A stretch of 40,368 bases of DNA from NCBI GenBank assembly GCA_011090425.1, contig PHGD01000031.1, positions 1 through 40,368 on the forward strand, written 5' to 3'. The position numbers were made by a program, and so were the translations under genes. This document shows positions 1 through 40,368 of the stretch, in pieces. The stretch comes from Nitrospira sp. LK70 (lineage in GTDB: Bacteria; Nitrospirota; Nitrospiria; Nitrospirales; Nitrospiraceae). Position 1 is the first letter of the stretch. Each line of letters starts with the position of its first letter. Below the pieces are notes generated by a model. The model was not told the origin of the DNA. It saw nothing but the letters and a program-made list of their open reading frames with translations, and ran no database searches.

Positions 1-345
1 AAGGATCGGCTGTCGGCACAAGCAACATCTCTGTCAGGCGGCCAGCAGCAACGTCTCTGTCTGGCCCGCGCCCTCGCAACGGATCCGGAGTTGCTACTCC
101 TGGATGAGCCGACGTCGGCGCTCGACCCGATTGCCACGACCAACATTGAGGAACTGTTGCTCGATTTGAAGCAGCGCGTGACGATCCTGATCGTCACGCA
201 CAACATGCAGCAAGCGGCGCGGGTGTCCGATTGGACGGCCTTCATGTATCTTGGTGAACTAGTCGAATTTGGCCTCACGAAGCAGCTCTTCACGAATCCT
301 TCAAAGAAGCAGACGGAGGACTATATCACCGGACGGTTCGGGTGA
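1..345 (+). CDS. pstB: PstB phosphate ABC transporter ATPase, C-terminal part
   Basis: The reading frame is open from the first base of the window, so the gene begins outside it. The visible part has the ABC signature (LSGGQQQR), then the Walker B with catalytic Glu ([13 protein letters not shown]) and the switch His region ([16 protein letters not shown]). The DEPTSALDP form, the ending with [10 protein letters not shown], and phoU three bases downstream are typical of PstB, the cytoplasmic ATPase of the high-affinity phosphate importer PstSCAB. The Walker A is outside the window. The pairing with phoU makes PstB far more likely than another ABC ATPase. Confidence 0.93.
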
Positions 346-348
346 CCT

Positions 349-1023
349 ATGGTTCAACAGCGACATTTCGACGAGGAGCTTGCGGAGCTCAAGACGAAGC
401 TGACGCGGATGGCCGGTCTTGCGGAAGACCAGATCGATAAGGCATTGACTTCTCTGGTCACCCGCGATTCGGCGTTGGCCTGCCGTGTGATCGACCGGGA
501 CCACAAGGTGAATGCGCTGGATGTGGAGATCGAGGAAACCTGCATCGAATTGCTGGCGCTCCACCAACCAGCCGCGCGCGACCTACGCTTGGTGACGACG
601 GCCATGAAACTGTCCACTGAGCTCGAGCGCATCAGCGATCTGGCGGAGAGTATCTGTGAACGAGCGATCGAGTTGAATGAAGTGCCGCAGCTCAAGCCCT
701 ACATCGATATCCCAAGGATGGGGCACCTTGCGCGGGTGATGGTGAAGGAAAGCATCGACGCCTTTGTCAAGGAGGATGCCAAGCTGGCCAGGAAAGTGGT
801 CATGGATGATGACTTCGTCGATGATCTCATGGAACAGTTGTTTCGAGAGTTGCTCTCCTTCATGGTGGAGAACCCACAAACGATTTCCCGTGCCATCCGC
901 TTGAGCTTTATCGCCAAATCTCTCGAGCGAGTAGCCGATCATGCCACCAATATCGCCGAGCTCGTGGTCTACCTGGTTGAAGGCAAAATCATCCGACATA
1001 CATCACCACCGGTCCCGTCATAA
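349..1023 (+). CDS. phoU: PhoU phosphate signalling protein
   Basis: A 224-residue protein of normal PhoU length with the two tandem three-helix repeats of the family. The first includes RDSALACRVIDRDHKVNALDVEIE, and each repeat ends in a conserved RDLRLV or IRLSFIAKSLERVADHATNIAE type segment. PhoU connects the Pst transporter to the PhoR/PhoB system and restrains phosphate uptake; it acts at the inner face of the membrane. The ATG lies 3 bases after the pstB stop, so the two are almost certainly co-transcribed and translationally coupled. I see no recognisable terminator hairpin between this stop and ftsK. Confidence 0.95.
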   Translation: MVQQRHFDEELAELKTKLTRMAGLAEDQIDKALTSLVTRDSALACRVIDRDHKVNALDVEIEETCIELLALHQPAARDLRLVTTAMKLSTELERISDLAESICERAIELNEVPQLKPYIDIPRMGHLARVMVKESIDAFVKEDAKLARKVVMDDDFVDDLMEQLFRELLSFMVENPQTISRAIRLSFIAKSLERVADHATNIAELVVYLVEGKIIRHTSPPVPS

Positions 1024-1082
1024 CGCCAAAATTTTTTCCTATCCATGGCGCACCAGAGACCGAAGCTTGAATGCCCGTTTGT

Positions 1083-1111
1083 TTGAAATGACCCTTTCCC
1101 TGTGCTAGCAT
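1083..1111 (+). promoter_or_regulatory. Sigma-70-like promoter for ftsK, probably leaderless transcript
   Basis: TTGAAA (1083-1088) and TAGCAT (1106-1111) are separated by 17 bases. Initiation 6-8 bases after the -10 box would place the first transcribed base at or next to the ATG at 1119, and there is no Shine-Dalgarno sequence. The mRNA would therefore be leaderless or nearly so. Inferred from sequence alone. Confidence 0.5.
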
Positions 1112-1118
1112 CCCCCGC

Positions 1119-2171
1119 ATGGGTGCCACCACGAGGGCTAAGCGGAGAGAAGCCCGCCACGCCCCATCCCCCTCTTCTCATATACAGCGCGAAGTGATCG
1201 GCGTGATCTTGATCGCGTTGGGCTTGCTCATGCTCTTGAGCCTTCTGTCATTTGTGCCTGGGGAGGCGAAGATTGTGGCGGCCGGTGCGCCGGACGCCCA
1301 CCCTCCTCGAAATCTCATCGGTTCATTCGGAGCTCTCTTGGCCGGAGCTTTTTTTTATGGACTCGGCGGAGCGGCCTATCTCTTTCCCCTGCTGCTGGGT
1401 CGGTTGGGATTTCGCTGCTTCTCCCAGGCACCCGTGAGCCTCAGACTACGGACGGCCGCCAGTTCCCTAGCCGCAGTATTGTTCTTAGGTGCTTTCCTGC
1501 ATCTTGAAACAACAGGGGTTCCGACTCTGACCAGCGGAATGATTTCCCGGGGGATGGCCGGTGGTCTCGTCGGTCAGACCATCGCTGAGGGGCTCCGTGC
1601 CGTCTTTGCCGGAACCGGGGCCCATATCCTGATTATTACCGGATTTCTTGTATCCCTGCTTCTGACAACGCCACTGTCGCTGGCCGAAGCGGTGCGTCGG
1701 ATGCCGGAACGTTGGGCCGTTCTCCGTGAGGGCTTGTCCGCGTTGATACCTGAGCGATCAATCGCGGTCCAGAAGGAGTCCGTCAATCGACGGTCACGGG
1801 CGAAGTCTTCCAGGCCAACCGCCGTCACCCAGGAAGCAGAGTCGGCCGCTGAAAGGATCGAAGGGGCAGAACCGAGCCCACCTCCATCTTCGCCAGGTCC
1901 GGTCATCCAGCCATTCCCTGTGATAGCCGCCGCAGTGGACGGGGAAACGACCGAGCCGGAAGTGCTTGATCCACCGGCTGAGCCTGCCGATTATCAGCTG
2001 CCTGACCCTGAGATTCTGTTAAGCGATCCTTCCGGACCGATGGATCGGATGTCGGATGAAGAACTACGAGCGCAGTCCGAGGTCTTGTCACGAGCATTGA
2101 TGAGTTTCGGTATCGAGGGCATTGTGACGGAAGTAAGGCCCGGTGGTGGCCCGCATTGTGAATCTGGCTGA
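1119..2171 (+). CDS. ftsK: FtsK DNA translocase, N-terminal membrane half (frame broken)
   Basis: This frame encodes the four-helix membrane anchor of FtsK/SpoIIIE: hydrophobic segments near residues 29-47, 69-93, 113-130 and 160-190. A Pro/Ser/Glu-rich linker follows, then the start of the alpha domain ending FGIEGIVTEVRPG. Just there the frame is lost. The family continues with about 15 residues (PxVTxYExxPxxGVK type) before VARIVNLADD, but those codons are absent and the rest reads on from 2143 in the next frame. The size of the gap fits a deletion of about 44 bases. FtsK pumps DNA at the septum and activates XerCD dimer resolution. The downstream half is the adjacent entry. Confidence 0.85.
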   Translation: MGATTRAKRREARHAPSPSSHIQREVIGVILIALGLLMLLSLLSFVPGEAKIVAAGAPDAHPPRNLIGSFGALLAGAFFYGLGGAAYLFPLLLGRLGFRCFSQAPVSLRLRTAASSLAAVLFLGAFLHLETTGVPTLTSGMISRGMAGGLVGQTIAEGLRAVFAGTGAHILIITGFLVSLLLTTPLSLAEAVRRMPERWAVLREGLSALIPERSIAVQKESVNRRSRAKSSRPTAVTQEAESAAERIEGAEPSPPPSSPGPVIQPFPVIAAAVDGETTEPEVLDPPAEPADYQLPDPEILLSDPSGPMDRMSDEELRAQSEVLSRALMSFGIEGIVTEVRPGGGPHCESG

Positions 2172-3513
2172 TGACCTTGCGTTGGCTCTCAAAGCGACGA
2201 GTCTACGCATTGTTGCGCCGTTGCCGGGGAAATCAGTGGTCGGGATCGAAGTACCGAACCGGTCTCGCGAGACGGTGTCGCTGAAGGAAGTCGTCATGAG
2301 CGATGCCTTTCGTCGTGCAAGGTCGAGGCTGACATTGGCGTTGGGCAAGGACATCTTCGGCGCCCCGATGACAGCCGACCTGAAGACGATGCCGCATCTC
2401 TTGGTAGCCGGCGCCACCGGCGCCGGGAAGAGTGTCAGTTTGAACACGATGTTGCTCAGCATTCTCTTTTCGGCCAAGCCCAGTGAAGTGAAACTCCTCC
2501 TTATTGATCCAAAGATGCTCGAGTTTCAATCGTACGAGGGAATTCCCCATCTATTGCGCCCGGTGATTACCGAGCCCAAATCCGCCGCGAGAGGGTTGGG
2601 TTGGGTCGTCGCTGAAATGGAACGGCGGTACAAATTGCTGGCAGAGGCTGGTGTGCGGAATGTCGATGCGTACAATCGCAGGGTCGCCGGTTTGCATGAG
2701 GCGCTTGCCGGAAATGGCCTAGCAGGCGTTGAGCAGACGGAGCTCCCGATGCAGTTTCTCTCAGAAGAAGAGCGCCTCTCTGCCGGTGAAACCTCGATTG
2801 CCGAGGGTGAGCGGGGTTGCATGCAGCCAAAACCGACGCCGCCGGAGCCGCTGCCTTTTATCATCGTCATGATCGACGAGCTGGCAGATCTGATGATGGT
2901 CGCTCCGAAAGATGTTGAAGATAAGATCGCCAGGCTCGCGCAGATGGCACGGGCTTCCGGCATTCATCTGGTGCTGGCAACTCAACGCCCGTCCGTCGAC
3001 GTGCTGACAGGTTTAATCAAAGCGAATTTCCCCGCAAGGATCGCGTTTCAAGTCTCTTCGAAGACCGACTCGCGCACCATTCTCGATGCAAATGGAGCAG
3101 AAGCTCTACTCGGTCGAGGTGATATGCTGTACCTGGCCTCCGGCACCGGCCGCCTCGCTCGTCTGCATGGGTGTTTTGTGTCGGACGACGATGTCCGTTC
3201 AGTTGTCGAGTTTGTGAAGAAGCAAGCGCTCCCGATCTACAATCATGAGCTGCAATCTCTAAAGTCAGAAGAAGCGGCAGAGGAGGAGGCCAAAGACGAG
3301 GTGTATGAACAGGCCAAGGATCTGGTCCTGTCAACCGGACAGGCTTCGGCCTCGTTGATTCAGCGTCGACTGAGGGTCGGCTATCCTCGTGCAGCCCGTA
3401 TGATTGAACAAATGGAGACGGAGGGTATCGTAGGGGCAGCGGGTCGCGATGGGCGTCGGGAGGTGCTTGGTCGGCGCGGTCCGGTGGGAGCGGCGGAAGC
3501 AGCGGAGGCATGA
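2143..3513 (+). CDS. ftsK: FtsK DNA translocase, motor and gamma domains (frame broken)
   Basis: Continuation of ftsK in the +1 frame. It starts at VARIVNLADDLALAL of the alpha domain, then the beta RecA-like motor with Walker A GATGAGKS and Walker B FIIVMIDELAD, then the winged-helix gamma domain near the end (ASASLIQRRLRVGYPRAARMIEQME) that reads KOPS orientation signals in the family. GTG codons at 2143 and 2146 could start an orphan fragment, but no ribosome site precedes them. The motor is otherwise intact with no further lesion. A 53-residue Glu/Pro-rich insert (about residues 195-240 of this frame) separates the motor motifs. The stop overlaps the lolA start as ATGA. Confidence 0.88.
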   Translation: MVARIVNLADDLALALKATSLRIVAPLPGKSVVGIEVPNRSRETVSLKEVVMSDAFRRARSRLTLALGKDIFGAPMTADLKTMPHLLVAGATGAGKSVSLNTMLLSILFSAKPSEVKLLLIDPKMLEFQSYEGIPHLLRPVITEPKSAARGLGWVVAEMERRYKLLAEAGVRNVDAYNRRVAGLHEALAGNGLAGVEQTELPMQFLSEEERLSAGETSIAEGERGCMQPKPTPPEPLPFIIVMIDELADLMMVAPKDVEDKIARLAQMARASGIHLVLATQRPSVDVLTGLIKANFPARIAFQVSSKTDSRTILDANGAEALLGRGDMLYLASGTGRLARLHGCFVSDDDVRSVVEFVKKQALPIYNHELQSLKSEEAAEEEAKDEVYEQAKDLVLSTGQASASLIQRRLRVGYPRAARMIEQMETEGIVGAAGRDGRREVLGRRGPVGAAEAAEA

Positions 3514-4217
3514 TGCGTTGGTGGCTTACAGCTTCATTGAGTGTCGTGCTCGTCTTGCCGGCCTGGGCGGCAGACGGGCCGATCGATGAAAAGGCGTTGC
3601 AGGAAGTTCGCGAAGTCGTCAAACAACTGCAGGCGCGGTACGAAAAGACGCAAGATCTGCAGGCCGACTTTTCTCAGAAGACGAAGATTGAGGGATTTGA
3701 GCGGCCCGTGACGTCAGCCGGCAAGGTGTATATCAAAAAGCCAGGCCGTTTACGGTGGGACTATTTGGATCCGGCGACTGAACAAATCTATGTGAACCAG
3801 GAAGATGTGAAGGTATACGTCCCAGAACATAAGCAGGTTCTGGTCGGAAAATTGACTCAGATGGCTGCCTCGAAAGCGCCTTTGGAACTGTTGCAGGGAG
3901 CGGCCAAACTGGATGAGTCGTTTGACGTTGAACCCACCATTGGGAAAAGCAGGGGAGCTGGTGGGATGCCCCTTATCACGCTGATTCCCAAAGCCAAGGA
4001 TCAGGAATCCACCCAGAATCTTCAGAAGATCATCGTCGAGGTCTTTCCCAAAACCTATTTTATTCGCACGGTGTCACTCCATGAGATCAGCGGCAACGTC
4101 GCCATCTTTGAATTTGCGAATTTGAAACCAAACCTAGGATTAGGTAATGAGGTGTTCGACTTTAAGACCCCGTCGGATGTGGAAGTCGTCAGGGCTCCGG
4201 TGTTGAACGGGCCCTAG
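3510..4217 (+). CDS. lolA: LolA outer-membrane lipoprotein carrier protein
   Basis: A 235-residue periplasmic protein with a Sec signal peptide (MMRWWLTASLSVVLVLP, cleavage probably after AWA at about residue 20). The mature part has the LolA pattern: a first helix followed by LQADFSQKT, then SAGKVYIKKPGRLRWDY, the conserved strand with the Arg-Trp pair that lines the lipoprotein-binding cavity. LolA ferries lipoproteins from LolCDE across the periplasm to LolB. The start overlaps the ftsK stop by 4 bases, so it is translationally coupled; ftsK-lolA neighbourhood is common in bacteria. This supports a cell with an outer membrane. Confidence 0.92.
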   Translation: MMRWWLTASLSVVLVLPAWAADGPIDEKALQEVREVVKQLQARYEKTQDLQADFSQKTKIEGFERPVTSAGKVYIKKPGRLRWDYLDPATEQIYVNQEDVKVYVPEHKQVLVGKLTQMAASKAPLELLQGAAKLDESFDVEPTIGKSRGAGGMPLITLIPKAKDQESTQNLQKIIVEVFPKTYFIRTVSLHEISGNVAIFEFANLKPNLGLGNEVFDFKTPSDVEVVRAPVLNGP

Positions 4218-4320
4218 TCGTCGACGAGCGCCTCCCATGTCACTGGCCAAGCGCCAATACCGCACGATAGGTGCCTGGTGAATGACGGTTGAAATCTGGA
4301 CTCAAGGAGTGGGGTGAGAC

Positions 4321-5079
4321 ATGACAGTGGAAACCGGAACCGTGGTCGAAGCCATCGATCAAGCGGTGGCAAGATTGGATTTCGAACGGCTTCACCAGGA
4401 CTATTGGGAGCAAAACGAGTTTCTGGTAATCAAACAATTCCTGCCCCGTGCCTTCGTCGAGGAGCTGTTCGTCCCTCAGGCTCAGGGGGTGAAAGCAGAA
4501 CTCAATCGAAACTACATTCCCGGGCATAAGAAAGGTGGGAGCGTCAGCTATTATACCGTGCAGGAGAAAGCTCCTCGCTTTCTTGATCTCTATCGATCTG
4601 AATCATTCAGGGAATTCTTGAACCGGCTCGTGGGAGCGAAGCTGATGTTCTGTCCGGACAACGATCCTCATTCCTGCGCCCTCTACTACTACACTGAACC
4701 GGGCGACCACATTGGGTTCCACTACGATACCTCATACTATAAGGGCGCTCGGTACACCATCTTGATGGGGCTTGTCGATCGGTCAACTCAATGCAAGTTG
4801 GTGTGTGAGCTCTTCAAAGACCATCCCACCAAACAGCCGCGCCATCTCGAGCTGATCACTGAACCCGGTGATATGGTGATTTTCAACGGAGACAAACTTT
4901 GGCATGCGGTCACCCCGCTCGGAGAGGGTGAAGAGCGGATCGCACTGACGATGGAGTATGTCACCAATGCGGAGATGGGCACAGTCAAGCGGCTCTATTC
5001 GAACCTCAAAGATTCCTTCGGGTATTTCGGATTCGCCACGGTCTTCAAGCGGGCGCTTGGCTTGAACCGATCGAAGTGA
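4321..5079 (+). CDS. Fe(II)/2-oxoglutarate-dependent oxygenase family protein
   Basis: A 252-residue soluble protein. The metal triad is visible: H134-x-D136 in IGFHYDTSYY and distal H195 in KLWHAVTPLG. R206 in ERIALTMEYV sits where the 2-oxoglutarate carboxylate is bound. These belong to the double-stranded beta-helix oxygenase fold, of the phytanoyl-CoA or HalD/BesE-like type. Because Asp is present in HxD, hydroxylation is more likely than halogenation. Substrate is unknown. AAGGAG at 4304-4309 lies 11 bases before the ATG. It stands alone: it follows lolA on the same strand by about 100 bases and faces a minus-strand gene. Confidence 0.75.
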   Translation: MTVETGTVVEAIDQAVARLDFERLHQDYWEQNEFLVIKQFLPRAFVEELFVPQAQGVKAELNRNYIPGHKKGGSVSYYTVQEKAPRFLDLYRSESFREFLNRLVGAKLMFCPDNDPHSCALYYYTEPGDHIGFHYDTSYYKGARYTILMGLVDRSTQCKLVCELFKDHPTKQPRHLELITEPGDMVIFNGDKLWHAVTPLGEGEERIALTMEYVTNAEMGTVKRLYSNLKDSFGYFGFATVFKRALGLNRSK

Positions 5080-5260
5080 TGACCATTCGCTCCTAGTTTT
5101 ATCGCCGGTCCTGATTAAACTCACCGTTTAAGACGAAGCCGAGCAACTGGCGCGGCGAAGGATCCCACATAACTCTCGTCGTTCCCACGGTTTGGTCAAG
5201 CGCCTGTTTCGTTTGAGATGACGGCTCGTTATGATGTCTGGTCCGAAACGCGACGTGGGA

Positions 5261-5770
5261 TTATTGATGCAGATGCTTCATGGCTGCCGCGCAGAGGACG
5301 ATGAAAAAACCCATCCAGAGGGCGGCCCGTTGGAAGGGAATGGCCTCATAAGGTTCCCCCTCATCGGCTTCATCATCTGACTTGAATATGACGGTGTAGA
5401 GGAACAATGTGACGAGACCCAACACGAGAAGGAGTTTAATCATGAAGATCATGAGGTACTTGGAGTGGTGCTGCACCCCGTTGCCTGATTGTGAAATCAT
5501 GACCTGATTGACGTAATGCAGGTTTACACCACCGGTGAACAGCAGGACGACTAACAGAAGGCCGGCCACCTTTTTGTAGTACTGATAAAAAATGTCCGTG
5601 ATGGGTTTGATCTGATCCCTTGGAACGGCTTTTTGCAACCCGGGTGTCACCGCCATGACGAGAAATGCCAATCCACCGATCCAAATGATCGCCGAGAGTA
5701 GATGAAACCAGTGGTTAACGATCGGGATCAGGATGTTGAGATCGGTGGTGATACTTTGAAGGGCGTCCAT
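5261..5770 (-). CDS. CopD-like four-helix integral membrane protein
   Basis: A 169-residue protein with four predicted membrane helices: around residues 20-44 (HLLSAIIWIGGLAFLVMAV), 65-85 (VAGLLLVVLLFTGGVN), 105-125 (LMIFMIKLLLVLGLVTLFLYT) and 150-163. The first helix with its His and IxWIGG, plus a His-rich C-terminus (MKHLHQ) and HHSKY between helices, resemble the CopD / copper-resistance-D membrane domain family and related cytochrome b-like proteins. Copper or haem handling is only suggested by the fold. It is downstream of and on the same strand as the radical SAM gene at 5868-7253. Confidence 0.6.
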   Translation of the reverse strand: MDALQSITTDLNILIPIVNHWFHLLSAIIWIGGLAFLVMAVTPGLQKAVPRDQIKPITDIFYQYYKKVAGLLLVVLLFTGGVNLHYVNQVMISQSGNGVQHHSKYLMIFMIKLLLVLGLVTLFLYTVIFKSDDEADEGEPYEAIPFQRAALWMGFFIVLCAAAMKHLHQ

Positions 5771-5785
5771 GTCCGAGGCCTCGTT

Positions 5786-5875
5786 AAGCGTGAATCGTTA
5801 TCCGTGAAAAGCTAAGGAGACTGACGAACAGCATGATTTCATGCGATTAACGAATAGCGATTACCGGTTAACGTT
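5786..5875. repeat. Degenerate CGTTAA/CGTGAA short repeats and a small palindrome
   Basis: The 97-base gap between two minus-strand genes consists largely of imperfect units of the kind CGTTAAnCG, CGTGAATCGTTA and CGATTA, with arms GCATGA/TCATGC forming a dyad at 5831-5844. It looks like decayed short tandem repeats rather than a promoter. Similar CGTGAA-type units occur at 18909-18935 and 37768-37790. Confidence 0.4.
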
Positions 5876-7253
5876 CAAATTTAAAGACAGGCGCATCGTT
5901 GCCGAATCGCTTCTTGCGCAGTTCCTCCATCAATTCAACGGTAATGAGGGGAACATTGTTCTCACGGGCGTGCTTCTCCACACCTTTTTTGACCATGGCA
6001 CGGAGGAAGTAGGGGATCCGGCTCAATCTCAGCGCAGAAGCTTCGTCCCATATGACGTCGGTTTCTTCAGAGACATTAAACGCCACTTTGATTTTCTCGC
6101 CGCCTTTCGGCTCGTAGAGGCACCACTGATCTTCATCAAGCCAGTCACCGTGGTCTACATAGGGACGGGCTCGACAGCCGCCGCAGATGTCGCTGTACTC
6201 GCAGTCGCCGCACTTCCCCTTGAGCTGAGGATACCGGAATGAATTGAAGACATCCGAGCGTTCCCAGAGATCGACGAAACTGTGGGAACGTATATTTCCG
6301 GCGGACAGCGGCATATAGGGACAGGGAGTCAGTTCGCCGTTAGGCGTTACGCGGGCATAGTTCGTACCGGCCAGGCATCCGCCTCCCATGTAGCCGGTCG
6401 CTTTCGTGATCGGGGAGTTGGGATCCCTCTCATAAGCCAACCGTTTGAAGTGCGGAGCGCAGCGGGCCCTGACCAACATGCCGTTATAATTATCCTGGCA
6501 TTCGACGAGGTACCCAAGCACCTCTTCATATTGAGCGGGGGTGATATCCGTCAACTCTTCCCCCCGTCCGGTGCAAACCATGAAGAAGACATTCAATACA
6601 CGGGCTCCCAGTTGGTGTGCCCAGGCGACGACCTCAGGCAGTTCCTTGTAGTTCATCGGCTGGGCACTGAAATGCACCTGAAATTGCAGGCCATTCCGCT
6701 TGCTGGCTTCAATGCCGGCGACTGCCGCTTCCCAGGCCCCCGGCACTCCGCGAAAGGCGTCGTGCTTGGCAGACTCCAAGGAATCAATACTGATGCCCAC
6801 GCCCATCACACCGATCTCGACAAGAGTCTTGGCCAATCGATCATCGATCAGCATCCCATTTGTTCCGAAGACCACCATAAAGCCGAGTTTGACCGCGTAT
6901 CGAGCAATGTCGAGGATGTCAGGTCGCACCAGTGGTTCGCCGCCTGTGATGACGAGGAGACAGCCCTTATTCACTTCGGCGATCTGCTCGATCAGTCGGT
7001 AGCATTCTTCGGTACTCAGCTCATCGTCCCCACCGGCTGCTTTGGTCGTCGCATCGAGATAACAGTGATCGCATTTGAGGTTGCAACGTTTGGTCAGGTT
7101 CAGCGCAACGAGGTAGGGCTTGAAGTCGTCAACCGTCCGACCGTCGAGCGGCCGGTCCACTTTTGGGGTGGAGGCGAAGAACTGGGTCATTTGTTGCTGC
7201 AAGGACCCCAGGGTCCCGGAAGGGCCGTTGAAGATGGGAAGAGATTTACCCAT
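5868..7253 (-). CDS. SPASM radical SAM enzyme with C-terminal PCP_red-like domain (AhbD/NirJ-like)
   Basis: A 461-residue enzyme. The radical SAM cluster motif C57-x3-C61-x2-C64 (TKRCNLKCDHCY) is followed by GGEP and the barrel. A SPASM-type Cys-rich region near residues 290-375 (CPYMPLSAGN; CGDCEYSDICGGC) would bind one or two extra 4Fe-4S clusters. The order resembles haem-modifying enzymes AhbD and NirJ. About residues 395-447 form another module, with pattern W..A...RL..IP.F.R...K.GVE..A......IT, matching the PCP_red domain found at the end of light-independent protochlorophyllide reductase BchB. The next gene upstream carries three similar modules. Reaction unproven; tetrapyrrole or redox cofactor maturation is my inference. 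No good Shine-Dalgarno precedes the ATG. Confidence 0.8.
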   Translation of the reverse strand: MGKSLPIFNGPSGTLGSLQQQMTQFFASTPKVDRPLDGRTVDDFKPYLVALNLTKRCNLKCDHCYLDATTKAAGGDDELSTEECYRLIEQIAEVNKGCLLVITGGEPLVRPDILDIARYAVKLGFMVVFGTNGMLIDDRLAKTLVEIGVMGVGISIDSLESAKHDAFRGVPGAWEAAVAGIEASKRNGLQFQVHFSAQPMNYKELPEVVAWAHQLGARVLNVFFMVCTGRGEELTDITPAQYEEVLGYLVECQDNYNGMLVRARCAPHFKRLAYERDPNSPITKATGYMGGGCLAGTNYARVTPNGELTPCPYMPLSAGNIRSHSFVDLWERSDVFNSFRYPQLKGKCGDCEYSDICGGCRARPYVDHGDWLDEDQWCLYEPKGGEKIKVAFNVSEETDVIWDEASALRLSRIPYFLRAMVKKGVEKHARENNVPLITVELMEELRKKRFGNDAPVFKFER

Positions 7254-7327
7254 GAGAGTTTTGAATGATGAGGGTTTAGGGCGTAATTCTGGCTCTAGGA
7301 GAGCGGCTGCAACTCACAACTCAAGAC

Positions 7328-9394
7328 TTACGTCGAAGACTTGCCGGTGAGGTCGGCGATCATGTCCTTGAGATTCCCAGTCTTCATAGCTTCCGCCATG
7401 TATCCCTTCGCCTGTTCGATGCCTTCATTCGCGACTTCGAGCGTGATCAAGGTCGCTCCCATTTTCTCGGCATGCTTGAGAATGAGCGCTCTTGTGCAAT
7501 CGCGCATGAAGCCTTCGGGAGCCCGATCCAATCTGGCCTGCGCGTCGCTGGTCCAGGTGTACGGTGAGGCCGGTTCGGCATGACCATTCGAGCCATTCCC
7601 ATTCGTAGCGGCAAGCGTGGTTTCCGCTGCCGACGATGTGCCGGTGCCCTTGTTGGAAAAAATGGGGGTATAGTCTTCAGATGCGGCTTCCTTGATCATC
7701 GGCGCCGCATATTCAAGCGTGATGGTCGTCATTCCCAACTTACGCGCGCTCTTTTCAATTCTAGCCTTCGCACGCCTTCGCTGAAAACCTGCAGGAACGG
7801 CGCGGATCGCCTCTTTCGCATCCTTCGTCCACTGTATCGGCACATCGTCGTAGGCAACGTCCGTTTCCAGTTCGCCTTCAGCTTTCGCCGCCACCTCAAA
7901 GACTTTCTTGTCGACCTGTTTGAATCTCGTCCCATCTGAACCGCAGACCGGACATTTGACAGGAGTATCCCCCTTCCCGATATAGCCACACCCGTCACAG
8001 ACGAAATAACTTTGACTCATGCGGTCCAGATAGGCCTGTGTGGAAGCATCGACCGATTTCGGCTTCTCCTCGACGATCTGCGTCATGATTCCACTCAAGG
8101 TCTCGCCCATAAGATCTTTCGTTACGGCCTGGTCGGCCTGCATCTTATCGCGGTCGATACCGGCAGCATCCAGACTTCCACCCAGTGCACGCATGGCATC
8201 CATGGCGCCTTTGGGGAGAATGTGACCTACCGCCGCATCCACAACGGTGTTACTGATGATCGTATGGCCTTTTTCAATGGCGTACCGATGAATGGCGGTC
8301 TTCGCCACGCCTCGTGCAAAGACCGGGATCTTTTCCATCCGTCGCAAAGCCTCTTCCGTCCAAGCGATCGTGTACTCAGCCTGGGTATCGATCGGAGGAA
8401 CATATTTGCGATTCGAAACCAACACATTACAGGGGGCGCTCCGGAGCAGATTTTCCGTATTGCTGCCCACATCCATGTCGTCGTCGCTGTGCACGCCGAT
8501 GCGTCCGACGATCAACAAGGCCGGGACGTCTTTGCGGACATATTGAATGATTTTTTCGAAGGCCTTGCCGTCCAGCAACGTTGTTTTCACATCCGTTTGC
8601 TCGGCTTGTGCGATTTCACGGGAAATGTCCAGATGGGACTGATAAATCTTTGCCAGACCGCTGTCGATGATTTCTTCATGCAGCTTTTCCTGTTCCTTGA
8701 AACGAAACACCTTGCCGGCTTCTTCGTTGAGGACTCCGGAAATGCTGTGGAATGCCGCGTAGTGAAAATAGGGGTCAAACGCCGAAATCGCCTCCACCGG
8801 CATGTTGAAGGCCTTGCCGAGGGCCAAGCCGGTCATCAGCCCGCCGAACGAGTAAGGGCTGCCGTCAACGGCGACGACAATCTTGCCGCTCTTCAACGGC
8901 TGGATGTTCTTAATAATCAGCATATCGGAGTTGCGGACTCGGCGGACCACGCGCTCGGTGTTGCTGCCGATCACGCTGTCCTTAACCGCTCCGACCCCCA
9001 ATGCTCCCATGATCACAAGCTCATAGCCGTTGGTGTTGATATCCTCGGCCAGAACCTTCCAGTTTCTCCCTTCGAGCGATCGCCGCTCGATTGGAAGATT
9101 GGCTTCGTTACACTTCTTGTCGACGTAGTCGAGATAGGAATCGGTGATGATTTGGAGACCACGGGTGATCAGCGAGTCATGGATTTGTCGTTGCCGGTCG
9201 AGCTCCTTTTCATCGTGATATTCCTCCGGCAATCCGGCTTCCATCTGTTTGAAGCGCTTGTCATGCATCTTTGCGGCATAGACATGGCTTCCCACGATTT
9301 TCGAGCCGAAAGTCTTGGCCAGCTGGACACCGACATCCACCGCAGTATTGGAATGGTCAGAGTTATCGACCGGAATATAGATAGTCTTATACAT
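7328..9394 (-). CDS. Multidomain universal stress protein with PCP_red-like domains and a rubredoxin-like zinc ribbon
   Basis: A 688-residue protein, far longer than a normal Usp (about 140-290). Two Usp domains (about 1-163 and 168-328) each keep the ATP-binding pattern G-x2-G-x9-G-S/T (G130, G133, G143 and G297, G300, G310). Next is a PCP_red-like module at 341-390 (TIAWTEEALRRMEKIPVFAR), a four-cysteine ribbon at 466/469/481/484 of rubredoxin type (CDGCGYIGKG, CPVCGSDG), and two more PCP_red-like modules at 517-566 and 612-662. The modules share W(T)..A...(I/L)...P.(G)F.R and a later (A)T.IT(L). No signal peptide or membrane helix, so cytoplasmic. An AAGGAGG site lies 7 bases before the ATG. 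Co-oriented with the radical SAM gene 74 bases downstream. Confidence 0.85.
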   Translation of the reverse strand: MYKTIYIPVDNSDHSNTAVDVGVQLAKTFGSKIVGSHVYAAKMHDKRFKQMEAGLPEEYHDEKELDRQRQIHDSLITRGLQIITDSYLDYVDKKCNEANLPIERRSLEGRNWKVLAEDINTNGYELVIMGALGVGAVKDSVIGSNTERVVRRVRNSDMLIIKNIQPLKSGKIVVAVDGSPYSFGGLMTGLALGKAFNMPVEAISAFDPYFHYAAFHSISGVLNEEAGKVFRFKEQEKLHEEIIDSGLAKIYQSHLDISREIAQAEQTDVKTTLLDGKAFEKIIQYVRKDVPALLIVGRIGVHSDDDMDVGSNTENLLRSAPCNVLVSNRKYVPPIDTQAEYTIAWTEEALRRMEKIPVFARGVAKTAIHRYAIEKGHTIISNTVVDAAVGHILPKGAMDAMRALGGSLDAAGIDRDKMQADQAVTKDLMGETLSGIMTQIVEEKPKSVDASTQAYLDRMSQSYFVCDGCGYIGKGDTPVKCPVCGSDGTRFKQVDKKVFEVAAKAEGELETDVAYDDVPIQWTKDAKEAIRAVPAGFQRRRAKARIEKSARKLGMTTITLEYAAPMIKEAASEDYTPIFSNKGTGTSSAAETTLAATNGNGSNGHAEPASPYTWTSDAQARLDRAPEGFMRDCTRALILKHAEKMGATLITLEVANEGIEQAKGYMAEAMKTGNLKDMIADLTGKSST

Positions 9395-9398
9395 TGAG

Positions 9399-9415
9399 GC
9401 GCCTCCTTAAGGCGC
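9399..9415 (-). promoter_or_regulatory. Hairpin overlapping the ribosome binding site of the stress protein gene
   Basis: On the minus strand GCGCCT and AGGCGC form a perfect 6-bp stem around the loop TAAGG. The Shine-Dalgarno AAGGAGG (9408-9402) occupies the loop and half of the 3' arm. Such a structure could hide the ribosome site and open with heat or a bound factor. It may also be coincidental; no experimental support. Confidence 0.4.
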
Positions 9416-9598
9416 GAGTGAACGAGTTATCTTAAAGTATCTGAGAAGGACTGTAATTATCTGAAAAACCAGATGGTTGACGTACTATCGAACTTCTCTA
9501 ACACGAATAAATGTTAGCATCGGCTTAAACTCGAATGCAAGGTCCTGCAGAAGCAAGCGTCTGGGCTCATGCGTGATTTGGATGCCGACGACGAGAAA

Positions 9599-11218
9599 TT
9601 ACCCGGCTGAAGTTCTTGGCTCAGGCGTCTGCGACGGGGATGGAGCCGGTCTACGAGAACGAAGGATTTCTTCGAGTGACAGGAGCGCGTCTCGACCCGA
9701 ATTGCCCTCAATGCCGCGGCTGAGATTTTGGTCGGCATAGGTCGATGATTCTGAAGTTTGGGACAGAGATCCGGTCCATCGACGGGGATCGCGGCTACCC
9801 TGCTTCCGTTCCCAGGCTCGGAGACAGGCCTTAGCGATGATCTTGTTGAGGGGTGCAGGATTATAGAGTAACTTTCTGATACTCGTCGGGGTCAGCATCA
9901 ATGGGTTGTAGCCGGCCGACAAGTATCCCTCCTCCAACAATCGCTGCTCAAGGTCGGTATTCGGCTGGATACCCAAAAAAAACATCAATGGAAAAACACG
10001 CTCCTCCCCCAGGATTGAGGCGACCTTCTTGTAGGCCTCCACGCTCTGGAGAAGGCTCTCTTCCGTTTCTTTTGGACTATTGAGGGAGTAGTTCAGGATC
10101 ACCTTGCCCTTGAAGCCTGCTTCTGCCAGATACCGACAGCCGTCGTACAACCGTTCCAGCTTGAATCCCATGTGGAGGTTATTCAGAACCTCTTGTGAGC
10201 CGGACGTAATGGCCACCTCCAGATCGCCCACGCCTGATCGGACCATCAGTTTCGCAAGTTCCGGCGTGATCAGGGAGGTTCTGATATAGCCGGACCATTC
10301 GATCTCAAGTTTCTCGGCCACGATCCGCTCGAGGATTTCCGTGCACTGAGGATAGGCTTCCTTCCCGGTGATGAACTGGGCATCGGTAAACCAGAATCGA
10401 CGGGCACCCCACTGGTGGTAATGTTGGGCAATGTCCTTGATGACCATGTCTGGCGGCCGATAGCGGACTCGCTTACCTTCGATATACGGATAGAGGCAGA
10501 AGGCGCAGTCATATGGACAGCCTCGTTTCGACTGCACCCCGATCGATTCACCGACATACTCACCATATTGAGGAAAGATCGACGTGAGGTAGGGCAAATC
10601 TACGGTCAAGGCATCCAGCAGCGCCGGTGAACCCTGTCGGCCTTTCCTGATCCGGTTCCCTTCTTTGACGATATACCGTTCATCCTCGATAGATCGGCCT
10701 TCGATAACTTTGAGTATGGCGTCCTCCCCTTCACCGAGGATGCCGATGGTTCCTTCCGGAAGCCTCTCGATCAATTGATCGGCGAAGGCCGTAAAAGCCC
10801 CGCCTCCGATCATGATCTGGGCCTTAGGGAACTCTTTGCGGATCAGTGCGGGGTAGGACAGGATCGTATAGATGTGGTTGTAGTAACGGTACAACTGTTT
10901 GACCCCCTCGACTGACGCAGCGATGCGCTTGAGGGGGTTACTGGCAAAATAAAAATTGAAGGCATGCTCCAGCGAGGTGTCGCCTTCATGGGGTGAAAAA
11001 ATCTGAATATCGCGCCAAGAAAAGCAGACCAGGTCCGGTTTGAACTCCGTGGCTGCATCGCGGATGGCCTGGCTTCGCTGCCCGACCGGAAACAAGGAGA
11101 GATCGAGAATGCGCTGACGGACATCCGGCTTTCTCCGATGGATAAAGTCCGCCAAATAGGTGATCCCGATGGGATAGACCTTCTTGCAGGGGAGAAAGAT
11201 ATAAAGGATGGAATTCAT
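9599..11218 (-). CDS. B12-binding-domain-type radical SAM protein
   Basis: A 539-residue protein. Residues 1-170 look like a Rossmann-type cobalamin-binding region (YPIGITYLADFI; IMIGGGAFTAFAD; GEGEDAI), although the DxHxxG loop of base-off cobalamin binding is absent. The radical SAM motif C234-x3-C238-x2-C241 (RGCPYDCAFC) and a TIM-barrel domain follow, up to about 470. The last 70 residues are Ser/Pro/Arg-rich and look disordered. Members of this superfamily methylate or rearrange unactivated carbons in lipids, natural products and cofactors; the substrate here cannot be read from sequence. It starts 16 bases after the ubiE stop on the same strand, so they are probably co-transcribed. No clear Shine-Dalgarno. 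Confidence 0.75.
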   Translation of the reverse strand: MNSILYIFLPCKKVYPIGITYLADFIHRRKPDVRQRILDLSLFPVGQRSQAIRDAATEFKPDLVCFSWRDIQIFSPHEGDTSLEHAFNFYFASNPLKRIAASVEGVKQLYRYYNHIYTILSYPALIRKEFPKAQIMIGGGAFTAFADQLIERLPEGTIGILGEGEDAILKVIEGRSIEDERYIVKEGNRIRKGRQGSPALLDALTVDLPYLTSIFPQYGEYVGESIGVQSKRGCPYDCAFCLYPYIEGKRVRYRPPDMVIKDIAQHYHQWGARRFWFTDAQFITGKEAYPQCTEILERIVAEKLEIEWSGYIRTSLITPELAKLMVRSGVGDLEVAITSGSQEVLNNLHMGFKLERLYDGCRYLAEAGFKGKVILNYSLNSPKETEESLLQSVEAYKKVASILGEERVFPLMFFLGIQPNTDLEQRLLEEGYLSAGYNPLMLTPTSIRKLLYNPAPLNKIIAKACLRAWERKQGSRDPRRWTGSLSQTSESSTYADQNLSRGIEGNSGRDALLSLEEILRSRRPAPSPSQTPEPRTSAG

Positions 11219-11234
11219 CAGTGCTGAGTTGTCA

Positions 11235-12011
11235 CTATTTTGTCGCTACATGAATGGCGACAATGCCGCCGCTGAGGTTCTTGTACGACACCTGACGAAA
11301 TCCGGCATCGCGTAGGATCTGGCACAACCGCTCTTGGTCGGGAAACGTCCTGATTGATGCCGGAAGATATTCATAGACGCCGGTGCGGTCCCGGGCGACC
11401 ATGGTGCCGATCCAGGGCAGCAGTTTGAATGAATACCAATCGTAAAGCGTTCGCAACCAACCGAATACCGGACGCGAAAATTCCAGGCACACGAAGCGGC
11501 CGCCGGGCTTCATCACACGGCGGATCTCCCGCACGGCTCCCGGCAAATCTCCGACGTTCCGCATGCAGAAACCGGTGGTGACCGCATCGAAGCTGTTGTC
11601 TCCGAATCCTAGATGTTCTGCGCTTGCCTGGAGACAGGTGATCTTGTCGGTGAGGCCCTTTCCCCCGATCTTCTTGAAGCCCTCGGCCAGCATCGCGTGG
11701 TTCAGGTCTGATGCAATCACACGTCCCTTGGGTCCCATTCGGGACTCGACAAGGAGCGCGAGGTCGGCTGTGCCGGATCCGACATCGAGTGCTGTCCCCC
11801 GTCCGACGGGAGTAATGAAAGAAGCGGTGATCTTTTTCCAATGGTAATGCAGGCCGAAACTCAACAGGGTGTTGTTCAGATCGTAGACGCCTGCGATGGC
11901 GGTGAACATCCGCTGCACCGCATCCTCGCGGGCCTGGCCGGACCATGTCGAGACGACCTTGGCGGGAGTCTGGGAGTCTTTGGCCAATGGACGCGGGTCG
12001 GTTTTCACCAT
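11235..12011 (-). CDS. ubiE: UbiE/MenG-type quinone methyltransferase
   Basis: A SAM-dependent class I methyltransferase of about 258 residues. Family hallmarks are AIAGVYDLNNTLLSFGLHYHWKK near the N-terminus, motif I LDVGSGTADLAL, and the C-terminal GGIVAIHVATK ending. In menaquinone users this enzyme methylates demethylmenaquinone at the membrane surface. A longer frame opens at TTG (12047), but I choose the ATG at 12011: TTGACA and a -10-like box lie just upstream, such that transcription would begin at this ATG. The longer form would start inside the -35 box. No other menaquinone gene is in the window. Confidence 0.88.
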   Translation of the reverse strand: MVKTDPRPLAKDSQTPAKVVSTWSGQAREDAVQRMFTAIAGVYDLNNTLLSFGLHYHWKKITASFITPVGRGTALDVGSGTADLALLVESRMGPKGRVIASDLNHAMLAEGFKKIGGKGLTDKITCLQASAEHLGFGDNSFDAVTTGFCMRNVGDLPGAVREIRRVMKPGGRFVCLEFSRPVFGWLRTLYDWYSFKLLPWIGTMVARDRTGVYEYLPASIRTFPDQERLCQILRDAGFRQVSYKNLSGGIVAIHVATK

Positions 12012-12017
12012 GCGATC

Positions 12018-12047
12018 GTGGTAGCACCCGGTTTCAAGCTTTGTCAA
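12018..12047 (-). promoter_or_regulatory. Promoter of ubiE, probably leaderless
   Basis: Reading the minus strand, TTGACA (12047-12042) is a perfect -35 box. An 18-base spacer leads to TACCAC (12023-12018). Six bases separate this from the ATG at 12011, so the transcript would begin at or beside the start codon. The weak -10 hexamer limits confidence. Confidence 0.45.
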
Positions 12048-12340
12048 GGTGAGACAGCCGTGGGCTTCTGTGGTATGCTCGGCGCCTCGATTCGTCTCCC
12101 AAATCGAAACGTGGCGGAATGGAGGAATTGCTCGCGCGATATGTCAGTAACCTTACTCATCAATTAAGCCCGGCTTTCCAAGTGCCTCCGGCCAGGATCA
12201 AACCATAAACAACTTGAGAAAATAACGCACAATAACCCTGCCTCGCAACGGCAGTGCTGACGATGCACCCTTGACGTGATGCCCATTCCCTACGATACTG
12301 CCCCTTCCGCCACTCCGCTCTTCTCAGAAAGGACCAGGGC
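12048..12340. other. Intergenic stretch with a promoter for the GHKL gene
   Basis: No gene is supported here. On the plus strand TTGACG (12271-12276) and GATACT (12294-12299), 17 bases apart, form a likely promoter for the gene starting at 12341. A short stretch at 12110-12140 resembles the 5' part of a tRNA-Leu but lacks a T arm and acceptor stem. Nothing else is recognised. Confidence 0.4.
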
Positions 12341-13936
12341 TTGGGCGAAACACGCGTTGACCTCCATCATTTACTTGAGGATCTCCGCGATGCCTATCCA
12401 AACGCGCTCGAAGAAACCATCCTCACCGAAGTGGTCGCCAATTCGCTAGACTCCGGCGCCACTTGCCTCCGTTTGAAGACGGAACCTGCCTTATCGACGC
12501 TGACGATCATAGATGATGGATCGGGCATGAGGCGACGAGATCTTGTGCGATACCACGATCTTGCTGCCAGCACGAAGACACGGGGTCACGGCATCGGCTT
12601 CGCTGGAGTCGGGATCAAGCTTGGTCTGTTGGTCTGTGAAGACGTCGTTACCGAAACCAGGCGCGGCAAGGAACATGTGGCGAGCCTCTGGCACCTGGCT
12701 GGACGGCACAAGGCGCCGTGGAAATGGATTCCCCCATTAGGGTTGGTGACCGATCACGGCACGGCTGTGCAGCTGAAGCTCCACAATGCGCTTTCACCGC
12801 TCTTGGACGAAGGCTATCTCGAAGGGACGTTGCGCCGACAGTACCAGCCGCTATTCCAGCCCGAGTTCGACGAGGTTCTGAGTCAATATTATCCGAAAGG
12901 ATTTCGCTTCGAGGTCAACGGTCGAGTGCTGGCGCGGCATCACGCCCGTGGCGCCGAGGTATCGAGAATTGCCGTGTGTCTGGCACGCAAGCGCAGACCG
13001 ACCGCAATCGGCTACCTGACGCGGCATGAGACACAGGTCTCGGATGACCAGCGTGGCATGGCGATCAGTACGTTCGGCAAGGTCATTAAGCGCGGATGGG
13101 ATTGGCTTGGTCTCACGCCGGCTGCGCCCGACAGAATGGCCGGGATGATCGAGGCTCCGGCCCTCGCCGCCGCCCTCACGCTCAACAAAGGAGATTTTGT
13201 TCGTGTCGGTTCGCGGGGCGCTCTGTATCTGGGCTATCGCAAGGCCATCCAGGAGGCGGTCTCGCAGCAACTGGCCCATTGGGGCGATATCAGGGAATCC
13301 GCTGATAAGGCGAACCGGCGAGCCGTACGGCCGATGGAACGAGACCTGGAAACCGTCTTGGTGGAACTGGTCGATGAATTTCCGCTGCTCGCTTCGCTGG
13401 TCGAGCGACGAGCCGGAGGCCAGAAGCGATTGCCTATCGGACAAACGGACTCCGCCGAAGATGGGCAGGCATTGCTTGCACTATCGGTTATGACTCAGGC
13501 CGAGGCTCCAGCGGAGACTATCCCACCCGCCGAAAAACTCGAGGGGCCTGCTGAAATTCAAGCGCCGGTCGAAGAGGTGAATGACGAGCCGCTCCCTCAA
13601 CAGGAACCTTCTCCCGGCGTCGCTGTCGTTCCGGCAGCCAAGGGACGGTCTCGGCCCGGCCACTATGGACTCAGCCTCCGATTCGAATCGTTGGAGGGAG
13701 ATCCGGACCTTGGGCGTCTTGTCGAATCAACCGTCGTCATCAATGACTCCCATCCCGCCTATCGCCGAGCTGTCGCGTCCCGCTCCGAGGGGTACCACAT
13801 CGCGCTGACAGTGTCGTTGGCCTTGGCGAGATTGGCCGTGCCGGCGGCTGAAGAACATGAGTTTGTGACGGCATTCCTGACTCACTGGGGAGAAGCGCTC
13901 GATCGGACTCCCCGCCGATCCCGCAAGCGCCGGTAG
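12341..13936 (+). CDS. GHKL-fold ATPase of unknown function (MORC/MutL/Hsp90-like)
   Basis: A 531-residue protein beginning with TTG, chosen because AAAGGA (12328-12333) lies 7 bases upstream. The N-terminal Bergerat fold is clear: N box E30-x3-N34-x3-D38 ([12 protein letters not shown]), G1 box DDGSGM (59-63) and G2 box [14 protein letters not shown] (82-95). Residues to about 330 are probably a transducer region. About 330-440 is a Glu/Pro-rich linker ([10 protein letters not shown] type), and the last 90 residues form a small domain with a basic tail ([10 protein letters not shown]). I cannot assign a family role. ATP-driven clamp or chaperone action is typical of the fold. It ends 34 bases before uvrA on the same strand. 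Confidence 0.75.
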
Positions 13937-13950
13937 CCATCCGAAGCCGC

Positions 13951-13960
13951 ATGCTATAAT
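13951..13960 (+). promoter_or_regulatory. Extended -10 promoter element for uvrA
   Basis: TGC followed by TATAAT (13955-13960) is a perfect extended -10 box. The -35 region is weak. The uvrA ATG is at 13971, so the leader would be only a few bases and there is no Shine-Dalgarno. No SOS (LexA) box recognisable by eye. Confidence 0.55.
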
Positions 13961-13970
13961 CCACTTCCCC

Positions 13971-16475
<2,505 letters not shown>

Positions 16476-16478
<3 letters not shown>

Positions 16479-16600
16479 AACGGGACGGCTGGTTATCCTT
16501 CGTGCTCGCGCAACGCGCACACAAGTTGATCAGATGGTGATCGTAGCGGGCGGTGCTCGTTGCATGCGCGCAGTGAAGGACAACCACCCGTCCCGTTCTA
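16476..16600. repeat. Inverted repeat with 26-bp arms at the uvrA stop codon
   Basis: Arms at 16476-16501 and 16575-16600 match at 24 of 26 positions (both begin TAGAACGGGACGG on opposite strands). The enclosed bases have further GC-rich self-complementarity (GTGC...GCAC). No target-site duplication and no ORF. It could be a miniature element, a REP-like unit or an unusually long termination hairpin. Confidence 0.55.
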
Positions 16601-16629
16601 GGGGTAGAGGAAGGAAGGGATTAACCTTG

Positions 16630-16800
16630 GCTGCGTGCGACTATGAAGCGCGATAAGAATCGCATGCCGTCGCACGCGGCACCTTCTTCCGCTATATCTC
16701 GCCGCTTCCGCCATGGCGACTCTGAAAACTCCATCCCTTCCATCCCCGCTGAGGGGAAAAGTGGAAAGTGTCGGCTGATGGCGCTCATGGCCCTCAGCCG
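16630..16800. repeat. Two further stem-loops in the uvrA/DUF486 gap
   Basis: Arms 16630-16641 and 16669-16680 pair over 12 bp with one mismatch, and inside them GCGAT/ATCGC (16650-16663) makes a nested 5-bp stem. Arms 16772-16782 and 16790-16800 pair over 11 bp with one mismatch around a 7-base loop. Neither is followed by a T-tract. The gap as a whole (16479-16919) has no supported gene. Confidence 0.45.
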
Positions 16801-16919
16801 GCTTGGTGCTGTGTGAAGGCCAGCCGCTAGTTCCTTCCGGTAATTGAGCATTTGCTTTTCCACTGCGCGAATTCAAGGGAGAATATGCCCACGTTTCTCA
16901 TGAAGAAGGAGAATATCCG

Positions 16920-17249
16920 ATGCAGACTGTCGCGTTGTTGACGATTTCGAATGTGTTCATGACGCTTGCATGGTACGGCCATCTGAAGTTCAAGGACTAT
17001 CCCTTGTTCACGGTGATTCTGGCGAGCTGGGGGATCGCCTTTGTCGAATATTGCTTCCAAGTGCCGGCCAATCGGATCGGTCATGGGGAGTTCAGCGCGG
17101 CGCAGCTCAAGACGATCCAGGAGGTCATCACGCTGGTCGTATTCTCGATTTTCTCGGTCGTCTATCTGAAAGAAGCGATGAGGTGGAACTATGTGGTGGG
17201 GTTCGCACTGATTGTGGCGGCGGTGTTCGTCATCTTCAAGGAATGGTGA
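16920..17249 (+). CDS. DUF486 (DMT-like) small membrane protein
   Basis: A 109-residue protein with four predicted membrane helices (about 4-22, 29-45, 66-84, 90-107), matching the DUF486 family related to small drug/metabolite transporters. Recognisable parts are TLAWYGHLKF, the AFVEYCFQVPANRIG segment between helices 2 and 3, and the LKxIQE start of helix 3. No substrate is known for the family. AGAAGGAG lies about 9 bases before the ATG. It stands between the structured gap and a promoter for the next gene, so it is probably a single-gene unit. Confidence 0.85.
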   Translation: MQTVALLTISNVFMTLAWYGHLKFKDYPLFTVILASWGIAFVEYCFQVPANRIGHGEFSAAQLKTIQEVITLVVFSIFSVVYLKEAMRWNYVVGFALIVAAVFVIFKEW

Positions 17250-17332
17250 TGGTCCTCCGAGTTAAGAACATGTTGTCTCTCGCCCCCAATTCATGGGCTC
17301 ATAGTCATTTCGGTTGATCGTTCCGCGCCCGC

Positions 17333-17361
17333 TTGAAGCTCATTCTGTAGACCACTACAAT
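17333..17361 (+). promoter_or_regulatory. Sigma-70-like promoter for the HerA-like gene
   Basis: TTGAAG (17333-17338), a 17-base spacer and TACAAT (17356-17361). The leader would be about 38-44 bases and includes GGGAG shortly before the ATG at 17406. Confidence 0.55.
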
Positions 17362-17405
17362 ATCGCGAAATTCATCCTGACCATCGAGCGAAGGGAGACT
17401 GTAGT

Positions 17406-20000
17406 ATGCCGAAGGCGAGGAAGACCGATTCCGCTGCAAAGGCCCAGGGCGCCGCGAAGAAATCCGCCTCGTCACCTACCTCCGCCCCATCCACCGCAGA
17501 AGATTTCGAAAAGCTCGGCGTGTTTTATCTGGGACGACCGTATGATCTCGCTACGAAACAGGCCAAGCCGGGATGGCTCTTGTATGACTCGAAAGATCTG
17601 GTGACGCATGCCGTCTGCGTCGGGATGACCGGCAGCGGCAAGACAGGCCTCTGTTTGGCCTTACTGGAAGAAGCCGCCATCGACAACATTCCGGCCATCA
17701 TCATCGATCCGAAGGGCGATCTCGGTAATCTGATGCTGACGTTTCCATCGCTCAAGGGTGAAGACTTTCAACCCTGGATCAATGAAGACGACGCACGCAA
17801 AAAGGGATTGTCCCCAGCCGATTACGCTGAGGCTCAGGCTGAATTATGGACAAAAGGGTTGGCAAGTTGGCACCAGGACGGTGCGCGCATTCAGCGGCTG
17901 CGGGATGCAGCGGACATGGCCATCTACACGCCCGGCAGCAACGCGGGGTTGCCGGTATCAATCCTCAAGTCATTCGCCGCGCCGGCTGCCGATGTGCGTG
18001 AAGATGCAGAGTTGCTGCGCGAGCGGATCAGTACGACCGTCACAAGCTTGCTCGGCTTGATCGGAATCGAGGCCGATCCGATCCAGAGCCGTGAGCACAT
18101 TCTCCTCTCGACGATTCTCGACCGAACATGGAGGAAGGAGGAAGATCTCGACCTTGCATCACTGATTCAAACTATTCAATCGCCGCCGGTCTCGAAGGTC
18201 GGCGTGATGGATGTGGATTCCTTCTTTCCGTCGAAAGATCGGTTCGCGCTCGCGATGAAGCTGAACAATCTGTTGGCTGCACCAGGATTTCAGGCATGGA
18301 TGGAAGGAGAAGCACTCGACATTCAATCCTTGCTCTATACGCCGGCAGGAAAGCCACGTCTCGCGATCTTTTCGATCGCCCATCTCAATGATGCCGAGCG
18401 CATGTTCTTCGTGACGCTCTTGCTCAGTCAGATGGTCGGGTGGATGAGGGCGCAATCTGGTACGACGAGCCTCCGCGCGCTGCTCTATATGGACGAGATC
18501 TTCGGCTACTTCCCACCGGTAGCCAATCCTCCTTCGAAGCTCCCGTTGATGACCTTACTCAAGCAGGCTCGTGCGTTCGGACTGGGTGTCGTGCTCGCCA
18601 CCCAGAATCCCGTGGACCTCGACTACAAGGGCTTGGCGAACACCGGCACCTGGTTCATTGGGCGACTGCAGACGGAACGAGATAAGGCCCGTGTGTTAGA
18701 AGGGCTGGAAGGGGCTGCGACGGGCGCCGGCCAAAAATTCGACCGGGGCCGTATGGAGCAAACGCTCGCGGGCCTCGGCAATCGGATCTTCCTGATGAAT
18801 AACGTACATGAGGACGAACCGGTTGTCTTTGAGACGCGCTGGTGTCTCTCCTATCTGCGCGGACCGCTCACCAGAACGCAAATCAAGCAGTTGATGGACC
18901 AACGAAGACCTGAAACGTTAGACGTGAAACGTGGAACAGGAGAAACTCTGCGCACAGCACTCAGCCCGCTTCACCCGCTCAGCCAGGCGAACCCTCAGCC
19001 CGCGTCGATGAGTCCGCGAGCTGTGCGAGGCGAATCCTCAACACCGACATCCCGTCCCATATTGCCTCCGGATGTTCCGCAGCACTTCGTGCCGTTGCGC
19101 GGCAGCAAGCCGGAGGGAAGTCAATTAGTCTATGCCCCGATGCTGCTGGGTTCCTCACAGATTCGCTTCGTCGATTCGAAAAATGCAATCGACAGTACAC
19201 AGGATGTGATCGTATTGGCTCCTATCGCGGATGGTCCCGTAGCGGTCGATTGGGACAAGGCAACCGCAGAGGAATTGGCCGTGACCGATCTGGAGCGGGA
19301 TGCTGAAAAGGACGCACAATTTCTGACGCTGCCGGCAAGCGCCGGCAAGGTGAAAAGCTATGGCGATTGGAGCAAGGAGTTCGGCAGCTGGCTCTTCCGA
19401 ACGCAGAAAGTGGAGTTGTTCAGGAGTCCGAGCACCAAGGAAGTATCAAAACCTGGAGAATCCGAGCGGGATTTCCGCGTGCGGTTGCAACAAACCGGGC
19501 GGGAACAACGCGATAGGGGCGCCGAGATGCTTCGGCAGAAATATGCGTCGAGGATTGCGACGCTTCAAGAGCGCATTAGACGGGCGGAACTGGCGAAGGA
19601 AAAACAGCAGGCCGAATCTCGTTCCAGCCAAGTGCAGGCGGCGATCTCAGTCGGAGCCTCCATCCTCGGGGCGTTTCTCGGACGGAAGACGATCAGCGCG
19701 GCGAACATCGGTCGGGCCACGACCGCAATCCGGAGTGCCGGGCGAGTGATGAAAGAGTCTCAGGATGTCGGGGTAGCGGAAGAAAATGTGGCAGCGTTAC
19801 AAAAACAGTTGGGCGATCTCGAAGCACAATTCAAGGCTGAAAGCGATATCCTGACCGCTGCGACCGATCCCCTGAATGAGAAGCTCGAAACGGTTTCAAT
19901 CAAGCCCACCAAAGCCAATATTGCCGTGAAGTTGGTGACCCTCGCCTGGACCCCACACTGGCGCGATGCCAAGGGAGTCCTCTCATCGGCCTGGTCGTAG
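17406..20000 (+). CDS. HerA-like (DUF853-type) ATPase
   Basis: An 864-residue FtsK/HerA superfamily ATPase. After a basic, Ala/Ser-rich N-terminus come Walker A GMTGSGKTGL (about 74-83), the strand IPAIIIDPKGDLGNLM, Walker B LRALLYMDEIFGYFPP (about 358-373), and the sensor segment LGVVLATQNPVDLDYK followed by an Arg-finger-type NTGTWFIGR. Residues about 500-560 are a low-complexity linker whose DNA contains dispersed repeat sequence. About 680-820 is a long charged coiled coil interrupted by a Gly/Ala helix (AISVGASILGAFLGRK). The family couples ATP to DNA translocation or to membrane-associated DNA work; function is uncertain. No HerA nuclease partner (NurA) is adjacent. Confidence 0.82.
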   Translation: MPKARKTDSAAKAQGAAKKSASSPTSAPSTAEDFEKLGVFYLGRPYDLATKQAKPGWLLYDSKDLVTHAVCVGMTGSGKTGLCLALLEEAAIDNIPAIIIDPKGDLGNLMLTFPSLKGEDFQPWINEDDARKKGLSPADYAEAQAELWTKGLASWHQDGARIQRLRDAADMAIYTPGSNAGLPVSILKSFAAPAADVREDAELLRERISTTVTSLLGLIGIEADPIQSREHILLSTILDRTWRKEEDLDLASLIQTIQSPPVSKVGVMDVDSFFPSKDRFALAMKLNNLLAAPGFQAWMEGEALDIQSLLYTPAGKPRLAIFSIAHLNDAERMFFVTLLLSQMVGWMRAQSGTTSLRALLYMDEIFGYFPPVANPPSKLPLMTLLKQARAFGLGVVLATQNPVDLDYKGLANTGTWFIGRLQTERDKARVLEGLEGAATGAGQKFDRGRMEQTLAGLGNRIFLMNNVHEDEPVVFETRWCLSYLRGPLTRTQIKQLMDQRRPETLDVKRGTGETLRTALSPLHPLSQANPQPASMSPRAVRGESSTPTSRPILPPDVPQHFVPLRGSKPEGSQLVYAPMLLGSSQIRFVDSKNAIDSTQDVIVLAPIADGPVAVDWDKATAEELAVTDLERDAEKDAQFLTLPASAGKVKSYGDWSKEFGSWLFRTQKVELFRSPSTKEVSKPGESERDFRVRLQQTGREQRDRGAEMLRQKYASRIATLQERIRRAELAKEKQQAESRSSQVQAAISVGASILGAFLGRKTISAANIGRATTAIRSAGRVMKESQDVGVAEENVAALQKQLGDLEAQFKAESDILTAATDPLNEKLETVSIKPTKANIAVKLVTLAWTPHWRDAKGVLSSAWS
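18997..19020 (+). repeat. Dispersed repeat unit inside the HerA-like gene
   Basis: 24 bases match the reverse complement of 37891-37914 at 22 positions. Both copies are preceded by AGCCCGCTTC-type sequence, and both are near CGTGAA-type units (18909-18935; 37768-37790). Here it is in frame and encodes part of the low-complexity linker. Confidence 0.5.
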
Positions 20001-20115
20001 CCCTTAGGGCAATTTCTTCTATGAGCCACTCGTGTTTCCTAGGACCTCGGGCGTAAAATGGGCCGGCTCAGTCACGCTCCGTTCGGTTTTCTACGATCCT
20101 GTTAGAGAGAGGGCC

Positions 20116-22605
20116 GTGACCTCACAACCGAAGAAAGAAGACCCGACCTCCCACCATGCCGCCGCCGTGGTTGTGTCCGCAAGGTCGGAACAACTATTCA
20201 ACAGCCTCCTCGAACAATCCGCTGTCGGTGTTGCTCTCATCGAGACTGCAACGGGCCGGATTGTCGCAGCCAACCGACGGTGCGAAGACATTACAGGGTT
20301 GCCACAGGCGGATCTGATCGCGACCCCTCTCCGTGCCATCATCCACCCTCAAGATGTGCCGACGATTCTCCATCAAATCGAGACACTGAAAGCCGGGCGG
20401 ACTCCGACAGTGTCCTTGGAACACCGGTGCTTCAAGCCTGACGGCTCCATTGTATGGGTGTCGCTTTGGCTGTCGTCTCCCTGTGACATGGGACAATCGC
20501 CGACCGTCTATCTCGCGATCATCGAAGATATCACCGAGCGCAAGCAAATCGAGGAGGCGTTACGGGCCAGCGAGCTAAGGTTTCGCGCCTTGAGCGAGGC
20601 GACGACCACGGCCATCTTTGTGTATCAGCACAACAAATTTCTCTATGCCAATCCCGCCGCCCTAGCGATTTCCCGATTTACGCTTGAGGAGTTGTTGACG
20701 ATGTCGTTATGGCAGATCATTCACCCGGAGTTTCGAGACTGGGCCAGAGCACGACTGACGGCTATCGAGCGGGGCGACCAGGATCCCTCACGCCTGGAAC
20801 TCCCGATCCTTCGCAAAGACGGCGAAACTCGGTGGCTGGATTTCAGCGCGGCGACGATCCTGATCGACGGCCGGCCTGCAAGAATCGGTTCGGCCTACGA
20901 TATTACGGAACGGAGGCTTGCGGAGGCGCGCGAGCGAGCCAGGCTTGAGCTGGTTATCCGACTTCAAGAAGGACAGCTGAAGTTGGCGCGGCTTGCGCAT
21001 GGAGATCTGACGCAGGATCTGCGCACCATCATGAGAATAACGGCGGAGACCATCGGGGTCGAACGGGTCGGACTCTGGCTCTTCAACGGCGACCGTTCCG
21101 CGCTCGTTTGTCGTGAGGTTTATCGACGCAGCCTCGGGACATACGAGACCGAACCGGCGCTGGAGGTCTCGCGCTATCCAACCTATTTCAAGGCGCTTCA
21201 GCGACTGTTGAGCGTGGAAGCGACCAGCGCAAGCTACGATGATGTGACGAAAGAACTCGCCGAATCCTATTTGCACCCGGTCGGTATCACGTCGATGCTG
21301 GATGTGCCGATCAGACGTGCCGGAAGACTGATCGGAGTGTTGTGCTGCGAGCACGTCGGTGAGCAGCGGGGCTGGTCCGCAGAGGAAACGGCGTTTGTGG
21401 CGGCAGCAGTCGACCATGTTGTCCTCAGTTTTGCTGTGGAAGAGCGGAGAAATGCGATGGAGGCATTGCGGGCGAGCGAAGCGCGATTCGCATTGGCGGC
21501 GCAGGGGGCGAACGACGGGCTCTGGGATTGGAACATGGAGACCGACGAAGCCTATCTCTCTCCACGCTGGAAGCAGCTCCTCGGGTTCGAAGACGGAGAG
21601 CTGTCGAATCGCGTAGAGTCTCTTTTGGACCGGCTGCATCCTGACGATCAACCACGGGCGAAGGACGTCCTCCACGTTCATCTGGAACGACGGGTTCCGT
21701 ATGATCTCGAGTTTCGATTGCGATGCAAGGATGGATCGTACCGCTGGTTCCGATCGCGAGGGCAAGCACAGTGGGACGAAGACGGACGTCCATGCCGGAT
21801 GGCCGGGTCGATTACCGACATCACGGACAGGCGGCAGGCCTTCGACGCACTGAGTGACGCCTATCGCTCCCTTCAATCGATGAGCCGCGAGGTGCAGGTC
21901 GCGCAGGAGCGGGAACGCACCAGGCTATCACGGGAACTGCATGATGAGTTCGGTCAGTCACTCGGCGCGCTCCAGTTCGATTTGAACCGCCTGGCTGACA
22001 GCGGTTCCGAGAACTCTACTCCTTCCGAGTCCGTACGTCGGCTCGCCACGTCGGCCATGGCAACGGTGGAACGATTGTTCGCATCGCTGCGGGAGATGAT
22101 CGAAGGCCTACGACCGGCAGTGCTGGAAGAGTTGGGCCTTGTCGCCGCGATTGAATCGATGGCGGTCAAACTGGGACAACAGTCGAAGCTCAGCTGTCGA
22201 ATCCTTGCGGATCCCGAAATCCGCGCGTCACTCGGTAGCGTGGAACTCGAAGGCGCCCTCTATCGCATAATCCAGGAGTTGCTGATGAACATCGTCCGCC
22301 ACGCCGAGGCACAGTCTGCGACCGTCGCCCTCCGCTGTGTCGGGGGCTGGGTGCAGCTCACGGTGCAGGACAACGGCCGAGGGTTTCAGGTCGACAAGGC
22401 GTTGCGTAAAGGACGTCACGGGTTTCAGGGCATTCGGGAGCGAGCAGAATTGTTGGGAGGGACTGTCCAAATCCAGTCCGCGCCATCCAAGGGCTCCTGC
22501 GTGACGGTGTCCATTCCGATTGATCCCAAGAATCTGGACAACAGCCGCACGCCACCGCCGCTGCCGGCACAGATAGGTACGAAGGGCCGGCGCGATGAGG
22601 CATAA
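20116..22605 (+). CDS. PAS/GAF NarL-type sensor histidine kinase
   Basis: A cytoplasmic kinase of 829 residues from GTG 20116, where GAGAG precedes the start. A longer frame opens at GTG 20032 without a ribosome site. Domain order: PAS (LFNSLLEQSAVGVALIE), PAS (RFRALSEATTTAIFVY), GAF (about 275-430), PAS (RFALAAQGANDGLWDWN), then the HisKA_3 dimerisation helix with phosphoacceptor His in RTRLSRELHDEFGQSL, and HATPase with N box ELLMNIVRHAEA and G1 DNGRGF. No membrane helix, so its signal is probably internal or a diffusible ligand. The downstream response regulator overlaps by 11 bases and is the likely partner. Confidence 0.9.
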   Translation: MTSQPKKEDPTSHHAAAVVVSARSEQLFNSLLEQSAVGVALIETATGRIVAANRRCEDITGLPQADLIATPLRAIIHPQDVPTILHQIETLKAGRTPTVSLEHRCFKPDGSIVWVSLWLSSPCDMGQSPTVYLAIIEDITERKQIEEALRASELRFRALSEATTTAIFVYQHNKFLYANPAALAISRFTLEELLTMSLWQIIHPEFRDWARARLTAIERGDQDPSRLELPILRKDGETRWLDFSAATILIDGRPARIGSAYDITERRLAEARERARLELVIRLQEGQLKLARLAHGDLTQDLRTIMRITAETIGVERVGLWLFNGDRSALVCREVYRRSLGTYETEPALEVSRYPTYFKALQRLLSVEATSASYDDVTKELAESYLHPVGITSMLDVPIRRAGRLIGVLCCEHVGEQRGWSAEETAFVAAAVDHVVLSFAVEERRNAMEALRASEARFALAAQGANDGLWDWNMETDEAYLSPRWKQLLGFEDGELSNRVESLLDRLHPDDQPRAKDVLHVHLERRVPYDLEFRLRCKDGSYRWFRSRGQAQWDEDGRPCRMAGSITDITDRRQAFDALSDAYRSLQSMSREVQVAQERERTRLSRELHDEFGQSLGALQFDLNRLADSGSENSTPSESVRRLATSAMATVERLFASLREMIEGLRPAVLEELGLVAAIESMAVKLGQQSKLSCRILADPEIRASLGSVELEGALYRIIQELLMNIVRHAEAQSATVALRCVGGWVQLTVQDNGRGFQVDKALRKGRHGFQGIRERAELLGGTVQIQSAPSKGSCVTVSIPIDPKNLDNSRTPPPLPAQIGTKGRRDEA

Positions 22606-23236
22606 GTATCGGTGTTTGGTCGTCGACGACCATCCCCTCATGCGCCAGGGAGTCAAAGACCTGTTGCTTGGAAAGGGACTTTGTCATGCCGTCGTTGAAG
22701 CAGGTTCCGCCGAGGAGGCTCTGACGGCAGTTCGCCGAGAATCTTGGGATCTGCTGATCCTTGATGTGGCGCTTCCCGACAAACATGGTCTCGATGTCCT
22801 GAAAGAGGTCAAACTCCTGCAACCCTCTCTCGCCGTGATTATGTTGAGTCTGTACCCTGAACGAGAGTTTGCCCTGCGCGCGATCAAAGCCGGTGCGTCC
22901 GGCTATCTCACGAAGGATCGACCGCCCTCTGAACTCGTGAAAGCGGTTGAAGAAGTCGTCGCTGGACGACGGTACATCACTCCCTCGCTGGCCAACCAGA
23001 TGGCGGATTTGTTGGATCGCGGGCAACCAGAGACGTTGCATGCCCGATTGTCCGACCGGGAGATGCAAGTCCTTCGGCTTCTGGGACAGGGCAAAGCCGT
23101 TTCGGTCATTGCCGATGAATTGGCCCTGAGCGTGAAGACGGTCAGCACCTATCGCGGTAGGTTGTTGGAGAAACTCAAGCTGACCACTACAGCGGACCTC
23201 ATCAGGTACGCGATCGAACAGCACCTGACAACCTGA
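22595..23236 (+). CDS. NarL/FixJ-type response regulator
   Basis: A 213-residue regulator. The receiver domain has the acidic pair VVDDHP, phosphoacceptor Asp in LLILDVALPD, a Ser in the Thr/Ser switch position (IMLSLYP) and the conserved Lys in GYLTKD. The C-terminal LuxR-type HTH (about 145-205) is SDREMQVLRLLGQGKAVSVIADEL then KTVSTYRGRLLEKL. The ATG at 22595 lies within the end of the kinase gene, so the pair is translationally coupled. All phosphotransfer residues are present. Confidence 0.92.
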   Translation: MRHKYRCLVVDDHPLMRQGVKDLLLGKGLCHAVVEAGSAEEALTAVRRESWDLLILDVALPDKHGLDVLKEVKLLQPSLAVIMLSLYPEREFALRAIKAGASGYLTKDRPPSELVKAVEEVVAGRRYITPSLANQMADLLDRGQPETLHARLSDREMQVLRLLGQGKAVSVIADELALSVKTVSTYRGRLLEKLKLTTTADLIRYAIEQHLTT

Positions 23237-23437
23237 CCATCAAACCTCTCCCTGATCTGTTACCCGCCGCTTGCGAAAGACCCACGGAAACCGAGTGATA
23301 GTCCGGCACTGCGCTGGTCGTCATGACGAGGATCGCCGTTCCTGTAGGACGGCCACGGACATTCAGGTCAGTTTCTGTCTGCTAGATCTCTTTTGCTTGT
23401 ACCAGTATGGTTTTGCGTAAGAGGCTCATCGCTGCCC

Positions 23438-24054
23438 ATGCTTGTCCTACTCGTCGACGATCATCCTCTTTTTCGCCAGGCCGTCAAAGGAGTCATAGAA
23501 AGCCACTTCCCCTCGGCGATGGTGTGGGATGCGTCTACCGGGGAGGACGCGGTTCGGATCGTGCTGGCGGAGCCCGTAGAGCTGATGATTCTGGAGCTCC
23601 GTCTTCCGGATATCAGCGGCGTGACGGTGCTGAAGCGAATGAAACAGTTACGTCCCTCCCTGAAGTGTCTGGTGCTGACCATGCGCAATATGCGCGCCTC
23701 GCGATGGCCCACGGGCCTTCCGGTTATCTCACCAAAGCAGCGACCTCGGGGGAACTGTCCGATGCCATACGCACCATTCTGTCCGGACGCCAGGTAGTGA
23801 TGCACCTGTTCCGTGAAATGATCGATCGTCGCCCGACAAGCCGTGGTGCGACATGGTCTGACGAAGCCCTTTCTGTTCGTGAGATGCAAGTCTTATCTCT
23901 GTTCGCCAAAGGCTTGACCGTCTCACGGATCGCGAAACGATTGAAGCTGACCGTCAAGACCGTGAGCACCTATCGGACCAAGTTACTCGAAAAGCTGCTG
24001 GTCAGGACGACCGCCGATCTCATCCGCTACGCCGTCGATCATCGGGTTGTGTGA
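23438..24054 (+). pseudogene. NarL-type response regulator broken by a small deletion
   Basis: Two frames together make one regulator. From ATG 23438 the first frame gives a receiver domain (LLVDDHPLFRQAV; LRLPDISGVTVLK) to LVLTM near 23683. The second frame resumes at QYARLAMAHGPSGYLTK (23686) and runs through a complete LuxR-type HTH (REMQVLSLFAKGLTVSRIAKRL; KTVSTYRTKLLEKLL) to 24054. Comparison with the regulator at 22595 predicts 12 bases between the two points where only 2 are present, so about 10 bases are missing. The phosphoacceptor position reads LMILE, Glu for Asp. It could be a recent pseudogene or a read error. Confidence 0.75.
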
Positions 24055-24202
24055 GAGCGAATCGGTGACTCCCATGGTTCTATGTAGGACAAATCACGAT
24101 ACCCAATTCCGATTCGAGCTGATATTTACGCGCACTGTTTCCTGATAGCCTCAAGACAGAATCGAGTCCGTGCGACGGCTCGTCATATAGGAGGTTGTTT
24201 CG

Positions 24203-24967
24203 ATGCGACAGAAGACTCAGAACCACAGACGAGAGCGACAGAACAAGAAGTGGAGTTTCCCTGGCTCCTCACGCATCACCTCTTCTCTCGCTCGCCCGAT
24301 CCGTGTTTTCATCGCCGATGGCTACGAAGTCGTCAGGGCCGGGGTGCGGGTGCTGTTGGAAGCGGAACGAGACCTCACCGTAGTCGGTGGAGCCGACAAT
24401 GCGGAGGACGTGTTTTCAGAATTGCGACGAACCAAGCCGGATGTGGCCTTACTCGAATCCGGTCTCTCAGGCGGTTCGGAATCCGAGTTCTACAAGACCC
24501 TCCGTAATGTCCTTCCATCACTTCGGATCATCACTTTGATGAAGGACGGTGACGCCGGGGCATTCCGTAACGCAATCGAGGCCGGAGCACAAGGGTTTCT
24601 GCGGAAGAGCACCGGCCGGATCGAGCTGGTTGGAGCGATTCGTACGGTCGCCAAGGGGGGCTCCTACCTCAGTTCGGAAGAAGCCGATCAGACATTCCAC
24701 CTCTTGAGACGGCAGCAGGATACGATCTGCGCCCGGTCCTCGTTGCATATCCTGTCACCACAAGAACGGCGGATCATCGTGCTGATTGCGGAGGGAAACA
24801 CCAACAAAGAGATCGCCGCGAAACTGGTGCTGTCGGACAAGACGGTGAAAAACTACATCGGAAACATGTTTGCCAAGTTGGAGATCGAACGCCGCACCCA
24901 AGCGGCTACGCTTTACATGAGGGCACAGCAGCATCAGCACTCGATAGGTGAGCACGTTTCCGCGTAG
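24203..24967 (+). CDS. Atypical LuxR/NarL-family response regulator with degenerate receiver
   Basis: A 254-residue protein with AGGAGG (24189-24194) 8 bases before the ATG. A basic 30-residue N-terminal extension precedes the receiver domain. Key receiver residues have changed: acidic pair DD becomes DG (FIADGYEVV), phosphoacceptor Asp becomes Glu (VALLESGLSGG), and the Thr/Ser switch becomes Leu (RIITLMKDGD). The Lys is kept (GFLRKS). The HTH (about 183-240) is intact (SPQERRIIVLIAEGNTNKEIAAKL; KTVKNYIGNMFAKL). It therefore probably binds DNA without aspartyl phosphorylation. No kinase adjoins it in the same orientation. Confidence 0.88.
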   Translation: MRQKTQNHRRERQNKKWSFPGSSRITSSLARPIRVFIADGYEVVRAGVRVLLEAERDLTVVGGADNAEDVFSELRRTKPDVALLESGLSGGSESEFYKTLRNVLPSLRIITLMKDGDAGAFRNAIEAGAQGFLRKSTGRIELVGAIRTVAKGGSYLSSEEADQTFHLLRRQQDTICARSSLHILSPQERRIIVLIAEGNTNKEIAAKLVLSDKTVKNYIGNMFAKLEIERRTQAATLYMRAQQHQHSIGEHVSA

Positions 24968-24992
24968 AGTTGGAGCATCTGTGCCGCTGATA

Positions 24993-25028
24993 CCAGGGCC
25001 AAATCCTTCAGCGCCTGGGATTTTCTTC
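24993..25028 (+). terminator. Possible terminator between convergent genes
   Basis: CCAGG (24993-24997) and CCTGG (25014-25018) can pair, with partial extra pairing inside, followed by GATTTTCTT. A second dyad CCGGG/CCCGG lies at 25030-25045. The genes either side converge here, so termination is expected. The stems are short. Confidence 0.35.
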
Positions 25029-25124
25029 ACCGGGTCGAAGCCCGGCTGGGCTGAAGTTGGTACAAGGGCCTGTCATACCGGACCCTCCGCTGTCGGAGAC
25101 TCACTGCGACGCGCTTGCCATCCC

Positions 25125-25700
25125 TCAGTGCTTCTTGTCCTTCTGCATGAGCTTGTCGGTCCAGGCCAGTAAGATGGCGGAAGCTAAGAAGGTCATGTGA
25201 ATAAAGATCTTCCACTTGATATGCTCGGGGTTTTCGTTTGCCACGTCGACGAAAGCTTTCAGGAGATGAATGCTGGAGATCCCTATCAGCGAGGCGGCGA
25301 GTTTGATCTTGATCGTCCCGGGATCGACGTGGGTGAGCCAATCGGGCCGGTCCGGGTGTTCCTCCAAGTCCAGCTTGCTGACAAACGTCGCGTACCCACC
25401 GATGACGACCATGGTCAGCAGATTGGCAACCATCGTGACATCGATGAGTCCCAGAACTCCCAACATGAACACCGTCTCCTCCATCTGGTGAACATGCGCC
25501 ACCATGTGCCAGAGCTCGGCGAGAAATTTGTAGGCGTAGAGCAGCTCCGCTACGATAAGACCGGCATAGAGCGGAGCTTGAATCCATCGGCTGGCAAAGA
25601 CGACCACCTCGAAAACAGCCTCGACTTGATTGCCGGCCGAGTGAGAGGGCTTCGGTGATCTGTGGGCTTCGCGGGAATCGAGCGAATGCGAATCGGACAT
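25125..25700 (-). CDS. UPF0114 (YqhA-like) integral membrane protein
   Basis: 191 residues from the ATG at 25700, chosen because GAGGAGGT lies 4-5 bases upstream; an upstream frame to 25721 has no such site. Three or four membrane helices are visible (about 35-62, 77-103, 130-155, 165-182), with the family segments VTMVANLLTMVVIGGYATFVS and KLAASLIGISSIHLLKAFV. The UPF0114 family has no established role. It lies alone between two divergent-to-convergent signalling blocks, with no operon partner. Confidence 0.85.
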   Translation of the reverse strand: MSDSHSLDSREAHRSPKPSHSAGNQVEAVFEVVVFASRWIQAPLYAGLIVAELLYAYKFLAELWHMVAHVHQMEETVFMLGVLGLIDVTMVANLLTMVVIGGYATFVSKLDLEEHPDRPDWLTHVDPGTIKIKLAASLIGISSIHLLKAFVDVANENPEHIKWKIFIHMTFLASAILLAWTDKLMQKDKKH

Positions 25701-25905
25701 GAACACCTCCTCACAGTCCAACGATGACAGGCCGTCAATGACGAATCGACAGCGAGCCGTATCCTAGTCAGCGAATTCAACGCTGTCAATTCAAGGTGTC
25801 ACGTTCCTGTGCTTCGTGAGTGCTGCAGAGAGAGATTGATAGTTGGAAGGATGGAGATGTGATCTGCGATCGGGCTGCGCCTTTCCTCGCGGTAACCGGC
25901 GAGTA

Positions 25906-26640
25906 TCAACAAGAGTTGAGATGAGGAGTCGTCCTCTCGCGGTCAGGTTTGATCGGTTCAATGAGTCTCGATGGGTAAGGTGCCCCTGAGCCTCTAAAGC
26001 TCCCGGCATAGATGGCCGCAATCTGGGATCGGCGCCCGATATTCAGTTTCGAATAGATATTCGCAAGATAGTTCTTAACGGTCTTTTCGCTTAACCGCAG
26101 ATCATGGGCGATCTCTTTGTTCGTCAGGCCCTTGGCCACCAACGGCAGAAGGCGTTGCTCCTGTGGAGTAAGAACAGATCGTTTTGATTGTCCCAGTTCA
26201 CTGTACATATTACTCAGCCAATCCGCGGTCTGTTTCGTCAAGCGAGGATCGATAAGCGTTTCGCCGGAGACTACGGTCCGAATGGCACGGATCAGAGCAT
26301 CGGACGCAATGTCCTTCAGAATGTAGCCCTGAGCGCCGGAAAGAACAGCCTCGATCACGGTATGGTCGTCGGCAAAGCTCGTCAAAAACAATATGCGAGT
26401 CTTGGAGCACTTCGCGAGAATCTCACGCGCGGCATCCACTCCGCTGCCGTCCGGCAGTCGAATATCCAGTAATACGAGATCCGGCTTAAGGCGATAACAG
26501 AGTTGCTTCGCCTCTTCCATCCGCCCACCTTGCCCCACAACCTTCATCCCGGGCGTCAAATTGAGAACCGCACAGAGTCCGATGCGCACGACCTCATGAT
26601 CGTCCACAAGGACGAGCCGAATGGTTCTGGACCTATTCAT
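25906..26640 (-). CDS. NarL/FixJ-type response regulator
   Basis: A 244-residue regulator with every receiver residue in place: [10 protein letters not shown], phosphoacceptor in [13 protein letters not shown], Thr in LFLTSFADD and Lys in GYILKD. The LuxR-type HTH (about 155-212) reads [24 protein letters not shown] and [15 protein letters not shown] Pro/Arg-rich tail of about 25 residues follows. The ATG overlaps the end of the kinase gene by 8 bases, so the kinase is transcribed first and the two are coupled. Confidence 0.92.
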
Positions 26641-29287
26641 ACACAGTTCCCTTCTTCAGCGGAACATCGACCAGGACCGTGGTCCCCTTCCCCGGTAGGC
26701 TCTCCAGCGTGAAGGCGGCGGAGATTTGCTTGGCTCGGGCGGCCATATTGTCTAATCCATTACCGCCTCGTCGTTTGCGATTGGAGGAAAATCCGACCCC
26801 GTTGTCGCCGACGATCAACTGGATCGTGTTATCCGCCAGCCTGAGTCGAACCCACCGACGGGACGCGTCGGCATGACGAGTGCTGTTGCTGAGAGCTTCT
26901 CGTACGATATTGAGTAACTGCTCTCCCAGCTGGGGAGTGATGAAGGACAGGACCGGGTTTGTGATGTCCAGTTCAGGTGCGGCTTGGCCGGTGCTCGTCA
27001 TCGAGGCGATGAGCAGCCCGAGAGCCTGCCCAAAATCCGGCTCCTTGGTGGTGCGGTGCGTCAGCAAAGCAATGAACCGCCGAACATCGAGCATGAGGTT
27101 ATTCAGTTGGTCAACGGCTTGCGTCATATGGATTTTGGATTGCCGGGATGATTTCCTCAATGCCAGCTTGCCGGCTTCCAACTGCATACCGACGGCGTAG
27201 AGAGCTTGTAAAATATTGTCGTGCAGGTCTCGACTCAAGTGCTCACGTTCCTCCATCGCCAGTTTGCGCTCGGTAATGTCCTGAACCGCGGCAAGAAGAA
27301 GAGGCCCGACATGGCCTGTTAGCTCAACGGGATTTGCTTTGACTGAGACCCAAATAATTTCACCGGACTTACGAATGTATCGCTTCTCGTAGGTATATTC
27401 CGATCGAATCCCACGAAAAAATTCGTCCGTCAGCACAATGTTGGCGGAAAGATCTTCCGGGTGTGTATACAACGCATAGGTACTGCCGATAAGTTCATGT
27501 TCTTCATATCCCGTCAGCTCACACAAGGCTTTGTTGACGCTGACCAGTCGCAAGTTTTCATCGAGGATACCGAGGCCGACCGGGGCTTCGGCCACGAAGC
27601 GCTGAAGCCTACGCTCGCTCGCGCGTAAGGCTTCCTCGGCGCGTCTGTGTTCGGTGACATCTCGGAAACTCCAGACGCGGCCGACGATCTCATCATCGAG
27701 AACCTGCGGCCGAGAATAGCGCTCGAAGACCCGTCCGTCCTTGAAGTCAAGGACATCGAAGCTCTCTTGTTCCGGGTTCTCGTAAAGCTCTCGAACCTTG
27801 CACAGGAACGCATCGGGATCTTGCAGTTGATCCAAGACAAACTTCAGCAACGCCTCATCATCTCGGCAGTCGGCCAGGGACTGCGGAATATTCCACAAAT
27901 GTAAGAAACGTTGGTTGGCGCTGGTCACCTTGCCCTGACGATCTATCACGAGCAGTCCGTCCGCGACCGAATTCATGGCGGCTTCGAGCAGTGAATAGGA
28001 ACGTTTGCGATCGGAGATGTCGCGCACGATGCACCCGACCGTGGCGCGATCCGGCCCGTTTCCCGGAATAGACGTCAGAATCCCGGAAAAATACCGTACC
28101 TCCCCACCCAACGACACCGTATAGTCAATGGTCGCTGCTTCGCCTGTCGTCATGACGCGACGAATCGTTTCAAGATAGTGGGAACCTGTCTCGGGACCAA
28201 AGATATCGGTCAATTGCTTGCCGACCAGATCCTGCTTCGGCAGCAGCAGTTTGTCTTCATTGCGGGTCCACACATTGAGATATCGTCCGTTCTCATCGAA
28301 TTCAAAGGCGAGGTCGTCCAGGGCGTCCAGAAATGAGCGGAATCGGGCTTCGCTCTTGATCTTGGCTTCCTCGGCCCGCTTCAGGTCCGACTGATCCACA
28401 TAGATACCGACGGCGCCCGAGACCTGCTTGAACTCGTCATAGATAAAAACGGGCCAGAGGAGGAGGTCGAGCATGACACCGTCTTTGCGCCGGCGTTTCA
28501 GCTCGATAGGGCCGGCCAACTTTCCGCGAGTGCCCGCTTGCCACAGTGTATCGGCGGCTGCCTCTTCGCCAGGCTGAATATAGGGGAGTTCGCACCCCAA
28601 TACTTCCCCTTCCGACCAGCCGAATAGGCGTGTCGCGGCCTGATTCCAGCTGGTCACGCGTCCGTCTCGATCAAGGCTGACGAGCGGGAGCGCTGATTCT
28701 CTGATGAGGGTACGGAGCAGGCCTGAGGTTTGGTCGAGCTGATTGTCCATCAACCTGCGCTCCGTGATGTCTTCGCAGACCACCAGAACGAGGATGTGGT
28801 CTGTCTGGTCATGAATTGCGCGCGTTTGTTCTCTGACCCACAGCCTGGCTCCGTCCTTCCGGATCATTTGACCTTCCCGTTGAAAGAGCTGGTAGGGACT
28901 CTCGGCACAGTCCTTCAGATGTGTCAGCACGGTTTGTTGGTCACGTGAATCACACAGTTCCACGATAGATCGGCCGATCAGGTCCTCCTTCAGGTATCCC
29001 AGACGATCAGCTCCCAGGCGGTTTACGGATAGCACGATGCCGTCGGTGGTGAGGGCAAAACACATGCAGGGGTTCTGCTCATAGAGCGACCGGTATTGCT
29101 GCTCGCTGGCCTTGAGCGTGGATTCAGCCTGTTGCCGCAGTTCGATTTCTTGCTTGAGTTCGCCGACGGCTCTTTCCAACGTTTGGCATGCCGAGATATG
29201 TTCTGAAATACGGTTGCGTTCGACGTCGGCCAACGCCTGCTGCAATTCGAAAACCTGGCGGCGGAGGTCACCAAGGTCGGTTGACAT
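26633..29287 (-). CDS. Multi-PAS NarL-type sensor histidine kinase
   Basis: About 884 residues from the ATG at 29287 (GAGAG 4 bases upstream); an earlier ATG at 29317 is possible but has no ribosome site. A short coiled coil (about 10-60) leads into five PAS domains: [64 protein letters not shown] and [16 protein letters not shown]. Each ends in a D(I/V)(T/S) type junction. HisKA_3 then has its His in [16 protein letters not shown], and HATPase has N box [12 protein letters not shown] and G1 DNGVGF. There are no membrane helices. The regulator partner overlaps its 3' end. Confidence 0.9.
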
Positions 29288-29499
29288 TGAGCTCTCGGTA
29301 CCCAGCGGCACAGTCATCGAGAAGAGCCTAGGTGTTACGCATGGGGAAGCTATAAGGCCAGTCCGCTTCCTGTCACTGGTGAGTTTATCGTGAGTGGGTA
29401 GTATAGAACCAGCGGGTCTACCGATGCTAGAGGAGAGGTCTCGGTCAGGAGGTATTACGAAGGCGGAAGCACCAAGGGCACGAGCAGGTTACAAAAGCC

Positions 29500-30180
29500 C
29501 TAAAAGCTTTGACCTCGTGCAGCACCTGGCGCCTGCGCCTCTTTCATGAACCAGGCGACGGCTTCCGTGCGACGCTTGACATGAAGTTTATCAAAAATAT
29601 TGGCCAGATAGTTTTTCACGGTTTTGTCGCTCAAGCGAAGGTGGACGGCGATCTCCTTATTTGTTTTGCCTTCAGCCAGAAGCGGCAGGATCAAACGCTC
29701 TTGCGGAGACAGTCGGGAAGTCCCATTGGAGGCCTCTCCAAGGTGTGAACTGGTCCGAATCCAGTGCAGAGCCTGCTGGGTGACTCGCGGATCGAGATAA
29801 CCATGGCCTCCCGCAACGGTACGAATGGCACGAATCAGGTCATCCATCCTGACATCCTTGAGGACATATCCGTGGGCACCGTTCTGGACTGCTGCCATCA
29901 CCGTGGAATCTTCAGCGTAACTGGTGAGGACGAGAATCCGAAGTTTGGGTACAACTGCCAGAAGCCGTCGACAGGCCTCGGTCACCGAAGCGTCAGGAAG
30001 CTTCACGTCGAGTAGCACCATGTGGGGGATCAGACGTTCAACGAGCGCCACGCCTGCCGCCACGGTTCCTGCCTCTCCGACGATCGTCAGATCCGGTTCG
30101 AGATGAAGCAGCGCACGTAGCCCTCTGCGGACCATCTCATGGTCGTCAATAAGCACGATGCTGGTCTGTGATTGTTTCAT
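29500..30180 (-). CDS. NarL/FixJ-type response regulator, partner of the lux-box-controlled kinase
   Basis: 226 residues. Receiver: IVLIDDHEMV, phosphoacceptor in MVLLDVKLPDAS, Thr in LVLTSYAED, Lys in GYVLKD, all functional. HTH about 155-212 ([38 protein letters not shown]). Closely similar to the regulator at 25906-26640, so the two kinase/regulator pairs look like duplicates that diverged in their sensors. It begins 9 bases after the kinase stop and would be transcribed with it from the promoter near 31085-31130. Confidence 0.92.
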   Translation of the reverse strand: MKQSQTSIVLIDDHEMVRRGLRALLHLEPDLTIVGEAGTVAAGVALVERLIPHMVLLDVKLPDASVTEACRRLLAVVPKLRILVLTSYAEDSTVMAAVQNGAHGYVLKDVRMDDLIRAIRTVAGGHGYLDPRVTQQALHWIRTSSHLGEASNGTSRLSPQERLILPLLAEGKTNKEIAVHLRLSDKTVKNYLANIFDKLHVKRRTEAVAWFMKEAQAPGAARGQSF

Positions 30181-30189
30181 CTGGACACC

Positions 30190-30996
30190 TCATACGGACA
30201 CTAGAAGTGGTTCCAAAGAAAACTCTGCGATGACTTGTGTGCCCTCTCCGACTTTGGACTGGACCGTCAACGTCCCACCGAGTCGTTTTGCTCGAGCCTC
30301 CATATTGGCCAGCCCATATCCTCGTGGCTGTCCGTCCACCGTCGAAAACCCGATGCCATCATCAAGGATACTCACCCGAATTCTGGCTCCTCGCATGCGA
30401 AGCGAGACAATGACCTCTGTTGCGTGGGCATGGCGGACGCTGTTACTGATGGCTTCCCGCACGATATTCAGAATCTCTCGCTCTTCCTCATTCGTGAGGA
30501 CATCAATGGCGCCGCGTTGGAGATCCAGCCGTACGTGCAGCCGTCCTGTTTGCTCATAGGTTGCGCACAAAGCGGCGAGCTCTGACGACAAGTCAAACAC
30601 CTGGACGCTTCCCGATTCCAACTCTCGAATCATCCCACGGACCTCATGAATCAGCTGATTGAGCTGGAGGATGATCTGGTCGTCGGCCTCGGTCGCTTCC
30701 GCCGTTTGTTGGTTCCTCCGGGCCCGTTGATCCGTTCCAATGTTCAAGCCGATGGCATACAACGACTGCAGGACGCAATCATGGAGATCTCGACCGATAC
30801 GGGTGCGATCTTCCAGGAGCGTGTTCAAGCGGCTTTCGGTCGCTTGTATCGCGGTCGTCAACTCACCTGCACAAGGCTTTAGCTGGTGCAGGTCCAACGA
30901 TGCTTCCGCCGGTCGGACCGACGTGGTCGCTGAAACTGCAGAGGTCGATCGACGTCTACCATGCAACAATCGAAGCCGTGTCCTACCCTCTCTCAT
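30190..30996 (-). CDS. Short NarL-type histidine kinase without a recognised sensor domain
   Basis: 268 residues. About 75 N-terminal residues, basic then weakly helical, lead into the HisKA_3 helix with phosphoacceptor His in RTRIGRDLHDCVLQSL, then HATPase with N box EAISNSVRHAHA, G1 DDGIGF and G2 GYGLANM. There is no PAS, GAF or membrane helix, so input may come from a partner protein or from expression level. AAGGAGGT lies 5 bases before the ATG. The upstream region holds a lux-type dyad at 31113-31130, suggesting that quorum sensing controls the gene. Confidence 0.88.
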   Translation of the reverse strand: MREGRTRLRLLHGRRRSTSAVSATTSVRPAEASLDLHQLKPCAGELTTAIQATESRLNTLLEDRTRIGRDLHDCVLQSLYAIGLNIGTDQRARRNQQTAEATEADDQIILQLNQLIHEVRGMIRELESGSVQVFDLSSELAALCATYEQTGRLHVRLDLQRGAIDVLTNEEEREILNIVREAISNSVRHAHATEVIVSLRMRGARIRVSILDDGIGFSTVDGQPRGYGLANMEARAKRLGGTLTVQSKVGEGTQVIAEFSLEPLLVSV

Positions 30997-31012
30997 AACG
31001 TACCTCCTTGGT

Positions 31013-31042
31013 TCCCGATCTTCTTGGATCCCGATCTTCTTG
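31013..31042. repeat. 14-bp direct repeat in the kinase leader
   Basis: TCCCGATCTTCTTG occurs at 31013-31026 and again at 31029-31042, a period of 16. It lies in the expected untranslated leader of the minus-strand kinase. A recent tandem duplication or a binding site for a small RNA or protein are both possible. Confidence 0.5.
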
Positions 31043-31084
31043 TTTGAGCGTTACGAAGCCAAACCACCCTTGATGTCGCTTGGA

Positions 31085-31130
31085 TATTTAGTCCATCGCC
31101 GACTGGAAATCACCTGGCGGATCCGCCAGG
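31085..31130 (-). promoter_or_regulatory. Lux-type operator and promoter of the kinase/regulator pair
   Basis: CCTGGC-GGATCC-GCCAGG at 31113-31130 is a perfect 18-bp palindrome. It fits the CT-N12-AG pattern of LuxR/LasR-family sites and shares both arms with two dyads upstream of luxI. On the minus strand a -10-like TAAATA (31090-31085) puts the operator centre at about -42.5 from the predicted start. That is the spacing of the Vibrio fischeri lux box, where the activator replaces the -35 contact. A good -35 box is indeed absent. Binding by the LuxR at 32489-33313 is inferred. Confidence 0.6.
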
Positions 31131-31376
31131 GGGTGGCCGGCGGCACTTCATAATTCATCGGCACTTGGCTTCAACGTCGCAGGCTGAAAGATTCCTTGAT
31201 AGGTCGAACAGACCGGGAGGGGGAGAGTCCTGCTGAGGATCGAAGTTCACCGTCCGACAATTGAAGACCGGACTTGCCATCTGTCACGCCACCACCCACC
31301 TCTCACCTCCTCAATGTTTCCTCAAAAAAACAGACTCATCTCAAATTGAACGATCAGTACTTGCTTCAAGGCGACA

Positions 31377-31403
31377 AGTAAAACGCCTGGCGTATAAGCC
31401 AGT
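31377..31403 (+). promoter_or_regulatory. Lux-type operator, distal copy upstream of luxI
   Basis: CCTGGC-GTATAA-GCCAGT at 31386-31403, preceded by AGTAAAAC and one base. The same AGTAAAAC-N-CCTGGC arrangement recurs 155 bases downstream at 31532. The centre lies about 283 bases before the luxI ATG. Confidence 0.55.
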
Positions 31404-31407
31404 AAAT

Positions 31408-31428
31408 TACTAGATATATAAGCTAGTA
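31408..31428. promoter_or_regulatory. Dyad TACTAG-N9-CTAGTA
   Basis: Perfect 6-bp arms around the A/T-rich spacer ATATATAAG, 4 bases after the distal lux-type dyad. It may be a second operator or contain a -10 element. CTAGTA recurs at 31443 and 31530. Confidence 0.4.
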
Positions 31429-31493
31429 CAGGCTGCATCCATCTAGTACGTCAGCATTTGCACTTCATATCATCGTTCAAAAATCGGCCTGAT

Positions 31494-31516
31494 CAGGTAC
31501 GAATGTCCAGTACCTG
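31494..31516. promoter_or_regulatory. Dyad CAGGTAC-N9-GTACCTG
   Basis: Perfect 7-bp arms around a 9-base spacer, 25 bases before the proximal lux-type dyad. The right arm runs into CCTGTAGGG, which resembles half of the Vibrio lux box. Its role is unknown; a second regulator or a variant receptor site would fit. Confidence 0.45.
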
Positions 31517-31531
31517 TAGGGTGCAATGACT

Positions 31532-31558
31532 AGTAAAACCCCTGGCTGACACGCCAGG
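31532..31558 (+). promoter_or_regulatory. Lux-type operator, proximal copy upstream of luxI
   Basis: CCTGGC-TGACAC-GCCAGG at 31541-31558, perfect arms, preceded by AGTAAAAC at the same distance as in the distal copy. AACTAT at 31581-31586 lies where a -10 box would fall if the geometry matched that of the kinase promoter. This suggests autoinduction of luxI. Confidence 0.6.
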
Positions 31559-31677
31559 TGACCTATTGCTCCTGAAATGAAACTATCTGGCCCCATCGAA
31601 ACAAACCATCCCGAATGACCCTATGTCCGCAAATTAATGGGGTTTATATCGGGCCCTTACACAAAAAGGAGGTCCCC

Positions 31678-32433
31678 ATGCAAGCCACAGCAGTCGGAGA
31701 GGAAAGAGGAATCGCGTTCTACGAAGGAGAGTTTTTCGTCAAGACACTCGAAACAAAAGAAGAGATGACCCAGGCCTATCGGCTACGACATCGCGTATTC
31801 GCTGAACGGTTGAAGTGGGTACCGGAACAGGCCAACCGACTCGAAGCCGATCTGTACGATGCGTGGAGTACTTCAATCGGGGTATTTGCGGATGAAACCA
31901 GATTGCTGGGATTGGTCCGCATGACCCATGCACCTGTCCCGTTCATGTTGGAGAGCGAATTCAGCGCCTGTCTTGTGGGGAGTCACCGGGTTCGAAAGGA
32001 AACCGATACGGCGGAAATTACTCGACTGGCCGTTGATCCAGCGATCGCGGATCGTGGTCTTTCGGCAAGACTGATGAAAACCATCTTCAAGGGCATGTAT
32101 CAATGGTGTCTGCTTCATGAAGTCCGCTACACCTATATGGTGGTGGAGCACAGGCTCTTGCGGGTGGTCCAGCGCATGGGATGGCCATGCCGGGCCATAG
32201 GTGAACCGGTAGCATTACCACCGGCCGAGGTTCTTTCTATCGGAGGGTTACTCGATCTGGAAGAATTTCGCGTGCAAGCTTCAACGGATCGTCCCAGCAT
32301 GCTCGACTGGCTCACAACAACGAAGCCGGTCACCAGCCCGGCACACCTACCGTCCCTAAGAACCGGCCAGGAAAGTGATATGGGGGAATATGCCGAATTG
32401 GCAGACGATCGGCTTCTGGTACGCGCCGCCTAG
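31678..32433 (+). CDS. luxI: LuxI-type acyl-homoserine-lactone synthase
   Basis: 251 residues from the ATG at 31678, chosen because AAGGAGGT stands 4 bases upstream; an earlier ATG at 31615 has none. The family's invariant residues are all visible: R37, F41 and W47 (RLRHRVFAERLKW), D58 and D61 (EADLYD), R81 (GLVRMT), F89, E113 and R116 (TAEITRLAVD). It would join an acyl-ACP or acyl-CoA chain to SAM to make an AHL signal; chain length cannot be read. The C-terminus is some 40 residues longer than classic LuxI. A long upstream region carries two lux-type dyads. Its stop faces the luxR stop 55 bases away. Confidence 0.93.
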   Translation: MQATAVGEERGIAFYEGEFFVKTLETKEEMTQAYRLRHRVFAERLKWVPEQANRLEADLYDAWSTSIGVFADETRLLGLVRMTHAPVPFMLESEFSACLVGSHRVRKETDTAEITRLAVDPAIADRGLSARLMKTIFKGMYQWCLLHEVRYTYMVVEHRLLRVVQRMGWPCRAIGEPVALPPAEVLSIGGLLDLEEFRVQASTDRPSMLDWLTTTKPVTSPAHLPSLRTGQESDMGEYAELADDRLLVRAA

Positions 32434-32456
32434 CCGTTAATAAGTGCATTTGGGAC

Positions 32457-32483
32457 AGCGGTTGTGGGTAACCAGCAACTGCT
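32457..32483. terminator. Possible bidirectional terminator between luxI and luxR
   Basis: AGCGGTTG (32457-32464) and CAACTGCT (32476-32483) can pair over 8 bp with one G-T pair, with GGTAACC inside the loop. The flanking genes converge here. There is no strong T-tract. Confidence 0.35.
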
Positions 32484-32488
32484 CCAAT

Positions 32489-33313
32489 TCATGCTTGGGA
32501 GGCGGCTGGCAACCCATGAATGGCTGGTAGCCCATGTTCTATGGCGGTCGCAACGGCCTGAGAGCGGGAGGTCACCTCGAGCTTGGAAAAGATGCCCTCG
32601 ATGTGGAATCGTACGGTTCGTTCACTGACTCCGAGAATCTTGCCGATCTCCCAATTGGTCTTTCCGTTCTTCATCCAATTGAGAATCGTGACTTCTCGAG
32701 AAGAAAGCTCTTTGACGCATCGATTCGTTACCGGCACCGATTTCGGCGCGGTTCTGAGCAGAGCCATATGGATGTAATATCCGATGTATTCGACGATGGG
32801 CATCACTCGCTTCGCATCGAGCGACTGCTCGCTGGCAAACGAACAAAACGTGGCGACTCCACAGGCCTGATCGACGGAGCCCGTGGTGATGCCGTCACAG
32901 AGACCGAATCGACGCGCGGTGACGATAAACTCCTGCTCCTTTTCGGAGGACATGTCCTGATAGATCTCTTGCCAATGTTGCGTGCCTGGTGATTTCAAGG
33001 CTGACTTGAACACCGGGTCGACCTCCGCAAACCCGTTTTTCCAGTACATATAGAGCCAGTCATCCGGATAACTGGCGTTGACGACATTACTGAAGCCTGC
33101 AAATGTCCGATTTGGTCCAAGGCGAACGAGTCCCCCAAGCGCTCTGGTAAAGGAGAAATGATTCTGGAATCGAATAAGCACGTCCCGCACGTCATCAGGA
33201 GTCTCAACCTGCATCACGAAGTGAAGAATCTCCATGAAGTTCCGGCAGTCGGTCTTGGAGAGGGTATCGAACGTCTTGTGCGGGAAAGGTAGTCTCGTCG
33301 GTGTATGAGTCAT
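32489..33313 (-). CDS. luxR: LuxR-type autoinducer-binding transcription factor
   Basis: 274 residues; GGAGG lies 7 bases before the ATG. The AHL-binding domain keeps the diagnostic residues in TraR/LuxR spacing: W86 and Y90 (DDWLYMYW), D99-P100 (AEVDPV), W114 (QHWQEIY) and G141 (LCDGITTGS). The C-terminal HTH (about 205-262) has SSREVTILNWMKNGKTNWEIGKIL and RTVRFHIEGIFSKL. It should bind the AHL made by the neighbouring LuxI and then DNA, most likely the CCTGGC-N6-GCCAGG dyads. Unlike the island's other LuxR-HTH proteins, it has no receiver domain. It diverges from the fadL-like gene. Confidence 0.92.
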   Translation of the reverse strand: MTHTPTRLPFPHKTFDTLSKTDCRNFMEILHFVMQVETPDDVRDVLIRFQNHFSFTRALGGLVRLGPNRTFAGFSNVVNASYPDDWLYMYWKNGFAEVDPVFKSALKSPGTQHWQEIYQDMSSEKEQEFIVTARRFGLCDGITTGSVDQACGVATFCSFASEQSLDAKRVMPIVEYIGYYIHMALLRTAPKSVPVTNRCVKELSSREVTILNWMKNGKTNWEIGKILGVSERTVRFHIEGIFSKLEVTSRSQAVATAIEHGLPAIHGLPAASQA

Positions 33314-33380
33314 CGGAGAACCTCCAGAGCTGACAACACAAGTAAAACATACTACACAATCAAGTCAAGAATCACGACAA

Positions 33381-33394
33381 ATCTTACGTAAGAT
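33381..33394. promoter_or_regulatory. Perfect 14-bp palindrome between luxR and the FadL gene
   Basis: ATCTTACGTAAGAT is fully self-complementary. For luxR (minus strand) it lies just upstream of a -35-like TTGACT. The same gap also has ACAAGTAAAAC (33338-33348), an 11-mer found too at 31374-31384 beside the distal lux-type operator. Confidence 0.5.
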
Positions 33395-33547
33395 CGTCCC
33401 AGTTTTAGACTAGAGCTAATCGCCTCTATACCTGAGACCTATTCCACCATTACACTGAACATCGAATGACACGTGTTGACGAGGATCACAGCCGGACATT
33501 GCAGCCGTTTCTCAGGTGGGAGACACGTTTTGGAGAGGGCTCACACT

Positions 33548-34933
33548 GTGACGCATTCATGGTATCTCGGCAGAGGTATCGTCATCGTCATCGTCATCGT
33601 CATCCTCTTGCGTTGTCTCGTGGAGCCGACGGGTGTCGAAGCTCAGGCGCTTCGCTTTCAGCCTCAAGGAGCACGCGCCGCAGGACAGGGGAATGCCTTT
33701 GCGGCCCAGGCCGATGATGCATCAGCAATCCACTACAACCCCGCCGGTTTGGCCCAAGTAGAAGGCATTCAAACCGTGTTCGGCTCCGCTGCGGTCGGCG
33801 GCTCGGTTGAATACCAGAGCCGCACCGGTGTTGACAGTCGCGGCGATTTCAACGGCAGCGTGAACTGGCCGCCTCCAAGCCACTTTTATCTCAGCGCCGA
33901 CCTCTCCTCGGTCAGATTGCCCATTCTTTCCTCCGTGACTGTCGGAATTGGGCTGACTTCGCCGTTCGGCTCAAATGTGAGCTACCCGGTCGATGGTCCT
34001 TTCAACACGGCTGTAACCTCGGCTGCGCTGCCGTTGATTGATATCAAGCCAACCGTCGCGTACAGAGTGACCAAAAATCTGTCGGTCGGTGTGGGCGTCG
34101 ATATCTATACATTTGCGAGCTTTCTTGGTGAAGGCCATGTGGAACAGAAACTGGTGAGCTCCGGAGCCTTGGGAATCCCGGCCGGATCGTCTATGGAACT
34201 GAACGGAACCGGAACCGGCGCCGGTGTAAAGGCCAGCCTGCTCTATACGCCTGTGAGAAACGGAGACGGTCGACCAATCGTCTCCCTCGGGTTCGTCTAT
34301 CGCTCGCAGGCCGTCGTGCCCTTGAAGGGGTCTCTGGTGGTCAACGGAGCCAAGATCGCCGACGCTTCCACCGATCTAGTGCTGCCGCAAATCTTTACTG
34401 GCGCTGTGGCTGTTTGGCCGGTGCGTACAAGCAACAGGGAGTGGAAGGTGGAACTCGATATCGAGTATGTGGGATGGAGTTCAAACAAGAATTTGGACGT
34501 ATACCTTTCGAATGGAGCAACGTTTCCACAGCCTCAAGATTGGAAGGATGTACCGGTCATCGCACTTGGAACCGAGTACCGATGGCTGAATCCTGCCTGG
34601 CTGCCTCACTGGGAGATAGCCGTTCGGTCCGGGTATACGTACACGGATGATCCTGTTCCCGATCGGACCTTCAATCCTGCCACCATTTCCTTGCCGGCTC
34701 ATACCCTCTCTCTTGGCACCGGCTTTCTCTGCAAGGGCACAGGGCGATTACTGGGGATAATTCCCTGCAGCGGACAGTCACCTCTTTGGCCGAAGGGCAT
34801 CGGGCTGGACCTAGCCTACCAGGAGTGGTTCTACGAATCACGCACCGTTGTCGACAATCTGAATCCGACCGTCAATGGGACGTACCATGCATCCGTACAC
34901 CTAGGGACGTTCAGCTTCCTCACTCTATTCTAG
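33548..34933 (+). CDS. FadL/OmpP1-type outer-membrane hydrophobic-compound channel
   Basis: About 461 residues from GTG 33548 (GGAGAGG 10 bases upstream); the frame extends to 33473 without a ribosome site. A signal peptide with an unusual core of alternating Ile-Val (encoded by a hexanucleotide repeat) probably ends at VEAQA. The mature N-terminus has the FadL hatch signature GARAAGQGNAFAAQADDASAIHYNPAGLA, followed by alternating beta-strands and a terminal aromatic (FSFLTLF) suited to outer-membrane assembly. The family imports long-chain fatty acids and other hydrophobic molecules. Divergence from luxR raises the possibility that it handles AHL or its precursors. Confidence 0.88.
   Translation: MTHSWYLGRGIVIVIVIVILLRCLVEPTGVEAQALRFQPQGARAAGQGNAFAAQADDASAIHYNPAGLAQVEGIQTVFGSAAVGGSVEYQSRTGVDSRGDFNGSVNWPPPSHFYLSADLSSVRLPILSSVTVGIGLTSPFGSNVSYPVDGPFNTAVTSAALPLIDIKPTVAYRVTKNLSVGVGVDIYTFASFLGEGHVEQKLVSSGALGIPAGSSMELNGTGTGAGVKASLLYTPVRNGDGRPIVSLGFVYRSQAVVPLKGSLVVNGAKIADASTDLVLPQIFTGAVAVWPVRTSNREWKVELDIEYVGWSSNKNLDVYLSNGATFPQPQDWKDVPVIALGTEYRWLNPAWLPHWEIAVRSGYTYTDDPVPDRTFNPATISLPAHTLSLGTGFLCKGTGRLLGIIPCSGQSPLWPKGIGLDLAYQEWFYESRTVVDNLNPTVNGTYHASVHLGTFSFLTLF
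33581..33604 (+). repeat. (GTCATC)4 repeat in the FadL signal sequence
   Basis: Four perfect copies of GTCATC, preceded by a degenerate GTATC, encode Val-Ile pairs in the signal peptide core. Gain or loss of a unit keeps the frame and changes the hydrophobic core by two residues. Confidence 0.85.
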
Positions 34934-34956
34934 CGGCGAGTCGGGGCCGATGGATG

Positions 34957-36786
34957 TTATTTATCCAGCGCTCGCCGGAGATTTGAGACGGTCGTTGCAG
35001 TGAGTCCGGCTTCCCGTAAAGCTTCGTCGCTGGCAGAAGCCAGGTTGTCGAGACTGCCGAATTTCTCTAACAGCTGATTGCGTCGAATCTCACCGATTCC
35101 GATGACCTGATCCAGTTTGGAGGCGACCAGTGATTTGCCGCGCAGCTTGCGATGGAACGTGATCGCAAAACGATGGGCTTCGTCACGAATGCGTTGGAGC
35201 AGATGGGTGGAAGGAGATTGCGGCTTGAGCAGGATCGGGTTCTTTCTTCCGGCCAGGAAGATGCGCTCCTCCTTGTCGCCACGAGCCTTGGCCAGTCCAA
35301 GGATCGGTAGACCTTGTCGTCCGGCTTCCTTGAGCCCCTCCAGAGCGGCAGCCAGTTGGCCTAATCCGCCGTCGATGAGAATCAGATCCGGCTGAGCCAA
35401 ATATTCACCGGTCCGGCTCGGCTCGCCACGGGTCTCGCCATAGCGGCGGGTCACCACCTCTTTCATACTTGCGAAGTCATTGGCCCCCGTGACCGTCTGG
35501 ATTTTAAACCGCCGATAGTCCGCCTTCTTCATCTGTCCGTCTTCCCAAACAACCATCGAAGCGACGGATTGGTTACCCATCGTATTAGAGATGTCGAACC
35601 CTTCGATCCGGCGAGGAGCCTGTTCCAGACGCAGCAACCGTTGTAGTTCCTCACCGGCCTGCCGGTCAAGCTCTTCATCACGGAGATGGTCGGCGACCGC
35701 CGCAGCCGCATTTTCCTCGGCTAACAGGACGAGTTGATGCTTGGTGCCTCGCTCAGGTGAGCGCACATGAACGGATTCGCCTCGCTTGTCGGAGAGCCAT
35801 CGTTGAATCAATGCGGCGTCCTCGATGTCGGTTGGGATCAGGACTTCTCTCGGTGGCTGCCCGTCCTTGTTGTAGAATTGCTCGATGGCGGAATGCACCA
35901 GCTCCTCGTCGGCCACCGCAGCCGACTCAGGCCAGAAGAAATCTTTCCGTCCGATCAGCAAGCCGCCGCGCACGAACAGGATCTGGAGATCCACCGCCGA
36001 ACCTTGTCTGGCCAAGCCGATCACGTCCTGATCGGTAGCCGAGGTCTGCGTGATCCGCTGCTTTTCCAGCATCCGTTCGATCTTGAAGAGACGGTCCCGC
36101 AGCCGGGCTGCTTCCTCGAACTCTTCCCGCTCCGCCGCCGCTTCCATGCGTGCACGGAGATCGTCCAGCAATTCACGATCCCGTCCCTCCAAAAATTGGC
36201 GGACCTGTTTGACGATCTGATGGTACTCCTCCTTCGACTGATTGCCGGTGCAGGGCGCCATGCACCGCTTAATCTCAAATTCGATGCAGGCGCGGGCGGC
36301 GGTCCCGTCGATATCGATCGTGCACGTGGCGAGAGGAAAGACATGTTTGATGACTTTCAACGTCTCCCGAAGCGCGTTCGCCGGTGTGTAAGGGCCATAG
36401 TAGAGGGCCCCGTCTTTTTGCACGCGGCGCACGATCGAGAGGCGAGGAAAATCGTCTTTGACCGGCAGCCGCACATAGGGATACTGCTTGTCGTCCCGCA
36501 ACACGATGTTGAAGCGGGGTCTGTGCCGTTTGACCAGGTTGCTCTCCAGAATCAGGGCTTCGAGCTCGGATCGGGTCACCATCGTTTCTACGTCGGCGAT
36601 GTGGCTGACGAGCAGACTGGTCTTGGGGTTGTGGTCCGCCCCCTTCTGGAAATAGGATCGGACGCGGTCTGCGAGCACCGCGGCTTTCCCGATGTAAATG
36701 ACCTCTCCTTGCTCGTTCTTGAAGAGGTAGACGCCGGGGCTGCCGGGCAGATGGGAGAGTTTGGACTGAAGAACGTCGATCGTCAT
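34957..36786 (-). CDS. uvrC: UvrC excinuclease ABC subunit C
   Basis: 609 residues, normal length. The N-terminal GIY-YIG nuclease (GVY at 18-20, YIG at 31-33, RVRSYF) makes the 3' incision. A Cys-containing region (ACIEFEIKRCMAPC) resembles the UvrC iron-sulfur site. Then come a UVR motif for UvrB contact (REEFEEAARLRDRLFKIE), the RNase H-like 5' nuclease (FDISNTMG, LILIDGG, DEAHRFAITFHR with its Asp and His), and helix-hairpin-helix repeats (IGEIRRNQLLEKFGSLDNLASAS). It lies 86 bases downstream of the dapF homologue on the same strand. No uvrB is in the window. Confidence 0.97.
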   Translation of the reverse strand: MTIDVLQSKLSHLPGSPGVYLFKNEQGEVIYIGKAAVLADRVRSYFQKGADHNPKTSLLVSHIADVETMVTRSELEALILESNLVKRHRPRFNIVLRDDKQYPYVRLPVKDDFPRLSIVRRVQKDGALYYGPYTPANALRETLKVIKHVFPLATCTIDIDGTAARACIEFEIKRCMAPCTGNQSKEEYHQIVKQVRQFLEGRDRELLDDLRARMEAAAEREEFEEAARLRDRLFKIERMLEKQRITQTSATDQDVIGLARQGSAVDLQILFVRGGLLIGRKDFFWPESAAVADEELVHSAIEQFYNKDGQPPREVLIPTDIEDAALIQRWLSDKRGESVHVRSPERGTKHQLVLLAEENAAAAVADHLRDEELDRQAGEELQRLLRLEQAPRRIEGFDISNTMGNQSVASMVVWEDGQMKKADYRRFKIQTVTGANDFASMKEVVTRRYGETRGEPSRTGEYLAQPDLILIDGGLGQLAAALEGLKEAGRQGLPILGLAKARGDKEERIFLAGRKNPILLKPQSPSTHLLQRIRDEAHRFAITFHRKLRGKSLVASKLDQVIGIGEIRRNQLLEKFGSLDNLASASDEALREAGLTATTVSNLRRALDK

Positions 36787-36872
36787 GCGTCAACCGCCAT
36801 GTATCAATCATAAGACTACCAGGAGCAGGTCCGACATTTCCCTCAGTGGACCCCCTGACGATCGATGAGACG

Positions 36873-37742
36873 CTATTTCAATCCCCTGACAAATGACGGG
36901 CTCAATGTCCCTCGGGCGACTTCTGCCACCGGCCCTTTCATGGTAAGGCTGAAGTCCTGAGCCACATCGATTTTCAGGACCCCGCCCAGCATCTTGACGG
37001 TGACGGGACTCTTGACCAATCCTAATCGCACCGCTGCGCCGGCTGCGGCGCAGGATGAAGAGCCCGAGGCCTGCGTCTCTCCGGCGCCTCGCTCCCAAAT
37101 CAGAATGGAGATTTCCTTAGGCCCGGTTGGAACAGCCAGCTGCACGTTCGTCCGTTTAGGAAACAGCTCGTGGTTTTCTAGGGCCGGCCCAAGCGCCAGG
37201 AGTTCTTCCCGTGACCAGGCTTCTCCGACAGGCTTGAAGACGACACAATGTGGATTGCCGACGCTCACGCCGGTAAAAGTCAGGGGCCGTCCGGCAGCTT
37301 GGATCGGTTGCTGAATCAACTCGGGCATGTCGAGTGAGCAGGGGAGAGTGCCTGGCTTGAACGTGGCGATGCCCATCTCAACGGTTACCGCGCTCGCATC
37401 CCCGTGGCGATCGACGTGCAGATCGATTGTGACGAGGCCGCCCTTTGTCTCGACTGTGAAGTGCTTCTTCTTCGTTTTACCGGTCGCGTGAAGATAGCGC
37501 GCAAAGATTCTGAGGCCGTTCCCTGATTTTTCCGCCTCGCTGCCGTCCGGGTTGAAAATGCGCAGCCCGAAATCGGCTCGTTTGGAAGGGATCAAGGCTA
37601 AAATCCCATCACTGCCTATGCCCCAATTGCGATCGCAGATAGCCTTGATGTTTTTGGGAGTCAAATGAAAGGTGATTTCCTTGGGATCCATCACCAGATA
37701 GTCATTGCCGAGCCCATGTCCGCGAAAGAAACCGTTCTTCAT
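36873..37742 (-). CDS. DapF-fold protein with both catalytic cysteines replaced by serine
   Basis: 289 residues with full DapF architecture: GLGNDYLVMD at the start, NPDGSEAEK-S73-GNGLRIFARYL and the mirror motif WERGAGETQA-S226-GSSSCAAAGAAV. In true diaminopimelate epimerase, residues 73 and 217 (Haemophilus numbering) are the Cys acid/base pair that moves the alpha proton. Here both positions are Ser (codons TCA and TCG), and GTGAC has become GSSSC. Neither is one likely miscall away from Cys, so this is not a simple error. Substrate-binding Asn and Arg-like positions persist. It may be an epimerase of different chemistry or an isomerase. AAAGGA lies 7 bases before the ATG. A canonical dapF would be expected elsewhere. 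Confidence 0.85.
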   Translation of the reverse strand: MKNGFFRGHGLGNDYLVMDPKEITFHLTPKNIKAICDRNWGIGSDGILALIPSKRADFGLRIFNPDGSEAEKSGNGLRIFARYLHATGKTKKKHFTVETKGGLVTIDLHVDRHGDASAVTVEMGIATFKPGTLPCSLDMPELIQQPIQAAGRPLTFTGVSVGNPHCVVFKPVGEAWSREELLALGPALENHELFPKRTNVQLAVPTGPKEISILIWERGAGETQASGSSSCAAAGAAVRLGLVKSPVTVKMLGGVLKIDVAQDFSLTMKGPVAEVARGTLSPSFVRGLK

Positions 37743-37890
37743 GGCGAGTTCCTTTGGTGTTGCAGTCTTCGTGAAGCGTGAAGCGGGTGAACAATACTGT
37801 GGGGACTCGGAATCGTCAATGGGACGAAGAAGTCCGCGGTCGGAAACCGTCAGGTCACCTTTGCAGCGACAAGAGACGAGCGGCGCTTGC

Positions 37891-37914
37891 CTCGCGGACT
37901 CGTCGATGCGGGCT
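37891..37914 (-). repeat. Dispersed repeat unit upstream of the dapF homologue
   Basis: Reverse-complement match (22 of 24) to 18997-19020. The 200-base gap 37743-37942 holds this, GACGAG/CTCGTC arms (37875-37904) and a GAAGC/GCTTC hairpin (37925-37935) just after the monooxygenase stop. CGTGAAGCGTGAAGCG lies at 37770-37785. Confidence 0.45.
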
Positions 37915-37942
37915 AAGCCGGCGAAGCGGGCTTCTCGGCGGG

Positions 37943-39172
37943 TTAACCAATCTTCACGCCGACCGGTGTTCGTACATACTCAGGCCGGACCCCAAGCCCG
38001 ATCATCCTGGCGGGGAGACGCCGTAAAAAAGGGAACCGCGCCAGAAGCCGGACTGCAAAGGGAGGCGACAGCCGACTTGTGCTGTCCAGCACCTGCCTGA
38101 TGACGCGATTCTGGACGATGAGTTGGGCACCTTGAGTCAGCTGAGTAGGCCACAGACGGCGGGCTTGCACCTTGGCCAAATCCGATTCAGCCACCAGCCC
38201 GTCGCGCAACGGTTGTGTCAACAGATTGGCCGTCGCCACCGCGTCCTGAATCGCCAGGTTGATGCCGACTCCCCCAACCGGCGACATGGCGTGAGCTGCG
38301 TCTCCGATACAGAGGAGTCCAGGCTGATACCACTGGCGCAACCGATCGACTTGTACGGTCAGCAGTTTGATCGGTTCCCAGTCTAACAGTTCGTGAACGC
38401 GGTCTGCGGCAAACGGGGCCAACTTCGCCACGCTGTCGCGGAACAACGAGAGGCCGTTCGCTCGAACTTCGCCCAGGGAACCCTTGGTAATGACAAAGCC
38501 GCACTGCCAGTAGTCGCCCCGGTTCAACATGATAAAGATTCGACCGGCATCGAAGCGGCCCATCGGATCGACCGGGTCCTCCGGCTTGCGTGACAATCGG
38601 AACCACAACACGTCCATCGGCGCGCCGAATTCTTCTACTACCAGCCCCGCCCTCTTACGGACAATCGATTGTCGGCCATCGGCTCCCACGACAAGTGCGG
38701 CCCGAACCTCCAACGGGCCCGTTGCCGTTTCAGCGCGAAGCCCTATGACAGAGCCTTTGCTCTCGATCACGTCCGTCACTTCCGCCCTCATCCGAACGTG
38801 AAATCCAGGATAGGGGCTCCCCACCTCCACGAGAAAGTTGAGGAAGTCCCACTGCGGCATGAAGGCGACGTAGCGGCATTGAGTCGGCAGATGAGAGAAA
38901 TCCGCCACCGTGAACTCCAGATCACCGAACCGTGCGTTGATCCGCTGCACTTTCTGGTGAGGCAATCGAAGGAATCGTTCGAGCACGCCCAGCTCATGCA
39001 TGATCTCCAACGTCGAGGGGTGCAAGGTGTCGCCGCGAAAATCCCGCAGAAAATCCGCGTGCTTTTCGAGGACGAGCACCGAGACACCGGCCCGGGCCAG
39101 CAGGAGCCCCAGCATCATCCCGGCCGGCCCTCCGCCGGCAATGCAGCACTGGACTGAGATGGTTTCCGGCAT
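37943..39172 (-). CDS. FAD-dependent monooxygenase (UbiH/PHBH-like)
   Basis: 409 residues from the ATG at 39172; an upstream frame to 39328 has no credible start. The Rossmann fingerprint CCIAGGGPAGMMLGLLLARAG is at the N-terminus, DG in LVVGADGRQSIVRKRAG is the middle FAD/NAD(P)H motif, and LLCIGDAAHAMSPVGGVGINLAIQDA is the C-terminal FAD motif. Group A flavin monooxygenases of this kind hydroxylate aromatic rings or quinone precursors. The C-terminal basic stretch (RFPFLRRLPARMIGLG) suggests weak membrane association. Substrate unknown. It lies 200 bases upstream of the dapF homologue, probably not in a tight operon. Confidence 0.85.
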   Translation of the reverse strand: MPETISVQCCIAGGGPAGMMLGLLLARAGVSVLVLEKHADFLRDFRGDTLHPSTLEIMHELGVLERFLRLPHQKVQRINARFGDLEFTVADFSHLPTQCRYVAFMPQWDFLNFLVEVGSPYPGFHVRMRAEVTDVIESKGSVIGLRAETATGPLEVRAALVVGADGRQSIVRKRAGLVVEEFGAPMDVLWFRLSRKPEDPVDPMGRFDAGRIFIMLNRGDYWQCGFVITKGSLGEVRANGLSLFRDSVAKLAPFAADRVHELLDWEPIKLLTVQVDRLRQWYQPGLLCIGDAAHAMSPVGGVGINLAIQDAVATANLLTQPLRDGLVAESDLAKVQARRLWPTQLTQGAQLIVQNRVIRQVLDSTSRLSPPFAVRLLARFPFLRRLPARMIGLGVRPEYVRTPVGVKIG

Positions 39173-39350
39173 CACATCTTCCGACAGAAAGCGGAGAAAA
39201 TGGACCGGCAGGATTATAAGCTGAAAATTCGAAATTGCGAAACCGTGACGCGGCGGGTTCGCGGAGACCCGACACGAGGCATGTGCACTGCCGCTACCTC
39301 TCTGAAAATCACCCCCAAAAGAATGCACCTAATGGCGGGAGATGAGCAGG

Positions 39351-39400
39351 TTGGCGGAAGCAGGAGAAAAAGCTATAATCAAACTAGATGAAGACTAGAT
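39351..39400 (+). promoter_or_regulatory. vapBC promoter with tandem operator half-sites
   Basis: TTGGCG (39351-39356), a 17-base spacer and a perfect TATAAT (39374-39379). Directly after it ACTAGAT occurs twice (39383-39389, 39394-39400) with an 11-base period, one helical turn. This is a plausible site for autorepression by the antitoxin or toxin-antitoxin complex. Confidence 0.65.
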
Positions 39401-39412
39401 TGGAGGTGCAGT

Positions 39413-39655
39413 ATGGAGATAGGGGCTTTTGAAGCCAAAACACATTTGTCGGCGTTGCTTGAACGGGTGAGCAAGGGAGAAACTATCACGATAACCAGGC
39501 ATGGCGTTCCAGCCGCGATGCTGGTTCCCGTGGAAGGAGCAGGGCGCCGCCCCGCGCACGCAGCTGTGGTAGAGGGAATGCGCGATCTGCGGAAGAGGGT
39601 CAAGGCAGACCGGATGAGCGTCAAAGAGATGATCGAGGAGGGCAGGCGGGTGTGA
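39413..39655 (+). CDS. vapB: Phd/YefM-type antitoxin
   Basis: An 80-residue protein with GGAGGT (39402-39407) before the ATG. The N-terminal DNA-binding fold of the Phd/YefM family is plain: GAFEAKTHLSALLERVSKGETITITRHGVPAAMLVP. The C-terminal 35 residues are charged and would wrap the toxin. The toxin start overlaps the antitoxin stop (GTGA), so the pair is translationally coupled. Some databases file such pairs as VapB/VapC and others as Phd-PIN; the symbol used here reflects the PIN partner. Confidence 0.88.
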   Translation: MEIGAFEAKTHLSALLERVSKGETITITRHGVPAAMLVPVEGAGRRPAHAAVVEGMRDLRKRVKADRMSVKEMIEEGRRV

Positions 39656-40089
39656 AGGAAATCGTAATCGATGCATCGGTAACCCTCGCATGGTGCTTTC
39701 CGGATGAAAAGAGCGTCTATGCGGAAGGTGTGCTCGAAGCCCTCGAAGGACGCGCGGTGCTGGTGCCGGCTGTATGGGCATTGGAAGTTGCCAATGGCCT
39801 GTTGGTGGGCGAACGGCGAAAAAGAATAGAGCAGCCGGACATTCTTCGGTTCACAAAGCTCCTGGAAGCGCTGGCGGTGCAGGAAGTAGCCCTACCGGCA
39901 AGTGCCACTATCGAAGGTGTTTTGCCGTTGGCCCGGGAATACAAGCTATCTGCATACGATGCCTCTTACCTCGAGGTCGCCATTCGAAGCGGTGCGGAAC
40001 TGGCGACGGCTGACGAGGGGCTTGAAAAAGCGGCTCGGAAGGCAGGCGTGCCTATTATGACGCCGCGGGCAGGCAAAGGAAGGCGGTAG
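39652..40089 (+). CDS. vapC: VapC-type PIN-domain ribonuclease toxin
   Basis: A 145-residue PIN protein beginning with GTG. The four acidic residues that hold Mg in the PIN active site are visible: D7 (IVIDASV), E45 (WALEVANGL), D103 (SAYDASYLEVA) and D121 (LATADEGLEKAA). VapC toxins cleave specific RNAs, usually tRNA or rRNA, when the antitoxin is lost. All active-site residues are present, so it is probably functional. A basic tail (GKGRR) ends the protein. Confidence 0.9.
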   Translation: MKEIVIDASVTLAWCFPDEKSVYAEGVLEALEGRAVLVPAVWALEVANGLLVGERRKRIEQPDILRFTKLLEALAVQEVALPASATIEGVLPLAREYKLSAYDASYLEVAIRSGAELATADEGLEKAARKAGVPIMTPRAGKGRR

Positions 40090-40187
40090 CGGGGAAGGTT
40101 CCCGACGAATCCGAAGTGCGGCTGTCGGAGCAGCTCGGGATCGACAAACTCCAGATTCTAGAAGTACTCCCTTACCCGGTCAATGGT

Positions 40188-40368
40188 TCAAGGTGGGAAG
40201 CTGGATTGGATACTATCCAGGGCAGCCAAGAGCGCGGCGCGATCCTTGGACTTCACGACGGCGAACAGTTCCATGAGCCAAGCGCGGTATCGAGCAAAGA
40301 CCTCCTCGGTCTGGACAAAGTGCGTCGTTCCATCAAAACTCCAATCGGCATGAAAACTCTCCGGTTGC
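40188..40368 (-). CDS. Unidentified protein, C-terminal fragment
   Basis: The minus strand is open from the window edge to a TGA at 40190-40188, giving 59 residues that read like protein: FHADWSFDGTTHFVQTEE, then the hydrophobic helix WLMELFAVVKSKDRAALLAAL and an end SFPP. It continues beyond the window. I do not recognise the family. The opposite strand is also open here but has no start and a less protein-like composition. The gene converges on vapC. Confidence 0.5.
   Translation of the reverse strand, partial: QPESFHADWSFDGTTHFVQTEEVFARYRAWLMELFAVVKSKDRAALLAALDSIQSSFPP

Follow-up and report, generated by a model that had tools for sequence, protein, structure and literature searches.

In Vibrio fischeri, LuxR acts at a 20-bp dyad of the ACCTG...CAGGT type, centered at about −42.5 and overlapping the −35 element, and is responsible for the autoinduction of luxI. 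Nitrospira are key nitrite oxidizers and comammox bacteria whose quorum-sensing targets are almost unknown. LuxI and LuxR proteins, N-acyl homoserine lactone (AHL) production and a lux-type box have already been published for the genus (PMC8553950, PMC5767232, PMC12342949), and expression of the synthase and of luxR in N. moscoviensis lies 2.2 and 2.8 log2-fold, respectively, above the median (PMC6606698). Tan et al. (2021) used E. coli to test 61 predicted lux boxes from an activated-sludge Nitrospira together with its LuxR (NspR1) and C8-HSL, and when no extra sigma factors were supplied, two regions alone responded, both containing ACCTGGCGGTTCCGCCAGGT (PMC8553950). Induction was 196.6-fold toward the divergent gene and 14-fold toward nspI; NspR1 was required for induction of the divergent promoter and bound the box in vitro with RNA polymerase (PMC8553950). 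The divergent gene was described there as encoding a hypothetical GGDEF/EAL protein (PMC8553950).

The stretch of DNA analyzed here (40,368 nucleotides of Nitrospira sp. LK70, contig PHGD01000031.1; hereafter the window) contains a LuxI/LuxR circuit next to a two-component system. The luxI-type AHL synthase gene (31678–32433, plus strand; Autoind_synth, 1e-22, above cutoff), with a likely start at 31678 behind AGGAGG, is convergent with a gene for a LuxR-type AHL receptor carrying Autoind_bind and GerE domains (32489–33313, minus strand). Synthases of this type are encoded in 62 of 79 genomes of the genus. Adjoining luxR is a gene for a FadL/TodX-type outer membrane protein (33473–34933), which is kept at most luxI loci of the genus and could conceivably function in the uptake of long-chain AHLs.

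Diverging from luxI across a 681-bp intergenic gap (30997–31677) is a histidine kinase gene (30190–30996, minus strand), whose ATG stands behind AAGGAGGTACGTT (AAGGAGG). Its partner, a NarL/FixJ-type response regulator with Response_reg and GerE domains (29500–30180, minus strand), adjoins it and has orthologs in 65 of the 79 genomes. Pfam assigns HisKA_3 and HATPase_c alone to the kinase, with no recognized sensor domain in residues 1–63; the lack of a sensor domain agrees with the original prediction; the N-terminus is hydrophilic as judged by eye. Such a kinase may be active without a signal, its activity then depending on the amount made. Downstream on the same strand, a multi-PAS histidine kinase (26633–29317, minus strand) pairs with the regulator RR2 (25906–26640), forming a paralogous second two-component system that is often kept beside the first pair in relatives. 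The regulators of the two systems are ∼50% identical, and cross-talk between the systems can be conjectured. A third NarL-type response regulator is encoded nearby (24203–24967).

The predicted operator of the kinase promoter, box A (31113–31130), is a perfect 18-bp palindrome, CCTGGCGGATCCGCCAGG, and the sequence around it (31112–31131) is identical to the proven NspR1 box at 18 of 20 positions (PMC8553950). The putative −10 element, TAAATA, is located at 31085–31090 on the minus strand; set at −12 to −7, it places the start at 31078 and the dyad center at −43.5, while a start at 31079 would place the center at −42.5. The −35 position reads GTGATT (3/6 matches), and since no sigma-70-like site was detected across 28900–33500 (0 found versus 2.4 expected from shuffles), a canonical promoter of this type was rejected for the kinase. 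A lux-type dyad centered ∼42.5 bp before the predicted start, with a −10 element but no good −35, is the geometry of class II activation. The dyad, the hexamer and the missing −35 had been claimed beforehand and were found where they had been placed, and the claimed spacing held to within 1 nt (31078 versus 31079). The exact core CCTGGC-N6-GCCAGG occurs twice in the whole 4.70-Mb genome, at box A and at 31541–31558 before luxI. Allowing up to two mismatches to the core yields 292 sites versus 379 for a reversed control, and because there is no genome-wide excess at this level, only near-exact sites are informative.

Conservation across the genus was assessed from 60 luxI loci in addition to the window, 61 in total. 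A readable kinase diverges from luxI in 57 of these, the other four being contig ends (L043, L049, L060) and genome G014 (locus L094). All 57 readable loci have an exact box between kinase and luxI: 42 have a single one, mostly within an intergenic region of ∼200 bp, and 15 have two or three, in intergenic regions of 341–1011 bp. When the kinase sides are aligned on the box, a TA begins 22–23 nt past it in 44 of 44 nonredundant loci, compared with 0–14 at unrelated offsets, and the alignment columns there carry up to 1.19 bits of information, whereas shuffles reach 0.32 at most. This fixed offset provides independent evidence for TAAATA as the −10 element and for class II spacing. At two sister-group loci (L111, L112), the kinase is followed by another HisKA_3 kinase that is likewise sensorless (Pfam on L111), and the regulator is only ∼34% identical.

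The proven 20-mer itself has seven exact matches in a 257-Gb genome collection, each beside luxI, in records labeled Nitrospira, Nitrospiraceae or Nitrospirae. The divergent neighbor at all seven is a homolog of the window kinase (40–48% identical), and the three of these kinases examined with Pfam have kinase domains only. Because a kinase stands beside the exact 20-mer in every one of these records, the promoter that responded 196-fold is likely that of this kinase, and the published GGDEF/EAL target may be the same kinase; none of the seven loci precisely matches the published 125- and 81-bp distances (PMC8553950). The original prediction had supposed that such a circuit was not described in this group. 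This was incorrect for the box and the AHL-induced divergent promoter, which are published (PMC8553950), but stands insofar as the downstream gene was there called GGDEF/EAL. Our search, which covered part of the relevant literature, turned up no paper that describes a two-component system as a conserved target of Nitrospira quorum sensing.

The box is also largely confined to this locus. A stricter pattern, CCTGGCGNNNNCGCCAGG, gives 78 sites in the 79 genus genomes versus 2 for the reversed control, and 73 of the 78 sit at the kinase/luxI locus. The five strict boxes elsewhere and two near-exact sites in the LK70 genome were inspected as further regulon members and rejected, being mostly intragenic and none recurring between genomes; the strict pattern misses divergent sites, and weaker regulon members could escape it. 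Among 175 genomes of the family, the box was found in the same 5 of 22 genera as luxI. A hand tally from the tables gives 84 genomes with both, 9 with luxI alone, 6 with the box alone and 76 with neither (Fisher p ∼1e-31, a value inflated by shared ancestry). Apart from autoinduction, the kinase–regulator pair looks like the circuit's main conserved output.

Some relatives have parted with one or the other half of this arrangement. Four luxI-less genomes (L095–L098) keep the exact box ∼100 bp before the kinase, and upstream of the kinase they encode a protein of 180–184 amino acids with a LuxR-type helix-turn-helix (HTH), 51–68% identical over the matched C-terminal part. In the two of these small proteins tested with Pfam, no AHL-binding domain was recognized and the N-terminal part matched no family. 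At a fifth luxI-less locus (L099), the box is degenerate and the same HTH is encoded in a longer open frame. Since the luxI-less loci are placed separately among luxI-bearing loci in the kinase–regulator tree, loss or replacement of the AHL input seems to have occurred more than once, with operator and kinase retained. The operator therefore does not always imply AHL control, as the exact box occurs in four luxI-less genomes alongside a LuxR-type protein without an AHL domain. In G014, kinase, regulator and box are all absent and luxI and luxR remain, luxI facing the multi-PAS kinase in head-to-head orientation; this may be a natural deletion or an assembly artifact.

The joint persistence of box and pair in some luxI-less genomes, and their joint absence from G014 despite its luxI and luxR, would also fit a palindrome bound first and foremost by the module's own NarL-type regulator, with LuxR binding secondary or absent, and that regulator too has a GerE-type HTH. 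We consider autoregulation of this kind unlikely, however, given that purified Nitrospira LuxR binds the box and that AHL activates through it in E. coli, where there is no such regulator (PMC8553950). Moreover, the luxI-less genomes with a box have the small LuxR-type protein, whose HTH is closely similar, box C appears to serve luxI, and at some sister-group loci the box is present although the regulator has only ∼34% identity.

A LuxR that represses the kinase in the manner of EsaR, with AHL relieving the repression, is very unlikely. Box A adjoins the promoter, where a repressor could act as well, and sequence alone does not give the sign of regulation. The fixed class II spacing, the weak −10 and the lack of a good −35 fit an activator-dependent promoter. 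AHL with NspR1 raised the related divergent promoter 196-fold, and NspR1 was needed for this (PMC8553950). Activation is the best supported direction of control and draws on that reporter; we infer that AHL activates in Nitrospira sp. LK70 as it does in related Nitrospira.

Unlike that of most relatives, in which a single box would serve both divergent genes, the control region of the window was partly duplicated. Behind box B (31386–31403), which is decayed by one mismatch, an RBS-like stretch precedes a GTG at 31287 that opens 38 codons ending in a stop (31171–31287, minus strand): VTDGKSGLQLSDGELRSSAGLSPSRSVRPIKESFSLRR. This clearly homologous remnant of a kinase 5′ end aligns with the kinase N-terminus of L044 with a score of 108 (best shuffle, 41), and the three boxes of the window thus reflect a partial duplication of box and kinase 5′ end. 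Box B was rejected as a second working kinase operator, as its −10 is off the conserved offset by eye and it precedes the remnant. After the duplication, box A would serve the kinase and box C, an exact copy at 31541–31558 (CCTGGCTGACACGCCAGG) whose distance to luxI is comparable in relatives, would serve luxI. That box A is a leftover of this event and box C alone is functional is hardly credible, for although the region is partly duplicated and box B has decayed, box A surpasses the other two as a palindrome, recurs unchanged in the three closest relatives and retains the −10 spacing of the compact loci. The control region has no Rfam match that would indicate an RNA element. In the direction of luxI, a conserved dyad, ATGGAACCAT, lies ∼18–28 nt past the box in most relatives, at the expected −10 (AACCAT), and its counterpart in the window is ATGAAACTAT (31577–31586); it may represent an unusual −10, the site of a different sigma factor or an additional operator.

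Taken as a whole, the best explanation, to which we assign a probability of roughly 0.85, is that AHL-loaded LuxR activates both the kinase–regulator pair and luxI from class II sites. Under this explanation, the interval 30997–31677 would be a quorum-sensing control region in which a dimer of LuxR, loaded with the AHL that the neighboring LuxI makes, occupies box A beside the −35 position and brings RNA polymerase to the weak −10 element TAAATA. We predict that this switches on the sensorless kinase and its NarL-type regulator, and that the same action at box C on luxI provides positive feedback, the region having been partly duplicated in the clade of the window so that each gene would have its own box. 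That quorum sensing switches on the pair is very probable, and there is strong support, both from sequence and from analogy with the published reporter, for the predicted direct control by LuxR and AHL through a class II-type promoter. The control of the kinase pair proposed in the original prediction is thus largely upheld, by a box that is nearly the proven NspR1 box and is kept at 57 of 57 loci, the −10 offset fixed in 44 of 44 and a related promoter induced 196-fold.

More tentatively, and with slightly less than even confidence, we suggest that luxI-bearing Nitrospiraceae share one conserved output besides autoinduction, the sensorless kinase (joined by its regulator within the genus examined), such that cell density would set kinase abundance and through it a second regulon, and that several lineages dropped AHL but kept operator and kinase, now controlled by a LuxR-type protein that has no AHL domain. 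These results place a two-component system as the conserved target of quorum sensing in Nitrospira and supply an exact promoter for testing. The question of what AHL does in nitrifiers becomes one of what a single response regulator binds.

Among known systems, the NspI/NspR1 circuit is closest to the window, with homologous LuxI and LuxR and a box that differs at 2 of 20 positions, flanked by luxI and by a divergent promoter that in the published circuit is AHL-induced. The two differ in that NspI and its divergent gene share one box while the window has a separate box for each gene, and in that the divergent gene was called GGDEF/EAL, whereas the window and every readable relative, except G014, have a sensorless histidine kinase. 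New are the partial duplication in the window with its 38-codon kinase remnant and the retention of the box, in some luxI-less relatives, beside a LuxR-type protein that lacks an AHL domain. Among solved structures, CviR of Chromobacterium violaceum (3qp5) is closest to the window LuxR, with a match that spans both domains, and is a protein from a different organism with different known targets. Class II activation at the lux box of V. fischeri resembles the window in dyad placement and in the autoinduction of luxI, but there a structural operon is driven, whereas in the window the output would be a two-component system and the conserved core is CCTGGC-N6-GCCAGG.

Follow-up and report, generated by a model that had tools for sequence, protein, structure and literature searches.

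A putative lux-type operator facing luxI and a divergent two-component system in Nitrospira

Known lux boxes and the luxI locus of the window

The lux box of Vibrio fischeri is a 20-bp dyad centred near position -42.5 of the luxI promoter, where it overlaps the -35 region. The ideal site of CviR of Chromobacterium is quoted as CTGNCCNNNNGGNCAG (PMC12114271). From an activated-sludge Nitrospira, 61 predicted lux-box regions were cloned by Tan et al. in 2021; 58 of the 61 predicted boxes were inactive, and two regions responded to C8-HSL with NspR1, a Nitrospira LuxR, without an added sigma factor (PMC8553950). The two responding regions overlap, and what they have in common is ACCTGGCGGTTCCGCCAGGT, located between nspI and a divergent gene; in the reporter it gave 197- and 14-fold activation, dependent on LuxR and C8-HSL, in both directions, and in gel shifts NspR1 plus RNA polymerase shifted this box and not a scrambled one, while NspR1 alone did not bind (PMC8553950).

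The window (the whole stretch of DNA analysed here, 40,368 nucleotides from Nitrospira sp. LK70) encodes the AHL synthase LuxI (251 aa; 31678..32433, plus strand; Pfam Autoind_synth 81 bits against a cut-off of 24, with matches to the EsaI and LasI structures), which starts at ATG 31678 with AAGGAGG ahead of it. The AHL receptor and regulator LuxR (274 aa; 32489..33313, minus strand) is encoded convergently with luxI, has Autoind_bind (66.4 bits) and GerE (71.8 bits) domains that both score above cut-off, and finds its best solved match in CviR (4.6e-34). Divergent from luxI is the gene of a histidine kinase (268 aa; 30190..30996, minus strand) in which Pfam finds only the kinase domains HisKA_3 and HATPase_c, and adjoining it is the gene of a NarL-type response regulator (226 aa; 29500..30180, minus strand) with Response_reg and GerE domains. 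A second kinase/regulator pair, consisting of an 894-aa multi-PAS kinase and another NarL-type regulator, follows the first (25906-29317, minus strand), and genes related to this second pair follow the first pair in many relatives.

Three copies of the dyad CCTGGC-N6-GCCAG(G/T), which an earlier note on this DNA had placed in the gap between the two-component pair and luxI, are confirmed in the sequence at 31113, 31386 and 31541, as is the length of the gap (681 bp, 30997-31677). Site 1 is the lux-type box ACCTGGCGGATCCGCCAGGG (31112..31131; dyad CCTGGCGGATCCGCCAGG, 31113-31130), 115 bp from the divergent kinase gene; site 2 is GCCTGGCGTATAAGCCAGTA (31385..31404; dyad CCTGGCGTATAAGCCAGT, 31386-31403); and site 3 is the lux-type box CCCTGGCTGACACGCCAGGT (31540..31559; dyad CCTGGCTGACACGCCAGG, 31541-31558), 118 bp upstream of the luxI start. 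All three, as dyads of 18-20 bp, have the CT-N12-AG form claimed for them. No further copy had been noticed in the other intergenic regions read for the earlier note, and scanning the window yields no other place with one mismatch or fewer; at the luxR promoter there is no lux-type box with two mismatches or fewer. Rarity away from promoters also held up: CCTGGC-N6-GCCAGK occurs exactly at five places in the 4.70-Mb genome (201 contigs), three in the gap and two inside ORFs. At the rate of the rest of the genome, 0.0003 copies would be expected in 681 bp, and the probability of at least three is about 4e-12.

The NspR1/NspI locus and the window have boxes of the same family (ACCTGGCGGTTCCGCCAGGT and ACCTGGCGGATCCGCCAGGG, with two mismatches between them) situated between luxI and a divergent gene, and a LuxR of the same genus. 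Because the published box differs from site 1 at two positions only, the binding site is not a new discovery; an operator of this kind, with nearly this sequence, is on record for the genus (PMC8553950). The earlier note's reading, in which the dyad is a lux-type operator used by a Nitrospira LuxI/LuxR pair, is supported by its rarity and by its presence at 62 of 64 luxI loci, but not as a novelty, a Nitrospira LuxR site having been published in 2021 (PMC8553950). What is new is the genus-wide conservation of the box and what appears to be essentially a single switch region facing luxI and a two-component system. The NspR1/NspI locus has one box, whereas the window has two conserved boxes and a probably decayed one; the divergent gene was named GGDEF/EAL in the former (PMC8553950) and is a HisKA_3 kinase gene in the window. 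Another genome (G089, locus L101) carries exactly ACCTGGCGGTTCCGCCAGGT at its luxI locus, at distances slightly different from those published, and there too the divergent gene encodes a HisKA_3 kinase by Pfam.

CviR is the solved LuxR protein nearest to that of the window, with a closely similar DNA-binding domain, and CTGNCCNNNNGGNCAG and the Nitrospira box are both 16-bp CTG...CAG dyads, although Nitrospira has G/C at positions 6 and 11 (CTGGCGNNNNCGCCAG) where the CviR site has C/G, and CviR has several targets. Since the window's LuxR is CviR-like and the ideal CviR site has the same form, the form of the dyad supports a LuxR operator. Like the V. fischeri lux box, the box here is a 20-bp dyad, and it is predicted to overlap the -35 element ahead of luxI; it differs in its arms, in that a two-component operon is faced by boxes as well, and in the convergent arrangement of luxR and luxI.

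Conservation of the box and extent of the regulon

A search for luxI in 79 Nitrospira genomes found it in 62, at 64 loci, and not in the remaining 17. With a box defined as a match of at least 13 of 14 consensus bases upstream of luxI, 62 of the 64 loci have one, so that conservation beside luxI in relatives is borne out across the genus. At one exception (L106) the contig ends 42 bp upstream of luxI; at the other (L138, in G065) luxI adjoins a different kinase gene, the usual kinase pair and the box are both gone while luxR and luxI are kept, and the best remaining match, a weak 10 of 14, falls within the ORF of the neighbouring kinase. An exact copy of the 14-base box occurs in 57 of the 62 luxI-positive and none of the 17 luxI-negative genomes (Fisher 3e-13, a value that is optimistic since the genomes are related), mostly at one place per genome. 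The criterion of 13 of 14 fixes the arms by construction and their conservation is itself no evidence; the evidence from comparing sequences is the presence of the box, its position, the bias of its spacer and the GACG that follows it. The spacers, described in the earlier note as unrelated, have biased inner bases across the genus, giving ACCTGGC-GG(A/G)(T/C)(C/A)C-GCCAGGT in 81 boxes. Throughout the genus, the predicted box is in front of luxI and the neighbouring two-component system and almost nowhere else.

The earlier view of three equivalent operators did not survive this comparison. Sites 1 and 3 each match the genus consensus at 13 of 14 bases and site 2 at 11. In an alignment of the window with its three nearest relatives (G018, G012 and G085, whose LuxI is 90-96% identical in the aligned part), 20 of 20 columns are kept at site 1, 15 of 20 at site 3 and 5 of 20 at site 2, and among the 661 windows of the gap site 1 ranks first and site 2 634th. 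Because traces of half sites remain in the relatives, site 2 is probably a decayed extra copy of the box, which may be weakly functional in the window's genome; it also lacks a -10-like hexamer at the offset shared by the other sites (GTACAG / CAAGTA). The window's clade has two boxes, one per direction, and many relatives have a single box between both genes. Wherever the contig extends far enough, the HisKA_3 kinase and NarL-type regulator accompany luxI, G065 being the one exception; the identity of the regulator in relatives is 63-97% (above 85% in most), and at most loci its conservation exceeds that of LuxI and LuxR. In one genome luxR matches in two separate pieces (G014:C47:65824-66611), perhaps because the gene is broken or the assembly faulty.

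The multi-gene regulon that the earlier note had proposed contracts to one intergenic region, marked by a near-consensus box, that seems to serve both luxI and the kinase operon divergent from it. In the window's genome, scans allowing one or two mismatches gave 65 matches against 95 for the reversed control, and 36 against 48. A wide regulon was rejected as a candidate on these scans and on two-mismatch scans of three close relatives, none of which exceeded the reversed control save that of G018, where a single repeated sequence, ACCTGGCCATCGGGCTAGGG, accounts for many of the matches. Outside the locus, the near-consensus places that were read in their context (all but the last three two-mismatch places) nearly all fall within long ORFs, gyrB among them, and the others read are weak two-mismatch ones such as C104:80014; these consensus scans and readings revealed no convincing intergenic box outside the locus in the window's genome. 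It is unlikely, though deserving of some weight, that many genes are under the control of this LuxR by way of more degenerate boxes, as is usual for LuxR proteins: degenerate sites escape consensus scans, and one genome (G093) has a second perfect box (L143:3001-3020) 32 kb from luxI and 150 bp upstream of an unrelated gene, whose 390-aa product has a lipoprotein-like start and no Pfam match. A scattered regulon of this kind is opposed by match counts that, with one or two mismatches allowed, do not exceed those of the reversed control, by the long ORFs that enclose nearly all of the places read, and by the inactivity of 58 of 61 predicted boxes (PMC8553950), a reporter screen with which our scans are in line in suggesting that genome-wide lux-box predictions in Nitrospira are mostly false matches. 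The pattern of matches is that of essentially a single-region switch, predicted to be aimed at luxI and the two-component system, with weaker sites missed by consensus scans being possible.

Genomes without luxI and the partner of the box

Five luxI-less genomes (G021, G026, G032, G076 and G030; loci L190-L194) have a box of 12-13 of 14 bases between the kinase gene and the gene of a LuxR-like protein of about 180-193 aa, which has a LuxR DNA-binding domain (60-68% identical in luxI-less, box-keeping genomes) and no autoinducer domain. These boxes are not exact 14-base matches and fall outside the count of none in 17. In all five the box precedes the kinase gene, and TATAAT or TATGAT is found 23 bp past it. 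Because five genomes without luxI keep a near-consensus box there, the candidate partner of the box is the kinase pair together with a LuxR-type DNA-binding domain, which the box tracks rather than luxI alone, and the kinase pair looks like its constant target. A ketoacyl synthase gene is also found near the box at all five loci, and a cytochrome P450 gene at L191 and L193. In Nitrospira sp. CR1.3 (L226) the regulator is kept (71%), the kinase is degraded, and luxI, luxR and the box are missing; dapF and uvrC directly adjoin the degraded kinase and the response regulator, in what looks like a locus deletion.

The persistence of the box beside the kinase pair where luxI and an AHL-binding LuxR are absent, together with its loss along with the pair in G065, where luxI and luxR stay, would fit a box that serves as operator not for LuxR but for the NarL-type response regulator next to it, which would thereby regulate itself. 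We regard this as very improbable: in the reporter host the published box needed NspR1 and C8-HSL to act (PMC8553950), genomes in which the box persists without luxI have the protein with the 60-68% identical LuxR DNA-binding domain, CT-N12-AG is the form of LuxR sites, and L226 has the regulator without LuxR or box, though its kinase is also degraded. A broader proposal is possible, if somewhat less likely than its opposite: the lux box in Nitrospira may be primarily part of a conserved two-component operon, LuxR-type regulators (AHL-sensing, or shortened and without a signal domain in luxI-less species) feeding one kinase/regulator pair, and the effect of quorum sensing on other parts of the genome may pass chiefly through this pair.

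Promoter geometry and proposed mechanism

An approximate sigma-70 -10 score was averaged for every offset beyond the box at 45 single-box loci. The best offset was 21 bp in both directions (z 3.1 toward luxI and 3.6 toward the kinase gene), and this peak is present in both LuxI clades; with strict dereplication, an offset of 13 scored slightly above 21 on the luxI side. In the window, the predicted -10 of the kinase promoter is TAAATA (31085..31090, minus strand), 21 bp beyond site 1 and kept in four genomes, with a -35-like GTGATT (31108-31113) that overlaps the edge of the site 1 box. On the luxI side the predicted -10 is AACTAT (31581..31586, plus strand), 21 bp beyond site 3, with a -35-like GTGACC at that site (31558-31563); AACTAT is a poor match, and the -10-like hexamers are weak overall. 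If GTGACC/GTGACG or GTGATT at the box edge is taken as the -35, the spacer is 17 bp and the box centre is predicted near -43, which is close to the -42.5 of class II lux promoters. At sites 1 and 3, then, the -10-like hexamers are predicted to be placed as in LuxR-activated promoters.

It is very probable that the quorum-sensing receptor of Nitrospira binds the repeated palindrome ahead of luxI, and we hold with considerable confidence that the dyad is the operator of the LuxR of the locus, with site 3 driving luxI and site 1 the divergent kinase/regulator operon. The basis for an operator here is sequence, conservation, position and rarity, from which we infer that the window's LuxR binds it and that the kinase operon of this organism is activated, as well as everything downstream. 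Counting against it are G065, which keeps luxI and luxR without the box, the failure of NspR1 to bind without RNA polymerase (PMC8553950), and, on the luxI side, the poor -10 and the competing offset of 13. The AHL-bound LuxR dimer would bind the 20-bp box ACCTGGC-N6-GCCAGGT and activate promoters whose -35 overlaps the box edge. Activation of luxI from site 3 would give positive feedback, and activation of the divergent histidine kinase/NarL-type regulator operon from site 1 would relay cell density to a two-component system that may itself control further genes.

Boxes that overlap promoters can also serve repression, and EsaI is the nearest solved LuxI, but repression by LuxR that is relieved by AHL, as with EsaR, is highly doubtful when the window's LuxR is nearest to CviR, the box position fits activation, and the published reporter was activated by AHL and NspR1 (PMC8553950). 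GC-rich dyads are common, but that the dyads arose by chance, or are a terminator-like repeat with no regulatory function, has next to no probability with 0.0003 copies expected in the gap, no T run following the dyads, and a conservation at luxI across the genus that refutes it.

Nitrospira are major nitrifiers that are hard to grow, and the question is what their AHL signalling controls. The data point to one conserved target, the kinase/NarL-type regulator pair, with exact sites and spacings.

A second motif is present on the minus strand at three places: GTTTTACTTGTC (31373..31384) beside site 2, GTTTTACTAGTC (31528..31539) abutting site 3, and GTTTTACTTGTG (33337..33348) in the luxR 5' region. 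The three exact copies of GTTTTACTWGTS in the 4.7-Mb genome are all at the luxI/luxR locus; GTTTTACTWGT has two exact copies in G018 and three in G012, all at the same locus, and one in G085, elsewhere. GTTTTACTWGTS, a motif picked out after the fact, is possibly a second operator. Divergent from luxR is the gene of a FadL-type outer-membrane transporter (33473-34933, plus strand), which might, as a guess, take up long-chain AHL.
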